DNA of 61,747 nucleotides, from the NCBI GenBank assembly GCA_026387895.1, contig JAPLKT010000152.1, positions 19,773 through 81,519 on the forward strand. Direction: 5' to 3'. This DNA comes from Gemmatimonadota bacterium. GTDB taxonomy: Bacteria; Gemmatimonadota; Gemmatimonadetes; Gemmatimonadales; Gemmatimonadaceae. The notes under the pieces were generated by a model. The model did no database searches. It saw only the letters and a list, made by a program, of their open reading frames with translations, and had not been told where the DNA came from. The stretch's first letter is position 1. Each line of letters begins with the position of its first letter. The translations under genes and the position numbers were made by a program. Positions 1 to 61,747 of this stretch are shown in pieces.

Positions 1-10
1 GTTTCCACGA

Positions 11-982
11 GTGATTCACGACACGACCTATTCCCGACCGCTGACCGACGCTGACGCGCGCGCGGCACTGGCACAGCCCGGCGCCCGCGCCCTGGCTGGC
101 GGCACCGATGCGCTCCCCTTGGTCAAAGAGGGGATCGACCACCCCCAGCAGTTCGTCGACCTCCGCTATCTCCCGGGGTCCGACGCTATCACCGTGCTCC
201 CAGACGGCGGTCTGCGCGTTGGCGCGGCCGTGCGCCTGAGTGATCTGGCAACGCACACCGACGTGCGCGAACGCTTTCTCGCACTGGCAGAGTCCTGCGA
301 GTCCGTCGGAACCCCAGCGCTCCGCAACATGGGCACACTCGGCGGGAATCTCGGGCAGCGGATCCGCTGCTGGTATTTCCGGCGCGGTGTTGAATGCTTC
401 AAGAACGGGGGCGATTCCTGCGCCGCCGTCGAGGGGGAGAACCAGTACCACGCAATCTTTTCCGACGGCACCTGCCAGGCCGTGCATCCGAGCGATCCGG
501 CCGTTGCGCTCGCAGCGCTTGAGGCCGAGGTGGTGCTGGAAGGCACTGATGGCACGGCGCGACGCGTCCCGGTGGCGAGTTTCTACGCGGGTGCCGCGAG
601 CAACCCGCATGCCGAAACCGTGCTTGCATCGGGCGAGCGGATTGTAGCCGTCGAACTCCCGGCCGCGTCGGCTGGCGGCACCCAGCAGTATCGCAAGCTG
701 ATGCAGCGCGGTGCGTGGGACTTCGCGCTCGTCTCGCTCGCGGCCATCAAGCGTGCCGACGGCGATATACGCCTCGTCCTCGGCGGTGTCGCCGCCGGGC
801 CGATGCGGGTGAACCCCAGTATCGAAGAGGATGTGGCCAGCGGCGCACTCGACGAAGAAAGCGTGATGGCGCTCGCGGAACGGGCGATGTACGACGCCAC
901 GCCGATGACGCACAACGGCTACAAGGTGCAGCAGGCGGCATCGTTGCTGCGCGACGCGATGTTCACGCTCTCGCGCGCATAG
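11..982 (+). CDS. Molybdenum hydroxylase FAD-binding subunit with extra [4Fe-4S] site (YagS/PaoB-like)
   Basis: Medium subunit of a xanthine dehydrogenase/aldehyde oxidoreductase-type complex; it carries electrons from the molybdenum site through FAD. The 323-residue protein has the FAD-binding AGGTD motif (about residues 29-33) and NMGTLGGNLG from about residue 106. Between the two FAD lobes it has an insertion with Cys at about 120, 129, 137 and 155 (RCWYFRRG...C...C...C), typical of the YagS/PaoB and 4-hydroxybenzoyl-CoA reductase beta type that holds an additional [4Fe-4S] cluster; ordinary CoxM-type subunits lack it. The catalytic and [2Fe-2S] subunits are expected upstream, outside the window. 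A MobA-like gene follows after 15 bases, probably in the same operon. The substrate cannot be told from this subunit. Confidence 0.88.
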   Translation: MIHDTTYSRPLTDADARAALAQPGARALAGGTDALPLVKEGIDHPQQFVDLRYLPGSDAITVLPDGGLRVGAAVRLSDLATHTDVRERFLALAESCESVGTPALRNMGTLGGNLGQRIRCWYFRRGVECFKNGGDSCAAVEGENQYHAIFSDGTCQAVHPSDPAVALAALEAEVVLEGTDGTARRVPVASFYAGAASNPHAETVLASGERIVAVELPAASAGGTQQYRKLMQRGAWDFALVSLAAIKRADGDIRLVLGGVAAGPMRVNPSIEEDVASGALDEESVMALAERAMYDATPMTHNGYKVQQAASLLRDAMFTLSRA

Positions 983-997
983 CGCATCGGGGGCAGC

Positions 998-1579
998 GTG
1001 GCACTTCGTGCATTCCCCGTAGGGGCCGTTATCGTAGGCGCTGGTGCTGGCACACGATTCGGCGAGCCAAAAGCCACGGCGTTGCTCCCAGACGGACGGC
1101 GATTTCTCGATGCCGTCTGCGCGCAGGCACTCGCGGCCGGCTGCGACCCCGTGATCGCGGTGCTCCCGCTTGGCGTTTCCGCTCCAGACGGCGTGCAAGT
1201 GGTGGTAAACCCGCGGGCGGACTCCGAACAGATCGCGAGTGTACGACTCGGCCTCGCGCGACTTTCGAATACGCCGTGCGTGGGCGTGTTACTCTGGCCG
1301 GTCGATCATCCGTTCGTCACGCTGATGAGCGTGCTCGCAGTTCTCGATGGGGCACGGCTCTCGGGAGCCGCGATTGTGCTCCCACAGTTCGGGGAACGGC
1401 GCGGACATCCCGCCTACTTTGCGCGGGACACCTGGCGCGAGTTGCTCACCGTCCCTGACGGCGGCGCGCGCGCCGTGATTGCGCAACGCGCTGCGGTTCA
1501 GGGTGCGGTCATGCACATCCCGGTCGAGGATCGCGGGGTGCTGCGCGACATCGACACGCGGCAGGATCTCGCCGGCTAG
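998..1579 (+). CDS. MobA/MocA-like nucleotidyltransferase (molybdenum cofactor maturation)
   Basis: A 193-residue nucleotidyltransferase-fold protein starting at GTG, with a G-rich ribosome-binding site just upstream. It has the N-terminal nucleotide-binding loop GAGAGTRFGEPK (residues 14-25, a variant of the LAAGxGxRxGxxK signature) and a PVDHP motif near residue 100, as in MocA/MobA enzymes that attach CMP or GMP to the molybdenum cofactor. It lies directly after a molybdenum hydroxylase subunit, which fits cofactor tailoring for that enzyme. CTP (MocA) or GTP (MobA) use cannot be decided from sequence; the first position of the loop is V-G rather than L-A-A, so it is a divergent member. 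Confidence 0.75.
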   Translation: MALRAFPVGAVIVGAGAGTRFGEPKATALLPDGRRFLDAVCAQALAAGCDPVIAVLPLGVSAPDGVQVVVNPRADSEQIASVRLGLARLSNTPCVGVLLWPVDHPFVTLMSVLAVLDGARLSGAAIVLPQFGERRGHPAYFARDTWRELLTVPDGGARAVIAQRAAVQGAVMHIPVEDRGVLRDIDTRQDLAG

Positions 1580-1616
1580 CGTCCGAGGACGGACACGCGC
1601 CGGCGAGCGCGCACGC

Positions 1617-3479
1617 TCAGGGAACGATCGTCGAGAGTTCAATCCGCGACGCCGCCGTGGCCGTGCGCCAGATGCGGTGTGTGGCCGACACATAATCCGC
1701 GTCGCGCGCCTCGAATATATTCGCGACCCACTTCTGCGGATTACGATCAATCAACGGGAACCAGGTGCTTTGCACCTGCACCATGACGCGGTGCCCTTTC
1801 TTAAAGCGATAGCTCTGCGTATGCAAATCGACCGTCACCGGAGTCACCTGTCCGGGGACCATCGGCTTGGGATGCTCGAATGACTCCCGGAAGCGGGCGC
1901 GGAACACGTCGTTGGCCACCATGAACTCGTAGCCGCCAAGTCGGAAGTTCGGCTCCCATGCTTCTGGGTACACATCAATGAGCTTCACCACAAAGTCGGC
2001 GTCGTGCTGCGTGGTGCTGGCGAAGAGCTTGGCGGTGATATCACCGGCAACCACAAAATCCTCGGTGAGCGGTGCGGTCTGCCAGGTGAGCACGTCGGGA
2101 CGATCGTTCACGAAGCGCTGGTCCTGCGTGAGCCACGTGCTCCACGTGGAGCCGCGCCCGTAGGTGGGCTCGATCGGCCGATTACGATACGGCACTGGGT
2201 GCGCGGGATCGCTCACGTAGCTGTCATTGGCACCAGCGGCGGCCGTGGGTGCAGTGAAGCTGAGCGTACCGTTGGGACCGAAGTACAGGGCGCGCGTGGT
2301 CGCCTCTTTGGGAGGCCAGGCATTGAAGGTGCGCCAGCTGTTGCTCCCACTCTCGAACACCGTGGCCTCGGCGGGCGCGCCGCCTGGGGCGTCTTTCAGA
2401 AAATGGGCGAAGAACGGTGCTTCAATTCGTCCGCGATAGTACTCGCCGGTGTTGCTGCCGAAGTCGATGTTGCCGAGTGTCTTGCCGGGGCCACCGCGCC
2501 ATCCGCCGTGATTCCACGGTCCGACCACGAGAAAATTGTTGGCCTTCGTGTCGTGCTTCTCGAGTTCACGGTAGATCGTGACGGGGCCGTAGAAATCTTC
2601 TTGGTCCCACCAGCCGGCCACATTGAGCGTCGGCATGGTGACACGCGTGAGATACGGCTTCATGGCCTGACGCTGCCAGAAGGCGTCGTAGTTTGGGTGG
2701 GCGCGGAAGTCGTCCCACGTGGGGAGATGCTTGTCCTTCAGAAAGACAGTCTGTGCGTTCGACAACGCGCCGAGTTTCAGGTACCACTCGTAGGTGTCGT
2801 AGATGTCGACCTTAAAGTCGGCATTTTCCTTTGACGACTCCGTGAGCCACGCGTACTCGAGTCCGTAGGCCAACCGGAACGCGCCATTGTGGTGGAAGTC
2901 ATCGCCGAGGAACATGTCGCTTGGTGAGGCTTGCGGGCTCACCGCTTTGAGCGCTGGGTGTGGGTCGAGCATCGCCATGGCGGTGGTCCACCCCGGATAG
3001 CTGACGCCGAACATCCCGATGCGTCCGTTGTTGTTGGGGACTCCGCCTTTGATCATCCAGTCGATAGAGTCGTAGGCGTCGGTGCTTTCATCGATCGCTT
3101 TGCCGCCGCCCGCGTCCACCGGGCGCGGCGGGCGCTGCATCACGAAGGTTCCTTCGCTCCCGTAGCGACCGCGAATGTCCTGAAAGGCAAAGATGAAGCG
3201 TTCGGTGTGGAGTTCCGGGTAGGAGCGCGAGGGCCAGAAACTGGCGCCAGGGGCGCCGTACGGGGTGCGGCTCAACAGGATCGGGAGCGGTGCCGTTTGC
3301 CGTCGTGGGACGAAATACGTCGTGTGGAGTTTCGTGCCATCGCGCATCGCAATCATCGACTCGTGGAACGTGTAGTTCGAGTCGGGGACAGCAGGCGGCG
3401 CGCTCTGCGCGCGGAGCACGACAGCGCTCTCGCTGAGGAGCAGAAGCCCTACGACAGCGCTGGACCAACGGGAACGCAT
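1617..3479 (-). CDS. Secreted CocE/NonD family hydrolase (X-Pro dipeptidyl-peptidase S15-like)
   Basis: Alpha/beta-hydrolase of the CocE/NonD, alpha-amino-acid ester hydrolase group, expected to cleave ester or amide bonds outside the cytoplasm. The ATG at 3479 is chosen because AGGAGG lies 10 bases upstream and the protein then opens with a signal peptide (MRSRW, hydrophobic core, cleavage near LRAQ). The longer reading frame to 3587 would put 36 unlikely residues before it. The mature part starts with the family's strand on activating residues (MIAMRDGTKLHTTYFVPR), has the nucleophile elbow GVSYPG (Ser nucleophile), and ends with the jelly-roll domain typical of X-Pro dipeptidyl-peptidase C-termini. 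It is divergent from argG. A paralogue lies at 32677-34599. Confidence 0.87.
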   Translation of the reverse strand: MRSRWSSAVVGLLLLSESAVVLRAQSAPPAVPDSNYTFHESMIAMRDGTKLHTTYFVPRRQTAPLPILLSRTPYGAPGASFWPSRSYPELHTERFIFAFQDIRGRYGSEGTFVMQRPPRPVDAGGGKAIDESTDAYDSIDWMIKGGVPNNNGRIGMFGVSYPGWTTAMAMLDPHPALKAVSPQASPSDMFLGDDFHHNGAFRLAYGLEYAWLTESSKENADFKVDIYDTYEWYLKLGALSNAQTVFLKDKHLPTWDDFRAHPNYDAFWQRQAMKPYLTRVTMPTLNVAGWWDQEDFYGPVTIYRELEKHDTKANNFLVVGPWNHGGWRGGPGKTLGNIDFGSNTGEYYRGRIEAPFFAHFLKDAPGGAPAEATVFESGSNSWRTFNAWPPKEATTRALYFGPNGTLSFTAPTAAAGANDSYVSDPAHPVPYRNRPIEPTYGRGSTWSTWLTQDQRFVNDRPDVLTWQTAPLTEDFVVAGDITAKLFASTTQHDADFVVKLIDVYPEAWEPNFRLGGYEFMVANDVFRARFRESFEHPKPMVPGQVTPVTVDLHTQSYRFKKGHRVMVQVQSTWFPLIDRNPQKWVANIFEARDADYVSATHRIWRTATAASRIELSTIVP

Positions 3480-3502
3480 GAGCACAGGGCCTCCTGGCGT
3501 GA

Positions 3503-5056
<1,554 letters not shown>

Positions 5057-5180
5057 TACACTCCAGCGCTGACCGTCTGGCGCCGATACTGTAAGGCACG
5101 CAGGGGACTACCGGTCAGGCCGAGGATCCCCGATTCGCCGTATCATCTACATTTGCCCTTCGCCTCAAGTCTCACGCACC

Positions 5181-6680
5181 ATGAGCACCGGCCTCTTCTC
5201 CACCTTGTTCCCGCACTACGTCGTCATGGACGACGGGGGATATCTGTTGGGTATGGGTCCAGCGTGGGCCACGACCGCGCCCGAAATGCGCGTGGGGATG
5301 CATTTCGGACAACTCTTCGAGTTTCCCGGCAGCCGCAGTATTACGAATCTGACAATGCTGCGCGCGCTCGAAGGGCGACAGATTGTGGTGCGGACGATCA
5401 AGAGCCAGCTCGTCGTGACCGGCGAGTTAGTGTGGATTGAGGACGAAAACCGGTTGGCGTTCGCGGCGAAACGCTTTACCGGCAGCCCCTCCGAGTTTTC
5501 CGGCCTCGCCGCAGCGGCAACGTCAGCGGTGGACAGCGCGGCTTTCCTGCATCTCGTCCTCGACGCGATGCCGGTGCTCCAGTTGGCGATCTTCGATCGC
5601 GACCTCCGCTACGTGTATGTATCGCCTGGGGCAATCGTCGACCCCGCCACGCGACAGTGGATTATCGGTCGCGATGACGTCGAGTACGGCCAGTATCGCG
5701 GGTCCCCCCTCGCCGTCGGCGCACTGCGGCAGAGCAGACTCCGATCAGTCCTGGAGACAGGTGAACTGCTCGCGTTCGAGGAGACGATTACCCCGCGCAC
5801 GGGATCGCCACGGTTCTTCTCTCGGAACATCGCCCCGGTGCGCGATCCCCAAGGACGCATCACGCACCTCCTGGGCTTCGGCTGGGACATCACCGAACGC
5901 AAAGAAGCCGAGGTGGCGTCTGCGGCGTACACGATTGAGCTCCGGCGACAGAAGGAACGCGCCGAGGCATCGAACGCCGCCAAAAGTAGTTTCTTGGCGA
6001 ATATGAGCCATGAGCTCCGGACGCCACTCAATGTGATTCTCGGACAGGCCGAGACCGTGATGGAGGAGCTGTATGGCCCGGTGACCGCCGACCAAGCCTC
6101 GTCGCTGACCGAGATTGAACGGCAGGGGAGTCATCTACTGAAGCTGATTTCGGAAATCTTGGATTTCTCGCGGATCGAAAGCGGCAAGGTGGACATTGCG
6201 CCGGAGCGCGTTCCCGTTGGGGCGTTCCTTGAGCAACTCATCACCACGTTCCAGCGGAGCGCCGACGAAGACGGCGTGACATTGTCGCTGGAGCTCCCAT
6301 CGCGGATTAGCGACGTGATGGCCGATCCGTTCCGGCTCCGTCAGGTGATGATGAACATTGTCGGCAACGCGCTCAAGTTCACACCGCGCGGCGGGCACGT
6401 GACGGTGCGTGCGGCCGTTGGTGCCGATGGCGCGAGTCTGCGGTGGGTCGAGATTCAAGATTCGGGCGTTGGAATCGCCGCCGAGCGACTCGAGCGAATT
6501 TTTGAGCCTTTTGAACAAGGCGACGCCAGCACCACGCGCGCGTTCGGCGGCACGGGGCTCGGGCTCACCATTTCGCGACGCCTGTGCACGCTCATGGGCA
6601 TGTCGATCATCGCGACGAGCAACATCGGGAAGGGATCCACATTCCGGATTGTCTTTCCTGCGGAAATCAGCGCAAGCTGA
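5181..6680 (+). CDS. Sensor histidine kinase with HNOBA-like and PAS domains
   Basis: A 499-residue, apparently soluble histidine kinase with no clear membrane segment. Residues about 8-108 resemble the HNOBA domain (heme NO-binding associated): LFPHYVVMDDGGYLLGMGP, a VGMHFGQLFEF segment and a VVTGELVWIEDENRLAF strand pair. A PAS domain follows (about 115-235, ending in the typical GFGWDITERKEAE), then HisKA with phospho-acceptor His277 in SHELRTP, and HATPase_c with the N box (around N396), G1 (DSGVGI), F box (FEPFEQG) and G2 (GGTGLGL). No response regulator or H-NOX gene adjoins it. A heme or NO link is inferred only from the domain's usual company. The stop codon lies inside the first unit of a short tandem repeat. 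Confidence 0.85.
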   Translation: MSTGLFSTLFPHYVVMDDGGYLLGMGPAWATTAPEMRVGMHFGQLFEFPGSRSITNLTMLRALEGRQIVVRTIKSQLVVTGELVWIEDENRLAFAAKRFTGSPSEFSGLAAAATSAVDSAAFLHLVLDAMPVLQLAIFDRDLRYVYVSPGAIVDPATRQWIIGRDDVEYGQYRGSPLAVGALRQSRLRSVLETGELLAFEETITPRTGSPRFFSRNIAPVRDPQGRITHLLGFGWDITERKEAEVASAAYTIELRRQKERAEASNAAKSSFLANMSHELRTPLNVILGQAETVMEELYGPVTADQASSLTEIERQGSHLLKLISEILDFSRIESGKVDIAPERVPVGAFLEQLITTFQRSADEDGVTLSLELPSRISDVMADPFRLRQVMMNIVGNALKFTPRGGHVTVRAAVGADGASLRWVEIQDSGVGIAAERLERIFEPFEQGDASTTRAFGGTGLGLTISRRLCTLMGMSIIATSNIGKGSTFRIVFPAEISAS

Positions 6681-6724
6681 TGAGCGCCGGCTGATGAGCG
6701 CCGGCTGATGAGCGCCGGCTGATT
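6676..6724. repeat. Tandem repeat, 14-bp unit, 3.5 copies
   Basis: Three perfect direct copies of gctgatgagcgccg (6676-6689, 6690-6703, 6704-6717) and half of a fourth. They fill the gap between the convergent histidine kinase and membrane-protein genes. The first copy contains the kinase stop TGA. Because 14 is not a multiple of 3, the repeated TGA triplets fall in all three plus-strand frames. Confidence 0.9.
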
Positions 6725-7304
6725 AGACTGGCCAGAGCCAGGCGAAGATGACGGCGGTGGTGATGGCGTAGACCGCCGACTCAGCGAGTGTGAGGAGGAA
6801 GCTCGTCCACGGACGCCCGAACCAGACACTCGCGTGGAACGCCGCACCCGCGTAAGCGAGTCCGGTGGTGGCGAACACGACGCGCACCACGTGCGCGAAG
6901 GGGATCCCCAAGGGCATGTGGCGCACGCCGGCATTCTGGGTGCTGAACCCGTGCCAGGTGGCGTAGGCCACGACGGTGCTGACGGCCAGATAAAAGATGA
7001 AGCTTGCCACGAGGCGGCCGGACAACGACGGCACGCCGTTTTTGGCGATCGTGATGTAGGCCACCGGCCCCTGCTCGAGCGCGATCCGCATATCCGCACG
7101 CCCCAAGTCTTGGCCGACCGTGAAGGGCAGCATGTAGAGGCCCGGGGTCGACGGAACGATCCGCAGCGCCTGCTTGACCGCCTCATGCTGCGGAAGCTGC
7201 CGCCACTCACGCCCGTGGAGGGTCCGCCGCGCCAGCCCCGCGAGCACAAAGACGGTACACGCGGTTGCAATGATTGGGGGCCACAGTTCCTGCAAGAAAA
7301 GCAA
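6723..7304 (-). CDS. Conserved-type membrane protein of unknown function
   Basis: A 193-residue integral membrane protein with about four hydrophobic segments: near the N-terminus (IIATACTVFVLAGLA), at about 100-115 (LVASFIFYLAVSTVVAYA), about 135-155, and the C-terminus (TLAESAVYAITTAVIFAWLWPV). Between the first two is a soluble stretch of about 70 residues. I do not recognise a family with confidence and assign no function. It converges with the histidine kinase across a 14-bp tandem repeat; another tandem repeat (10-bp unit) lies just upstream of its start. The ATG at 7304 gives the N-terminal membrane segment directly. Confidence 0.7.
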   Translation of the reverse strand: MLFLQELWPPIIATACTVFVLAGLARRTLHGREWRQLPQHEAVKQALRIVPSTPGLYMLPFTVGQDLGRADMRIALEQGPVAYITIAKNGVPSLSGRLVASFIFYLAVSTVVAYATWHGFSTQNAGVRHMPLGIPFAHVVRVVFATTGLAYAGAAFHASVWFGRPWTSFLLTLAESAVYAITTAVIFAWLWPV

Positions 7305-7318
7305 ACGTTGATTCCCGT

Positions 7319-7348
7319 CGTGAGGGGCCGTGAGGGGCCGTGAGGGGC
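7319..7348. repeat. Tandem repeat, 10-bp unit, 3 copies
   Basis: Three perfect copies of cgtgaggggc (7319-7328, 7329-7338, 7339-7348), upstream of the membrane-protein gene that starts at 7304 on the minus strand. Each copy carries TGA, and the 10-bp period shifts it by one frame per copy, so all three plus-strand frames contain a stop. Confidence 0.88.
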
Positions 7349-7509
7349 GATGAGTCCGATGAAATGTCAGCAGGAAGAATCGTGGAAGTCACACGCAGTC
7401 GCAACACGTGCCGAGGGCGACTTTCGCGGGGGGGGGTGGGTATGGCGTCGCGTATTCCGGGCCGTGCGGGTTCACGAGGCGCGCGAAGATTTCATTTTAT
7501 TGAGTACAT

Positions 7510-7561
7510 GCAAACATATACATTACAATAGTTTATAAGATTTTTATATTCATATGTTTGC
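7510..7561. promoter_or_regulatory. AT-rich segment bounded by a 10-bp inverted repeat
   Basis: GCAAACATAT (7510-7519) and ATATGTTTGC (7552-7561) are perfect inverted copies separated by 32 bases that are almost all A/T. Such a structure could be a regulator-binding site, a DNA-unwinding or UP-like element, or a hairpin. It lies about 190 bases upstream of sufB. It does not match the IscR sites I know of. Which regulator, if any, binds is unknown. Confidence 0.45.
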
Positions 7562-7692
7562 GTGCCGCCTCTCGAAGCGCATCCACGAGCACGCTGGACC
7601 TGCGCACACCCAGAATCCGAAATACCCCGACGTCCCGCCCTGCTCCTGGATCACATCTCGGCCTAAATGGCACTTCTCCGAGACCGCCTGCG

Positions 7693-7721
7693 TTGATATC
7701 ACACGCTAAGTCGAGTATTTT
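7693..7721 (+). promoter_or_regulatory. Putative sigma-70-type promoter of the suf operon
   Basis: TTGATA (7693-7698) and TATTTT (7716-7721) with exactly 17 bases between them, ending 32 bases before the sufB ATG. GGAG at 7740-7743 is the likely ribosome-binding site. Predicted by eye only. Confidence 0.45.
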
Positions 7722-7753
7722 TATCTGGATAGCAACTTCTGGAGTACGAGTCT

Positions 7754-9187
7754 ATGAGCGCCTCAATCGACGCGCTGGTCAATAAAGAGTATCAGTACGG
7801 CTTCGTTACCGATGTCGACGCAGACACCATCGCGCCGGGACTCAGCGAAGATGTCGTCCGCCTGATCTCCGCAAAAAAGAACGAACCGCAGTGGCTCCTC
7901 GACTGGCGTCTCAAAGCCTACCGTCGATGGCTGACCATGACCGAGCCGCACTGGCCGAACGTCAAATACCCCGTCATCGACTACCAGGCCAGCCGCTACT
8001 ACTCGGCGCCCAAGTCAGTGAAGCCGCTGCAATCGTTGGACGACGTCGACCCCGAGCTCCTCAAGACCTACGACAAACTCGGGATCTCGCTCACCGAACA
8101 GAAGTTCCTCGCCGGCGTTGCCGTCGACGCGATCTTCGACTCGGTGTCGGTCGGCACGACCATGAAGGACGAGCTCGCCAAGCACGGCGTCATCTTCTGC
8201 TCCTTCTCCGAAGCCGTCCACAGCTACCCCGAGCTCATCCAGAAATATCTGGGCTCAGTGGTCCCGTACTCGGATAACTTCTTCGCGGCGCTGAACTCCG
8301 CGGTCTTCAGCGACGGCTCCTTCTGCTACGTGCCGAAGGGTGTGCGCTGCCCGATCGAACTGTCGACGTACTTCCGCATCAACGCCGCCGACACGGGGCA
8401 GTTCGAGCGCACACTGATCGTCGCCGATGAAGGCGCCTACGTGAGCTACCTCGAAGGGTGCACCGCGCCCAAGCGCAGCACCAACCAGTTGCACGCCGCC
8501 GTGGTCGAACTCGTGGCGCTCGACAACGCGAGCATCAAGTACTCGACCGTACAGAACTGGTACGCCGGCGACAAGGACGGCGTCGGCGGCATCTACAACT
8601 TCGTCACCAAGCGCGGCAAGGCGATGACGAACAGCAAGATCTCCTGGACCCAGGTCGAAACCGGCTCCGCGATCACCTGGAAGTACCCGAGCGTGATCCT
8701 GCAGGGCGACAACTCCACCGGCGAGTTCTACTCGGTGGCGGTCGTCAACAACAAGCAGCAGGCCGATACGGGCACCAAAATGATCCACATCGGCCGCAAC
8801 ACCAAAAGCACAATCATCTCCAAGGGGATCTCCGCCGGCGAGGGGCAGAACTCCTACCGCGGACAGGTGAAGATCCTGCCCAAAGCCACCGGCGCACGCA
8901 ACTACACGCAGTGCGACTCGATGCTCGTGGGCAACAAGTGCGGGGCGCACACGTTCCCGTACATCGAGGTCGCCAACAACAGCGCAACCCTCGAACACGA
9001 AGCCAGCACGAGCAAGATCGGCGAAGATCAGATCTTCTACTGCAAGGCACGTGGCCTCAGCACCGAGCAGGCAATCTCGCTGATCGTCAGCGGGTTCTGC
9101 CGCGAAGTGTTCAAGGAACTGCCCATGGAGTTCGCCCTCGAAGCGCAGCAACTGCTCGGCATCACACTCGAAGGATCGGTCGGCTAA
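7754..9187 (+). CDS. sufB: Fe-S cluster assembly scaffold protein SufB
   Basis: Scaffold subunit of the SufBCD complex, on which Fe-S clusters are built in the cytoplasm. The 477-residue length is normal. Typical SufB sequence runs throughout: the N-terminal [14 protein letters not shown], the long beta-helix core, [16 protein letters not shown], the stretch [13 protein letters not shown], and the C-terminal [17 protein letters not shown]. It opens the sufBCDUS operon, preceded by a promoter-like sequence and GGAG. The sufC gene follows after 72 bases. Confidence 0.97.
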
Positions 9188-9259
9188 CGCCGACCTGATA
9201 TCTGCTCATCATTCGGAGCGGCAACCGCCGCTCCACGAGACCAATAGGAAACACCGCAC

Positions 9260-10006
9260 ATGCTGACCATCGACAAGCTCCACGCGAACGTGGGCGACAA
9301 GGAAATCCTCAAGGGGATCTCGCTCACCGTCAACGCGGGTGAAGTACACGCCATCATGGGGCCCAACGGCTCTGGCAAGAGCACGCTCGCCCAAGTCATT
9401 GCCGGCCACCCGGGCTACGACGTCACCAGTGGCTCTGTGACCTTCGCCGGCCGGGACCTCCTCGCCCTCCCGGCCGAAGAGCGCGCGCAGCACGGCGTCT
9501 TCCTCGCCTTCCAGTATCCGGTCGAGATCCCAGGCGTAACCAACGCCTACTTCCTCCGTTCGGCGTACAACGAAGTGCGCAGGGCGAACGGACTCGACGA
9601 AGTGGATCCCATGGAGTTCCTCGACCTCATGGAAGAGAAACTGAAGCTCGTCGACATGGATCCCGCCATGTTGCAGCGGTCAGTGAACGCCGGCTTCTCC
9701 GGCGGCGAAAAGAAGCGCAATGAGATCCTGCAGATGGCGGTGTTGGCGCCGAAGCTCGCGATCCTCGACGAGACGGATTCCGGCCTCGACATCGATGCGC
9801 TGCGTATCGTGGCGGAGGGCGTCAACGCGCTCAAGCGCCCCGACAACGCGACGATCGTCGTCACGCACTATCAGCGATTGCTCAACTACATCGTCCCGGA
9901 CTTCGTACACGTGCTCGCGGGCGGAACGATCGTCAAGAGCGGCGGCAAGGATCTGGCCCTCGAGCTCGAAGCGAAGGGATACGACTGGGTGTTGGAGACC
10001 GCGTAA
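9260..10006 (+). CDS. sufC: Fe-S assembly ATPase SufC
   Basis: ABC-type ATPase of the cytoplasmic SufBCD complex; it drives conformational change of SufB/SufD and has no membrane partner. The 248-residue protein has Walker [10 protein letters not shown] (residues 34-42), the Q-loop region [13 protein letters not shown] characteristic of SufC, signature [11 protein letters not shown], and Walker B with [12 protein letters not shown], where SufC has Asp-Glu-Thr instead of the usual Asp-Glu-Pro. AGGAAA precedes the ATG. Its stop overlaps the sufD start (TAATG). Confidence 0.97.
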
Positions 10007-11313
10007 TGGCCACGTATGCAGATGCGTTCGCAGCGCTGGTACCGAGCACGGGGAACGCATGGTTGCCCGAGCTCAAGCGCGCGGCCTTCGATCGCTTCAC
10101 GACGCTCGGGTTCCCGACGACACGCAACGAAGATTGGCACTACACGAGCGTCACACCGATCGCCGAGAAAGCGTTCCGTCCGATGGGTGGCGCCAAGACG
10201 GTCACCGGACTGAGCGCAATGGACGTCGCCGCGCTCGCCATTGGCGACTCGTCGTGGCATCGCTTGGTCTTTGTGAACGGGCACTTCGAACCGGCGCTCT
10301 CCGCCTATGCAGGGCTGCCGGCCGACGTGTCGGTGCTCACGCTGGCCGAAGCGCTCAAGACCACCCCTGAGTTCGTGATGGAGCGACTCGGCAACCTTGC
10401 CGCATGGACCGATGCGCCGTTCACCGCGATGAATACGGCGTTCGTTCAGGACGGTGTGGTCATTCATGTTCCGAATGGCACGGTGATCGACGAGCCCATC
10501 CATATCGTGCACGTGGCGGATGCGCATGCCGAGGGTGGGGCGATCTTCCCGCGCCTCTTGGTCGTGGCTGAGGAGTTCGCGCAGGTGACGATTGTTGAGT
10601 CGCATGTGGCCACGGGCGGCGAGAGCTACTTCACCAATGCGGTCGCCGAGATCGAAGTGGGCCCGAATGCGATCGTGCAGCACTACAAGGTGCAGCAGGA
10701 GAGCACGTCGGCGTTCCACGTCGGCACCATTCAGGTGTCGCAGGCGCGTGACTCCAGCTTTCATTCATTTTCGTTCGCGACCGGTGCAGCGCTGTCGCGC
10801 ACGAACGTCTACACACGCCTGAGCGGCGAGAACGCCGAAACGCGCCTGAACGGGCTGTATATGATGGACGGCACGCAGCACGCGGATCATCAGACGTTTG
10901 TCGAGCATCTCGCCCCGCATTGCGCGAGCCGCGAGCTGTACAAGGGCATTCTCGACGGATCGTCGCACGGCGTGTTCAATGGCAAGGTCTATGTGGATCC
11001 GATCGCGCAGAAGACCGACGGCAAACAAACCAATCACGCGCTGCTGCTGAGCGAAACCGCCAAGGTCGACACCAAGCCGCAGCTCGAGATCTTTGCCGAC
11101 GACGTGAAGTGCACGCACGGTGCCACCGTGGGCAAGCTCGACCATATGGCGCTATTCTACCTCAAGAGCCGTGGCGTTGGCGCAGAGAACGCGCGGTCGT
11201 TGCTGACCTATGCCTTTGCGGCTGAGGCATTAGAGTTGATCGAGATCGATACGCTCCGTATCGGGCTCGAAGAACGGGTGTTTGAGCATTTCACCCATAC
11301 GCGGCAGCGGTAA
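10006..11313 (+). CDS. sufD: Fe-S assembly protein SufD
   Basis: Partner of SufB in the SufBCD scaffold. The 435-residue protein has the usual N-terminal helical region (GFPTTRNEDWHYTSVTPI) followed by the beta-helix core and the conserved C-terminal segment KCTHGATVGKLDHMALFYLKSRG with the His-containing GATVG motif. Start and sufC stop overlap by one base, indicating translational coupling. Confidence 0.96.
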   Translation: MATYADAFAALVPSTGNAWLPELKRAAFDRFTTLGFPTTRNEDWHYTSVTPIAEKAFRPMGGAKTVTGLSAMDVAALAIGDSSWHRLVFVNGHFEPALSAYAGLPADVSVLTLAEALKTTPEFVMERLGNLAAWTDAPFTAMNTAFVQDGVVIHVPNGTVIDEPIHIVHVADAHAEGGAIFPRLLVVAEEFAQVTIVESHVATGGESYFTNAVAEIEVGPNAIVQHYKVQQESTSAFHVGTIQVSQARDSSFHSFSFATGAALSRTNVYTRLSGENAETRLNGLYMMDGTQHADHQTFVEHLAPHCASRELYKGILDGSSHGVFNGKVYVDPIAQKTDGKQTNHALLLSETAKVDTKPQLEIFADDVKCTHGATVGKLDHMALFYLKSRGVGAENARSLLTYAFAAEALELIEIDTLRIGLEERVFEHFTHTRQR

Positions 11314-11316
11314 CCC

Positions 11317-11745
11317 ATGTCCGCCGAGCTTGAAGAGCTCTACCAGAGCATCATTCTCGATCACAATCGCCGGCCGCAGAATTTTCGCGTCATGGAGGAT
11401 GCCTCCGGTCATGCGGACGGACTGAATCCCCTCTGCGGTGATCAGGTGACGGTGTGGATCAAGCTCGACGGAGACCGGGTGGCCGACGTGAGCTTCCAAG
11501 GGCAAGGCTGTGCGATCAGCAAAGCAAGCGCCTCGTTGATGACGCAGGCGGTGAAGGGAAAGACGCTCACCGAAACGCAGGTGATCTTTGACCGCTTTCA
11601 TGCGATGGTCACCGGGCAGGGCGCGGAAGGGATCACCGGAGGGATGAAGGCGCTCTCGGGCGTGAGCAAGTTCCCGCTGCGCGTGAAGTGTGCGTCGCTC
11701 GGATGGCATGCCATGAAGGCGGCGCTCGACAACGCCGCGCCATGA
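11317..11745 (+). CDS. sufU: SufU-type Zn-dependent sulfurtransferase/scaffold
   Basis: Accepts sulfur from SufS and passes it to SufBCD in systems that lack SufE. The 142-residue IscU-fold protein has the three conserved Cys: C40 in NPLCGD (with D42), C65 in GQGCAIS and C125 in VKCASLGW. The 20-odd-residue insertion between the second and third Cys (GQGAEGITGGMKALSGV) separates SufU from IscU. Position between sufD and sufS agrees. Its stop overlaps the sufS start. Confidence 0.93.
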   Translation: MSAELEELYQSIILDHNRRPQNFRVMEDASGHADGLNPLCGDQVTVWIKLDGDRVADVSFQGQGCAISKASASLMTQAVKGKTLTETQVIFDRFHAMVTGQGAEGITGGMKALSGVSKFPLRVKCASLGWHAMKAALDNAAP

Positions 11746-12989
11746 ACCCGCTCGCGATTCTCCGGAAGGACTGCGAACGACCGATTGTCGACATCGACGA
11801 TTTTTCGCTGCTCGATGAACGCGATCATCTGCATTACCTCGACAGCGCCGCGACCACGCAGAAGCCGCGCGCGGTCTTGCAGGCGATGCAAAGCTATTAC
11901 GAGCAGCACAATGCGAACCCGCATCGCGGGGCCTATGAACTCTCCGCGCAGTCCACGGAGGCCTACGAGCGCTCGCGGCAGCGGATCGCGCGATTTCTCG
12001 GCGTCGCCGATGTTGATACCCTCATCTTCACGCGCGGCACCACCGAAAGTTTGAATGTCCTCGCCACGGCGTGGCGTCATGCCAATGTGAAGGCCGGCGA
12101 CCGGATTGTGGTCACGCGCATGGAGCATCACGCGAATTTCATTCCGTGGCAGCAGTTAGCGCTCGCGGTGGGCGCGGAATTTGTGATTGCTGAGCTGGCG
12201 CCGGGTGGTGTGCTGGACCTGGATCATCTCGCGCAGTGCTGCACCCCAAACACGAAGGTCGTGGCGTTTGGACAGGTGTCGAATGCCCTTGGGACGATCA
12301 ATCCGGTGTCTGATATTGTGCGCATCGCGCGAACGACTGGCGCGCTCGTGGTGTGCGATGGCGCGCAGGGTGTCCCGCATTTTGATGCCGCCGTGGATGC
12401 GCTTGGCGTAGACGCCTATGTCTTTAGCGGACACAAGATGCTCGGCCCGATGGGCATCGGCGGGCTCGTGGTGCGTCGGGAGATCCTCGAGGCGATGCCG
12501 CCGTATCAGTTCGGCGGCGACATGATTGCGCTGGTCGGCGACGACCGCAGCACGTGGAATGTGCTTCCCCACAAGTTCGAGGCTGGCACGCCGAATGTGG
12601 CGGGCGCGGTGGGACTCGCGGCGGCGGCGCAGTATTTGGACGTGATTGGTATGCCGCGGGTCCGTGCGCACGAGGCAGCGCTGCTCGCGTACGCCTCCGC
12701 GCGCCTGACTGAAGTATCCGGTGTGACGGTGCTCGGGCCGCCGCCGGAACAGCGCTCTGGGGTCGTGTCATTCGTGCTGGATGAGGTACATCCGCACGAC
12801 ATCGCACAGGTCCTCGACTCGGCAGGGGTCTGTGTTCGGTCGGGGCACCACTGCGCCCAGCCGTTGATGCGCGCCCTCAAGGTGACAGCGACGACGCGCG
12901 CCTCGTTCTACGTCTACAACGACGCCGACGATGTGGACGCCTTGATTGTGGCACTGCTGACCACGCGAGATCGGATGGGACTCGCCTAG
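11742..12989 (+). CDS. sufS: Cysteine desulfurase SufS
   Basis: PLP enzyme that takes sulfur from cysteine and hands it to SufU. The ATG at 11742 overlaps the sufU stop (ATGA) and gives 415 residues, the normal length; the open frame extends upstream inside sufU. Visible features: YLDSAATTQKP near the N-terminus, the PLP lysine in FSGHKMLGP (K232), and the catalytic loop VCVRSGHHCAQPLM with C371, the short-loop type II (SufS) form. Last gene of the suf operon. Confidence 0.96.
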   Translation: MNPLAILRKDCERPIVDIDDFSLLDERDHLHYLDSAATTQKPRAVLQAMQSYYEQHNANPHRGAYELSAQSTEAYERSRQRIARFLGVADVDTLIFTRGTTESLNVLATAWRHANVKAGDRIVVTRMEHHANFIPWQQLALAVGAEFVIAELAPGGVLDLDHLAQCCTPNTKVVAFGQVSNALGTINPVSDIVRIARTTGALVVCDGAQGVPHFDAAVDALGVDAYVFSGHKMLGPMGIGGLVVRREILEAMPPYQFGGDMIALVGDDRSTWNVLPHKFEAGTPNVAGAVGLAAAAQYLDVIGMPRVRAHEAALLAYASARLTEVSGVTVLGPPPEQRSGVVSFVLDEVHPHDIAQVLDSAGVCVRSGHHCAQPLMRALKVTATTRASFYVYNDADDVDALIVALLTTRDRMGLA

Positions 12990-13067
12990 CGTCGAGTGCC
13001 CTGCAATCCTTAACTTGCATGCCTACACCGTTGTCGTATTGAAGATCGAATTCCTCAAGAAGAGCTA

Positions 13068-13547
13068 ATGGCCACTCTGACTCCCTGGCGGGCGCTCCCC
13101 GCCGAACGCCGTATCGCCGTGATCATGGCATCGGCCAAGCAGCACAAAGAAGTGCGCACCGCACTGGCCGCACGTATTGCGCAGAAGGGCGGCGGATTCC
13201 GCGCCACGACACTCATGACGTGGTCGCCCGAGAAGCTGGCCAAGGAAGTCGTGCGCCTCAACGCACTGCAGCCGCAGGACGAGCTCGACATGCTCCTGCA
13301 CCTGTATGTGGAGCTTGAGCCATCCATCCAGATCGCGTTCCTCGACGCGGCCGGTGTGGCACACAAAGACGGGCACATCTCAGAGGACTCAGCCCCTCCG
13401 TACGGTGACCATGCCAACACGGCGAACGCTGTGCAGGCGGTGCGTGCGCAGTTCGGCGAGGCGTGCGAGCACTATCTGATGACGATCACGACGTACAATG
13501 CCGCATCGTGGCCGGGTATCGAACAACTGGTTGTTCTCAACACTTAA
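13068..13547 (+). CDS. Hypothetical protein
   Basis: A 159-residue soluble protein that I cannot assign. It has no signal peptide or membrane segment, is mixed helical by eye, and has a short acidic/polar stretch (KDGHISEDSAPPYGDH) in the middle. Codon use matches its neighbours. AAGAAGAG lies shortly before the ATG. It sits 78 bases after sufS and 18 before the TPR protein, so it may be read with either. Confidence 0.65.
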   Translation: MATLTPWRALPAERRIAVIMASAKQHKEVRTALAARIAQKGGGFRATTLMTWSPEKLAKEVVRLNALQPQDELDMLLHLYVELEPSIQIAFLDAAGVAHKDGHISEDSAPPYGDHANTANAVQAVRAQFGEACEHYLMTITTYNAASWPGIEQLVVLNT

Positions 13548-13565
13548 TCCACAGAGGAGACGATG

Positions 13566-14444
13566 ATGCCGCGCATGATAATTGTCCGGATACTCGGGAC
13601 CGTTGGCGTGATGCTGGTGGCCCCATGTGCTATCACGGCGCAGGGCGGGGCGGCCGCGCGCACACCGCGCGCTGACAGCACCCGCGAAGCCTCGCGCCTA
13701 GACGTCGAAGGACAGACCACGAAGGCGCGTGCGATGTTTCAAGCACAGATCGACAACGCGCCTGACGCCGCCGCCAAGTCGGCCGCGCAACGGGCGATGG
13801 CGATCTCCTATGCCTTCGACGGCGACTGCGCGAACGCGGTGAAGTACGAAGAGATGGTGATCGCGTACTGGGTGACGCGCGAGAGCGCCGAGCCGCAAAA
13901 CGCGTTCTATCAGCAAGGCGAGATGGCAAACGAGGCCGCACGCGTCTGTATCGACGCAGGGAACCTTGACGTCGCAGAAACGTGGTATCGCAAGGGCACG
14001 GAACTCGGATTGAAGGAGCCGACTCCCAAGACCCACCCGAAGTCGCTCTGGGACTATCGTCTGGCGCACGCGCTCGGTCGACTCGCTGCACGGCGCGGCA
14101 ACACGGCCGAAGCCGCCAAGCAAATCGCGGAAGCGCGGAAAATCCTGGCGAGCGATCCGGCGATGGCAGTGGCACAGGAACGCTTTCTGCCGTACCTCGA
14201 GGGCTACGTGGCGCTCTACACGGGCGATCTCGCCGGTGCCGAAGCGAATCTCACAAAGGCGCTCGCCGTGCAGGGGAACGGCACGGATCCGTTCATGACG
14301 TCACTCCTCGCGATGACGTACGAGAAGCAGGGGAAGACCGCCGAGGCAAAAACGCTCTGGCAAAAGGCGTACGACCTCTCGACGGCACACAATCCGCCAG
14401 CGGCATACGCGCGACCGCTCGCAAGGAAGAAACTCGGCACCTGA
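13566..14444 (+). CDS. Exported TPR-repeat protein
   Basis: A 292-residue protein with a signal peptide (MPRMIIVRILGTVGVMLVAP, cleavage near ITAQ) and then about five helix-turn-helix units typical of tetratricopeptide repeats, for example AYWVTRES...NAFYQQGEMANEAA, NLDVAETWYRKGTELG, GNTAEAAKQIAEARKIL and GKTAEAKTLWQKAYDL. TPRs mediate protein contacts; the partner is unknown. AGAGGAG (13553-13559) is better spaced for the ATG at 13566 than for the one at 13563. The stop overlaps the next start (TGATG), so it is coupled to the acyltransferase gene. Confidence 0.75.
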   Translation: MPRMIIVRILGTVGVMLVAPCAITAQGGAAARTPRADSTREASRLDVEGQTTKARAMFQAQIDNAPDAAAKSAAQRAMAISYAFDGDCANAVKYEEMVIAYWVTRESAEPQNAFYQQGEMANEAARVCIDAGNLDVAETWYRKGTELGLKEPTPKTHPKSLWDYRLAHALGRLAARRGNTAEAAKQIAEARKILASDPAMAVAQERFLPYLEGYVALYTGDLAGAEANLTKALAVQGNGTDPFMTSLLAMTYEKQGKTAEAKTLWQKAYDLSTAHNPPAAYARPLARKKLGT

Positions 14445-15190
14445 TGGATTCGATTCTCAACGTGTGGGCCTGGGTGTCGTCGATCACCCTGGTGATTCTC
14501 GGCACGCCGGTGATGGTCGTGCTGTTCTGCCTGACGGCGCCGTTCGACGCGGGACGCTACGCAGCGGGACGTTTTCTCCGCATTGTCGGGGTCACCGCGG
14601 TCAAGCTTAACCCGCTCTGGGACTTCACGACCGTTGGCCCGTTCATCACCGATCCGCGTCGTCCGTATGTCGTGGTCTCAAATCATGAGTCGTACGCTGA
14701 CATCTTTCTGATTTCGCACCTGCCGTGGGAGATGAAATGGATGTCGAAGGCGGCGATGTTCAACATCCCCTGCTTCGGCTGGATGATGCGCATGGCGGGG
14801 GATATCCGCTTGGTCCGCGAGGACAAGCGGAGCGCCGTGAATGCACTCGCATCGGCCCGTGATCGGCTCGCCAAGAAAGTGAGCGTCATGATTTTCCCTG
14901 AAGGGACGCGCTCGCGCGACGGGGAACTCCTTCCGTTCAAGAACGGCGCCTTCAAGCTCGCCATTGAGACGGGCGCACCCATTCTGCCACTTGTGATAGC
15001 AGGAACTCGGTCGTGCATGGCCAAGGGCACCTTTAAGTTTCAGCGGGCTCGGGCCTGGGTGAAGGTCCTCGAACCCATTCCGACCACCGGACTCACGAAC
15101 GCTGACCTGATGGAGCTCAACGAGCGCACGCGGGTCATCATGGTCGAGGCGCGCGTTGCGCTGATTGCGGAAATGGCAGCTCGCGCCTGA
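14444..15190 (+). CDS. plsC: 1-acyl-sn-glycerol-3-phosphate acyltransferase
   Basis: Adds an acyl chain to lysophosphatidate in phospholipid synthesis at the inner membrane. The ATG at 14444 overlaps the preceding TGA and gives 248 residues. An N-terminal membrane segment (VWAWVSSITLVILGTPVMVVL) is followed by the acyltransferase motifs: NHESYAD (HX4D, catalytic His and Asp), the FPEGTRSRDG block, and PILPLVIAGT. Typical length for PlsC. A strong hairpin terminator follows 18 bases after the stop. Confidence 0.9.
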   Translation: MDSILNVWAWVSSITLVILGTPVMVVLFCLTAPFDAGRYAAGRFLRIVGVTAVKLNPLWDFTTVGPFITDPRRPYVVVSNHESYADIFLISHLPWEMKWMSKAAMFNIPCFGWMMRMAGDIRLVREDKRSAVNALASARDRLAKKVSVMIFPEGTRSRDGELLPFKNGAFKLAIETGAPILPLVIAGTRSCMAKGTFKFQRARAWVKVLEPIPTTGLTNADLMELNERTRVIMVEARVALIAEMAARA

Positions 15191-15208
15191 TTGGGCGTCG
15201 ACATGCAG

Positions 15209-15242
15209 AAGGGGGGCACGCCGAGTGGCGTGCCCCCCTTTT
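15209..15242. terminator. Rho-independent terminator after plsC
   Basis: A 14-bp GC-rich stem (15209-15222 with 15227-15240), loop GAGT, then a T run. It lies between the converging acyltransferase and amidase genes and is best oriented for the plus strand, but could also serve the amidase. Confidence 0.9.
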
Positions 15243-15258
15243 CTGTACTGCCGCCCGC

Positions 15259-17115
15259 TTAGACCGTGGGGCGCTTGCTGGCGACGTCGTTGTGCGTCTG
15301 GAACTGATGCGCGACGCTGAGAATCTTGTCGTCGTTGAACAGTGCGCCGATGATCGTGGCACAGATCGGCTGCGGATTGAGTGCTGGCGCTGCTGGCGTT
15401 GCAGGAGCAGGAGCAGGAGCAGCCGCGCCGGCACCACGTCCGCCACCACCACCGCCCTGCTGAGCCGGCACATCGAACTTGTAGGGCACCACGACGCAGG
15501 GATGTCCGGTCTGCGCGTTAATCCCGACATCGGTCGAGGGGCCAGCGATAAACATGTCGAGATCCTTCATGAACTCCCCCCACTTCGTGGTGAGGATCAG
15601 GCGGCGGCGCTGATTATTGATGAAGTCCATGGACTTGATCGCGCGCCCGGAGATAAAGCGCGGGTTCCAGTCGGCCGGAGCCATCGCATTGTCGGGGTTC
15701 GCGGTCATGCCGTAGGGCGAGACCCCACCACGTCCGCCGCCAGCGGGTGGCGTGGGAAGGTTGTTGAGATCGAGGCCGATCTCCTTGGCCTTTCGCTGGA
15801 CGTATTCGTCGAAGGCTGCTGCGTACTCGCTATTCAGGCCGCCGAGTGGTGCGGCGCCGCCCACGGCGGGGCGGGCACCGATATCTGTGGTCTTCGCGCC
15901 GAGGTCGCGGAGCTTGTCGACGAACTCCTTCGGCGCACCGTTCGGATCCACGCCAATCCGGAGGCCGGCGAGCTTCAGGTTGCGATCAAACTGGAATGGC
16001 GTGGTGAGCGTCGACGGGTCTTTTTCGTCGGAGCCGTGAATAACGTTGAACACCATTGCCGCGTCTTCGACCGACCGTGTGATGGGTCCAACGCGATCCT
16101 GCGACCAGGCGAGCACCATGCCGCCCGAGCGGCTCACGCGGCCGAAGGTCGGACGGAGCGCGCTGACACCACAGCGCGTGGCCGGGCTCACAATCGAGCC
16201 GCTCGTCTCAGTGCCGATGCTGAAGGCCACGCAACCTGCGGCGGTCGCCGAGGCCGGGCCGGCGGACGAACCGCTGGAGCCCTGCGAGAGATTCCACGGA
16301 TTGTTGGTGCGGCCGCGGAACCACTGGTCGTTCTGGGCAAAGAGACCGGTGGAAAGCTTGGCGACGAGCACGGCGCCGGCATCGCGAAGTCGCACCACGA
16401 CCTCGGCGTCTTCGTCGATAATGCGTGTGGCAAAGTCAGCGGCGCCCCACGTGGTCGGGATTCCCTTGGTCGCGAAGAGATCCTTCACGCCATAGGGGAG
16501 TCCGTGGAGTGGTCCGCGGTACTTCCCGGCCTTGATCTCGGCGTCGGCCTGCGTCGCTTGTGCGCGGGCCAGATCCTCGGTGATGGTGACGGCACAGAGG
16601 AGGGTCGGGTTCAGGCGCTTGAGGCGCTCGAGGTAGATCTCGGTGAGCTTCACCGAGGTGATTTTCTTCTCCTTGATGAGCGAGGAGAGCTTATGGGCGG
16701 GGAGGAAGGCGATATCCTCGGCGTTCGTTGGGACCGGGCCCGTCCACTTCTCGACGACCCAAGGCGCACGGTCAAAAGCGGCGCGACCGCGTTCGCGTGC
16801 GAGTTTTTCCATCAGCGCACCCGTACCGCCGGGGTAGGCTTGGAACTGGAGTGCGGGGGCCTCGCCATTGCCGAGAGCGGCCGGCGGGGCGGCCTGCTGC
16901 GCTTGTTGCGCGCCGCCGCGTCCACCAGCGGGAATCACCGGTGTGCCCGTCGCCCCCTGCGCGCGCAGTTTATCGGCGCCAAAGGTGCTCGCTGCCGCTG
17001 CTACGAGGGAGTAGAACATGAACTGGCGGCGATCAAGCCCTGTCGCCTCCTCATCGTGATCAGCGCGGGCAAGATCGAGATGGGCCTGTTCGAGCAGTTC
17101 GTCGGGAGAGTACAC
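15259..17115 (-). CDS. Exported amidase-signature enzyme
   Basis: Amidase-signature hydrolase (Ser-cisSer-Lys triad) acting on C-N amide bonds. Lys in GLPYGVKD, the Gly/Ser-rich block SQGSSGSSAGPAS with the cis-Ser, and the nucleophile region GTETSGSI are all present. The N-terminus is unusual: about 27 residues precede a twin-arginine-like signal (DRRQFMFYSLVAAAAS), suggesting Tat export. At 618 residues it is longer than the usual 450-500, partly because of low-complexity insertions: GGRGGAQQAQQ after the signal, GGGRGG around residue 460, and a Gly then Ala/Pro-rich run at about 550-580 just before the C-terminal segment. It is divergent from the susC-like gene. The substrate is unknown. 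Confidence 0.87.
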   Translation of the reverse strand: MYSPDELLEQAHLDLARADHDEEATGLDRRQFMFYSLVAAAASTFGADKLRAQGATGTPVIPAGGRGGAQQAQQAAPPAALGNGEAPALQFQAYPGGTGALMEKLARERGRAAFDRAPWVVEKWTGPVPTNAEDIAFLPAHKLSSLIKEKKITSVKLTEIYLERLKRLNPTLLCAVTITEDLARAQATQADAEIKAGKYRGPLHGLPYGVKDLFATKGIPTTWGAADFATRIIDEDAEVVVRLRDAGAVLVAKLSTGLFAQNDQWFRGRTNNPWNLSQGSSGSSAGPASATAAGCVAFSIGTETSGSIVSPATRCGVSALRPTFGRVSRSGGMVLAWSQDRVGPITRSVEDAAMVFNVIHGSDEKDPSTLTTPFQFDRNLKLAGLRIGVDPNGAPKEFVDKLRDLGAKTTDIGARPAVGGAAPLGGLNSEYAAAFDEYVQRKAKEIGLDLNNLPTPPAGGGRGGVSPYGMTANPDNAMAPADWNPRFISGRAIKSMDFINNQRRRLILTTKWGEFMKDLDMFIAGPSTDVGINAQTGHPCVVVPYKFDVPAQQGGGGGGRGAGAAAPAPAPATPAAPALNPQPICATIIGALFNDDKILSVAHQFQTHNDVASKRPTV

Positions 17116-17483
17116 AAGAACCTCGTGAGACGGGCGCAGCGTGAAGAGGGGGAACGACAGTCACAGATTATCGCTCATGGTCCAGCCCATAGCCAGTGGG
17201 CGCGTCTGGGCGGGGGGGGCAAGCCCCTCGCACTTGTCCCATTGTAACAGATTGCTTCGGACTACTTGCCGACTCTGGCTATGTGTCGCAGTATAGTTGG
17301 TTTCCTAGTTACTCCTTTGTTACGTTTTTGACGTATTGGGTGACTTGTCGCCGTAGTGACCGGCCTCTAGCGGGGCAGGGTCGCGCCGGCGTTTTGAGTG
17401 CGGCGGTCGTCGAGCCGCTGCAGTGGTTTTACACACCGATGGCACCACCGCCACGGGAAATAGTTTTACCAGGGAGATCGCGC
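17116..17483. other. Divergent intergenic region between amidase and SusC-like gene
   Basis: About 370 bases without a credible gene if the SusC-like protein starts at 17484. The SusC frame is open from 17196, but the product of that part has no signal or domain character. The middle (17240-17340) is less GC-rich and holds TATAGT and TTGACG elements without a well-spaced partner, so promoters for both directions are likely but not fixed. A G run lies near 17211-17219. Confidence 0.5.
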
Positions 17484-20400
17484 ATGATGGGAGAAACGCC
17501 AGGTTCATTTCGGCGGCGATGGGCGGCATACGGTACGGCGACTCGCCGTACCAGTGTCCGCCTGCTCGCCGGGCTCGGGTTACTCGGAAGCGTGTTGCAG
17601 AGCGCTCAGGCACAGGGGACTTCCGGCACGGTTGCCGGCAAGGTCACCGAAGGCGCCGCTGCAACGCCTGTGGTCGGAGCACGAGTCTCCGTCACCGGGA
17701 CACAACTCGCAGCACTGACGGGCACTGATGGCGCGTACTCAATCCGCGGCGTCACAGCTGGCGCGGTGGAGTTGCAGGTCGTCCGTTTGGGGTATCAGCC
17801 CCTGCGCTCCACGAGCACGGTTACGGCTGGCCAGACGGCCACAGTGAACTTCTCGATGGTCGCAGCGACGTACTCCCTGTCGGCCGTGGTCACCACGGCG
17901 ACTGGTCAACAGCGCAAGGTCGAACTCGCGAACTCCACGACGCAGATCTCGGTCGCTGAGAAGATGGAAGACCTCCCCATCAAGGACATGGGAACGCTCC
18001 TCTCGGGTCGCGCCTCGAGCGTTCAGGTCATCTCGACCGGCGCCACCGGCACGGGTTCGCGTATCCGTATCCGCGGTCAGAACTCATTCTCTCTGAGCAA
18101 TGACCCGATCGTCGTCATCGACGGTGTGCGCGCCACGGCGAGCACGAACAACGGACTCGGCGTCGGTGGTTCGGGCCCGTCCCGCCTCGACGACATCAAC
18201 CCCGCCGAAATCGAGACCATCGAAGTCGTGAAGGGACCGTCGGCCGCGACCCTCTATGGTACCGAGGCCGCCAACGGCGTCATCGTGATCACCACCAAGC
18301 GTGGCAAGTCGGGCAAGACCAAGTACAGCATGTCGATGGAAACTGGGCAGATCAACAACACGGCCAAGTATCCGGATCTCTGGTCACTGTGGGGCAAGAC
18401 CTCGCCGTCCACGACCTCCGCGATCTGCTTGCTCTCGGCCGTCTCGGCCAAGACCTGCGCCGTCGATTCGCTCTCGCACGGCAACGTACTGAACATGGCG
18501 AACCTGACGCCCATCGGCACCGGCGACCGGAAGAGCTACAACTTCCAGGCCTCGGGCGGCACCGACAAGATTCAGTTCTTCGTCGCGGCGCAGTCCGAGC
18601 AGGAGACTGGCATCTACAAGATGCCAAACAGCGAAGTCGCGCGTATCACGGCGCAGCGCGGCGTGACCGCCCTGCCGAGCGACATCATGCGGCCGAACGC
18701 CCTCGCGCGTAACAGCCTCCGCGCGAACCTCTCCGCGCAGCTCGCGCCGAAGTGGTTTATGCAGGTGTCGTCGTCGTACGTGAACAGCATGACCCGCTTG
18801 CCGCAGAACGAAGACAACGGCAACGGCCTGATGGTGGATGCGCTTGGCGGCCCGTGGCGCGGCGACTTGCTTGACGCGCAGGGTGACTCACTGCGTGGCT
18901 ATCGCTCGTTCATGATGGGCGACGTGCTGGCGCAGACGACCACGCAGAACATCGATCGCTTCATCAACAGCGTCACCTCGCAGTACAACCCGACGGAGTG
19001 GCTGTCGATGCACGCTGCGGTCGGGTCGGACTTCACGGTCCGTAACGACCTCTTCATCTCGAAGGTTGGCGAAGGTCCGAACACCGGCACCGTGCGCTCG
19101 GGCAACATCACGAGCGCGGCATTCAATATCAATCAGCAGACCGTGGACATGGGCGCCACCGCCAAGGCCCAGCTGTTCTCGTGGCTCCAGACGAGCACCT
19201 CGGTGGGCATGCAGTACATCCGCAACGCCACGGGCGCCACGCAGGGCACCGGCATTGGCCTGCCCCCGGGCGGCGTGACGGTCTCGGCCGCTGCGACGCG
19301 CAGCAGCACGCAGACGTTCTCGGAGAAGCGCACCCTCGGCTACTACGCCGAAGAACTCTTCACCATCAACGACAAGTTGTTCCTCACCGCTGGCGTGCGT
19401 CGCGATGCGGCGAGTGCCTTTGGTAAGAACTTCAACGCCGTGTTGTATCCGAAGTTCGGCGCCTCGTGGTTGATCTCTGAGCAGTCGTTCTTCCATAAGC
19501 CGTCGTACATCACCTCGCTGCGTTTGCGCGGCACGTACGGTGCCTCCGGTCAGATTCCGGGCGCAACCGACGCCGTGCTCTACTACTCGGCCGGTCCGAC
19601 CACGCTGACCACCGGCAGCGACACGCCAGGCGCGTCGATTGGCTCGCTCGGCAACAGCATCCTGAAGCCGGAGTTCTCGGCGGAAAAGGAGTTCGGCTTC
19701 GACTTGGCGATGTTCTCTGGCAAGACGAGCCTTGAGGTCACCTCGTACGACAAGACGACGACCGATGCCTTGATCAACAAGGAAATCGCGCCGTCTGTCT
19801 CCGGCTTGGCCAACCAGTTCGTCAACATCGGCAGCATTCAGAACACCGGTGTCGAACTGACGTGGAACCAGAAGGTGTTTGACAGCCGCCAGCTCGCGGT
19901 CGATTTCACCCTGACGGCCTCCACGAACAAGAACAAAATGCTCACCCTGGGCGCCGGCATCCTGCCGATCGCCAGCGGTAACCGCGGCACGCAGCGTAAC
20001 CTGCCGGGGTATCCGCTGTACGGGTTGTGGGACAAGAGCTACAAGATCAACGACCTCAACACGGACGGCATCATCACCCTGAACGAGCTCACGTTCAGCG
20101 ACACGGCCGTCTACCAGGGTGCGACGTTCCCGACCCGTGAACTCGCGTTCACCCCGTCGATCGAACTGCTCAACCACAAGCTGCGCATCTCGTCGCAGTT
20201 CGACAGCAAGTGGGGCTTCAAGAAGTTCAACAACACGCTGCGTCACCAGTGTCAGAACGGCGTCACCTGCCGTGGCCGCTATGACATCAGCGCCCCGCTC
20301 GAGATGCAGGCGGCCGCCCTGGCCACCACGCAGGCCGTGTACACCGGCATGTTCGAAGACGGCGCGTTCACCCGCTGGCGTGAAGTGTCGGTCTCGTACG

Positions 20401-20603
20401 AAATGCCGCAGGCGTGGGCCTCGCTCGTGCGCGCTCAGCGCTGGAGCGTGATCTTCACCGGCCGGAACCTCGGCGTGAAGACCAACTACACCGGTGTCGA
20501 TCCCGAAGCAGCGCAGTCCAACAGCGACCAGCGCGGTAACGAGGAGTACTTCTCGACGCCGCCGCTGCGCACGTTCATGCTCCGCATGAACTTTACTTTC
20601 TAA
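17484..20603 (+). CDS. SusC/RagA-family TonB-linked outer-membrane transporter
   Basis: Outer-membrane channel that imports oligomers or peptides in partnership with a SusD-like lipoprotein, energised by TonB. The ATG at 17484 has AGGGAG seven bases upstream and places a signal peptide at the N-terminus ([24 protein letters not shown]). Next come a carboxypeptidase-regulatory-like domain ([10 protein letters not shown]...[11 protein letters not shown]...GAYSIRGV), a plug domain with the SusC-type segments [21 protein letters not shown] and [27 protein letters not shown], and a long beta-barrel ending in the aromatic FMLRMNFTF. The 1039 residues are normal for the family. The SusD-like gene follows 13 bases later. 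The cargo is unknown. Confidence 0.93.
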   Translation: [1039 protein letters not shown]

Positions 20604-20616
20604 GCCGAGCGCATAT

Positions 20617-21978
20617 ATGAACTACTTTATCTCTGCGCGCCGCGCCCTTCGGCCGGTCGGCGCTCTAGCAGCCGCGATGGTGCTGGCCAGTTGCAGCAAG
20701 GACATCCTGAACGTGGCCACGCCCGACGTGCTGTCGGCGTCGGTGCTCAACAGCAGCCTCGGCGCGACCACGATGCGCAACGGTGCGTATCAGGATTTCG
20801 TCGTCGCGTTCTCGGGCACTATCGACGGGTACCTCGTGTCGACCGAAAACATGGGCGACGCGATCAAGACCGTGGATACGTTCGCGGATCGTTACTTCAC
20901 GAACGAACGTCGCCAGAATGAAAATCTGCGCGGCGCCGCGAGCACGATGTACAACGCTATGCATCTCGCCCGGGCCGGCTTATCGACCTCGATCATTGCT
21001 TGGGGCAAGGTGAAGCCGGCAACCACGGCAGCGAAGGACTCGCTCGCCGAGATGTACGCGGTGCGTGGGTACATGGAGGATTTCTTTGCCGAAGCGTATT
21101 GCTCTGGCGTGCCGTTCAGCTCGGTTGCCGCTGACGGATCGTTCGTCTACGGCTTGCCGTTGACGACCACGCAGATGCTCACGACGGCTTCTGCGTCCTT
21201 CGACACCGCCACGACGCTCTCCACGGGGACCAACCCCAAGTACCTCGCGGCTATTGGTAAGGCGCGTGCCCTGCTGAACCAGGGGCAGTTCTCGGCGGCC
21301 GCGGCCGCGGTGGCTGCGGTGCCGACGACGTACAAGTACACCATTTTCCACTCGGTGGCGACAGGCCGTCAGCAGAACGGCATCTACAATGCCACGTTCG
21401 TCAACGGATCGCGGTACACCGTGGGCACGAGCGAAGGCACCAACGGGCTCGCCTACCTGACCACGCCAGCGGATCCCCGCGCCCCGTGGCTTGCGTCGAC
21501 AACCCGTACGGGGTTTGACGGCACGAACCGCAACCTCCCGATCGAGCAGAAGTACACGGGGCAGAACTCGCCGGTGATCTTGGCCGACGGCATCGAGGCT
21601 CGCCTGATCGAGGCCGAAGCCAAGTTGCAGGGTGGGGCGCAGGCGGATCGCGATTCGGTCTTCGCGCGTCTCAATGTGCTTCGCGCCACCGGCTTGGCCG
21701 CTGCGATCACGCCGCTTGCGGCGTCGCCGACCACGCAGGCTGCCGCGGTCGACATGCTCTTCAAGGAGCGCGCCCTGTGGCTGTGGCTCACCGGGCATCG
21801 CCTCGGCGATCTGCGTCGCTTGGTCCGTCAGTATGGCCGTGACGCAGAAGCCGTGTTCCCGACGGGCGCGGTGGATGTGCGAGTTGGCAACAACTACGGC
21901 ACCGACGTCAACATGATCGTGCCGATCACGGAAAAGAACAATCCGAGCTTTACGGGTTGCCTCGACCGCAAGGCGTAA
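20617..21978 (+). CDS. SusD/RagB-family surface lipoprotein
   Basis: Substrate-binding lid of the SusC transporter. The 453-residue protein has a lipoprotein signal with lipobox LASC (Cys about 26), followed by helical SusD-like sequence: MYNAMHLARAGLS, LAEMYAVRGYMEDFFAEAYCSGVPFS, and near the C-terminus MLFKERALWLWLTGHRLGDLRRL, which matches the conserved helix of the family. It is shorter than many SusD proteins (about 500-600). It forms an operon with the SusC gene upstream; a terminator follows. Confidence 0.9.
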   Translation: MNYFISARRALRPVGALAAAMVLASCSKDILNVATPDVLSASVLNSSLGATTMRNGAYQDFVVAFSGTIDGYLVSTENMGDAIKTVDTFADRYFTNERRQNENLRGAASTMYNAMHLARAGLSTSIIAWGKVKPATTAAKDSLAEMYAVRGYMEDFFAEAYCSGVPFSSVAADGSFVYGLPLTTTQMLTTASASFDTATTLSTGTNPKYLAAIGKARALLNQGQFSAAAAAVAAVPTTYKYTIFHSVATGRQQNGIYNATFVNGSRYTVGTSEGTNGLAYLTTPADPRAPWLASTTRTGFDGTNRNLPIEQKYTGQNSPVILADGIEARLIEAEAKLQGGAQADRDSVFARLNVLRATGLAAAITPLAASPTTQAAAVDMLFKERALWLWLTGHRLGDLRRLVRQYGRDAEAVFPTGAVDVRVGNNYGTDVNMIVPITEKNNPSFTGCLDRKA

Positions 21979-21999
21979 GAAGTCGTCGTTTCAATCACG

Positions 22000-22038
22000 A
22001 AGAAACGGACGATGAGCAATCATCGTCCGTTTCTTTTT
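22000..22038 (+). terminator. Rho-independent terminator after the SusCD pair
   Basis: Perfect 16-bp stem (22000-22015 with 22020-22035), GCAA tetraloop, and T-rich 3' side. It lies between the SusD stop and the creatininase-family gene, separating the two transcripts. Confidence 0.88.
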
Positions 22039-22051
22039 CCTGAGGATTCCC

Positions 22052-22906
22052 ATGTCGAGAGTTTTCGCGCGTCGGACCGCACTCGCGCTGTGCACGCTGT
22101 TGCTGACACCGATTGTCACGCACGCCCAAACGAAGTCGGCGGCACCATTGGTCGAGTTCGAGAACATGACCTGGCCCGAAGTAAAGGCTGCGATTGCCGC
22201 GGGGAAGACCACGGCGCTTTTCTACACGGGTGGCACCGAACAGCGTGGGCCGCAGAACATCAACGGCGGCCACAACTACATGGCGAAGGCCACGGTGAAG
22301 GAGCTCGCCGTCCGGCTCGGCAACGCGATCGCGATGCCGGTGCTCGCCTACACGCCGAATAATGCGAGTGCTCAGCTGCCCGGGACTATTGGGCTCACGC
22401 CGGAGCTGCTCTCGGCGATGCTGGAGCGCATGTCGGAAGAAGCCATCAAGACTGGATTTAAGAACGTCGTGCTGATGGGAGACCATGGGGGTGGGCAGCC
22501 GAACGCCTACAAGTCCGTGGCCGAGAAGCTTGACGCGAAGTATGCGCCGCAGGGCGTGCATGTGTTTTTCGCGGATTCGATTTACGCTCCGCGGCAGGCT
22601 GCGTTTGACGAATGGCTGGCCAAGAACGGCTACCCGACCGGCGGCCACGCGAGTCTTATTGACACGTCGGAGCTGCTGTACCTGTGCGCCGATGTCTGCG
22701 TGCGGAAAGAGCTCGTGTCGACCGCGTTGGGCGACCCCGTTCAGGCCCCAGGGGCGGCGCGTGATCCAAATGCCACGCGCCTGAACAACGGCATCACCGG
22801 CGACGCGCGGAGGTCGACGGCCGAGCTCGGTAAACGGATGTTTGATTTGAAGATGGAATACGGTATTCGGCAGATTCAGCGACTGATTCCGCCGCCGACG
22901 AAATAA
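22052..22906 (+). CDS. Exported creatininase-family protein
   Basis: A 284-residue protein with a signal peptide (RTALALCTLLLTPIVTHAQ) and the creatininase/creatinine amidohydrolase fold: the GGTEQRGP segment, GTIGLTPELLSAMLERM, and VVLMGDHGGGQ. In classical members the first motif (ExHGPHxPxxxD) supplies metal ligands; here the matching residues read E-Q-R and the distal Asp is replaced in GGHN, so metal binding must differ or be weaker. The His of GDHGG is kept. Real activity on creatinine is unlikely to be safe to assume; cyclic amide hydrolysis is the family's general chemistry. It stands alone between two terminators, downstream of the SusCD pair. Confidence 0.82.
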   Translation: MSRVFARRTALALCTLLLTPIVTHAQTKSAAPLVEFENMTWPEVKAAIAAGKTTALFYTGGTEQRGPQNINGGHNYMAKATVKELAVRLGNAIAMPVLAYTPNNASAQLPGTIGLTPELLSAMLERMSEEAIKTGFKNVVLMGDHGGGQPNAYKSVAEKLDAKYAPQGVHVFFADSIYAPRQAAFDEWLAKNGYPTGGHASLIDTSELLYLCADVCVRKELVSTALGDPVQAPGAARDPNATRLNNGITGDARRSTAELGKRMFDLKMEYGIRQIQRLIPPPTK

Positions 22907-22929
22907 GCGGGTACCGGACGCCTCATACA

Positions 22930-22964
22930 AAAAAGGGCCGCGCGATCTGCGCGGCCCTTTTTGT
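22930..22964. terminator. Bidirectional hairpin terminator
   Basis: A-run, 9-bp G/C stem (GGGCCGCGC with GCGCGGCCC), 5-base loop, then a T run; A and T tracts flank it on both sides (22930-22964). It serves the convergent creatininase-family and aldolase-fold genes. Confidence 0.9.
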
Positions 22965-22985
22965 ATCTCGTTATTCTACAGGGTC

Positions 22986-23942
22986 TTAGCGACCGCCTGC
23001 CTTCATACCGATCTCCACCGCCTTGAAGCCTGGGTCCCCCCAGTTCATCACGAACACGGAGAATCCCTGCTTCATCCGCATCTCGATGTCGGTGGCGTTT
23101 GCCGGGAAGCCGCAGGCGATCTTGAACTCCTTGCAGGCGGCGAGCACCTGCTGGATTGCCCCTTCCCAACCCTTCTCGTCAAAGGTGCGCTTGCCGTCGG
23201 CGTCGGTCGTCGTGAACACCCCGCGAAGCGTCCCCGCACCGGGCCAAAGCACGCCTATGCCTGGCACCGCAGCGATTTCTCGAACGTGCGCGAGCCCTTC
23301 CTTGCTCTCGATGATCGTCCAGTTCGTGAGTTCGCCGTTTGGATTGAGCGGATATAGGTCGGCCTTCGCCTTGTACTCCTTATCCGACACCCCCCAGTAG
23401 GCGGGGGCGTTCCCCACCGCGTCGGGGCGCGTTCCGCTCTGTGCCTTGAAGCGCATCGCTGCGAGCCCGACCTTCAGCTCCGCCGCGCTCTCCACCTCGG
23501 GGAACATCACGGTGGTCACGCCGAGGTCTAGCGCCTTGCCGATGCGTTCTGCGGCGAGGGTCGGGTTCTCGGCGATCTTATGGGTTTTCACGGCGAGGGG
23601 GTGGGCCCAGCGCTGAGCGGGAGTCCCGCCGTCCTGCATCCCCTTTACGAAGTCCAAGTAGCCCGCGTAGCCCTTGTCCCAGTCCCCTTCCATGCCGCCG
23701 TCAAAGACGAAATCCGAGGGGGTATGCGCCAGGGCGTCGGCGGCCAGCTGGGCCGCGGTTTTGGTCGGGACCGTGGTGGTATCACCCCGGGGGCGACGGT
23801 TGGAGGGCGCATAAAGACCGAAGACCGGCTTATGCTGCGCCAGTAGCTCGGCCACCGGGTTCAGGTGACGGGCGCCCTGATGCAACGCTAGCAGAGCGGG
23901 CAGCGTAATGACAATCAGCATTGGAATCCAACGAACGCGCAC
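22986..23942 (-). CDS. HpcH/HpaI aldolase-fold protein with N-terminal signal segment
   Basis: A 318-residue protein that starts with a hydrophobic signal or anchor (RWIPMLIVITLPALLALH) and continues as the HpcH/HpaI aldolase/citrate lyase TIM barrel: TTVMFPEVESAAEL and WTIIESKEGLAHVREIAAVPGIGVLWPG. In active class II members a Glu (IET motif, kept here as IIES) and an Asp (GPxDLS motif) bind the metal; here the second motif is PGAGTL, without the Asp, and the usual catalytic His of the DxEH segment is also absent (DGGMEGD). Export of an aldolase fold is itself unusual. It may be a non-catalytic or repurposed member. Confidence 0.78.
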   Translation of the reverse strand: MRVRWIPMLIVITLPALLALHQGARHLNPVAELLAQHKPVFGLYAPSNRRPRGDTTTVPTKTAAQLAADALAHTPSDFVFDGGMEGDWDKGYAGYLDFVKGMQDGGTPAQRWAHPLAVKTHKIAENPTLAAERIGKALDLGVTTVMFPEVESAAELKVGLAAMRFKAQSGTRPDAVGNAPAYWGVSDKEYKAKADLYPLNPNGELTNWTIIESKEGLAHVREIAAVPGIGVLWPGAGTLRGVFTTTDADGKRTFDEKGWEGAIQQVLAACKEFKIACGFPANATDIEMRMKQGFSVFVMNWGDPGFKAVEIGMKAGGR

Positions 23943-24031
23943 AGGAATCTCCGGAATAATGGGCGGTTACTTTCGGTCGACGGCGAGTATCGCCTCAACG
24001 ACCGAACTCGGCAAGGGGTGCCGCTCGTTAT

Positions 24032-24049
24032 GCCCCCCTCCCGGGGGGC
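24032..24049. other. GC hairpin in the leader region of the cytochrome operon
   Basis: GCCCCCC and GGGGGGC (7-bp stem, loop TCCC) in the 218-base gap between the divergent aldolase-fold and DUF1592 genes, 112 bases before the GTG start. There is no T run, so it is not a standard terminator. Role unknown; nothing else recognisable is seen in this gap. Confidence 0.35.
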
Positions 24050-24160
24050 TGGTTCGACAGTACTTGCGGGGTCGTGGTTTCCGTCCCACCTTATGTGCGC
24101 GTCCATACAATAGAAGGGCGCGATTTCGTTCCTGCCTGCGAATAACTGAGAGTTAATCAC

Positions 24161-26617
24161 GTGAGAGCTATCACCGTTGCAACGGTTTCCGGACTGTTGC
24201 TCGCGTCCGTTTGTGTTGCCTACGCCGTGCGTCCTGCGGCGCTGGTCGCCGCGCGCGCGCCTGTCACGCATGCGCTGATTGTCTCCCCGGAGGCGCTCAC
24301 CTCGGTCGTCCAGAAGCGGTGCGCAGAGTGCCATAACGACGACAAACGTCGCGGCGACCTCTCGCTTGAGACCTTTGATGTGGCGGCGGCGGCCAAGTCG
24401 CCAGCACTCTCGGAAAAGATCATTGCCAAGCTCCGCGCAGGGATGATGCCGCCGCCGGGGTGGCAAAAGCCGGGTGGTGACACGCTCGCGGCCTTGGCCT
24501 CAACGCTTGAACGGCTAGTTGACGCGGCCGCCATCATCAATCCGAACCCGGGGTCCCGCAGCTTCCAGCGGTTGAACCGCTCCGAGTACGAGAAGTCGGT
24601 GCACGATTTGCTGACGCTCGATATTGACGCCGGCTCGTGGCTCCCGCTCGACACCAAGAGCAACAACTTCGACAACATCTCCGACGTGCAGGTCCCCTCG
24701 GCGACGACGCTCGACGCGTACATGGACGCCGCTGCGGAAGTGAGTCGCATGGCCGTGGGCGACCCGAAGGCCACCCGTGCCGCCAAGACGTACAAGATTC
24801 CGCGGCTTGCGTCACAAATGGATCAGGTGGACGGAGCGCCGTTTGGCACACGTGGTGGGATCAGCGTGATGCACAACTTCCCCGCCGACGGTCAGTACGT
24901 GCTGTCAACTATGATGCACTCGATTCCGACCGGCCAGATTTTTGGTTCCGCCGCGCCGTTTGACGAGATGATTGAGTTCTCCGTGAACGGCGAGCGGGTC
25001 GCGATGATCCCCGTCGACCGCGGGATGTCGCAGGCCGATCCGACCGGCATGGACGTGAAGACCCCGCCGATCCAGCTCCGTGCTGGCCCGCAGCGTGTGA
25101 CCGCGGCGTTCGTCCGCACCTTTGATGGGCCGGTGAACGACAACCTTGCCCCGATCGCCAACAGCATTGCCGACACCCAGATTGGGTCGCAGAGCGGTGT
25201 GACCGCGCTGGCGCATCTCCGCGAAGTGACCGTCACGGGTCCTTTCAACGCGACCGGCGTGTCGGACACGCCGAGCCGTAAGCGGATTTTCAGCTGCCGT
25301 CCGTTGTCGCCGGCAGAGGCGCGGCCCTGTGCGGAGCGCATTGTGGCGACCCTCGGTGGCGCCGCGTATCGTCGGGCGCTGAACGCGAACGACGTGACCG
25401 GGCTGATGAAGTTCTACGATCGCGGCGCCAAGGAAGGAGGCTTCGAGATCGGCGTGCGTCGCGCGCTCGAGGCGATGCTTTCGAGCCCGCATTTCATTTT
25501 CCGCGTTGAAGAGATTCCGAAGGGCGCCAAGGCTGGGTCACGGGTCGCGGTCGGCGATGCTGATCTCGCAACGCGGCTTGCGTTCTTCATCTGGGGAACG
25601 CCGCCGGACGAGAAGTTGATGGCGGTGGCCCGCGCTGGTGGGTTGAGCACGCCGGAAGGACTTCGGACGCAGGCCGCGCGGTTGCTCGCCGACCCGCGGA
25701 GCGACGCCCTTTCCACGCGATTCGCTGCCCAGTGGTTGCGCCTGCAGGACATCGAGAAGGTGCATCCGGATGCATTGCAGTTCCCGAACTTCCGTCAGCA
25801 GCTCGCCGACGCCATGCGTCACGAGACGGAACTGTTCTTCATGAGCATCGTGCGCGAGAACCGGAGCGTGCTCGACCTGCTCTCCGCGAACTACACGTAC
25901 GTCAACGACGAGCTGGCCCAGCACTACGGCATGCCCGGGATCACGGGGAGCAACTTCCGTCGGGTGCAGTATGCCGATAATCGCCGGAGCGGGCTCTTGG
26001 GTCAGGGCAGCATTCTGACACTGACCTCGCATGCGAATCGCACGTCGCCTGTGCTCCGCGGTAAGTGGGTCATGGAAGTGATCCTCGGATCGCCGCCGCC
26101 ACCGCCGCCGCCGAATGTGCCGGACCTGGAAAAGACGGGCGAGGCCAAGGACGGACATTTCCTCAGCACTCGCGAACGGATGGAAATGCACCGCGCGAAC
26201 CCGGCGTGCGTGTCGTGCCACAAGGTCATTGACCCCATTGGCTTGGCACTCGACAACTTTGACGTGACCGGCCAGTGGCGCATTCGCGAGAACGGCGCGT
26301 CGCTCGACACGCAAGGCCAGCTCTATGATGGCTCCGCGGTGTCGTCGCTGCCGGAGCTGCGGGCCGCATTGCTCAAGCACCCCACGCCGATCATTCGCAC
26401 CTTCACGCAGAACCTCATGGCATACGCCCTCGGGCGCCGCGTGGAGTTCTACGACCAGCCGACCATCCGCAAGATTCAGCATGATGCTGAGCCCAGCGGC
26501 TACAAGTTTGACCGGTTTGTGATGGGCATCGTATCGAGCGATGCATTCCGTATGCGTCGCGTGCCGGCGGCAGTTTCCGCCGACGCTGCGACACGCAACT
26601 CCAGCGGCACCCGCTAA
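24161..26617 (+). CDS. Planctomycete-type di-heme cytochrome c protein (DUF1587/1592/1588/1585)
   Basis: An 818-residue exported protein starting at GTG, with a signal segment (VSGLLLASVCVAYAV). A PSCyt1-like heme site, CAECH (C54-C57-H58), is followed by DUF1587-like sequence (SFQRLNRSEYEKSVHDLL), then DUF1595/DUF1592-like parts (CAERIVATLGGAAYRR, LEAMLSSPHFIFRVEE, LATRLAFFIWGTPPDE, FAAQWLRLQDIE), DUF1588 with a second heme site CVSCHK (C683-C686-H687), and DUF1585 (FTQNLMAYALGRRVE). These families have no firm biochemical role; two c-type hemes point to electron transfer in the periplasm or at the surface. The DUF1552 gene follows after 21 bases and the ankyrin gene overlaps that, making a three-gene operon. 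Confidence 0.9.
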   Translation: MRAITVATVSGLLLASVCVAYAVRPAALVAARAPVTHALIVSPEALTSVVQKRCAECHNDDKRRGDLSLETFDVAAAAKSPALSEKIIAKLRAGMMPPPGWQKPGGDTLAALASTLERLVDAAAIINPNPGSRSFQRLNRSEYEKSVHDLLTLDIDAGSWLPLDTKSNNFDNISDVQVPSATTLDAYMDAAAEVSRMAVGDPKATRAAKTYKIPRLASQMDQVDGAPFGTRGGISVMHNFPADGQYVLSTMMHSIPTGQIFGSAAPFDEMIEFSVNGERVAMIPVDRGMSQADPTGMDVKTPPIQLRAGPQRVTAAFVRTFDGPVNDNLAPIANSIADTQIGSQSGVTALAHLREVTVTGPFNATGVSDTPSRKRIFSCRPLSPAEARPCAERIVATLGGAAYRRALNANDVTGLMKFYDRGAKEGGFEIGVRRALEAMLSSPHFIFRVEEIPKGAKAGSRVAVGDADLATRLAFFIWGTPPDEKLMAVARAGGLSTPEGLRTQAARLLADPRSDALSTRFAAQWLRLQDIEKVHPDALQFPNFRQQLADAMRHETELFFMSIVRENRSVLDLLSANYTYVNDELAQHYGMPGITGSNFRRVQYADNRRSGLLGQGSILTLTSHANRTSPVLRGKWVMEVILGSPPPPPPPNVPDLEKTGEAKDGHFLSTRERMEMHRANPACVSCHKVIDPIGLALDNFDVTGQWRIRENGASLDTQGQLYDGSAVSSLPELRAALLKHPTPIIRTFTQNLMAYALGRRVEFYDQPTIRKIQHDAEPSGYKFDRFVMGIVSSDAFRMRRVPAAVSADAATRNSSGTR

Positions 26618-26638
26618 CCCCGTAGCACGAGGAATTCG

Positions 26639-28030
26639 ATGACGTACATCAGTGGCAAGGCACTTCCGCGTCGTACCTTCCTGCAAGGGATGGGTGCGAC
26701 CGTCGCACTCCCCTTCCTCGACGCCATGTTCCCGGCGGGCAAGCCGACGTGGCGGATCACGTCGCAGCAGGCGCCGCGCATGGTCGCGATCGAGATGGTG
26801 CACGGCGCGGCGGGTTGCAATGAACTCGGCGCATCGCTGAACTACTGGTCGCCAGCAGCCACCGGACGCGCGTTCGATCTCTCGCCATCGGCGTTGAGCC
26901 CGCTCGAGCCGTTCCGCGACTACCTGACGATTATCAGCAACACGGATTGCCGTGAAGCCGAACCGAACGCCCCGAAGGAGATCGGTGGCGATCACTTCCG
27001 GTCGAGCGCGGTGTACCTGACGCAATCGCACCCCAAGCAGACGGAAGGGTCGGACATTCATGTGGGCGAGTCGATTGACCAGATCTACGCCCGCAAGTTC
27101 GGACAGACGACGCCGATTCCGTCGATGCAGTTGTGCATTGAGAACGTGGACCAGGCGGGCGGATGCGCGTATGGCTATGCCTGCGTGTACACCGACTCGA
27201 TTTCGTGGGCCTCGCCCACGGAGCCGCTGCCCGTGATTCGCGACCCGCGCGTGGCCTTCGAGAAGTTGTTCGGGGTTGGCGGGTCGACGGAAGAGCGTTT
27301 TGCCCGTCGGCAGTCGCGTCGCAGCATTCTCGACTGGGTCGCGAGCGAGATGGTGTCGCTCAAGGGCTCGCTCGGCGCTGACGACCGGACGCGTCTCGAC
27401 CGGTATCTGGAAGACATCCGCGAAGTCGAGCGCCGCATTCAGGCAATCGAAACGCGCAATATCAGCGGCGAACAGCGCGACATGCCCGAAGCGCCGGCCG
27501 GTGTGCCGGATTCGTTCTCGGAGCACGTGGCGGTGATGTTCGACATTCAGGCGCTGGCCTTTGCGTCCGATATCACGCGCGTGTTCTCGTTCAAGATGGG
27601 CCGCGACGGCTCGGCGCGTACGTATCCTGAGAGCGGCACCGACAAGCCGTTCCACCCTGCCTCGCACCACGGCGGCAACAAGAAGGGCGTGAGCGATTTC
27701 CAGATGATCAACAAGTACCATGTGGCGCAGTTGCCGTACTTCCTGAACAAGCTCAAGGCGATTCAGGAGAACGATGGCAACTTGCTCGACAAGACGATGA
27801 TCATTTACGGATCGCCGATGGCCGACAGCAACCTGCACAGCCATCGCCGCTGCCCGCTGATCGTGGTGGGTAAGGCCGACGGCCGCATGGGAGGCAACGT
27901 GCACATCAAGGCGCCGGATGGCACGCCGATGGCGAATGCGATGTTGAGCATGATGCACACGCTCGGCGTCAACGACATGAAGTCGCTTGGTGACAGCACC
28001 GGAACCCTGAACCTCTCGTCTCATGCGTAA
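26639..28030 (+). CDS. Tat-exported DUF1552 protein
   Basis: A 463-residue DUF1552 protein. The N-terminus carries a twin-arginine signal (LPRRTFLQGMGATVALPFLDAMF), so it is folded before export, often a sign of a cofactor or metal. Family-like stretches include IEMVHGAAGCNE, NTDCREAEPNAPKEIGGDH, SIDQIYARKFG, LDRYLEDIREVERRI and the C-terminal SPMADSNLHSHRRCPLIVVG. The overall fold recalls the sulfatase-like DUF1501 group, but that is inference. Ribosome-binding site GAGG lies about 8 bases upstream. It is encoded between the di-heme cytochrome and the ankyrin protein, overlapping the latter by 8 bases. Confidence 0.88.
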   Translation: MTYISGKALPRRTFLQGMGATVALPFLDAMFPAGKPTWRITSQQAPRMVAIEMVHGAAGCNELGASLNYWSPAATGRAFDLSPSALSPLEPFRDYLTIISNTDCREAEPNAPKEIGGDHFRSSAVYLTQSHPKQTEGSDIHVGESIDQIYARKFGQTTPIPSMQLCIENVDQAGGCAYGYACVYTDSISWASPTEPLPVIRDPRVAFEKLFGVGGSTEERFARRQSRRSILDWVASEMVSLKGSLGADDRTRLDRYLEDIREVERRIQAIETRNISGEQRDMPEAPAGVPDSFSEHVAVMFDIQALAFASDITRVFSFKMGRDGSARTYPESGTDKPFHPASHHGGNKKGVSDFQMINKYHVAQLPYFLNKLKAIQENDGNLLDKTMIIYGSPMADSNLHSHRRCPLIVVGKADGRMGGNVHIKAPDGTPMANAMLSMMHTLGVNDMKSLGDSTGTLNLSSHA

Positions 28031-29897
28031 GGCTGTGTTCATCGCGATGGCGCTGTTGCTGGTCGCGGTCTCTGCACCTGCGGCGGTTACGACCGTCGAT
28101 GCGCCGGTCGCTGATGCGGTCATGAAGCATGACGCGGCCCGCCTCAAGGCGTTGTTGCGTCAGGGTGCTGATGTGAACGCGGCTCAGGGTGACGGCATGA
28201 CGGCGTTGCACTGGGCCGCGATGTCGGGCGACGCCGAAACGGTGACGATGCTGGTCGCGGCTGGCGCGCGACTCGAAGCCGTGACGCGCAATGGGAGCTA
28301 TGCGCCGTTGCATCTGGCGGCGCGCAGCGGAAGTGTTGCCGCGGTCAAGGTATTGCTTGATGCGGGCGCCAACGTAAAGGCGGCCACGTCGTCGGGTGGC
28401 ACGACGCCGCTCCACTTCGCCGCGTCGCTTGGCGATAAGGCGATTGTCGCGGCACTGCTCGACAAGGGCGCGCCGGTTGATGCGAAAGAGACGGCGTTCG
28501 GTCAGACGCCGATCATGTGGGCCGCGGCGTACGATCGGGCTGCGGCGGTGGAGTTGTTGGCGGCTCGCGGCGCGGACTTGAAGGTGGTGTCGAAGGTTGA
28601 GGACGTCCCAGCCCGAGAGAAGACCGATCGCGCGGCGCTGACGTTGCGCACGCGAAAGGTTGCGGCGGTGAAAGCCGCCGAGGCGCCTCCGGCTCCCGCC
28701 GGGCGCGGCGCTGGTACTGCACCGGTGACGGCTGAGGATAGCGCCCAGGCCAAGAAGGCTGCGGCCGCGCCGATCGCGGCGACTGGGCCGCGCGGTGGTG
28801 GCGCAGGGGGCGCTGGTGGTGGTGGCCGCGGTGGACGTGGCGGTTCGCCGTCCGACTCGAGCGGTGGCATGGCGATTGGTACGCGTGGCGCGAGCTACGG
28901 CGATCTCGTGGGGAACAAGGGCGGGCTCACGCCGCTCCTGTTCGCCGTGCGCGAAGGGAACATGAAGACCGCCGATGTGCTGCTGAAGGCCGGTGCTGAT
29001 GTGAATCAGGTGAGCGCGGGCGATCACACCAGCCCCCTGCTTATGGCCACGATCAACGGGCAGTTTGATCTGGCGAAGATGCTCTTGGCGAAGGGTGCGA
29101 ACCCGAAGCTCGCGAGCGACGCCAATGCGACGCCCTTGTATGCGACCATCAACGTGCAGTGGGCGCCGAAGTCGCTGTATCCGCAGCCGGTGGCACAGCA
29201 GCAACAGCAGACGACCCACTTGGAGCTCATGGAGGCGCTGCTGAAGGCTGGCGCCGATCCGAATGTGCGCCTCAAGAAGCATCTCTGGTACATGTCGTAC
29301 AACTTCGATTTGCTCGGCGTGAACATGCAGGGATCGACACCGTTCTGGCGTGCTGCCTACGGGCTCGACGTCCCGGCGATGAAGCTGCTCGTCAAGTATG
29401 GCGCAAATCCGAATATTCCGACTGAGAAGCCGGTGGGACGCACGCTCGGTGATGATGCAAGCCCCGCAGATGCCGACAGTACTGCCGGTGACAAATCAGG
29501 GTTGCCGCCGATTCCAGCAGGTGGCCCGGGTGTATTTCCGCTCCATGCAGCGAGCGGCGTTGGGTACGGTGAGGGCTACGCCGCGAATGCGCACATGCAT
29601 GCGCCGGATTCGTGGTTCGCCGCCGTCAAGTATCTGATTGAGGATTTGCATCTCGATCCGAATGCCCGGGACTTCAACGGCTACAACGCCATCCATCATG
29701 CCGCCGCTCGCGGCGACGATCAGCTGATTGACTATCTCGTGTCGAAGGGGGTCGATGTCATGGCCGTCTCGCGCAAGGGACAGACGACCGCAGATATGGC
29801 AAACGGGCCGGTGCAGCGTATCCCGCCCTTTGTGGAAACGTTGGCGCACCTCGAGAAGCTCGGCTCGAAGAACAACCACAAGTGCAAGAGCTGCTAG
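28023..29897 (+). CDS. Exported ankyrin-repeat protein with Gly-rich linker and CxxC tail
   Basis: A 624-residue protein with a signal peptide (MRKAVFIAMALLLVAVSAP). Ankyrin repeats form two blocks: about residues 25-195 (GDGMTALHWAAMSGD, APLHLAARSGS, TTPLHFAASLGD, TPIMWAAAYDR) and about 295-610 (LTPLLFAVREGN, TSPLLMATINGQ, STPFWRAAYGLD, YNAIHHAAARGD). A Gly/Arg-rich linker at about 258-280 separates them. The protein ends in CKSC, the only CxxC, without the His needed for a c-type heme; a metal site or disulfide is possible. The start lies inside the DUF1552 gene, so translation is coupled. Ankyrin proteins bind other proteins; here the cytochrome or DUF1552 protein is the obvious candidate partner. 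Confidence 0.88.
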   Translation: MRKAVFIAMALLLVAVSAPAAVTTVDAPVADAVMKHDAARLKALLRQGADVNAAQGDGMTALHWAAMSGDAETVTMLVAAGARLEAVTRNGSYAPLHLAARSGSVAAVKVLLDAGANVKAATSSGGTTPLHFAASLGDKAIVAALLDKGAPVDAKETAFGQTPIMWAAAYDRAAAVELLAARGADLKVVSKVEDVPAREKTDRAALTLRTRKVAAVKAAEAPPAPAGRGAGTAPVTAEDSAQAKKAAAAPIAATGPRGGGAGGAGGGGRGGRGGSPSDSSGGMAIGTRGASYGDLVGNKGGLTPLLFAVREGNMKTADVLLKAGADVNQVSAGDHTSPLLMATINGQFDLAKMLLAKGANPKLASDANATPLYATINVQWAPKSLYPQPVAQQQQQTTHLELMEALLKAGADPNVRLKKHLWYMSYNFDLLGVNMQGSTPFWRAAYGLDVPAMKLLVKYGANPNIPTEKPVGRTLGDDASPADADSTAGDKSGLPPIPAGGPGVFPLHAASGVGYGEGYAANAHMHAPDSWFAAVKYLIEDLHLDPNARDFNGYNAIHHAAARGDDQLIDYLVSKGVDVMAVSRKGQTTADMANGPVQRIPPFVETLAHLEKLGSKNNHKCKSC

Positions 29898-29924
29898 AGG
29901 CTGTAAGCGATTGCACCTGATGTA

Positions 29925-29963
29925 ACAACGCCCCGATGCTCACGCGAGCGTCGGGGCGTTGTG
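29925..29963. terminator. Hairpin terminator between convergent genes
   Basis: A 17-base arm (29925-29941) pairs with 29946-29962, one mismatch, loop ACGC. It separates the ankyrin gene from the convergent MBL-fold gene. The T tract is weak (TTGTGT), so termination strength is uncertain. Confidence 0.7.
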
Positions 29964-29981
29964 TATCAGGGTGCTCGGCGG

Positions 29982-30560
29982 TCAGATGCGGCGGAGCGGC
30001 GAGTGGGCGTGATAGATGGTGCGCCCGCCGGCGGACCGGATTGCCTCCCAGCTCGCGGCGACGGTGGCCGCGTGCTCTTCAGGCACTGCGACCGGTGAGG
30101 TGAGATCGCCCACGAAGGCGTCGCCGCTGTCGAGGATCAGGCTGACGCTGTCGTCAGAGTGGCCAGGCGTGGCTATCACCTGGCCGTCGATTCCGATCGC
30201 CTTGAGGAAGGCGCGGCTCTCGGCGAGTGGCAAGGCGCGGTTGTCGTGGAGGGTGATGTCGTGGAAGTGCATCTCCGGCTTCATCCACTGCTTGAGCTGT
30301 GGGATGAAAGGTTCCTGCCCTTCACAGACGAGCAAGGTGAGCCCAGCCTGCTTGAGCTCTTGGGCAAGTCCGGCATGGTCGGGGTGGAAGTGCGTCACCA
30401 AGAGGTACTGGAACGCTGAGAGCGGGATGTCGAACCGCTTGAGAGTCGCGAGCAGCAGGGGCATTGTCCCCGGCCACCCGCAATCCACGAGCAACGGCGT
30501 GCCGGTGCTTCCGATGGCAAAGTAGTTGGTGGATGTGTAGCCGACGTTGACGATGTTCAT
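29982..30560 (-). CDS. MBL-fold metallo-hydrolase
   Basis: A 192-residue cytoplasmic protein of the metallo-beta-lactamase fold. It has the metal-binding motif THFHPDHAG (HxHxDH), the later ligands in ATPGHSDDS and GDAFVGDL, and a final His in IYHAHSPL. Its size and motifs match small glyoxalase II-like or quorum-type hydrolases; the substrate cannot be named. It stands alone between a terminator and a repeat-bearing intergenic region. Confidence 0.85.
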   Translation of the reverse strand: MNIVNVGYTSTNYFAIGSTGTPLLVDCGWPGTMPLLLATLKRFDIPLSAFQYLLVTHFHPDHAGLAQELKQAGLTLLVCEGQEPFIPQLKQWMKPEMHFHDITLHDNRALPLAESRAFLKAIGIDGQVIATPGHSDDSVSLILDSGDAFVGDLTSPVAVPEEHAATVAASWEAIRSAGGRTIYHAHSPLRRI

Positions 30561-30683
30561 AGCGTCAGGCGCCGAGCGCAGCGAGGGGAGAGTCCCAGTT
30601 CCATCCCCTGAAACTAGCCATTACCGACGGGACTCCAAGCGTCCGGCCAGTCTGGCGCGTATTCTAATGTTAGGCAGGACCGG

Positions 30684-30724
30684 TGCGGTCCCAGTCCTGC
30701 GGTCCCAGTCCTGCGGTCCCAGCC
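30684..30724. repeat. Tandem repeat, 14-bp unit, 3 copies
   Basis: Two perfect copies of tgcggtcccagtcc (30684-30697, 30698-30711) and a third that is truncated and ends differently (30712-30724). It lies between the divergent MBL gene and the M28 peptidase gene, ending about 30 bases before the peptidase start. Unlike the other intergenic repeats it carries no stop triplet. Confidence 0.88.
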
Positions 30725-30754
30725 TTGAGACGACCACTTTTCGACGGAGCCTCC

Positions 30755-32599
30755 ATGCGTTCCCCATTTATTCCTACCCGAGCCATCCTGCTCGGTCTCG
30801 CCGTGGCCCCCGCCTTGCTGGGCGCGCAGAGTGCCGGCAAGTTGAATCGTTTCGGCAATCCTTCGACGATGAAGCCGACTCCGACGTCGGCCGCGATTAC
30901 CCCGAAGGACCTCCAGATTCGCCTGTACCAGTTTGCGGACGACTCAATGCTCGGTCGTCAGGTTGGGCGTATCGGCAACATGAAGGGGACGACGTATATC
31001 GCCGCCGAGGTGAAGCGCCTTGGTCTGATTCCGGCTGGGGACAACGGCACCTATTTCCAGGTGCTCCCGTTCCATACCAAGCAGTACACGAACCATTCGC
31101 GGCTGACGGCCAATGGCAATCCGCTCGCGTGGAACAAGGATTGGGTAGCAGTGCCGGGCAGTGCAGCGCCGAAGTCGATCAGCAATGTTGAGGTGATTTT
31201 CGGCGGTACGCAGGGTGATACGACCAAGCAGATTTCCGCCGCGTTGGCGAACGGGAAGTTTGTGGTCGTGCTCCCGGCCGCTCCGGTTGCTGCGGCTGCT
31301 GGCGGTCGTGGTGGCCCGGGTGGCCCGGGCGGTGGCGGTGGACGCGGTGGGTTCGCGGCGCCGTCGCCGTCGCGTTTTGCTGGGGCTGTGGCCGTCGCGA
31401 CGGTTGATTTGGATGGGCTGACGGATGCGCAGCGGGTGGCGATCAATGTGCCGACTGTTGCGGCTCAGGGTGGTGCCGGCGGGCGTGGCGGGCGTGGCGG
31501 GCGTGCTGGTGGTGCGGGCGCGCCGATTGATTCGCTGGCGATCCTTCGTGGCCAGATCGATCAGCTGACGCCGCAGGCGCAGTTGCGTGTGACGAAGGCT
31601 GCGGCCGCCGAGCTGTTTGGCGGACGTGGAATCGACGGGATGACGGCTGGTACGCGTGGCGGCACGGTGTCGGCCTCGCTCGACTTTGTGGAGCTCCCGA
31701 CCGAGTGGGCGCGCAACGTGGTGGCGATTCTCCCCGGGAGTGATCCGGTGCTGAAGAATCAGTATGTCGCGATCGGCGCGCATAACGACCACGTCGGTTT
31801 CACGGGGGTGCCGGTAGACAAGGATTCGTTGAAGGTGTTCAACGACATCCGCAACAAGATGTTGCTTGAGAACAAGATGATTGCTCTGACGCAGGCACAG
31901 CTCGCCGCGATCAGGGTGAACATGGATAGCATCCGCAAGGTTGTTCCGAAGGCACGACTCGACTCGATCAATAACGGTGCCGACGACGATGGCTCGGGCT
32001 CGATGGGTGTGCTGGAGATCGCCGAGTACATGGCGAGCATGAAGGTGAAGCCGAAGCGTTCGACGCTGTTCGTGTGGCACACGGGCGAGGAAGGTGGGCT
32101 GATTGGGTCGGCGTTCTTCACGGCCAACCCCACGGTGCCGATCGACTCTGTGGTCGCGCAGCTCAACATCGACATGATTGGGCGTGGGCGCGCGGAAGAT
32201 CTTCCGGGCGGTAGCCCAGATTACTTGGGCGTGGTGGGTTCGTACTTCGATTCCAAGGATCTTGGTGAAGTCGTCAAGTCGGTGAACGTCAAGCAGGCCA
32301 ATCCGCTGCAGCTCGACTACAAGTTTGATGATTCGTTGTCCTGGAGCGGCTACAACAATATTTATGGCCGTAGCGACCACTATAACTACGCCAAGGTTGG
32401 GGTACCGATCGCGTTCTTCTTTACCGGGCTGCACGGTGATTACCACCAGAAGACGGACGAACCGGAGTTCATTGACTACCCGCATTATGCGAAGATCACC
32501 AACTATATCGAGAAGCTGGTAGAAGAGGTTGGGAACGGCCCACGCCCGCGCATGAACGGGAGCAAGCCGGCGAAGCCGCCGAAGCCGACGGTTCCGTAA
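30755..32599 (+). CDS. Secreted M28-family metallopeptidase
   Basis: Zinc aminopeptidase-type enzyme acting outside the cytoplasm. The ATG at 30755, with GGAG just upstream, gives 614 residues with a signal peptide (RAILLGLAVAPALLGAQS); the longer frame from 30683 runs through a tandem repeat and is rejected. M28 zinc ligands are visible: His in AIGAHNDHVG, Asp in NNGADDDGSGS, the catalytic and ligand Glu pair in HTGEEGG, Asp in LNIDMIG, and the final His in GLHGDYHQKTDE. A PA-like insert domain before the peptidase domain holds two Gly/Arg-rich runs (about residues 179-202 and 239-257) made of near-perfect 9-bp DNA repeats. The stop codon lies in a 12-bp tandem repeat. Confidence 0.9.
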   Translation: MRSPFIPTRAILLGLAVAPALLGAQSAGKLNRFGNPSTMKPTPTSAAITPKDLQIRLYQFADDSMLGRQVGRIGNMKGTTYIAAEVKRLGLIPAGDNGTYFQVLPFHTKQYTNHSRLTANGNPLAWNKDWVAVPGSAAPKSISNVEVIFGGTQGDTTKQISAALANGKFVVVLPAAPVAAAAGGRGGPGGPGGGGGRGGFAAPSPSRFAGAVAVATVDLDGLTDAQRVAINVPTVAAQGGAGGRGGRGGRAGGAGAPIDSLAILRGQIDQLTPQAQLRVTKAAAAELFGGRGIDGMTAGTRGGTVSASLDFVELPTEWARNVVAILPGSDPVLKNQYVAIGAHNDHVGFTGVPVDKDSLKVFNDIRNKMLLENKMIALTQAQLAAIRVNMDSIRKVVPKARLDSINNGADDDGSGSMGVLEIAEYMASMKVKPKRSTLFVWHTGEEGGLIGSAFFTANPTVPIDSVVAQLNIDMIGRGRAEDLPGGSPDYLGVVGSYFDSKDLGEVVKSVNVKQANPLQLDYKFDDSLSWSGYNNIYGRSDHYNYAKVGVPIAFFFTGLHGDYHQKTDEPEFIDYPHYAKITNYIEKLVEEVGNGPRPRMNGSKPAKPPKPTVP

Positions 32600-32617
32600 G
32601 TGATGCCGTAAGTGATG
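32594..32617. repeat. Tandem repeat, 12-bp unit, 2 copies, across a stop codon
   Basis: Two perfect copies of ccgtaagtgatg (32594-32605, 32606-32617). The first contains the TAA stop of the M28 peptidase gene; each unit also has a TGA in the next frame. Confidence 0.85.
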
Positions 32618-32642
32618 CCGCGCGACGAAGCCTACCGCTCCC

Positions 32643-32648
32643 TATAAT
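32643..32648 (+). promoter_or_regulatory. Possible -10 element
   Basis: A perfect TATAAT 28 bases before the GTG of the second CocE-like gene. No good -35 lies 16-18 bases upstream, so the promoter assignment is tentative. Confidence 0.35.
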
Positions 32649-32676
32649 TCAACGTCCCGTACACTCGGAGCTCGTC

Positions 32677-34599
32677 GTGTCGCGTCTCACTGTTCGCACG
32701 CTGTTGGCAGCGATTTTTCTCGCGTCCACTGTCCAGGCCCAGCGCCCCCAACCGTCGGGAGCAGCCGCCGAGGCGGTGAAGGCGCGATATCGCAAGCTTG
32801 AAGTGCGCATTCCGATGCGCGACGGGGTGAAGCTCTTCACCACCATCTATGTGCCGAAGGACAGCGCGCAGGCGTGGCCGATTCTCATGGATCGTACGCC
32901 CTACGGTGTGGCACCCTACGGCCCGGACGCGTACCGAACCTCACTCGGCCCGAACGGGACGCGGTATCTGGAATCGGGATTTATTTTCGTGTATCAGGAC
33001 GCGCGCGGGCGATTCAACTCGGAAGGGGAGTACACCGAGATGACGCCGCATAAGGACGTGAAGACAAGCGCCGCGGATGTGGACGAGAGCAGCGACTCAT
33101 ATGATACGATTGACTGGCTGATCAAGAACGTCCCGCAGAACAATGGAAAGGTGGGGATCTACGGGACGTCGTATCCGGGGTTTTACACGACGGCGAGCTG
33201 CATTGACCCGCATCCTGCACTCAAGGCCTGTGCGCCCCAGGCGCCGATGACCGACGTGGCCAAGGGTGATGATCTTTTTCACAATGGCGCGTTTTATTTG
33301 GGCGCAAATTTTTCGTTTTATCAGGGCTACGGGCGGACGCCCCGGAGTCCGGGTCTTGGCCCAGATCCGCAGTACGATCGGCCGAATATGGGAGGCGATG
33401 CCTACAAGTTCTTCCTCGAGATGGGCCCCGTTGGCCTAGGTTCGCGGAAGTGGCTCCCCAAGGAGACCGCGCCGCTCTGGGATCAGGTGATGCAGCATCC
33501 GAACTACGACAGTTTCTGGCAGTCGCGCAATATTCGTCCCCACCTCAATAAGGTCGCACCGGCGATGCTGGAGACGGGCGGGTATTACGACGCCGAGGAT
33601 CTGTTTGGTCCGTGGGGGACGTTTCGCGCGATTGAGGAGCTGTCGAAGGGAAAGAACGCGGGCAATCATATTGCCATTGGTCCGTGGTCCCACGGTGGGT
33701 GGTCGCGTGGCGATGGCACGTCGCTCGGAGCACTGCGGTGGGAGAGCAAGACCGCACCCTTCTTCCGCGACTCGATTGAGTTCCCGTTCTGGCTGCAGCA
33801 CCTCAAGAATGGACCTGACGCCAAGTTGCCGAAGGTGCTCGTGTATCGCACCGGGGCTGAGAAATGGGATCGGTACGATGTTTTTCCGCCGAAGAATGCG
33901 CAGGCGAAGTCGTTGTACTTCCAACCCGGTGGTGGGCTGGCGTTCACGGCGCCGACCGCGACGAGCCGCACGGGAGCGGCAGCCTTCACAGAATATGTGA
34001 GCGACCCTGCGAATCCGGTGCCAGTGTCAGAGAAACCGACGGCACAGGGAATGCCGGGCACCTACATGACCGCGGACCAGCGGTATGCATCGGCGCGCGC
34101 GGATGTCGTGACGTATCGGACGGCGGTGCTAACCGAGGATGTGACAATTAGCGGTGCAGTGCGCCCGGTGTTGCATGTCTCGACCAGCGGCAGTGATGCC
34201 GATTTTGTGGTGAAGTTGATTGATGAATTTCCGGAGAACGCGCCGAACTGGCCTGGCGATAGTTCCGGGTTTAAGGTCGCGGGGTATCAGCAGCTTGTGC
34301 GCGGCGAGCCGTTTCGCGCGCGGTTCCGTCGGAGTTTCGAGCGGCCGGTCGCTTTTGTGCCGAACCAGCCCGACTCGCTGCGTTTCGAGATGCCGGAGAT
34401 TCACCACACGTTCAAGAAGGGACACCGGATTATGGTGCAGGTGCAGAGTTCCTGGTTCCCGCTCGCGGACCGGAATCCGCAGACCTTTGTGCCGAACATC
34501 TTTGAAGCCCGCACCGAGGATTTTGTGAAGGCGACGATGCGCATTTATGCCGCACCGGCGAAGCTGAGCCGGATTGATGTGATGGTGACGCCAGAGTGA
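32677..34599 (+). CDS. Secreted CocE/NonD family hydrolase
   Basis: A 640-residue alpha/beta-hydrolase of the same family as the gene at 1617-3479. GTG start with GGAG seven bases upstream. Signal peptide (VRTLLAAIFLASTVQAQ), then VRIPMRDGVKLFTTIYVPKD-type opening, nucleophile elbow YGTSYPG, GPWSHGGW near the catalytic His, and the C-terminal jelly roll (FKKGHRIMVQVQSSWFPLADRNPQ), which is almost the same as in the paralogue. Overlaps the next start by four bases (GTGA), so it is coupled to the DUF5916 gene. Ester or N-terminal dipeptide substrates are both possible. Confidence 0.9.
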   Translation: MSRLTVRTLLAAIFLASTVQAQRPQPSGAAAEAVKARYRKLEVRIPMRDGVKLFTTIYVPKDSAQAWPILMDRTPYGVAPYGPDAYRTSLGPNGTRYLESGFIFVYQDARGRFNSEGEYTEMTPHKDVKTSAADVDESSDSYDTIDWLIKNVPQNNGKVGIYGTSYPGFYTTASCIDPHPALKACAPQAPMTDVAKGDDLFHNGAFYLGANFSFYQGYGRTPRSPGLGPDPQYDRPNMGGDAYKFFLEMGPVGLGSRKWLPKETAPLWDQVMQHPNYDSFWQSRNIRPHLNKVAPAMLETGGYYDAEDLFGPWGTFRAIEELSKGKNAGNHIAIGPWSHGGWSRGDGTSLGALRWESKTAPFFRDSIEFPFWLQHLKNGPDAKLPKVLVYRTGAEKWDRYDVFPPKNAQAKSLYFQPGGGLAFTAPTATSRTGAAAFTEYVSDPANPVPVSEKPTAQGMPGTYMTADQRYASARADVVTYRTAVLTEDVTISGAVRPVLHVSTSGSDADFVVKLIDEFPENAPNWPGDSSGFKVAGYQQLVRGEPFRARFRRSFERPVAFVPNQPDSLRFEMPEIHHTFKKGHRIMVQVQSSWFPLADRNPQTFVPNIFEARTEDFVKATMRIYAAPAKLSRIDVMVTPE

Positions 34600-37058
34600 G
34601 GGCTGGGCACTTATCGTGGCGGTCGCTGATTGCACTGCTCGTTTCCGTGGTGGCAGCGTCTGGTCTCCGCGCGCAGGGGGGCGGGCCAACATCGGCGCGT
34701 GCGGTGCGCGTGTCTCGCCCACCGGTGATTGACGGGCGCGACACCGATGACGCGTGGTTGCTCACGCCACCGCTGCGGGATTTTCGACAGTTTGATCCCG
34801 GGGAAGACATCGACCCCGCGTTTCGAACAGAAGCACGCGTGGTATACGACGACCGCTACTTGTATGTCGTGGTCCGCGCGTTCGATCCGCATCCCGACAG
34901 CATTGTACGTTTGCTCAGTCGTCGCGACGTGAAGACGTCGAGCGATCAACTGAAGATCGTGATTGATGCGTTTCACGATCGGCGCACAGGCGTCGAGATG
35001 TCGATCAACCCGGCGGGGGTGAAGCGGGACTACTCGATCTATGGTGACGTCACCGAGGACCCCACGTGGGACGGTGTGTGGGACGCAGTGGCTAGCGTTG
35101 ATTCACTGGGATGGGTGGCGGAGTTCCGTGTTCCGTTTAGTCAGTTGCGCTACAAGGATCAGGATGTGCACGAATTCGGATTCGGGATTTGGCGTGATAT
35201 AGCGCGACTCAACGAGCGTGATTCGTGGCCGGTGTATCGTCGGTCGATTATCGGTTTCATGTCGCAACTTGGGACGCTGAGCGGCATTAGCGGAATTGCA
35301 AAGCCGCGCCGTCTGGAAGTGCTCCCGTACGCGGTGGCAAAATCGGACTCGTACTCGGCTACGGGTGGACCGGCGATGCGCTCGCGCTTATCCGGTGGAA
35401 TCGACGTGAAAGCGGGGCTCACACCAAACATCACGATGGATGCCACCATCAATCCTGATTTCGGTCAGGTTGAGGCAGACCCCGCCATGCTGAATCTCTC
35501 CGCGTTCGAGATCAGGCTCGACGAGCGGCGCCCATTTTTCCAAGAAGGAGCTGGACTGTACCGTTGTTCTGGACCGTGCGAGGGACTCTTCTACGCACGC
35601 CGCATTGGGCGGACACCGCAGCTTCGCAGCGGCAACGACCCAGCGTTCACGCCGATTCTCGGTGCCGCAAAACTGACCGGGCAGTTCGCGAATGGCCTGT
35701 CGATTGGATTGGTGGACGCCATTACGGAGCGTGTGGTCGGCGGCGCAGGAACCACGATCGAGCCGCAGACGAATTATTTCGTGGCCCGTGCTGTGCAGGA
35801 GTGGAATGGCGGTCGTGCGCAACTCGGCACACAGATTACGAATGTCAGGCGTTCACTGGATGCAATCACCGCGCCCGTGTTGCGAAGTGATGCGACGACG
35901 GTGGTGCTCCAGGGTTATATCAATATTGGTGACGCGTGGCGACTGCTTGCCTACACAGCGAACGGACAGGTCAGCGGGAGCGCGTCATCGATTGCACTGA
36001 CGCAGACAAGCAGCGTGCACTATTTCCAACGCCCAGATGGCGACACGCGGTACGACCCAACGCTCACCTCACTGAGCGGAATGGCCTACTCCGCACAATT
36101 AACCAAGCTCAAAGGGTGGTGGCGTTCGAATACAAACCTGCGCCGCGCTGATGGTGGACTGGAGCTCAATGATTTCGGATTTGTGAATACGGTCAATGAC
36201 GAGCAAATCACGCAGCGACTCGATTTCCTCCAAGTCACGCCAACTCGCTGGCTGCGTGCAGCGAGTAGTTATGTGTCGATGGACGCGCACTGGACGACCG
36301 GTGGACTACCGACGGCTCGTGTTGCACAAGCACACGGCTCAGTCACGTTCCGCAATAGTTGGCAAGCCGCTGCGCGCGGCGGGCCGGCGCTGACGCAGTC
36401 GCCGGAGACTGGGATTCGGTTTGATCTCATTGGAGATCCGCGCCCTGATTGGGTGCCGCGAGCGGCCATCCGCTTAGGGAGATCGGATGAAGGGCGGTCG
36501 TGGTACCGCGGCGGCGATCTCAGCACGGACGTGCGCGTGTCGAGTCGCTACTCTGCAGGGATTACAACGTCGTTCGACCATGTGGTGAACGACCAGCAGT
36601 GGGCCGCGAATTTCGGTGCAATGGGAAGCGACACTACGCACTACACGTTCGCGCGTCTTGAGCAGAACATCATGACGATCACGGGGCGCGCGAACCTCAC
36701 CGTAACGCCGACCCTGTCGTTCCAGCTCTACGCACAGCCGTTCGTCTCGACTGGGCATTTCAGTGACTGGCGCGAACTCGCACACCCGCGTGCTCCGCTG
36801 TACGCGGATCGATTCCGGCCGTTCAGCGGACCGAGTGCGATTCTCAAGGATTTCAACGTCAAACAGTTTAATTCGAATATCGTGATCCGCTGGGAGTACC
36901 GCCCCGCCAGCGCGCTGTTCGTGGTCTGGCAGCAGGGACGCGCGCAGAGCAACATGAACCTTGGCGACTTCAACGCCCCACGGGATGTGCGCGATCTCTT
37001 CAGCACACATCCCGATAACACGCTCGTCGTGAAACTGTCGTGGTGGTTCAACCCCTGA
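34596..37058 (+). CDS. DUF5916 outer-membrane protein with N-terminal CBM9-like domain
   Basis: An 820-residue exported protein; the GTG start overlaps the upstream TGA. Signal peptide (LIALLVSVVAASGLRAQ), then a carbohydrate-binding module 9-like domain (PPVIDGRDTDDAWLLTPPLRDF, DDRYLYVVVRAFD, GVEMSINPAGVKRD, WVAEFRVPFSQLRY), and a DUF5916 region (RRPFFQEGAGLYRC, LFYARRIGR, LGAAKLTGQ) with alternating strands up to a C-terminal LVVKLSWWFNP, an outer-membrane barrel signature. The family often accompanies secreted peptidases in this kind of genome, but its function is not established; a surface binding or transport role is inference. Its stop codon lies inside a perfect hairpin. Confidence 0.85.
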   Translation: MRAGHLSWRSLIALLVSVVAASGLRAQGGGPTSARAVRVSRPPVIDGRDTDDAWLLTPPLRDFRQFDPGEDIDPAFRTEARVVYDDRYLYVVVRAFDPHPDSIVRLLSRRDVKTSSDQLKIVIDAFHDRRTGVEMSINPAGVKRDYSIYGDVTEDPTWDGVWDAVASVDSLGWVAEFRVPFSQLRYKDQDVHEFGFGIWRDIARLNERDSWPVYRRSIIGFMSQLGTLSGISGIAKPRRLEVLPYAVAKSDSYSATGGPAMRSRLSGGIDVKAGLTPNITMDATINPDFGQVEADPAMLNLSAFEIRLDERRPFFQEGAGLYRCSGPCEGLFYARRIGRTPQLRSGNDPAFTPILGAAKLTGQFANGLSIGLVDAITERVVGGAGTTIEPQTNYFVARAVQEWNGGRAQLGTQITNVRRSLDAITAPVLRSDATTVVLQGYINIGDAWRLLAYTANGQVSGSASSIALTQTSSVHYFQRPDGDTRYDPTLTSLSGMAYSAQLTKLKGWWRSNTNLRRADGGLELNDFGFVNTVNDEQITQRLDFLQVTPTRWLRAASSYVSMDAHWTTGGLPTARVAQAHGSVTFRNSWQAAARGGPALTQSPETGIRFDLIGDPRPDWVPRAAIRLGRSDEGRSWYRGGDLSTDVRVSSRYSAGITTSFDHVVNDQQWAANFGAMGSDTTHYTFARLEQNIMTITGRANLTVTPTLSFQLYAQPFVSTGHFSDWRELAHPRAPLYADRFRPFSGPSAILKDFNVKQFNSNIVIRWEYRPASALFVVWQQGRAQSNMNLGDFNAPRDVRDLFSTHPDNTLVVKLSWWFNP

Positions 37059-37078
37059 GCGGACCGCCGCTCAGGGGT
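37051..37078. other. Perfect hairpin spanning the DUF5916 stop codon
   Basis: Arms 37051-37062 and 37067-37078 pair perfectly over 12 bp with loop ACCG; the TGA stop (37056-37058) lies in the left arm. No T run follows, so it may be a weak or factor-dependent terminator, or protect the mRNA 3' end. Confidence 0.6.
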
Positions 37079-37083
37079 CGTTC

Positions 37084-37138
37084 GCGCTGACGCGAGCGCT
37101 GACGCGAGCGCTGACGCGAGCGCTGACGAGAGCGCTGT
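37084..37138. repeat. Tandem repeat, 12-bp unit, 4.5 copies
   Basis: Copies of gcgctgacgcga at 37084-37095, 37096-37107 and 37108-37119 are perfect; 37120-37131 has one change and a partial fifth follows. It fills the gap between the convergent DUF5916 and M42 peptidase genes and ends two bases before the M42 stop. Confidence 0.9.
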
Positions 37139-37140
37139 GA

Positions 37141-39150
37141 CTACGGCGCGATAGCAAGCGCAGCGATCAGACGGATGAGCGCATCTACGTCGCGCAGGTC
37201 GAGCACTTCGCCCGGGGTGTGGGAGTAACGCCCGGGCCAGCTAATGCCGAGGTTGGGTGCGCCGTAGGCGCCGACGGCAGAACCGTCTGTGCTTCCATGC
37301 GTCGTCCCAACTTGGAGCGGAATGTTGTTGGCCTTCGCGACGCGCATCACGCGATCGCGTTCGGCGCGGGGCGCAATGGATCCATCGTCTAGCCCGCGAA
37401 GCACGGCTCCCTTTCCGAGCGGTGCGTAGGCGAAGGTCGGCACTTCCAACGGCGTGTCGCTCGAGACGAAGGTGTCGATGGCGTATACACGCCGGAGTCC
37501 AGCGCCGCTCCGCGCTGCGAAAGCGCGCGCACCGAGGAGCCCCCCTTCTTCACCGGTGGTCCAGACGAGGATCACTTTGTGATTGAGTTTCGCGGGGTCG
37601 ATCTTCTGGGCCGCCATGACCAGCGCGGTTGAACCCGTGCGGTCGTCGGAGGAACGCCCTGTGACTCGCGTCCCGGCAAGGCGTGCCGCGCGCTTGAGCC
37701 CGAGCACGGCAGCGCCGCTCTTTACGCCGCGGGCGGCTAAGCCTGCGCCGTCGAGTCCAAACCAGGCCAGGAGTCGGGGCGGCGCTTTGCCACGTGCGGT
37801 TTCGCGCGGTACGAAGACCCCGCGGAGCGCTTCGTTGGTGTTGCCGGTCGCATCGGGATCGAACACCAGCATCGCCGGCTGCCCTTCCCAGGCGGAAGAA
37901 ATGACTCCGCCCTTTTTGGTCAGCGTCACATGGCCATCGGGCAGGATGCTGTCGACTTCGAAGGAGACTTCGTCGGTGTGCGCCACGAATGCCACCGAGT
38001 CTTTGTCTGGCCCGACCGCGACAATCAGGTTGCCGGCTGAGTCGACGACCGCGCGATCTGCCGCCCACTTGGGGAGCGAGGCGCGGATCGCGTTTCGGAC
38101 GCGCCACTCGTGGCCTGGGACGCCCGGGAGGTCGAGGAGTGTGGTGACAAGCTTCTCGGTGGCCTCGTAGGCATCGGTACGGGGTACGCGGACCGGCGGC
38201 GGCACGGCCGCTGGGGCGATCCACGCGACGTCCGCGGCCAGGGTGACCCCCGCCGCCTGGGCAACGCTCTGGAGCAGCGCCCGGGCGTCCGCGCCGCTCA
38301 CCGACTCCACGAGCGAGCCGGTGTAGCGCGACTTGGGCACAATCACCTTAGCCTGTGCGACCGTGGTGCGGGTGCTCACGTCGATGATTGAAAGCTCGTT
38401 TACCGGGCCGACCCGACGCAGCGCGCCGGTCAGGCCGTTCCAGCCGAACACATGTTGGGTAGAGATGATGAAAATGGTCTCTCCCGTTCCAACCGTCCCT
38501 TGGGCGGCCGTCGCAACCGCGGCGCAGCCCGCACGGGTTGCCGCGCCGGGGCCAGAGGCAAAGGACGCCCAAGTCCAGGGCGCGCGGTCAGGAATGACGG
38601 GGTCGAGCAGGGCGATCCCCAGCTTCTCGACTTCGGCGCGCGACGACGCCCCGACGTCCACCCAAAGCTGATCAACACCGACAATTGTGGTGTCGGCGCG
38701 GTGTTGGCGAGTAAAGTGGCCGTTCGCGATTGCCACAACGCCATTGACGGGCTTCCCGGCGGTATGGATCTGGACCCGCGTGGCCTCCAGGAACTGATCC
38801 GCCAGCGGATGCTGGAGCGTCGTTCCAGACCGGTGGAGCCGCAGGTAGCCCTGGTCCGTGATCTGGCTGACGACGTAGGCGGTGACGTCCAAGCCACAGG
38901 CTACCACGCGGCGGGGTGTTCCCTGCCCCACGCGCTTGATCCAGTTCCCGGACTGATCGCGGGTCCAGCCGGCGAGCAACTGACCGAGGGAGGGAGTCGC
39001 GAGATCTTCGGCGCCCGGCGCGGCCGAGAGCGAGATCCAGCGGGAAAGGGCGTCGGCCGTGCGCGCGTCATCGGCCGACTGGGCGCGGATGACCGAGGGG
39101 AGGCCGACGAGGGCGAGGAGCGGGAGGAGAGCGCGGAAGGAGGGTCGCAT
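37141..39150 (-). CDS. Secreted M42-type metallopeptidase with two M42-like modules
   Basis: A 669-residue protein with a signal peptide (RALLPLLALVGLPSVIRAQ). The C-terminal half is a complete M42 (glutamyl aminopeptidase/TET-like) domain: first His in FVAHTDEVSFEV (about residue 388), Asp in SSDDRTGS (about 500), Glu pair in TTGEEGG (about 533), and the last His in SHTPGEV. The N-terminal half also reads as M42 sequence, but degenerate: VACGLDVTAYVVSQI (about 82-96) replaces the AHxDEVG motif, with Gly for the zinc His, and VDQLWVDVGASSRAEVEKLGI matches the M42 IDIGA segment, while no second Glu pair is present. So an inactive module precedes an active one. It converges with DUF5916 across a tandem repeat. 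Confidence 0.85.
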   Translation of the reverse strand: MRPSFRALLPLLALVGLPSVIRAQSADDARTADALSRWISLSAAPGAEDLATPSLGQLLAGWTRDQSGNWIKRVGQGTPRRVVACGLDVTAYVVSQITDQGYLRLHRSGTTLQHPLADQFLEATRVQIHTAGKPVNGVVAIANGHFTRQHRADTTIVGVDQLWVDVGASSRAEVEKLGIALLDPVIPDRAPWTWASFASGPGAATRAGCAAVATAAQGTVGTGETIFIISTQHVFGWNGLTGALRRVGPVNELSIIDVSTRTTVAQAKVIVPKSRYTGSLVESVSGADARALLQSVAQAAGVTLAADVAWIAPAAVPPPVRVPRTDAYEATEKLVTTLLDLPGVPGHEWRVRNAIRASLPKWAADRAVVDSAGNLIVAVGPDKDSVAFVAHTDEVSFEVDSILPDGHVTLTKKGGVISSAWEGQPAMLVFDPDATGNTNEALRGVFVPRETARGKAPPRLLAWFGLDGAGLAARGVKSGAAVLGLKRAARLAGTRVTGRSSDDRTGSTALVMAAQKIDPAKLNHKVILVWTTGEEGGLLGARAFAARSGAGLRRVYAIDTFVSSDTPLEVPTFAYAPLGKGAVLRGLDDGSIAPRAERDRVMRVAKANNIPLQVGTTHGSTDGSAVGAYGAPNLGISWPGRYSHTPGEVLDLRDVDALIRLIAALAIAP

Positions 39151-39279
39151 GAAGAGATGTTATCAGCCGCCGCACGCCGTGGCAACGAGGCGACCCTTCG
39201 CGCCGGGCGTTATGTTCTTGGGCACGCCTCAAGTCCCGGACCATCCCCGCCGGATGGGAGCTCCCGAACCGACGCAACC

Positions 39280-39573
39280 GTGTACGCGATCGCCATCATC
39301 AGATATCGTCGCCCTCTCGAAGACATCCTTGCCGGCCAGGACGAGCACCGCGCGTATCTGCGGGGGCTGCACGAGGCCGGCACGTTGCTCGCGGCTGGGC
39401 CCATGGATCCGCGCTCGGGCGGCATGCTATTGCTGCGGGTGAGCGACACCGATGCGGCCGCGGCGCTCAACCGCGTACGCGACGGTGATCCGTTCACGGT
39501 GCACGGACTGGCCCAATACGAGCTCGTCCAGTGGAAGCCCGTGATGGGCCTTGAGGCGCTCGACCGGCTGTGA
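39280..39573 (+). CDS. YciI-like protein
   Basis: A 97-residue YciI-fold (dimeric alpha/beta barrel) protein: VYAIAIIRYRRPLEDI, HRAYLRGLHEAGTLLAAGPMDPRSGGMLLL and the C-terminal DPFTVHGLAQYELVQWKPV all match the family. GTG at 39280 is chosen because YciI proteins begin right at this strand; the frame is open far upstream inside the antisense of the M42 gene. A good ribosome-binding site is not seen. YciI proteins are of unclear function. The stop overlaps the GT2 start (GTGA), so the two are coupled. Confidence 0.8.
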   Translation: MYAIAIIRYRRPLEDILAGQDEHRAYLRGLHEAGTLLAAGPMDPRSGGMLLLRVSDTDAAAALNRVRDGDPFTVHGLAQYELVQWKPVMGLEALDRL

Positions 39574-40505
39574 CCCAGAAGCTCGTCACGATCGTCACCG
39601 GCTGCTACAACGAGGTGGAGAACGTCCGCCCGTTGTACGAGGCGCTGCAGGCCATCTTCACGACGCGCCCGCAGTACCGCTTTGAAATTCTTTATATCGA
39701 CAACGCAAGCCAAGACGGGACGCAGCACATCTTGCGTGCGATTGCTGCCGAGGATTCAAGCGTCAAGGTGATTCTGAATGCCCGGAATTTCGGGCATATC
39801 CGCTCGCCGATGCACGGCTTGATGGAAGCGCGCGGCGATGCGCTGATTATCATGGCGAGCGACTTTCAGGATCCGCCGGAGATGATCACCCAGTTCCTCG
39901 ACCAGTGGGAGGCGGGGCACAAGGTCGTGATGGGGGTGAAGGAAAAGAGCGAGGAGTCCTGGCTCTTCTACCAGCTCCGCGAGCAGTACTACCGGATGCT
40001 CGCCCGCATGTCCGACGTCAAGCTGGTGAACCAGACGACCGGATTCGGCCTGTACGACCGCGTAGTGGTCGAGGCGATCCGCAAAATCGACGATCCGTAT
40101 CCGTATTTTCGTGGCCTCATTGCCGACGTCGGCTTCGAGCCAGCGCGGGTTCCCTTCACGCAGCCTCGGCGCGCGCGCGGGATTTCGTCGCAGAACTGGT
40201 ATTCGCTGTATGACATTGCCTTTCTCGGCATCGTGAACCACTCCAAAATTCCGTTGCGGATCGCAACAATTCTTGGCTTTTGCCTCGCCTGCCTCAGCAT
40301 GCTGACTGCGACCGGCTACCTGATTTATAAGTTGCTGTACTGGGACTCCTTCTCGGTCGGCGTAGCGCCGGTGCTGATTGGGTTTTTCCTGTTGTCGTCG
40401 GTGCAGTTGGTGTTCATTGGAATCGTTGGCGAGTACATCGGGTCGATTTGGACGCAGGTGCGTCATCACCCCTACGTGACTGAGAAAGAGCGGATCAACT
40501 TCTGA
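39570..40505 (+). CDS. Polyprenyl-phosphate-type glycosyltransferase, family 2 (GtrB/ArnC-like)
   Basis: A 311-residue inner-membrane glycosyltransferase that probably moves a sugar from a nucleotide donor onto polyprenyl phosphate. GT2 domain: VTGCYNEVENVRPLYEAL, IDNASQDGT, and SDFQDPPEMI as the metal-binding region, RNFGHIRSPMHGL, then two C-terminal membrane segments (ATILGFCLACLSMLTATGYLIY and APVLIGFFLLSSVQLVFIGIVGEYIG), as in GtrB and ArnC. GTG start overlaps the YciI stop. It would supply lipid-linked sugar to the GT-C proteins encoded at 50-56 kb; that link is inference. Confidence 0.9.
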   Translation: MTQKLVTIVTGCYNEVENVRPLYEALQAIFTTRPQYRFEILYIDNASQDGTQHILRAIAAEDSSVKVILNARNFGHIRSPMHGLMEARGDALIIMASDFQDPPEMITQFLDQWEAGHKVVMGVKEKSEESWLFYQLREQYYRMLARMSDVKLVNQTTGFGLYDRVVVEAIRKIDDPYPYFRGLIADVGFEPARVPFTQPRRARGISSQNWYSLYDIAFLGIVNHSKIPLRIATILGFCLACLSMLTATGYLIYKLLYWDSFSVGVAPVLIGFFLLSSVQLVFIGIVGEYIGSIWTQVRHHPYVTEKERINF

Positions 40506-41848
40506 GCCCCATCGGCGCGCTGGTCCAGAGTCTTCGAGACCCACGGGTTCGAGGGGCGGTACTCAGTCGAGCGATCAGCCTCGGCGGTGCGCCTATCACG
40601 TTGTGGCTCGTGGCGTCGCAGCTCCGCACCGCTGATCAGGGGCTCTACTTTACCCTCTTTGGTGTCGTGATGTTGGCCCAGTTCATGGAGATGGGGCCAG
40701 CGACCATTGTGGTGCAGTTTGCGAGCCACGAGGCGGAGCCTCTGCAGTGGTCAGCGGGAGGACAGCTGACCGGTGGCGTCACTGCTCGCACGGCAATCAG
40801 CGTGCTATTGCATACAGCGCTGCGTTGGCATGCGCGCCTCGCGCTGATGCTGGTCGCAATCGTAGGGGTAGGCGGTGCGTTCGTGTATGCGCCCCGTCAG
40901 GCGTCGATGGCATTCCTCGTACTTTGGTTCTCGACGACTCTGCTGGTTGCCGTGTATATCATGATTGTGCCGTTTCTCGCGATTTGCGAGGGGACGGGGG
41001 CGCAAGTTCCGCTGCAGAGTATGCGAGCCGTGCAAGCCGCTGGTGTTCTGCTTGCTCTCTGGTCGGGGCTGCTGCAGCGGAATGCGTTGCTCGCGTGCTG
41101 GCTCGCCGCGTTTGTACAAGTTGGCATCGCGGGGAGTTGGTTGGTGTTGACGCGCCGCGGACTGCTGCGTGCACCAACGACGCTTCCGTCGAAGCTCGCC
41201 GGCACCGACGGCTCAACGCTCGGCGGAAAACTGGACGGCGAGCAGCGTCGGAGTGCGCAGCTTTGGTTCGCGCTCCACTTTTCCTCGCAGTTGATTGCAC
41301 CCGTGCTTCTCTTGGCACAGGGAGGCGATCAAGCGGGGCGCTTTGGTCTCACGTTGGCAATGACCGTGGCGCCGGCTTGGCTGGCCACGGCGTGGCTGCA
41401 TGCACGACTACCCGGATTCGGCGCTCTCGTGGCCACGCAGCGTCTGCTCGAGTTTGACCGCGCAGCGAAGCAGGCGGTGGGACAAACGCTCCTCGTGTTC
41501 TGCGGGGCAGCAGTTGCGGTCCTGTTACTGCCGGTTGCGCTGTTGCGCTGGCTCCCCGTGCTCGGGGTTCGCGTACTTCCACTCCCCGCGATTGGCGCGA
41601 TGCTCGGCGGCGCGCTTGCGCTGTTGCTCTTACAGGCAATGTCGGCGTGGGCGCGGTCGTTCCGTGACGAAGCCATGCGGACGCCGGTGGTGCTCACCTG
41701 CGCAGCGATGGCGTTCGGCGGGATCGGGGCCGGCGTGGTCGGTGGAGCGAGCGCTGCGGCCGTTGGCTATGGCGTGGCCGGATTGCTCGGACTCATCCCC
41801 ACACTGATGGTGTTCTCCCGCCACCGCGTGAAGCTGCTGCGGGAGTGA
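40502..41848 (+). CDS. Flippase-like polytopic membrane protein (probable CTG start)
   Basis: A membrane protein with about 12 hydrophobic segments and the opening LSRAISLGGAPITLWLVASQL, like oligosaccharide flippases of the Wzx/MATE group, although the sequence is weakly conserved. No ATG, GTG or TTG starts the frame before TTG at 40601, which would cut into the first membrane segment. CTG at 40502 overlaps the GT2 stop by four bases (CTGA), the same geometry as the neighbouring GTGA and ATGA junctions, with AAAGAG 11 bases upstream; it gives 448 residues. An in-frame stop at 40481-40483 bounds any earlier start. It converges with the ThDP enzyme gene 14 bases later. A role in moving lipid-linked glycans is inferred from context. 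Confidence 0.6.
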   Translation: MSPIGALVQSLRDPRVRGAVLSRAISLGGAPITLWLVASQLRTADQGLYFTLFGVVMLAQFMEMGPATIVVQFASHEAEPLQWSAGGQLTGGVTARTAISVLLHTALRWHARLALMLVAIVGVGGAFVYAPRQASMAFLVLWFSTTLLVAVYIMIVPFLAICEGTGAQVPLQSMRAVQAAGVLLALWSGLLQRNALLACWLAAFVQVGIAGSWLVLTRRGLLRAPTTLPSKLAGTDGSTLGGKLDGEQRRSAQLWFALHFSSQLIAPVLLLAQGGDQAGRFGLTLAMTVAPAWLATAWLHARLPGFGALVATQRLLEFDRAAKQAVGQTLLVFCGAAVAVLLLPVALLRWLPVLGVRVLPLPAIGAMLGGALALLLLQAMSAWARSFRDEAMRTPVVLTCAAMAFGGIGAGVVGGASAAAVGYGVAGLLGLIPTLMVFSRHRVKLLRE

Positions 41849-41862
41849 TCGCAGCGCCGAGC

Positions 41863-43677
41863 TCAGTCTTCGGGCCAGGGGGGCACGAGGAGGTTCCGCG
41901 CAAACTCGTCGCGATCTAGGAAGGGGGCCATATCTTCGAGTGGCGCCGACACCATCCGACCGTCGGGTAGGGCACGTGAACTCAGCTTAGGCTCGAACGT
42001 CTGTTCAGGGTCGAGCACGAGTTCACACACGCAGGGCCCTTCCATGTCGAGCGCTTCCCGGATTCGCTGCTCGAAGGCAGCTCCCGACGCGCGCACATAT
42101 GGCAAGCCGTACGCCGGTGCCAAACGCGACAGATCTGGAAACGAGATCCCGCTCGATGCATCGGCGCCAATCAAGCGCTTGAAGAACCCACCCTGCGACA
42201 TGCGCATGGAGAGATAACCGCCGTTGTTGAGCACGAACAGCTTTAGCGGAAGACGGTGATGTGCCACGGTCTGCAGCTCCTGGATATTCAGCTGCACGCT
42301 GCCGTCGCCGGCAAGACAGATCACACGCTTCCCGCCACGCGCCACCGCCGCGCCAATCGCCGCCGGCAGGTCATAGCCCATCGAGGCGCTCCCGCTGTTC
42401 GTGAAGACCCGCTGCGTGCCGCGGATGGTCGCAACTTGGTTGGTGATGACGCAGGCCGAGCCATCACCACAGGCGACCACGTCGTCGTCGGCAAGCTGCA
42501 CGAAAAGTCGGTCCAACGCATGGTAGGGATTCACGAGCTCGCCCTGCGTCGTCCGGTGCCGCGGCTGCACGACTGAATACTTGGCGACTCGCTGGCGCAC
42601 CCACTCGACCCAGGCGGTGTGTCGGTCAGACAGCATCCCGCGCTCGACGATTGCGGCCTGCATTGACTCGAGGAACTCCCGGGCATCACCATGCACCGCA
42701 AGGTGCGGACGCACAGTGGGTTTACGGAGTTCGGCCTCGTCGGCATCCACTTGTGCGATCCATGCATGTCGCGCGAACGACTTCCAGTTGTAGCTCACCT
42801 GACGGATGTTCAGCCGTGACCCGATGACCAGCAGCACATCGCTATTCTGCACGGTGAAGTTCCCAGCGCGATCTCCTACCGATCCGGGCCGTCCACCGTA
42901 CAATGGAAAATCTCCGGGCACGGCGTCAATCGCGGTCCAGCCGGTCACGACCGGAACGCCGAGGGCACGCACAACGTCAAGGAGCAGTGCCGACGCTGAC
43001 GCGAGTCGCACGCCGGAGCCGACCATCACCACCGGCCGTTCTGCCGCGGCAATGCGATCGAGGATCGTGGCCACATCGCTCTGCCGGACGGCGGGAGTCT
43101 GACTCGCGGCGTCCTCGCGTGGATCGTAGCCGCGCAGAGTGGCGGCGTCGACCAGACTCGCCTGCACGTCAATGGGGACGTCGATCCACACCGGCCCCGG
43201 ACGCCCACTCGTTGCAAGGTGCAGCGCCCGCTCAATCACATAGCGGGCATCGGCCGGATTGTCGAGCGAGACGGCATACTTGGTAACGCCGCGCGCCATG
43301 GCGAGGACATCTGCCTCCTGGTCACCGAGCTGCCGGAGTCCGGAGCCTGGGAAATTCGCAGCGACCGTCTCACGCTTGACCTGCCCGGAGATGACGAGCA
43401 TCGGGATAGAATCCGTCCACGCGCCGAACACGCCGTTGAGCGCGTTGATGCCTCCCGGGCCGGTGGTGACGTTCACGAGCGCAGGCCGACCCGTCACGCG
43501 GGCCCATCCTTCAGCGGCCATCGCCGCGCTCTGCTCGTGATGCATGCACAACCAGGACAGCCCGGGGGTGTAGCCGACGGCGTCGTTGAGGAACATCGCC
43601 CCGCCGCCGGTGACGAGAAACGCCTGCTCGACGCCAAGTGCGACCGCCCGCTGGACGAGATACTCTGCGACGCGCAC
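41863..43677 (-). CDS. ThDP-dependent acetolactate-synthase-like enzyme (YerE-like, glycan locus)
   Basis: A 604-residue thiamine diphosphate enzyme: N-terminal domain with the catalytic Glu in MHHEQSAAMAAEGWAR, GPGGINALNGVFGAW, a central domain, and the ThDP/metal-binding motif GDGSVQLNIQELQTVAHHRLPLKLFVLNNGGYLSM. It lies at the end of an rfbFGH operon with no small regulatory subunit or other branched-chain amino acid gene, so it is probably not for valine or isoleucine synthesis. In yersiniose synthesis the homologous YerE adds a two-carbon unit to CDP-3,6-dideoxy-4-ketohexose; a similar branching step is the best guess. GTG start overlaps the NeuB-like stop by one base. Confidence 0.83.
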   Translation of the reverse strand: MRVAEYLVQRAVALGVEQAFLVTGGGAMFLNDAVGYTPGLSWLCMHHEQSAAMAAEGWARVTGRPALVNVTTGPGGINALNGVFGAWTDSIPMLVISGQVKRETVAANFPGSGLRQLGDQEADVLAMARGVTKYAVSLDNPADARYVIERALHLATSGRPGPVWIDVPIDVQASLVDAATLRGYDPREDAASQTPAVRQSDVATILDRIAAAERPVVMVGSGVRLASASALLLDVVRALGVPVVTGWTAIDAVPGDFPLYGGRPGSVGDRAGNFTVQNSDVLLVIGSRLNIRQVSYNWKSFARHAWIAQVDADEAELRKPTVRPHLAVHGDAREFLESMQAAIVERGMLSDRHTAWVEWVRQRVAKYSVVQPRHRTTQGELVNPYHALDRLFVQLADDDVVACGDGSACVITNQVATIRGTQRVFTNSGSASMGYDLPAAIGAAVARGGKRVICLAGDGSVQLNIQELQTVAHHRLPLKLFVLNNGGYLSMRMSQGGFFKRLIGADASSGISFPDLSRLAPAYGLPYVRASGAAFEQRIREALDMEGPCVCELVLDPEQTFEPKLSSRALPDGRMVSAPLEDMAPFLDRDEFARNLLVPPWPED

Positions 43678-44768
43678 TACAACCCGCGGTTCAAGATCTG
43701 GCGCCGCATATTCTCGTTCTTCCCGTAGGGCGAGTCGATGTCATCGACGGTGATTGCGGCGTCCTTGGCACACGACTTCAGCATGCGGTGACCGAACTTG
43801 CCGAGCATCAGCTCGCGTGTGGAGAGCTGTCCCTTCTGGAGCGGGATGGCCATGTAGATGTCGCTCTCGGTCATGAGCTCGCCCACCGCGATATCGCGGG
43901 CCGCGTACACGCCGCGAATGTACGAATCGAGATAAGCTGTTTCGCGGTCAAGCGGTACCAGACGCGAGGTCTGCGCGTTGCCGCAGAACTCCCGTGCGCG
44001 CTGGTACGCCTTGAACCAGCTGTCCACCTGCTCTGGCAGCGACGAATATTGCGCCACCGCGACGCCGTCCGCGTCAATGTCGATGTGCCGTTCGAAGGTG
44101 CGGGCGCCTTTTCCATAGGCGATGTGCATCGACGTGCTCCAATCGTGATACTCGTGGCACGAGTATCCGATGGTGTGTCCCTGATACCGGTGGCGCAAGA
44201 AGTCGATCTGATGGAGCTGTGCTTCCGAGTCCTCGTGCGGATACGCGGCCACACAGTGGTTGATCGCCAGCGGGATGTTACGTCGCTCGAAGAACGTGAC
44301 GAGGTCGTCCATATCCTTGAGCGGGGTGCCGCCGAACGAAACGAGGACAGGCTTTCGCGTGGCCGCAATCCGCTCAATGAGAAGCCAGTCGTTGCTATCC
44401 GCACTCGCGATCTTAATGATCGGGAGCTCGAATTCCACGCACAGGTCCACGGAGCGCTCGTCGAACGGTGTCGCCATCGGGATACACCCGCTCTTCCGAA
44501 TATGCTCAACGATCTCGCGGTACTCGGCGTTCGTGAGCTTGGTCTCGAGCACGCGGCGCACATAGCGGATGTCCGTGCGATCGCGGAAGTCTGGATGCAC
44601 GAACCGCTCGGCATCACGAAACTGCAGCTTGATTGCCGCACGCACGCCGTTGAATCGCACCACACGCGAATGGGCGCGCACGATCGCCAGAGCGCGGTCG
44701 AGGCTCCCGAGGTGGTTGTTCGTCATCTCGAGGACGAAGAGATCCTCGAACGGGTCGTGGTTAATCAT
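43677..44768 (-). CDS. NeuB-fold synthase (N-acetylneuraminate synthase family) with SAF domain
   Basis: A 363-residue enzyme of the NeuB/PseI/LegI family, which joins phosphoenolpyruvate to an aldose to lengthen it by three carbons. Motifs: EMTNNHLGS near residue 14 (ExxxNHxG), IKLQF with the conserved Lys, and the two metal His in GYSCHEYHD and FERHIDID. A C-terminal SAF (antifreeze-like) domain follows: RGVYAARDIAVGELMTESDI. There the usual RPGxG motif is replaced by IPLQKGQLSTREL, so this is a distinct subfamily. No NeuA or NeuC gene is near, so ordinary sialic acid synthesis is unlikely. 43 bases separate it from the FkbM gene upstream. Confidence 0.82.
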   Translation of the reverse strand: MINHDPFEDLFVLEMTNNHLGSLDRALAIVRAHSRVVRFNGVRAAIKLQFRDAERFVHPDFRDRTDIRYVRRVLETKLTNAEYREIVEHIRKSGCIPMATPFDERSVDLCVEFELPIIKIASADSNDWLLIERIAATRKPVLVSFGGTPLKDMDDLVTFFERRNIPLAINHCVAAYPHEDSEAQLHQIDFLRHRYQGHTIGYSCHEYHDWSTSMHIAYGKGARTFERHIDIDADGVAVAQYSSLPEQVDSWFKAYQRAREFCGNAQTSRLVPLDRETAYLDSYIRGVYAARDIAVGELMTESDIYMAIPLQKGQLSTRELMLGKFGHRMLKSCAKDAAITVDDIDSPYGKNENMRRQILNRGL

Positions 44769-44811
44769 CAGGATGCCTTAATGGATGGCTGAAAGATATC
44801 ACGGAACGAGT

Positions 44812-45744
44812 TCACGATGGGGTGGCAGGGCGCGCCGTCGTGAGACGCATCCCCTGCACACGTGTGGTGCGCGCGTCATATCCGCACTCTCGCAGCAGTT
44901 GCTCGACGGTGCCGTCCGTGAAACGTCCACCCACGCGGTGCTGCGTGTCGATCACGAGCGTCGGCCGATGCTGCCGGAGCCAAGGACGTGCCTGCTCAAT
45001 GATCTCGATTTCGGCCCCTTCGACATCCATCTTGATGTAGCGCGGGACCCCCCCGGCCATCGCCGCCGCCGCCTCAAGTGTCAGCGTACGGACATCGATT
45101 GTCCGAGCCAATCCGGCTCGCTCGACGATGTCCGTAAACGCGGCTCCCAGACTCGCCTCGGCGTTGAATCTCCGGGTACCGCTAGAACCGGCAATCGCTT
45201 CGGGATGGACGTGCACCCGCGTGAGCTGGTGCTGGCGCACGTTGCGCTCTAACATCTCGCGATTGCCGGGATCGGGTTCGAACGCGTGGACCCTCCCCGT
45301 GGGACCGACGGCTCGCGCCAGCAACCAGGTGGCAAGCCCCGAGTTCGCACCGAGGTCGAAGACGAGGTCGCCGGTCGCGGGCACGACGTCTGAGAGGAAC
45401 GCGTCGAGGATCGCGATGCTCTCAGTCGGCCCAGCGAGCCAGAACGGGATCCCCAGCGCTGGTACCGTGTGATTGCGCGGGACCGAATAGTCACGGACAG
45501 CCGCGTCGCCCAAACTGCCGACCGCATGGAAGTAGCTGTCGAAGTGGTGTGCGATCTCGGGCGCGAATTGCAGGTGCGCGTCGGACAAGACGACGGTCCG
45601 CCCGTCGCGGTGCACGCTCACGCTTCCCGATGCGAACGAGAGCGTGCCTCCCTGCTCGCGCACCTTCCGTTCGACGAGCCACAGCGCGAGTCGCCGGACC
45701 AGCGGCCGCATCATGGGCGCTCGTCCTAGTAGCCGCGCAATCAT
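44812..45744 (-). CDS. FkbM-family SAM-dependent methyltransferase
   Basis: The ATG at 45744 overlaps the upstream SDR stop (ATGA) and gives 310 residues; the frame is open further upstream inside that gene. SAM-binding motif LVFDLGANSGLATWLLARAVGPTG, acidic end of strand 2 (VHAFEPDPGNREML), and the FkbM signature PRYIKMDVEGAEIEIIEQA. Family members O-methylate sugars or other hydroxyls; in this operon a sugar hydroxyl is the likely target. A region of about 90 residues precedes the methyltransferase fold. Confidence 0.87.
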   Translation of the reverse strand: MIARLLGRAPMMRPLVRRLALWLVERKVREQGGTLSFASGSVSVHRDGRTVVLSDAHLQFAPEIAHHFDSYFHAVGSLGDAAVRDYSVPRNHTVPALGIPFWLAGPTESIAILDAFLSDVVPATGDLVFDLGANSGLATWLLARAVGPTGRVHAFEPDPGNREMLERNVRQHQLTRVHVHPEAIAGSSGTRRFNAEASLGAAFTDIVERAGLARTIDVRTLTLEAAAAMAGGVPRYIKMDVEGAEIEIIEQARPWLRQHRPTLVIDTQHRVGGRFTDGTVEQLLRECGYDARTTRVQGMRLTTARPATPS

Positions 45745-46790
45745 GTCGCAGCCCCGCTTCGCCGATGGCGCCACCACTCGAGCGTCCGGAGGATAGCCTG
45801 GTCGAGTGAAACCGTCACGCCGAGCCCCAGTTCGCGTTGCGTTCGCGATATGTCCGGCACATGCCACTGTGCGGATCCGCCTGGCACCGGATGTCCTTCG
45901 ACGCGCACCGCCACTCCTGCCGCCGCCGCAATCCGCGTCGCGAGTTCGCCGATCGTCACGCACTCGTCCGATCCGACGTTGTAGGCGCGCGACGCGCCTC
46001 CGTCGAGCAGGATCGTCCAGAGCCAGTCGGCGATGTCCGTCGCGTAGAGGAAGCTACGGACCGGCGTTCCGTCGCCGCCCACGACCACAGGTCCGCCAGC
46101 CAGTGCATCGCGCACGAAGTTAGGAAACGCAAAAGCCGAGTCGAGTGGCAACCATGGTCCACACATTGAGAAACCGCGCGCAAACGACACGCGAGGGCCC
46201 CCATTTGAGGCGGTCGCCAACAACCAGTTTTCAGCCTTTCGCTTAGCCAACGCAAGTCGTGTTGCGGGCGTGTGTCCGACGGGAATCCCGGGATCTTCCT
46301 CTCGGATGGGCGACGTGGGAGTCCGATGTTCGCCGCTCACGGAGCCTGAACTGACCTGCAGGAACGCCGTAGCGCCTGCAGCGACCGCCGTCGCATACAC
46401 CTGAGCAGTCCCGTCAACGACGAGCGACTCAGCGGCAGCAGGATCGGCCGCGACTGCTCCGGCCGGGAGCGTATTCCCCGCGTGCACCACAAAATCGACA
46501 GGCGCGTCGAGGACCATCGGCGATCGTACGTCGCCGCTGACGATGGTCAGCCACGAGGCGTCGCGTACCCAAGGTGCGCGCTGCCGGAGTCGCTCGGCGT
46601 CGCGCACCCAGGCGGTCACGCGCGGACCGTGACCGAGTCGTCGATGGGCATGTTCAATGGTGTGCAGCAACACGGTGCCGACGAATCCCGTCGCGCCAGT
46701 GAGCAGCACCGAGGTACCATCAAGTCGCCGCCAACGAGGCGCCGTGGCGACGATTCCGCTATCGAGGTCTTGATCAAGCCCGCTCGTCAT
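45741..46790 (-). CDS. NAD-dependent epimerase/dehydratase (extended SDR) lacking the usual catalytic Tyr
   Basis: Extended short-chain dehydrogenase fold with the nucleotide-binding motif TGATGFVGTVLL and DFVVHAGN. It keeps a Ser-rich active-site strand (LQVSSGSVSG), but the helix that normally has YxxxK reads RLALAKRKAENW: Lys is kept and Tyr is replaced by Leu. Either another residue acts as acid/base or the reaction differs. It sits where pathways of this type encode the final C-4 reductase (RfbJ, YerF), which is the best guess. The ATG at 46790, 10 bases after the rfbH stop, gives 349 residues; a GTG at 46820 would add 10. Confidence 0.75.
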   Translation of the reverse strand: MTSGLDQDLDSGIVATAPRWRRLDGTSVLLTGATGFVGTVLLHTIEHAHRRLGHGPRVTAWVRDAERLRQRAPWVRDASWLTIVSGDVRSPMVLDAPVDFVVHAGNTLPAGAVAADPAAAESLVVDGTAQVYATAVAAGATAFLQVSSGSVSGEHRTPTSPIREEDPGIPVGHTPATRLALAKRKAENWLLATASNGGPRVSFARGFSMCGPWLPLDSAFAFPNFVRDALAGGPVVVGGDGTPVRSFLYATDIADWLWTILLDGGASRAYNVGSDECVTIGELATRIAAAAGVAVRVEGHPVPGGSAQWHVPDISRTQRELGLGVTVSLDQAILRTLEWWRHRRSGAAT

Positions 46791-46800
46791 CGCATGATCT

Positions 46801-48141
46801 TCAGGTGCGGACGCCGTCACGGCAGAACGCGCGCAGGCTCTCTACCATCCACGCCAGCATGGGATCGGTCAAGCCGGGCCAGGTGCCGATCCAGAGCGTT
46901 CCGTGCATGACCTGATCGCTCTTGGGCAGATCGCCGACGACGCGGACTTCACGCCCCGCATACGCCGGCTGCCGCACGAGATTCCCCCCAAACAATACTC
47001 GGGTTGCAATCTTTCGACTCTCGAGGAACCGGACGAGATCTGCGCGTTGAAATCCTGCGGTTTCGCGCACGCGCATTGGAAACCCAAACCAGGACGGCTC
47101 TGCCTTAGTGTGCACCGCGGCAAACTCCAGCACATCAGAGAGCGAATCGAGCTGCGAACGCAGAAAGGCATAGTTGCGTCGACGCGCCGCGATGAACCCC
47201 TCCACGTGTGCGAGCTGCGCAACACCGACGGCCGCCTGCATGTCGGTGAGCTTCAGGTTGTAGCCGATATGCGAATAGATGTATTTGTGATCGTAACAGG
47301 GCGGGAGTTCGCCGAGTTGCCAGTCAAAGCGTTTGCCGCAGGTGTTGCTCTGTCCTGTTTCGCACCAGCAATCACGCCCCCAATCGCGGAACGATTCGAC
47401 GATCTGCTTCAGTTTGGGCGACGAGGTGAGCACACACCCACCCTCACCCATCGTGATGTGGTGCGCCGGATAAAAACTGACGGTCGCGAGGTCACCGTAC
47501 GTCCCAACGGAGCGGCCATCGAAACGCGCGCCGACCGCGTCACAGCAATCCTCGATGAGCCAGAGGTTGTACTGTTTGGCAAACGTGGCAACAGCTTCGA
47601 GGTCGTACGGATTCCCGAGCGCGTGCGCGATGATGATTGCGCGTGTGCGCGGCGACCGCGCGGCCTCGAGCTGCGAGACGTCGATACCGTATGACGGCAA
47701 CTCGATATCGACGAACACCGGCACAAGCCCGTTCTGGAAGATTGGGTTGACCGTGGTCGGGAATCCAGCCGCGACGGTGATGACTTCGTCACCGGGCTTC
47801 AAGGCGCGGTCGCCGAGCGAAGGGGATGTGAGCGCCGAAACCGCGAGCAGATTCGCGGACGATCCCGAGTTCACGAGAATCGCGTGACGCGTCTCCATCA
47901 GCTGTGCAAACCGACGTTCGAACGCTGTCGCGAAGCGCCCCGTAGTCAGCCAGAAATCGAGGCCGGCGTCCACGAGATGTTGCATATCGCTCGCGTCGTA
48001 CACGCGCCCTGAGACAGGAACCGGAGTTTCCCCAGGCACAAAAGCGGCGGTCGGAGGATGCGACGTCGCGTGATACTCGGCGACGAGCGCGAGTATCTGC
48101 GCGCGGAGCGCAGCCGTGGATTCGACATTGTGCTCAGCCAC
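46801..48141 (-). CDS. rfbH: CDP-4-keto-6-deoxy-D-glucose-3-dehydrase (E1)
   Basis: PMP- and [2Fe-2S]-dependent enzyme of the DegT-like fold that removes the C-3 hydroxyl of CDP-4-keto-6-deoxyglucose. The hallmark residues are present: His227 in [14 protein letters not shown] instead of the PLP lysine of aminotransferases, and Cys200, Cys258, Cys260 and Cys268, which reproduce exactly the C-X57-C-X1-C-X7-C cluster motif known for E1. The conserved [12 protein letters not shown]...[15 protein letters not shown] also matches. GTG at 48141 gives 446 residues and overlaps the rfbG stop by 8 bases. The partner reductase E3 (ferredoxin-NAD reductase type) is not encoded in this window. Confidence 0.95.
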
Positions 48142-49135
48142 GCGCGAGGTGGTTGCGATACCAGGCGATTGTGCGGTCGAGTCCTTCGTCGAGCGTGAAG
48201 GCGGACGACCACCCAAGGACGCGGCGGGCCTTGGCGGCGCTGAGCCACTGGTGCTGGATTTCGTGCGGTGCGTCGGCCCGGATGTCCAGTTCGAGTGTGC
48301 TACCGAGTCGCTGCATAATCGTCTGCGCAAATGTCAGCACATCACGCTGCAGCTCATTCGAAAAGTTGAACGCTTCGCCTCGGAGCTCCGGCCGCCCGTG
48401 CAACTGCTCCGCGAGACACAGATACGCGCCGGCCGCATCCTCGACGTAGAAATAATCTCGGACCATTGTTCCGTCGGACCGCAGAACCGGCCGATTACCG
48501 CGGAGCGCAGCGCGGATGATCCCTGGGACAATACGATTCCAGTTGAGGTCGCCACCGCCGAAGAAATTTCCGCACCGCGTAATGGCTACGGGAACACCGA
48601 AGGTGAGCGCATACGACCGGGCAATCATGTCTGCGCATGCTTTGCTGGCATCGTATGGATTCACGCCTAACAACGGCGATGACTCCGTGTACGGCAACTC
48701 TTCCTGTTCTCCATACGCTTTGTCGCTAGACGCAATGACAACGGAGCGCACAAGAGGACTCCGTCGGACTGCTTCCAGCAGCGCCCATGTGCCGCGCACG
48801 TTCGTATCGAACGTGGAAACAGCATTTCGATTTGCCACGCCGACCGTCGATTGCGCCGCTAAATGAAAGACCGTGTCGACTTCATACTCGCCTATCGCGC
48901 GTTCGAGCACGCGTTGGTCACGCACGTCGCCGTACACGAAGTTTACGGTGCTCATCGAGTCGCTTGTGAGCAACATGCTCTTCGGCACTCGATCACGAAC
49001 GAGCGCCGTCACCGACGCGCCGGATCGCGTCAGTGCATCGACCAGCCAACTTCCTAAAAATCCTGTCGCGCCGGTCACAAGGACAGGACGGTCGCGCCAG
49101 TGCGAATGCTGCGTATGATGCGAATGCGTAGTCAT
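48134..49135 (-). CDS. rfbG: CDP-glucose 4,6-dehydratase
   Basis: Converts CDP-glucose to CDP-4-keto-6-deoxyglucose. Extended SDR with [26 protein letters not shown], the active-site segment IASSDKAYG, and Tyr/Lys in [12 protein letters not shown], then [20 protein letters not shown], which is typical of RfbG. The ATG at 49135 overlaps the rfbF stop (ATGA) and gives 333 residues, slightly shorter than the usual 355-360. The His-rich N-terminus ([11 protein letters not shown]) is unusual. Confidence 0.94.
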
Positions 49136-49905
49136 GGTGTCGTTAACCAGGGGGCGTTGCCGCTCTGCCAGAGCGACTCGAGTAGTTGGAGTTCGCGAAG
49201 AGTATCCATGGGCTGCCAAAATCCTTCGTGGCGATAGGCATGCAAGTCGCCGCTCGCGGCGAGCGTTTCCATGGGTTCGCGCTCCCACTGAGTATCGTCA
49301 TCAGCAATCAGGTCCAGCACACTCGGCTCCAGTACGAAGAATCCACCATTAATCCACCCCTCAGCAGTTTGGTGCTGCTTCTCTGCGAATGCGTGGACGC
49401 GGGTCCCGTCGAGCGTCAGGCTGCCGAATCGTGCTGGAGGACGAACCGCGGTCACGGTGGCTCGTGCGTGTTGGTGCCGGTGGAACGCGATGAGTGCCCC
49501 GATATCAATGTCGCCGATCCCGTCGCCGTATGTCATGCAGAACGTCTCGTCTCCAATCCATGGGCGGAGCCGTGCAAGGCGACCCCCGGTGTGCGTCGTC
49601 AGTCCAGTATCGACCAGATGCACCGTCCACGCGTCGCGGCTCGTCGCGTGCGACGCGACCTCGCGAGTGCCGAGATGCACCGTGACATCGGCACCTGCAT
49701 CCCGATAATCGAGGAACCAACGCTGCGCGACCTCCGCCTTGTAGCCCAACGCGACCACAAACTCGTTGATCCCAAACTCCGCGTACCGACGCATGATGTG
49801 CCAGAGCATGGGACGCCCCCCGATCTCCACCATCGGCTTGGGACGCCGTTCGGTCTCTTCGGAGAGGCGCGTGCCTAGTCCACCCGCTAGAATCACGGCC
49901 TTCAT
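49132..49905 (-). CDS. rfbF: Glucose-1-phosphate cytidylyltransferase
   Basis: Makes CDP-glucose from glucose 1-phosphate and CTP, the first committed step. The 257 residues match RfbF/DdhA closely: [66 protein letters not shown] and WQPMDTLRE. It begins the rfbFGH segment; 44 bases separate it from the GT-C-like gene upstream. Confidence 0.97.
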
Positions 49906-49949
49906 GACATGGCTCCCGCGCGCAGGGATTTCGGCATCTTCGAAGCTAG

Positions 49950-51575
49950 CTAAGGGAGCGCTCGGAGCACTAGATGATGCGCCACCAGCAGGTGTCCGTT
50001 CAGATGGATTCTGGCGATCCCCGCCTCACGGTAGTAGCGCCGCGTGAGCGACTCCAGCGCATGGTCGCCGTACTGGTGGTTGCTAAACTCCAAAAAGACC
50101 ACATCCGTGGGACGATTTGGGTTTACCTGCAGGTCGATCTCGTCCGCATATCGCGGCACGATCAGATTCGTACGTTGCAGCGTTCGGCGGCGTGTGCGCG
50201 CGTCGAGCTGGCTCCACAAGTGCCAGCGCATCGAACGTGAGATCGCGACCCAAGTCGCATCGCCGATCCGTAGCTCCCGGAAGAGGGCGTTCTGGATGTG
50301 GTGGAAGCCCGTAAACTCTAAATTGTACACCAGCTCGTCGCGCCCGGGGCCGGAAAACTCTCCAGTAATAGAGGTCATTGTGTACATCTCGCGGTCACCA
50401 ATCGAGAAGGTGCCGTAGACCGCTTTCGAAACGGGGTCCGCCGACCGGACGGCACCGAGCCCGAACAGGCCAACGAGCACAAGACCTGCGGCGATTCGGC
50501 CCACGACACTCACCCGCAGTCGGACCAGCGCCGCATAGGCCAGCAACAGAAACAGCGGATAGAGGACCGCGAAATAGCGCACATTGCTCCACGTGCGGAA
50601 CGCGGTGAGCACATAGGTGAGCACAAGCGTCAGCACCGCGAGTGACACCACCAGCGATGGGTCGGCCCCGGCGAGCATGCGTGGCGCACGGCGCCGCAGG
50701 AATCTGTACCCGCCGACCAGTGCGTCGCCGGCGATAATCGCGCTCACAACCCAAGAAAACCCAAGGACAAAAATTCCTGCCGCGTAGCTGACGAATATCG
50801 GGTCCGTGAGATCGAAGAACCGGAACGCGTCAGCCGTTGAGGTGTTCCAGTCGTGTTTCCAAATCGCGGGCTGCGCGTTGGCGCTGGCGGTCCACCACAC
50901 GAGGTACAGGCCGAACAGCGTCAGAGGCAGGAACGCTGGCCAGATCGGTGCGATACGCGCCAACCGAGCGCGGAGCGACATCCCACGAAGCGCAGGAGCC
51001 AGCACCCGGCGCCCGACTTCTACGGCGACGAGCGCACCGGCGGCGAACGCCCCCGTTTCCTTGCTGAAGGCAAGAAAGGTGCCGGCCACAGCCGCCCAGC
51101 CATAGCGGTCATGCACGAGCGCCGCATACATCGCCAGAAAAAATACGTACAGTCCGAAATCGGGATTCACCTGCAGCAGCGTCGACAACAACACTGGGTG
51201 CAACGCGCAGGCAACGGTCAGGACATTCAATGCACGCGCGTGCCCGTCCCCGGGGAACAGCGCCGAGGCCAACGCGCGGAACGACACGAGGGCGAGCAAC
51301 CCGAGCAGCACGTTCATGAGCAACATCATCCCGGTGTCTCCGGGCGACGACAGTTGTGAGAGCGTGAGAATCGCGGCCCATCCATACGTTGGGTGACGAG
51401 CGCAACGCAGACTATTCAGATCGAATCCGTGCGTCGTCGCTGCGTCCACAATGCAGTTGGCATACACGTTCCCATCCCAAATCGGCACATACCCGCGCTC
51501 GGGCCAGAGCAACATGCCGAGCAGCGCGACAATCACGCCGAAGGTCAGAACTGTTTCACGCCGTTCGGCGGTCAT
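49950..51575 (-). CDS. GT-C-like polytopic membrane protein (paralogue A)
   Basis: A 541-residue inner-membrane protein with about ten membrane segments, an early Asp in the first periplasmic loop (VPIWDGNVYANC), a FSKETG motif after the fourth or fifth segment, and a soluble C-terminal part. This is the layout of GT-C glycosyltransferases that use polyprenyl-phosphate sugars. It is clearly related to the gene at 54744-56309: both have SADPV, GTFS, MYxMT, GRDxLVYNL and TxF in the same order. No named family is recognised with certainty. Start and upstream stop overlap (ATGA). Confidence 0.7.
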   Translation of the reverse strand: MTAERRETVLTFGVIVALLGMLLWPERGYVPIWDGNVYANCIVDAATTHGFDLNSLRCARHPTYGWAAILTLSQLSSPGDTGMMLLMNVLLGLLALVSFRALASALFPGDGHARALNVLTVACALHPVLLSTLLQVNPDFGLYVFFLAMYAALVHDRYGWAAVAGTFLAFSKETGAFAAGALVAVEVGRRVLAPALRGMSLRARLARIAPIWPAFLPLTLFGLYLVWWTASANAQPAIWKHDWNTSTADAFRFFDLTDPIFVSYAAGIFVLGFSWVVSAIIAGDALVGGYRFLRRRAPRMLAGADPSLVVSLAVLTLVLTYVLTAFRTWSNVRYFAVLYPLFLLLAYAALVRLRVSVVGRIAAGLVLVGLFGLGAVRSADPVSKAVYGTFSIGDREMYTMTSITGEFSGPGRDELVYNLEFTGFHHIQNALFRELRIGDATWVAISRSMRWHLWSQLDARTRRRTLQRTNLIVPRYADEIDLQVNPNRPTDVVFLEFSNHQYGDHALESLTRRYYREAGIARIHLNGHLLVAHHLVLRALP

Positions 51576-53107
51576 CGCGCAATCTCCGAAAACGTCCGAG
51601 TAGATTCGTCGTACAGATACGCCGTACGATTGGGGGTCGCGAGTATGAGTCGACGGTTATCGTTGCCACGATCGTGCACAATCCACGAAGGAGAGGCGTC
51701 GAGCACCCCACCGTTTGCGACGAGTGAAATATGCATGGCACCTGCGCCTCGGTACGGAGCGTAGCGTACAAATACGACATTGGGTCGCTTCGGCAGTGCC
51801 GCGACCGACGCGACGAACGTGCGAGGAACCACGGAAAGTCGCCCCATCAGCTGGCGTGCATTCCCAATATCCCGAACCACGAGACCAGCGACCAGAACGG
51901 CCGCGAACGGTGCGACACGAAGCCCCGTCGAGGTCAAGGCCAGTACTCGCCGTGCGCCACAGGCCGTTGCGTAGGCCAGCGCTGGGAGCGCTTCCAAGTA
52001 ATACAGCGTCCAGTCCGGCGAGTGTGCCTGCGCACCGTACGACACGATCAGCAGAAGCCCCGTTCCCAGCGCGAGCCATCCGGGTGCGCCTATCGCTGCG
52101 AGACCTATCAGAAAGCAGACCAACAACGAGAGTCGCCACGAGTCGAACGTATGGAGCGCGACGAAGAGCGTGCGCCAGGCAATCGTCCGCACGAGGGGCT
52201 CGCGGACCTGCTGCTCCTTGACGCCGCGGAGAAACGCCCGCACCTGCTCCATTTCTGCGGGAACCACCCGTTCCGGCGGCGCCGGATCGACCCGAAATCC
52301 CGGAACATCAAAAGGGAGGTACTGACGCGTGTAGCTCGCGAGTGGTGTCTCTCTCCAGTTCCCCGTCGTCCGCCAGCTCCAGAGCGGCAAGAACATCAGT
52401 ACCATGGTGCCGGTCGCGATGCCGATGGCCACGTTGCGCCATGTCCCGCGCCATGTCCCGCGCCGCACGAGATCCACCATCACGACTCCCGCAATCGGGA
52501 TGGCCAGCGCGACGGCGGTATACGGGCGGGTGACCGCGCACCACCCAATCGACAGGGCGAGCACCACCATCGGTCCACGACGCCGACTCGCGCGCCACTC
52601 GAGTAGCGCCCACCACGCAACGAGCCAGCACAGCGAGCTTGTAACCTCAGAGAAATAGCTCGCCCGCCACCGGAGATTCCCGAATGTCCCTAACCAGAAC
52701 AGCCAGGTTGCGAGCGCGACCCCACCTCCACGCACCCGACGGGCCAGCGCAAATACGAGTGCGCCAGTCAGGCCACTCAGCACGAGTGGCATCAGCATCG
52801 GCCAGCCAAGCATGAAGCCGAGCGCGATGACAATCGCGTGGCCTGGCGGATACTTCGCCGCGAACACCGGTGTCACGAGCACATACATCTGCTCAAAGAA
52901 CTCGGGGATCACCGGCGCCGGCTGAGACCAGGCGCCGTGCGCATACTGCCCAGCCTGAAGCCAGTAGGCCCACTCGTCGTGCATCACGGGAACCCCAGCG
53001 GTTGCCGCCCAGACCCACCACACGGCGAGCGCCGTCAACACACCAACGATCGCTGGTACCCGACGATCCGCAAGCCATAGGGTTGGCATCGTTCGCCCCA
53101 CGCTCAC
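51572..53107 (-). CDS. GT39-like (PMT/ArnT-type) membrane glycosyltransferase
   Basis: An inner-membrane protein of about 511 residues with about 11 membrane segments. The first periplasmic loop has [16 protein letters not shown], the acidic pair expected of GT39/ArnT-like enzymes, and [13 protein letters not shown] follows as in that group. It likely transfers a sugar from polyprenyl phosphate on the periplasmic side. GTG at 53107 gives a four-base overlap with the upstream gene (GTGA); ATG at 53089 is an alternative. A 12-bp tandem duplication at 52436-52459 encodes a repeated GTWR in a loop. Confidence 0.75.
52436..52459. repeat. Intragenic tandem duplication, 12-bp unit
   Basis: Two perfect copies of gcgccatgtccc inside the GT39-like gene, adding one in-frame repeat of four residues (GTWR). 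Same size class as the intergenic repeats, consistent with slippage during replication. Confidence 0.8.
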
Positions 53108-54747
53108 CCTTCCCCCTCGTGATACACCATCTCGAGGTTCACATCCCACAGTGCGGAATCGTCATCCTGGCCCGCGACGATTTGATCCACCGCCATCATG
53201 GCGGTGAGCATGGAATGGTCCTGATTGTTGTATCGATGCATCCCGTTCCGGCCAACGCAGTACAAGTTCGGGACACTCGTGACCCACTCTCGAACCTCGT
53301 TCAGCCGCACGTGGGTCCCGAAGTACGCGGGATAGGCTTTTGGCATCCGCAACACACAGCCGTCGAGCACGTCAGTGCCAAGCGCAAATCCAATCTGTTC
53401 GAGTTCTCGGGCCGCGAGCGCAAGCAACGCGGTATCGTCAGCATCCCAGAGCGCGTCGTGTTCGTCTACGAAATACTCAAGGCCGATCCAGACTGTGTGT
53501 TCTGGATCGGCGACGAGATATGGGCTCCAGTTATTGAACACTTGAATGCGCCCGACTTTCACGTCGCGATCCTGCACATAAATCCAGTTGTCGTCCACCC
53601 GCGCCTGCGGCGGACGCCCTTTCTCTAGCACATGCAACTTCCGCAACAATAATCCGACCGTGAGGAAGTCGCGATACTTCAATCCCAGTGCCACCTCACG
53701 CACATGCGCTGGCGGCGCCGGCGTCGTCATGGTGACCAGCTCACGGATCGGCATGGTCGAGAAGAAATAGTCGCACCGCACCTCTTCGCGTCGTCCACTG
53801 GTCTCGTCCAGCACGGTGACATGCGACACACGGCCCTCCGTCAGCCGCACACCGACGACACGCGCACCGAGCCGAATCTGCCCGCCCGCATCGCGCACCT
53901 GCTGGGCCACCGTCTCCCACATTTGTCCTGGACCGCGCTTCGGGTAGAAGAACCGCGTAATCAGTGACGTCTCACGGGCCTCTTGTTGCTTCCGAAAATC
54001 ACTCGACAACAGATCGCGCACCGCATGCGACAGCGCACGCGTCAGCGAGAGTCCCTTGATACGCTGCGCACCCCAATCAGCGCGAATCTCGCTACACGGC
54101 ACCCCCCACACCTTCTCCGTGTAGTCCTTGAAGAAGGTCTCGTACAGCCGCTTCCCGAACCGATTGATAAAAAATGCGTCGAGAAAGGTCTCGTCGCGCC
54201 GCGGGAACAGCTGTGCCTTCAGGTAACTCAGCGTAATGAGCGCCGTGTTCACCAATCCAAGTCGCCACGCCACCAGAAGCGTGATGCTGAGTGGATACGG
54301 AAAGAACGCGCGCCCAAAATAGATCCGCGACAACCGCGGGCGCTGCAGCATCACCTGTTCTTCGCGCTCAGGATCAGGTGCAGCGCGCCGTTCTTCGCGA
54401 ACCCGAGTCCCGTCGACCGCCTCCGGGGCCAACGTACGAACGAGCGCATCCGTTGCGTACTCCACGTCGAGTGAACGCCACGCCGCATCAGCGGCCGGCG
54501 CGCCCTGCTGCGGCAACTTGGAGAACCACCACTGCATGACGCGCTCGCTCTTGCTGAAAAAACGATGCCCGCCAATGTCTATACGGTTCCCGTGATGCGC
54601 ATACGTCTGCGCAATCCCGCCAATCGCCTGCGTGCGCTCGAAAACAATTGGGCGAATGTCCGTGCGGGCCAGTAACTCCCACGCGGCCGTTAGTCCCGCA
54701 GGGCCGGCACCCGCGATGATTGCGATTTTCGGCGCGACCGGCGTCAT
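53104..54747 (-). CDS. FAD-dependent oxidoreductase, UDP-galactopyranose mutase-like
   Basis: A 547-residue flavoprotein with the N-terminal dinucleotide fold [15 protein letters not shown], an [14 protein letters not shown] segment, [39 protein letters not shown] (both strongly reminiscent of UDP-galactopyranose mutase and related polysaccharide flavoproteins), and a C-terminal FAD-contact region [27 protein letters not shown]. True UGM is shorter, about 370-390 residues, so the precise reaction (ring contraction or another redox-neutral step) is uncertain. Four-base overlaps on both sides place it firmly in the glycan operon. Confidence 0.83.
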
Positions 54748-56309
54748 TCTTTTCCCTCCACGCGCCGCGTCAACTCGGCGAGCCGAAGCGTGACACCGCC
54801 CGAGGTCACCCCGCCAGCGTCGCGCACCGTGTAGCGAGTGCGTAGCGACTCACGCGCCGACGCCGTGATGGGCCATTCCACCAGCCACGCGTGCTCCACC
54901 GACTCCGCACCGCGCGCGAGCTCCTCTGTGTACACGAGGGACACCGCAACCCCTCCGGTCATCACGCGCCGGGACGTCACCGCATCCACCGGCGTCACGG
55001 CATGCCACTGTCCATAGATCGACATCGCGACAACCTCACCGCGCCCGGCACCGATACGCACCATCGCCGAGTCCATCGCATGAGCAAAATCTGTGTATTG
55101 CAGATTGTACACGAGCTGATCCCGCCCTCGACCGCAACACTCCCGCGCGACATGCGTCATGTCGTACATCACACCGGAGCCGGTCGAGAATGTCCCTGCA
55201 ACCCGCTCCATGACAGGATCCGCAGAACTCCAAGACGCTGACACCAAGAGCATCCCCCACCCGAAGACGAACCCGCGAGAAATCCAGCGCGGTACTGCCG
55301 CTGCGCGCGCCACCACCAGCATTGCCAACGGCACGAACGGCAGCGCGAAGACAAAGTAGCGCACGTTTCCAAACGTGCGGTACGACGTCACGAGCACCAG
55401 CGCCACACCAAATGCCCAACCGACGCGCACGGTAGAGCTCGTGATATCTCGCCACGACGCCACTCGGACCGCAGCGACCACGGCCCCGATGAGGCCTGCG
55501 ACTGCGACCCACTGATAGTTCAGCACACCCATAAGCACGCCGTAGTTGAGCAGTTGCCGGTTCCACAGATCAAACGGATGGAAGTTGCTCGACGTCGCAA
55601 CCGTCGCGCCTGCGACATACATCGGCTCAGGCTGCGGCAACGCGAGAAATCCGGCGAACACCAGGAGCGGAACCGTCAGCACGATGCTCGTCCGTACCAA
55701 CTCGCCACGGGTCATCGAACGCCACCACATCACGAGGGCGGCGGCCCCGTAGAGCATCAGCCCCGTCTCCTTGGAGAAACTCATCAACGTTCCAAAGATC
55801 ACGACCTCGACCAGCTGCCCTCGCGCGACGCCGGCAAACATCCAGAACGCCCACGCTGTAAGCGCGAGATCGAGATTCGGCTGCAATACCGTGCTCAGGA
55901 ACGAGGGATGCACCGCGAGTGCTATAACAAGCAGCGCGCGCTCACGACGCGCGTCGCCATCTAACACTGCGTGGGCCAGTCGGTCCAGTCCCGCCAGCGC
56001 GATCGCCCCGAACAGCAGACTGGGCAGGAACAGCGACGTGGCGCCCGGAATCGTCCACAGCGTTCCCAGCGCCATGATCAATCCCCATCCGCCCGATACG
56101 TGCCCCTCGCACCGCACCGCGATCCCAGGCGCATCGAGCGCACATCGTGCGAATGTCCATCCATCAAAGAGCGGCACGACATCACGGGATGACCACAACA
56201 GGAGGGTCATCGCGAGCACAGCCGCTGCGACGTGCGGCCACGCGCTGTGCCACCAGCGATCCCCTCGCCACTCGGACTCGTCAACTGACACGCGGTCCAG
56301 ACCGCTCAC
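54744..56309 (-). CDS. GT-C-like polytopic membrane protein (paralogue B)
   Basis: A 521-residue membrane protein homologous to the one at 49950-51575: early acidic motif [32 protein letters not shown], and the C-terminal SADPV...GTFSTG...MYDMT...[14 protein letters not shown]. About ten membrane segments followed by a soluble tail. Probable polyprenyl-phosphate-sugar-dependent glycosyltransferase. GTG start overlaps the MOT1-like stop (GTGA) and its own stop overlaps the next ATG. Confidence 0.7.
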
Positions 56310-57448
56310 GCCCGCGCCAGCCGTACGTTCGCTTTCGCCAGTACTGTTCCGAGCACCAGTGCTACGAGGTAGCCGTAGGGAAGCCCTGCGGCGACCACGC
56401 CCAGAAAGAGCGCTAACGACAACTCCCGCGCGTCGCCCCCGAGGTCACGGAGCAACGACAGAATTGCCACCCCCTCAAACAACAGCAGCACACCCAGCAT
56501 CGGCTTCGGAAAGAAGAGTGCGATCTGCCCGATGCTCCCGCCGAACAACAGACCGACCGTTGCGAGGGTCGCTCCAGCGATGATCACCGAGCCTCCCGTG
56601 CGTCCACCGAACGCGTAGTGCCCCGCCATCCCGCCCGACCCGTGACACACGGGAATCCCACTCACCATCGGACTGAGCAGGTTCATCAACGAGTACGTGA
56701 TTCCAATACGACGAATCGGAAGCGGCTCGCGCTCTGGGAAGAGATCCATCGCCACTTGCCGCGTCGCGAGCACCGAGTTGCCGAGCGAAAGCGGAATTTG
56801 CGGGAGCGCGAGCAACACAAACCCGGTCCACAGCTCGCCACCAGTCGGCACATGCACCACCGGCAGATGCAGCCCCACGGCGCCCAGCACGCTTGGACTC
56901 GCCCCACCCATCGTGAGCGCAAACACTGCCCCCAGGGCGAGGACCAGCGGTGCCGGCGGCCAACGGCGATTGCCCATCAATAGCACCACCACCGCAAACG
57001 CGACCGCGGCCAGCACATACCCACCCACGCCGGCCGAGGGGACGTACTCCGCAACCGCGATTCGTCCGAGCTGCAATCCAAGCCCGCACTGCAAGCCGCG
57101 CACCACAACTCGCGGCACGATCCGCGCGAGCCAGTCGAGAGCCCCCGTGAGTGTCAGCACTAGCATCAACAGCCCGATCGAGACTCCGCCACCAAACACC
57201 ACGCCACCGGCCACCTTCTGGGCAATCACAATCGCGGCCACGGCCTTCAACGGTTGCACGGGCATTGGGAGGCGATACACCAGCCCCGTGAGCACCTGTA
57301 GCGCCCCAAACGCCACGAGCACACTGGTCGCGTCGAGCCCCGCGGCCGCAATCATGCCCACCATCAACGGCAACGAGGTCCCCAAGTCGCCGAAGGCGCC
57401 GGAAACTTCATTGCGATCAAACCGTAAAGCGAGTGTGCGGCTAGGCAT
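56306..57448 (-). CDS. MOT1-type sulfate/molybdate transporter
   Basis: A 380-residue membrane protein with about ten segments. Motifs of the MOT1 family (distant SulP relatives, high-affinity molybdate uptake in plants and algae): GDLGTSLPLMVGM near the N-terminus, PMPVQPLKAVAAIVIA, SLGNSVLATRQVAMDLFP, and PVCHGSGGMAGHYAFGGRTGGS. Molybdate or sulfate is the expected cargo. It is the first gene of the minus-strand run, overlapping the GT-C-like gene by four bases, which is an odd context for an anion transporter. The molybdoenzyme genes at the other end of the window would need molybdate. Confidence 0.83.
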   Translation of the reverse strand: MPSRTLALRFDRNEVSGAFGDLGTSLPLMVGMIAAAGLDATSVLVAFGALQVLTGLVYRLPMPVQPLKAVAAIVIAQKVAGGVVFGGGVSIGLLMLVLTLTGALDWLARIVPRVVVRGLQCGLGLQLGRIAVAEYVPSAGVGGYVLAAVAFAVVVLLMGNRRWPPAPLVLALGAVFALTMGGASPSVLGAVGLHLPVVHVPTGGELWTGFVLLALPQIPLSLGNSVLATRQVAMDLFPEREPLPIRRIGITYSLMNLLSPMVSGIPVCHGSGGMAGHYAFGGRTGGSVIIAGATLATVGLLFGGSIGQIALFFPKPMLGVLLLFEGVAILSLLRDLGGDARELSLALFLGVVAAGLPYGYLVALVLGTVLAKANVRLARA

Positions 57449-57492
57449 AGGGGATATATTCGGTTAGGACAGTTCCGACAACCAGGGATTCC

Positions 57493-58462
<970 letters not shown>

Positions 58463-58470
<8 letters not shown>

Positions 58471-59752
58471 GCTCTGGGTGGTGATCAAACGCGAGTATCT
58501 CGAACGCGTGCGCACCAAGTGGTTTATCATCGCCACGATCTTTGGACCGCTCTTCTTCGGCTCTATCATGATCGTGCCGGGGTACATCTCAGCGCGCACC
58601 GTGCGCGATTCAAAGATTGGGAACCTCCGCATCCTCGACGCCACCGGAACAGGCCTCGGCGCGCGCGTGGCCGCCAAGATGGCCGTCTCGCAACAAGCCG
58701 TTGGGAGCGCCACGCAGGTCATCACGCTCTCCAGTGCCGCACTGACGGAAGCGGAGAGCACGGCGACGATTGCGGTGATGCAGAAGAAGGATCAAGGGTA
58801 TCTCGTGCTCGACAGCACCACACTCACGCGCCTCACCGCACGCTACGCAGGGAGCAATGCCTCCGCGTTCGGCGAAACCCAAGCCGTTGAGAACGCGGTA
58901 CGTCAGTCCTTGCTCCAGACCCGCCTCGAGCAGGCCGGCCTCGACGCGCAGCGCGTCGACTCACTGACCAAGGTGAAGGTGAATATGTCGGTCGAGAAGA
59001 TCGACGAGAAGGGGCGTGGCGGCTCAGGAATGGCCAGTGCCCTCTTTGGCTTCGCGATCGCCTTTCTGCTGTACTTCTCGATCATTTTCTACGGCCAGAA
59101 CATCATGAGCGGCGTGCTCGATGAGAAGACGTCGCGCGTCAGCGAAGTAGTGCTCTCGAGTGTGGGCCCCGACACCCTCCTCGCTGGGAAGATCCTCGGC
59201 GTCGGTGCGGTCGGACTCACACAACAGATTGCCTGGATCGGCAGCACCGCGCTTGTCTGGAAGTTTCGCGCCGTCGTGATGGCCAAACTCGGCGTCCCGA
59301 TGCCCGCGTTCACCCTCCCGCCGATCAGCATCGGGATGCTGTGCTTGCTGGTGGCCTACTTCGTGCTCGGTTTTCTGTTGTACGCCTCGCTTTTTGCGGC
59401 GGTCGGGGCGATATCCGGCGACCAGCAAGAGGCGCGTCAGGCCGCGGCGCCAGTCACGATGATGCTGGTGGCGGCCATGGTGTTCGCCCAGCCTGTGCTG
59501 TTCGCGCCCACGAGCACGTTGGCCAAGGTCGTGAGCCTCATTCCGGTCACGGCCCCGGTCATCATGCCGCTGCGCATGAGTGCCACGCAGGTCCCGGCGC
59601 TCGAGATTGCGCTGTCATTGGCGGGGGTAGCCCTCGCCTGCGCGGCAGCTATCTGGGCCTCAGCGCGCATCTACCGGGTGGGGCTCCTGATGACGGGCAA
59701 GCGGCTGAGCATCGCTAACGTGTTGCTAATCATCAAGTTAGGGCGCAGTTGA
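58463..59752 (+). CDS. ABC-2 type transporter permease (NatB-like)
   Basis: A 429-residue permease: one membrane segment at the N-terminus (WFIIATIFGPLFFGSIMIV), a large extracytoplasmic domain of about 150 residues, and about six C-terminal segments beginning with SALFGFAIAFLLYFSIIFYG and a conserved VLDEKTSRVSEVVLSSV loop. This matches NatB and related Na+ or drug exporters. Its start lies within the ATPase gene, so the two are coupled. Confidence 0.9.
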
Positions 59753-59763
59753 CGAACGCGCCG

Positions 59764-61747
59764 CTACTTCCGTCCCGCGAGCCGCGTGCGCATCTCGGAG
59801 AACCAGCCGTGCACGACCACGATCTTTGACGTCGTGGCGTTCTTCACCATGAGGAACTGCGATCCGTCCTGCGACACGTCGAAGTTCGCGTGTGGGCTCG
59901 GCGCGAATGCGTACGTGTCCGTAAAGAGCGGCGTGCGCGCGGTCACGGAGAACGTCGTCCCCGCTGCCACTGACGCGGCAATCATTTTCACGCCGTCGCG
60001 ATAGAAGATCTTCTTCCCGTCGCGCGACCAGATCGGCTCCGTGCCGGCCGTCACCGACACCTGCACCTGAGCGCCCCCATTCGGAAATGGCTGCACCAGC
60101 ACCTGCGCTGTGCCCGACGCATCGGTGACAAATGCCACCCACTTCCCGTCCGGCGACACACGTGCCTGCGCCTCCACGCTGTTGGTCGCGCTCACCACCT
60201 TCTGGGTGGTGTCTCCCTCGAGCGCGCGAACGAACAGGTCCGCCGAGCTCGCGGTGCCATCGTCCACCTGGTAGACGAGCAACTTGCCGTCGGGCGAGAG
60301 GACCCCTTCGTAGTAGTCGTGGGCGTCGTGCGAAAGAATCGACGTCGCGGGTGCGCTGCGATCTGCCATCTGCCACCAGATGCCCGAACGTTTTCCACGA
60401 TCGGAGCGATAGACGACGCGCTTGCCGTCCGGCGTCCACTCCGCACGTTCGTTCATGGTCCCTTCGGTGGTCATTCGCTGCGGTGTCTTCGACGCGAGGT
60501 CATAGATCCAGATATCGCTGCGCGCACCAGTGCCGGCCGTGAGTACGATGCGCTTCCCATCGGGCGCCAGGCGGGGATTTACGTACGGCTTTAACTCGGT
60601 GATAATCGGCGCAAACAGTCCTGTCTCGCTCACCCAGCCGACCTGTGACTCTAGGGCAGACGACCCGTAGATCAAGGTACCTGTGGGCGACAGCGCCACG
60701 GCGCCAGTACCCGACTGTGTGACCGCGACGGTCGTCCCGAGCGCAACCGGTTCGCCAGTCAGACGAAGCGATTTCTCATCGAAGCCCACCGCCTGCAATG
60801 CGCCGGTCGGCGTAACGTAGACGAGCACATCGTTGCTGACCCCGATCGCGCTGACCACGCTGAGCTCGTACTTCGTCACCTCGCCCGTCTTCAGCGATAC
60901 GCATGCAAGCCGCCCACTGAGGTTACCACCAGCTCCGAAAACCGTAACGAGCACATGCTCGCCATCGGCGAGTGCGAATGGGCTTGAGAGCTGCGTCTCG
61001 CCATCAGCGAGCCGCGTCGTCTGGAGCGGCTTCGCCGCGCCACCTTTCGCTGGGATGATCACAATGCCCCCGGCGCCGGCGGAAACGATCACACCGGACG
61101 GGCTCCAGGAAGAGCCATTCGACGTCGGCACGCTGCCATTGAGCGAGATGGGCGCATCGCCCGTGAGTGCGACCTTCCAGACGGCCGACCCCAGCTGATA
61201 GCTGATCCACTTGCCGTCGGGTGAAAAGATGGGCTGCTGCGCGCCACTCGTGCCGGCAAGCGGCCGCGGCGCCATCTCGTCGAGTGGCCGGACGAACAGT
61301 TGCGTGCGGCCGCTCTCGTCGGCACCCACGTACACGATCGTGTTGCCGTCAGGTGACACCGCCATATTGTTGCCGACGGAGATGTTCGCCGTGAGCGCCG
61401 TCGCGGGTACCTCGATGGTGAACCGGACGATTAGATCGGGTTGCTCGCGACGCATACCGGACCACGCATACGCGGCGACGCCCGTTGCGACCACCGCAAC
61501 GGCCGCGAGGACCGCGAGGACCGCAACAAGTGGACGGCGCACGGCCGGCTGCCCCGCCGCACGCGTGCCCCGCGTTCCATGCGCGAGTACAAAGCCACGC
61601 CCCTCGAGTGCCTCGGCGAACTCCTTCGCAGTACTGAACCGATCGGCTGGCAGCTTTGATAACGCACGCTCAACCGCCGCTTCCACGTGCACGGGCGAGG
61701 ATTTGCGCAGCGTTGAAAGCAGCGCGGGCTCTACGGTCATCAGCTTG
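59764..61747 (-). CDS. Ser/Thr protein kinase fused to a TolB-like beta-propeller (partial, 5' end outside window)
   Basis: The open frame continues past the window edge. The visible N-terminal part is the end of a protein kinase C-lobe (HVEAAVERALSKLPADRFSTAKEFAEALEG), followed by one membrane segment (PLVAVLAVLAAVAVVATGVAAYAW) and an extracytoplasmic part of about 560 residues with PD40/WD40-like TolB repeats: AVSPDGNTIVYVG, IFSPDGKWISYQ, RLAPDGKRIVLTA, EWTPDGKRVVYRS, VLSPDGKLLVYQ, RVSPDGKWVAFVT. Such receptors sense an external ligand and phosphorylate targets inside. Catalytic kinase motifs lie outside the window. The 3' end converges with the ABC permease, 11 bases apart. Confidence 0.88.
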   Translation of the reverse strand, partial: KLMTVEPALLSTLRKSSPVHVEAAVERALSKLPADRFSTAKEFAEALEGRGFVLAHGTRGTRAAGQPAVRRPLVAVLAVLAAVAVVATGVAAYAWSGMRREQPDLIVRFTIEVPATALTANISVGNNMAVSPDGNTIVYVGADESGRTQLFVRPLDEMAPRPLAGTSGAQQPIFSPDGKWISYQLGSAVWKVALTGDAPISLNGSVPTSNGSSWSPSGVIVSAGAGGIVIIPAKGGAAKPLQTTRLADGETQLSSPFALADGEHVLVTVFGAGGNLSGRLACVSLKTGEVTKYELSVVSAIGVSNDVLVYVTPTGALQAVGFDEKSLRLTGEPVALGTTVAVTQSGTGAVALSPTGTLIYGSSALESQVGWVSETGLFAPIITELKPYVNPRLAPDGKRIVLTAGTGARSDIWIYDLASKTPQRMTTEGTMNERAEWTPDGKRVVYRSDRGKRSGIWWQMADRSAPATSILSHDAHDYYEGVLSPDGKLLVYQVDDGTASSADLFVRALEGDTTQKVVSATNSVEAQARVSPDGKWVAFVTDASGTAQVLVQPFPNGGAQVQVSVTAGTEPIWSRDGKKIFYRDGVKMIAASVAAGTTFSVTARTPLFTDTYAFAPSPHANFDVSQDGSQFLMVKNATTSKIVVVHGWFSEMRTRLAGRK

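Follow-up and report, generated by a model that had tools for sequence, protein, structure and literature searches.

We analysed a window of 61,747 nucleotides from a Gemmatimonadota bacterium (NCBI GenBank assembly GCA_026387895.1, contig JAPLKT010000152.1, positions 19,773 to 81,519); "the window" below means this whole stretch, and all positions are counted from its first letter. Three adjacent open reading frames on its + strand, here called genes A, B and C, encode exported proteins, as judged by eye from their signal sequences. Gene A (24161..26617, GTG start) encodes an 818 aa dihaem protein with the domain order PSCyt1-DUF1587-DUF1595-DUF1592-DUF1588(PSCyt3)-DUF1585; gene B (26639..28030) encodes a 463 aa DUF1552 (HXXSHH) protein with a Tat-type signal and a predicted alkaline-phosphatase/sulfatase-type fold; and gene C (28023..29897) encodes a 624 aa ankyrin-repeat protein. 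The gap between A and B is 21 bases and that between B and C is -8 bases, i.e. C starts 8 bases inside B, so the ORFs confirm the three-gene exported operon described in a previous sequence-only reading. A GC-rich inverted repeat 3' of gene C (29927..29961), read by eye, is a possible transcription terminator. The source genome (2.85 Mb, 96% complete) contains one match to PF07586 and one to PF07631, all of its Ank_2 matches lie inside gene C, the only ankyrin protein found there, and Cytochrom_C_asm (Ccm-type) cytochrome c assembly genes are present.

All six domains of gene A scored above the Pfam cut-off. The first haem c site, CAECH, occupies residues 54-58 (24320..24334, + strand), and the invariant Met96, in an MPPP motif, is likely to be the axial ligand of this haem; the second site, CVSCH, occupies residues 683-687 in the PSCyt3/DUF1588 domain (26207..26221, + strand). 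Both of these sites, which had been noticed previously, are invariant in 61 aligned rows, and divergent full-length A proteins also retain two CxxCH sites. The structure model of A (pLDDT 83) contains, at residues about 202-365 (24764..25255, + strand), a jelly roll that by structure match resembles the CBM6/35/36 families (VIA-align Z 9.7 over 107 residues with rmsd 2.8 against CBM36 7ay3). With the whole chain as query, Foldseek returned no match except for this jelly roll; as the helical parts were covered only within that chain, the null result is no evidence of a new fold. A sequence search of A and B against the PDB gave no match. Gene A most likely encodes an electron-transfer protein with two c-type haems and a domain resembling carbohydrate-binding modules.

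Protein B matches PF07586/HXXSHH with 284.5 bits (cut-off 30), the family motif being HPASHH at residues 339-344 (27653..27670, + strand). The Tat signal proposed for it was found as the motif RRTFLQG, in which the twin arginine R11-R12 (26669..26674, + strand) is invariant in 69 aligned relatives. The structure model (mean pLDDT 69, pTM 0.79) is matched along most of its length by sulfatases and related phosphodiesterases with Z about 13 to 13.8 (2qzu: Z 13.8, 272 residues, rmsd 4.8; 6fny: Z 13.8, 242 residues, rmsd 4.0), with Foldseek E-values of 2e-3 at best and others weaker; as modelled, B carries an alkaline-phosphatase/sulfatase superfamily fold. Alignment of B by hhalign to sulfatases and to DUF1501 gave no significant full alignment with the shallow profiles used, so the relation to sulfatases is drawn from motif and fold searches only.

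The nucleophile motif of sulfatases in related genomes is CTPSRAGLLTG, and at equal spacing the B protein of the window has HFRSSAVYLTQ and divergent members have, for example, HARASTRFLTG. The catalytic Cys/Ser/Thr nucleophile is absent from B and its position is taken by His119 (26993..26995, + strand) in 59/59 rows, a result of moderate certainty because the alignment is by motif; with a pLDDT below 50 in the nucleophile region and the hhalign null, this assignment is one of motif spacing. His119, D147, H339 and H400 are all invariant (59/59 rows), and H343, H344 and H422 nearly so. The corresponding stretch of DUF1501 proteins, read by eye, is HEPSLLMMNTG, which suggests that the DUF1552 and DUF1501 families may both have exchanged the nucleophile for His. 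Three cysteines of B, Cys166, Cys176 and Cys182, lie at 27134..27184 (+ strand); the latter two are present in nearly all members, and Cys166 in most members of a clade defined below. The DUF1501 proteins at loci L218-L223 read HEPS...TG or SHFDAQ...TG, with the nucleophile position seemingly His.

In protein C, ankyrin repeats form separate blocks flanking a poorly conserved Gly/Ala-rich linker (28635..28910, + strand), and the chain ends in NNHKCKSC followed by the stop codon, so both the split blocks and the terminal CKSC noted from the sequence were seen. Within the window, an M28 peptidase at 30683-32599 has a long Gly/Arg/Ala-rich insert resembling this linker. A first set of relatives comprised 76 complete C proteins: a CxxC, here CKSC (29883..29894, + strand), occurs in the last 10 residues of 76/76, and in 67/76 its cysteines are the only ones in the mature part of the protein. 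Directly behind the second Cys, the tails seen have a stop, E, Q or G and never His, i.e. the c-type haem motif CxxCH is absent from the tail of gene C.

The nearest relatives are Gemmatimonadota. The order A-B-C recurs among 79 loci retrieved using B; across related Gemmatimonadota loci, C comes after B at no more than 600 bp in 83 of the 85 that were testable, A comes before B at no more than 300 bp in 74 of 83, and several loci contain tandem double triads. The first refuting condition set by the sequence-only reading, an ankyrin gene that is rarely adjacent to the other two, was thus clearly not borne out. At the level of whole genomes, PF07586 is present in 113 of 298 from the phylum, and a 75-residue profile of the C end, run over the same 298 genomes, matched 111/113 of those with DUF1552 (the two lacking it being G059 and G225) and 0/185 of those without (lists compared by eye). 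The pairwise distance matrices of A, B and C from 56 triads correlate at 0.90-0.95, to which shared species history contributes, and gene order and the CxxC end persist across dozens of loci whose proteins are about 50-80% identical. The association is beyond chance, and the triad is a conserved, co-inherited unit; because the three genes travel together through the phylum, the three secreted proteins probably form one working unit outside the cell. At six loci (L055, L088, L093, L101, L105 and L108) the triads are Gemmatimonadota-like and the record titles, perhaps wrong, name Gammaproteobacteria or Candidatus Kuenenia.

The claim that the ankyrin member always ends in CxxC stood for nearly all of this clade but failed outside it. 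Divergent DUF1552 genes are likewise neighbours of A, and most of them adjoin an ankyrin gene whose product lacks the CxxC end; the same holds for a DUF1552 gene on a Novosphingobium plasmid, which lies beside A; no ankyrin neighbour was seen for the A-B pairs of Planctomyces and of a Sphingobium plasmid. A tree built from 59 B proteins places the CxxC type in a single supported group; of its 39 rows, one has a tail that is unclear and another lacks a neighbour. The CxxC tail thus marks a single clade, and the ankyrin neighbours outside it are without the tail. The existence of A-B pairs lacking the tail or the ankyrin gene also indicates that C is dispensable for the core function.

We compared Cys166 of B with the tail of C in 176 distinct B-C pairs. 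Where CxxC lies at the very end of C (0 or 1 residue after it), B has Cys166 in 146/146 parsed pairs, and two unparsed pairs and one mis-called frame agree on inspection (about 149/149). In the 16 pairs with an extended tail, defined as at least 2 residues after CxxC (3 to 8 in those seen), residue 166 of B is Ser (15) or Thr (1) and never Cys (0/16). A coupling of Cys166 to the CxxC clade as a whole was rejected on finding five Ser/Thr rows, which were exactly those with extended tails. The rule relating Cys166 to tail position survived wider sampling with one exception, L151 (8082-10049), where the DUF1552 neighbour has Cys166 and the ankyrin partner has no CxxC end; the missing tail may be a frameshift, an assembly error or a real loss. 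The 16 extended-tail pairs form one clade. Only two concordant changes can be counted as independent on the tree (sign test p 0.5), and we treat the covariation as a precise lead rather than proof that Cys166 and the tail would meet.

The genes around the triad would fit uptake and redox chemistry. Directly upstream (window 17196-21978) are a SusC-like TonB receptor and a SusD-like protein; this nutrient-uptake pair is also found ahead of several related triads. Next come an exported creatininase-family protein (22052-22906) and, on the opposite strand, an exported HpcH/HpaI-aldolase-like protein (22986-23942); genes of the latter two kinds recur near other triads, in clusters from 11-12 loci. 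Some flanking-gene clusters were disregarded as probable antisense artefacts of simple ORF calling. Several Gemmatimonadaceae have the order SusC-SusD-A-B-C (SusC and SusD being named by sequence character), then a HupE/UreJ-cytochrome fusion and a PQQ-dehydrogenase-like gene; the fusion, a HupE/UreJ membrane protein joined to a cytochrome c domain, was found downstream of the triad at L040:9544-11199 and at 14 similar loci. On a Sphingobium herbicidovorans plasmid (L142:8352-12498), the order is DUF1592-DUF1552-cytochrome c'-cytochrome b, near aromatic-degradation-type genes, and the two cytochrome genes suggest a possible contact with the quinone pool; this species could also offer a tractable host for the family. 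The neighbourhood would suit small organic compounds being taken up and oxidised in the periplasm, but does not prove it.

We propose, with a confidence that is evenly balanced, that A is the electron carrier, that a His-rich metal site and the substrate are both held by B, and that C organises the complex, its CxxC acting at the cysteines of B. A, B and C would form one exported, co-inherited module in which the nucleophile of B is replaced by an invariant His and a His-rich centre (H119, HxxSHH, H400 and H422) stands in its stead, so that B would bind metal and substrate and exchange electrons with A, performing no ester hydrolysis. C would dock on B, and perhaps also on A, and its flexible terminal CxxC could reach C166/C176/C182 of B to serve as a thiol switch, a tether or a shared metal ligand; the substrate would probably be a sugar or another small organic compound. 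We infer complex formation, the direction of electron flow, the metal, the substrate and the role of the tail. The extracytoplasmic redox complex of the sequence-only reading is upheld in so far as the module fits the haem sites, the Tat/Sec-type signals, the Sphingobium cytochromes and the PQQ-dehydrogenase-like gene, and its assignment of the catalytic or cofactor-bearing part to DUF1552 gains indirect support only, from the alkaline-phosphatase/sulfatase-type fold, the His in place of the nucleophile and the invariant His cluster. The scaffold role that it gave to the ankyrin protein may hold, but a part in assembly or maturation, as for AnkB and Cj1386, would be compatible as well.

A bolder form of this proposal, which we consider unlikely, is that the CxxC tail of C inserts into B and, with Cys166 beside C176/C182, makes a composite inter-protein metal or disulfide centre. 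If true, the tail of an ankyrin subunit would complete the active site of a redox enzyme, and a sulfatase fold would have been turned to electron transfer.

A lesser possibility than the proposed module, though a real one, is that C, instead of being a structural subunit, helps to assemble or mature its haem neighbour and that its CxxC handles haem, metal or disulfides during maturation of A or B. There are precedents for an ankyrin gene that adjoins the gene of a haem protein and has this kind of role: AnkB of P. aeruginosa, a periplasmic ankyrin protein, is a proposed partner of the catalase KatB, and the ankyrin protein Cj1386 of C. jejuni is proposed to traffic haemin to KatA, according to PMC7567364 (citing Howell 2000 and Flint 2015). 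A maturation role would also suit both the near-exclusive use of cysteine in the CxxC of mature C and the core pairs that occur without C in Sphingobium and Planctomyces. However, the triad has no catalase, A has c-type haem for which the genome has its own Ccm-type system, and C tracks DUF1552 tightly, with a Cys166 covariation that would point to B and not to the haem protein. Tat export suggests that a cofactor is inserted before export, which for B speaks mildly against delivery of a metal by C.

It is improbable that B is an ordinary alkaline-phosphatase superfamily hydrolase, i.e. a sulfatase or phosphatase, with A a mere neighbour. Such an enzyme would account for the structural similarity of B to sulfatases and phosphodiesterases (Z about 13), but every row has His where the nucleophile would be, true sulfatases of related genomes retain CxPSR, and B is constantly paired with a dihaem cytochrome. 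B is most likely not to be classed as a hydrolase, as far as these motifs indicate.

More improbable still is a module that feeds electrons to a lytic polysaccharide monooxygenase (LPMO), as suggested for Cbp2D of Cellvibrio japonicus. According to the available parts of the sources, Cbp2D combines a DUF1587 domain, CxxCH cytochrome domains and a CBM (PMC8981238), its X183 cytochrome can reduce an LPMO (PMC8981238, PMC12542752) and it is required for growth on insoluble cellulose (PMC12542752), and A has similar CxxCH domains and a CBM-like domain. We rejected donation to an AA10 LPMO, as AA10 (PF03067) genes were found in 0/121 Gemmatimonadota genomes, the source genome included; moreover, the Teredinibacter X183 domains failed to drive LPMO activity in the portion of PMC10916295 available. 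Covalent attachment of haem to the terminal CxxC of C, which would be an unusual site, is scarcely credible. In its favour, NNHKCKSC resembles the haem motif NPACVSCH of A minus the His; against it, cytochrome c maturation normally requires CxxCH, and none of the tails seen has the His.

A literature search on the triad proteins found no function for this unit, in line with the view that DUF1592-group and DUF1552 proteins lack a proven one: none was reported in the literature found. Planctomycete-type cytochromes with DUF1552/DUF1501 neighbours are widespread among environmental bacteria, and no chemistry is known for them. The available part of PMC5615132 reports that PSCyt3-encoding genes of Verrucomicrobia and Planctomycetes usually adjoin a particular family of unknown genes, with no function known, and describes PSCyt genes with CBMs in Verrucomicrobia, likewise without a known function. 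That neighbour family is, we infer, DUF1552, and the PSCyt3-DUF1552 pairing of the window resembles arrangements already reported for Verrucomicrobia. The multi-domain cytochrome is of the same kind in both, but an ankyrin third gene and a CxxC tail are not described in that part of the account. The Sphingobium herbicidovorans plasmid pMSHV likewise has adjacent DUF1592 and DUF1552 genes, but these are followed by cytochrome c' and cytochrome b genes with no ankyrin gene, and its DUF1552 protein is about 25% identical. Cbp2D and Teredinibacter TERTU_2913 are, like A, secreted multidomain proteins with CxxCH cytochrome domains (PMC8981238, PMC12542752, PMC10916295), and Cbp2D, which the PSCyt architecture of A resembles, also has a DUF1587 domain and a carbohydrate-binding module (PMC8981238); as far as those sources are available they mention no DUF1552 or ankyrin partner, and they place both proteins in an LPMO context, which is absent here. 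AnkB and Cj1386 resemble C as ankyrin proteins linked to a haem protein, AnkB being periplasmic (PMC7567364), and exported C (signal judged by eye) is likewise encoded near haem gene A, two genes downstream of it with B between; in the available text their partner is a catalase without DUF1552, whereas the neighbours of C are DUF1592 and DUF1552 proteins. Against this background, the ankyrin third partner and its CxxC tail look new, as do, on the structure models, the CBM6/35/36-like domain of A and, for DUF1552, the predicted alkaline-phosphatase/sulfatase fold with an invariant His at the putative nucleophile position. The fixed third partner, the thiol tail, the fold and the lost nucleophile together turn these genes into a testable hypothesis, namely that B would be no hydrolase and that its Cys166 would meet the tail of C.
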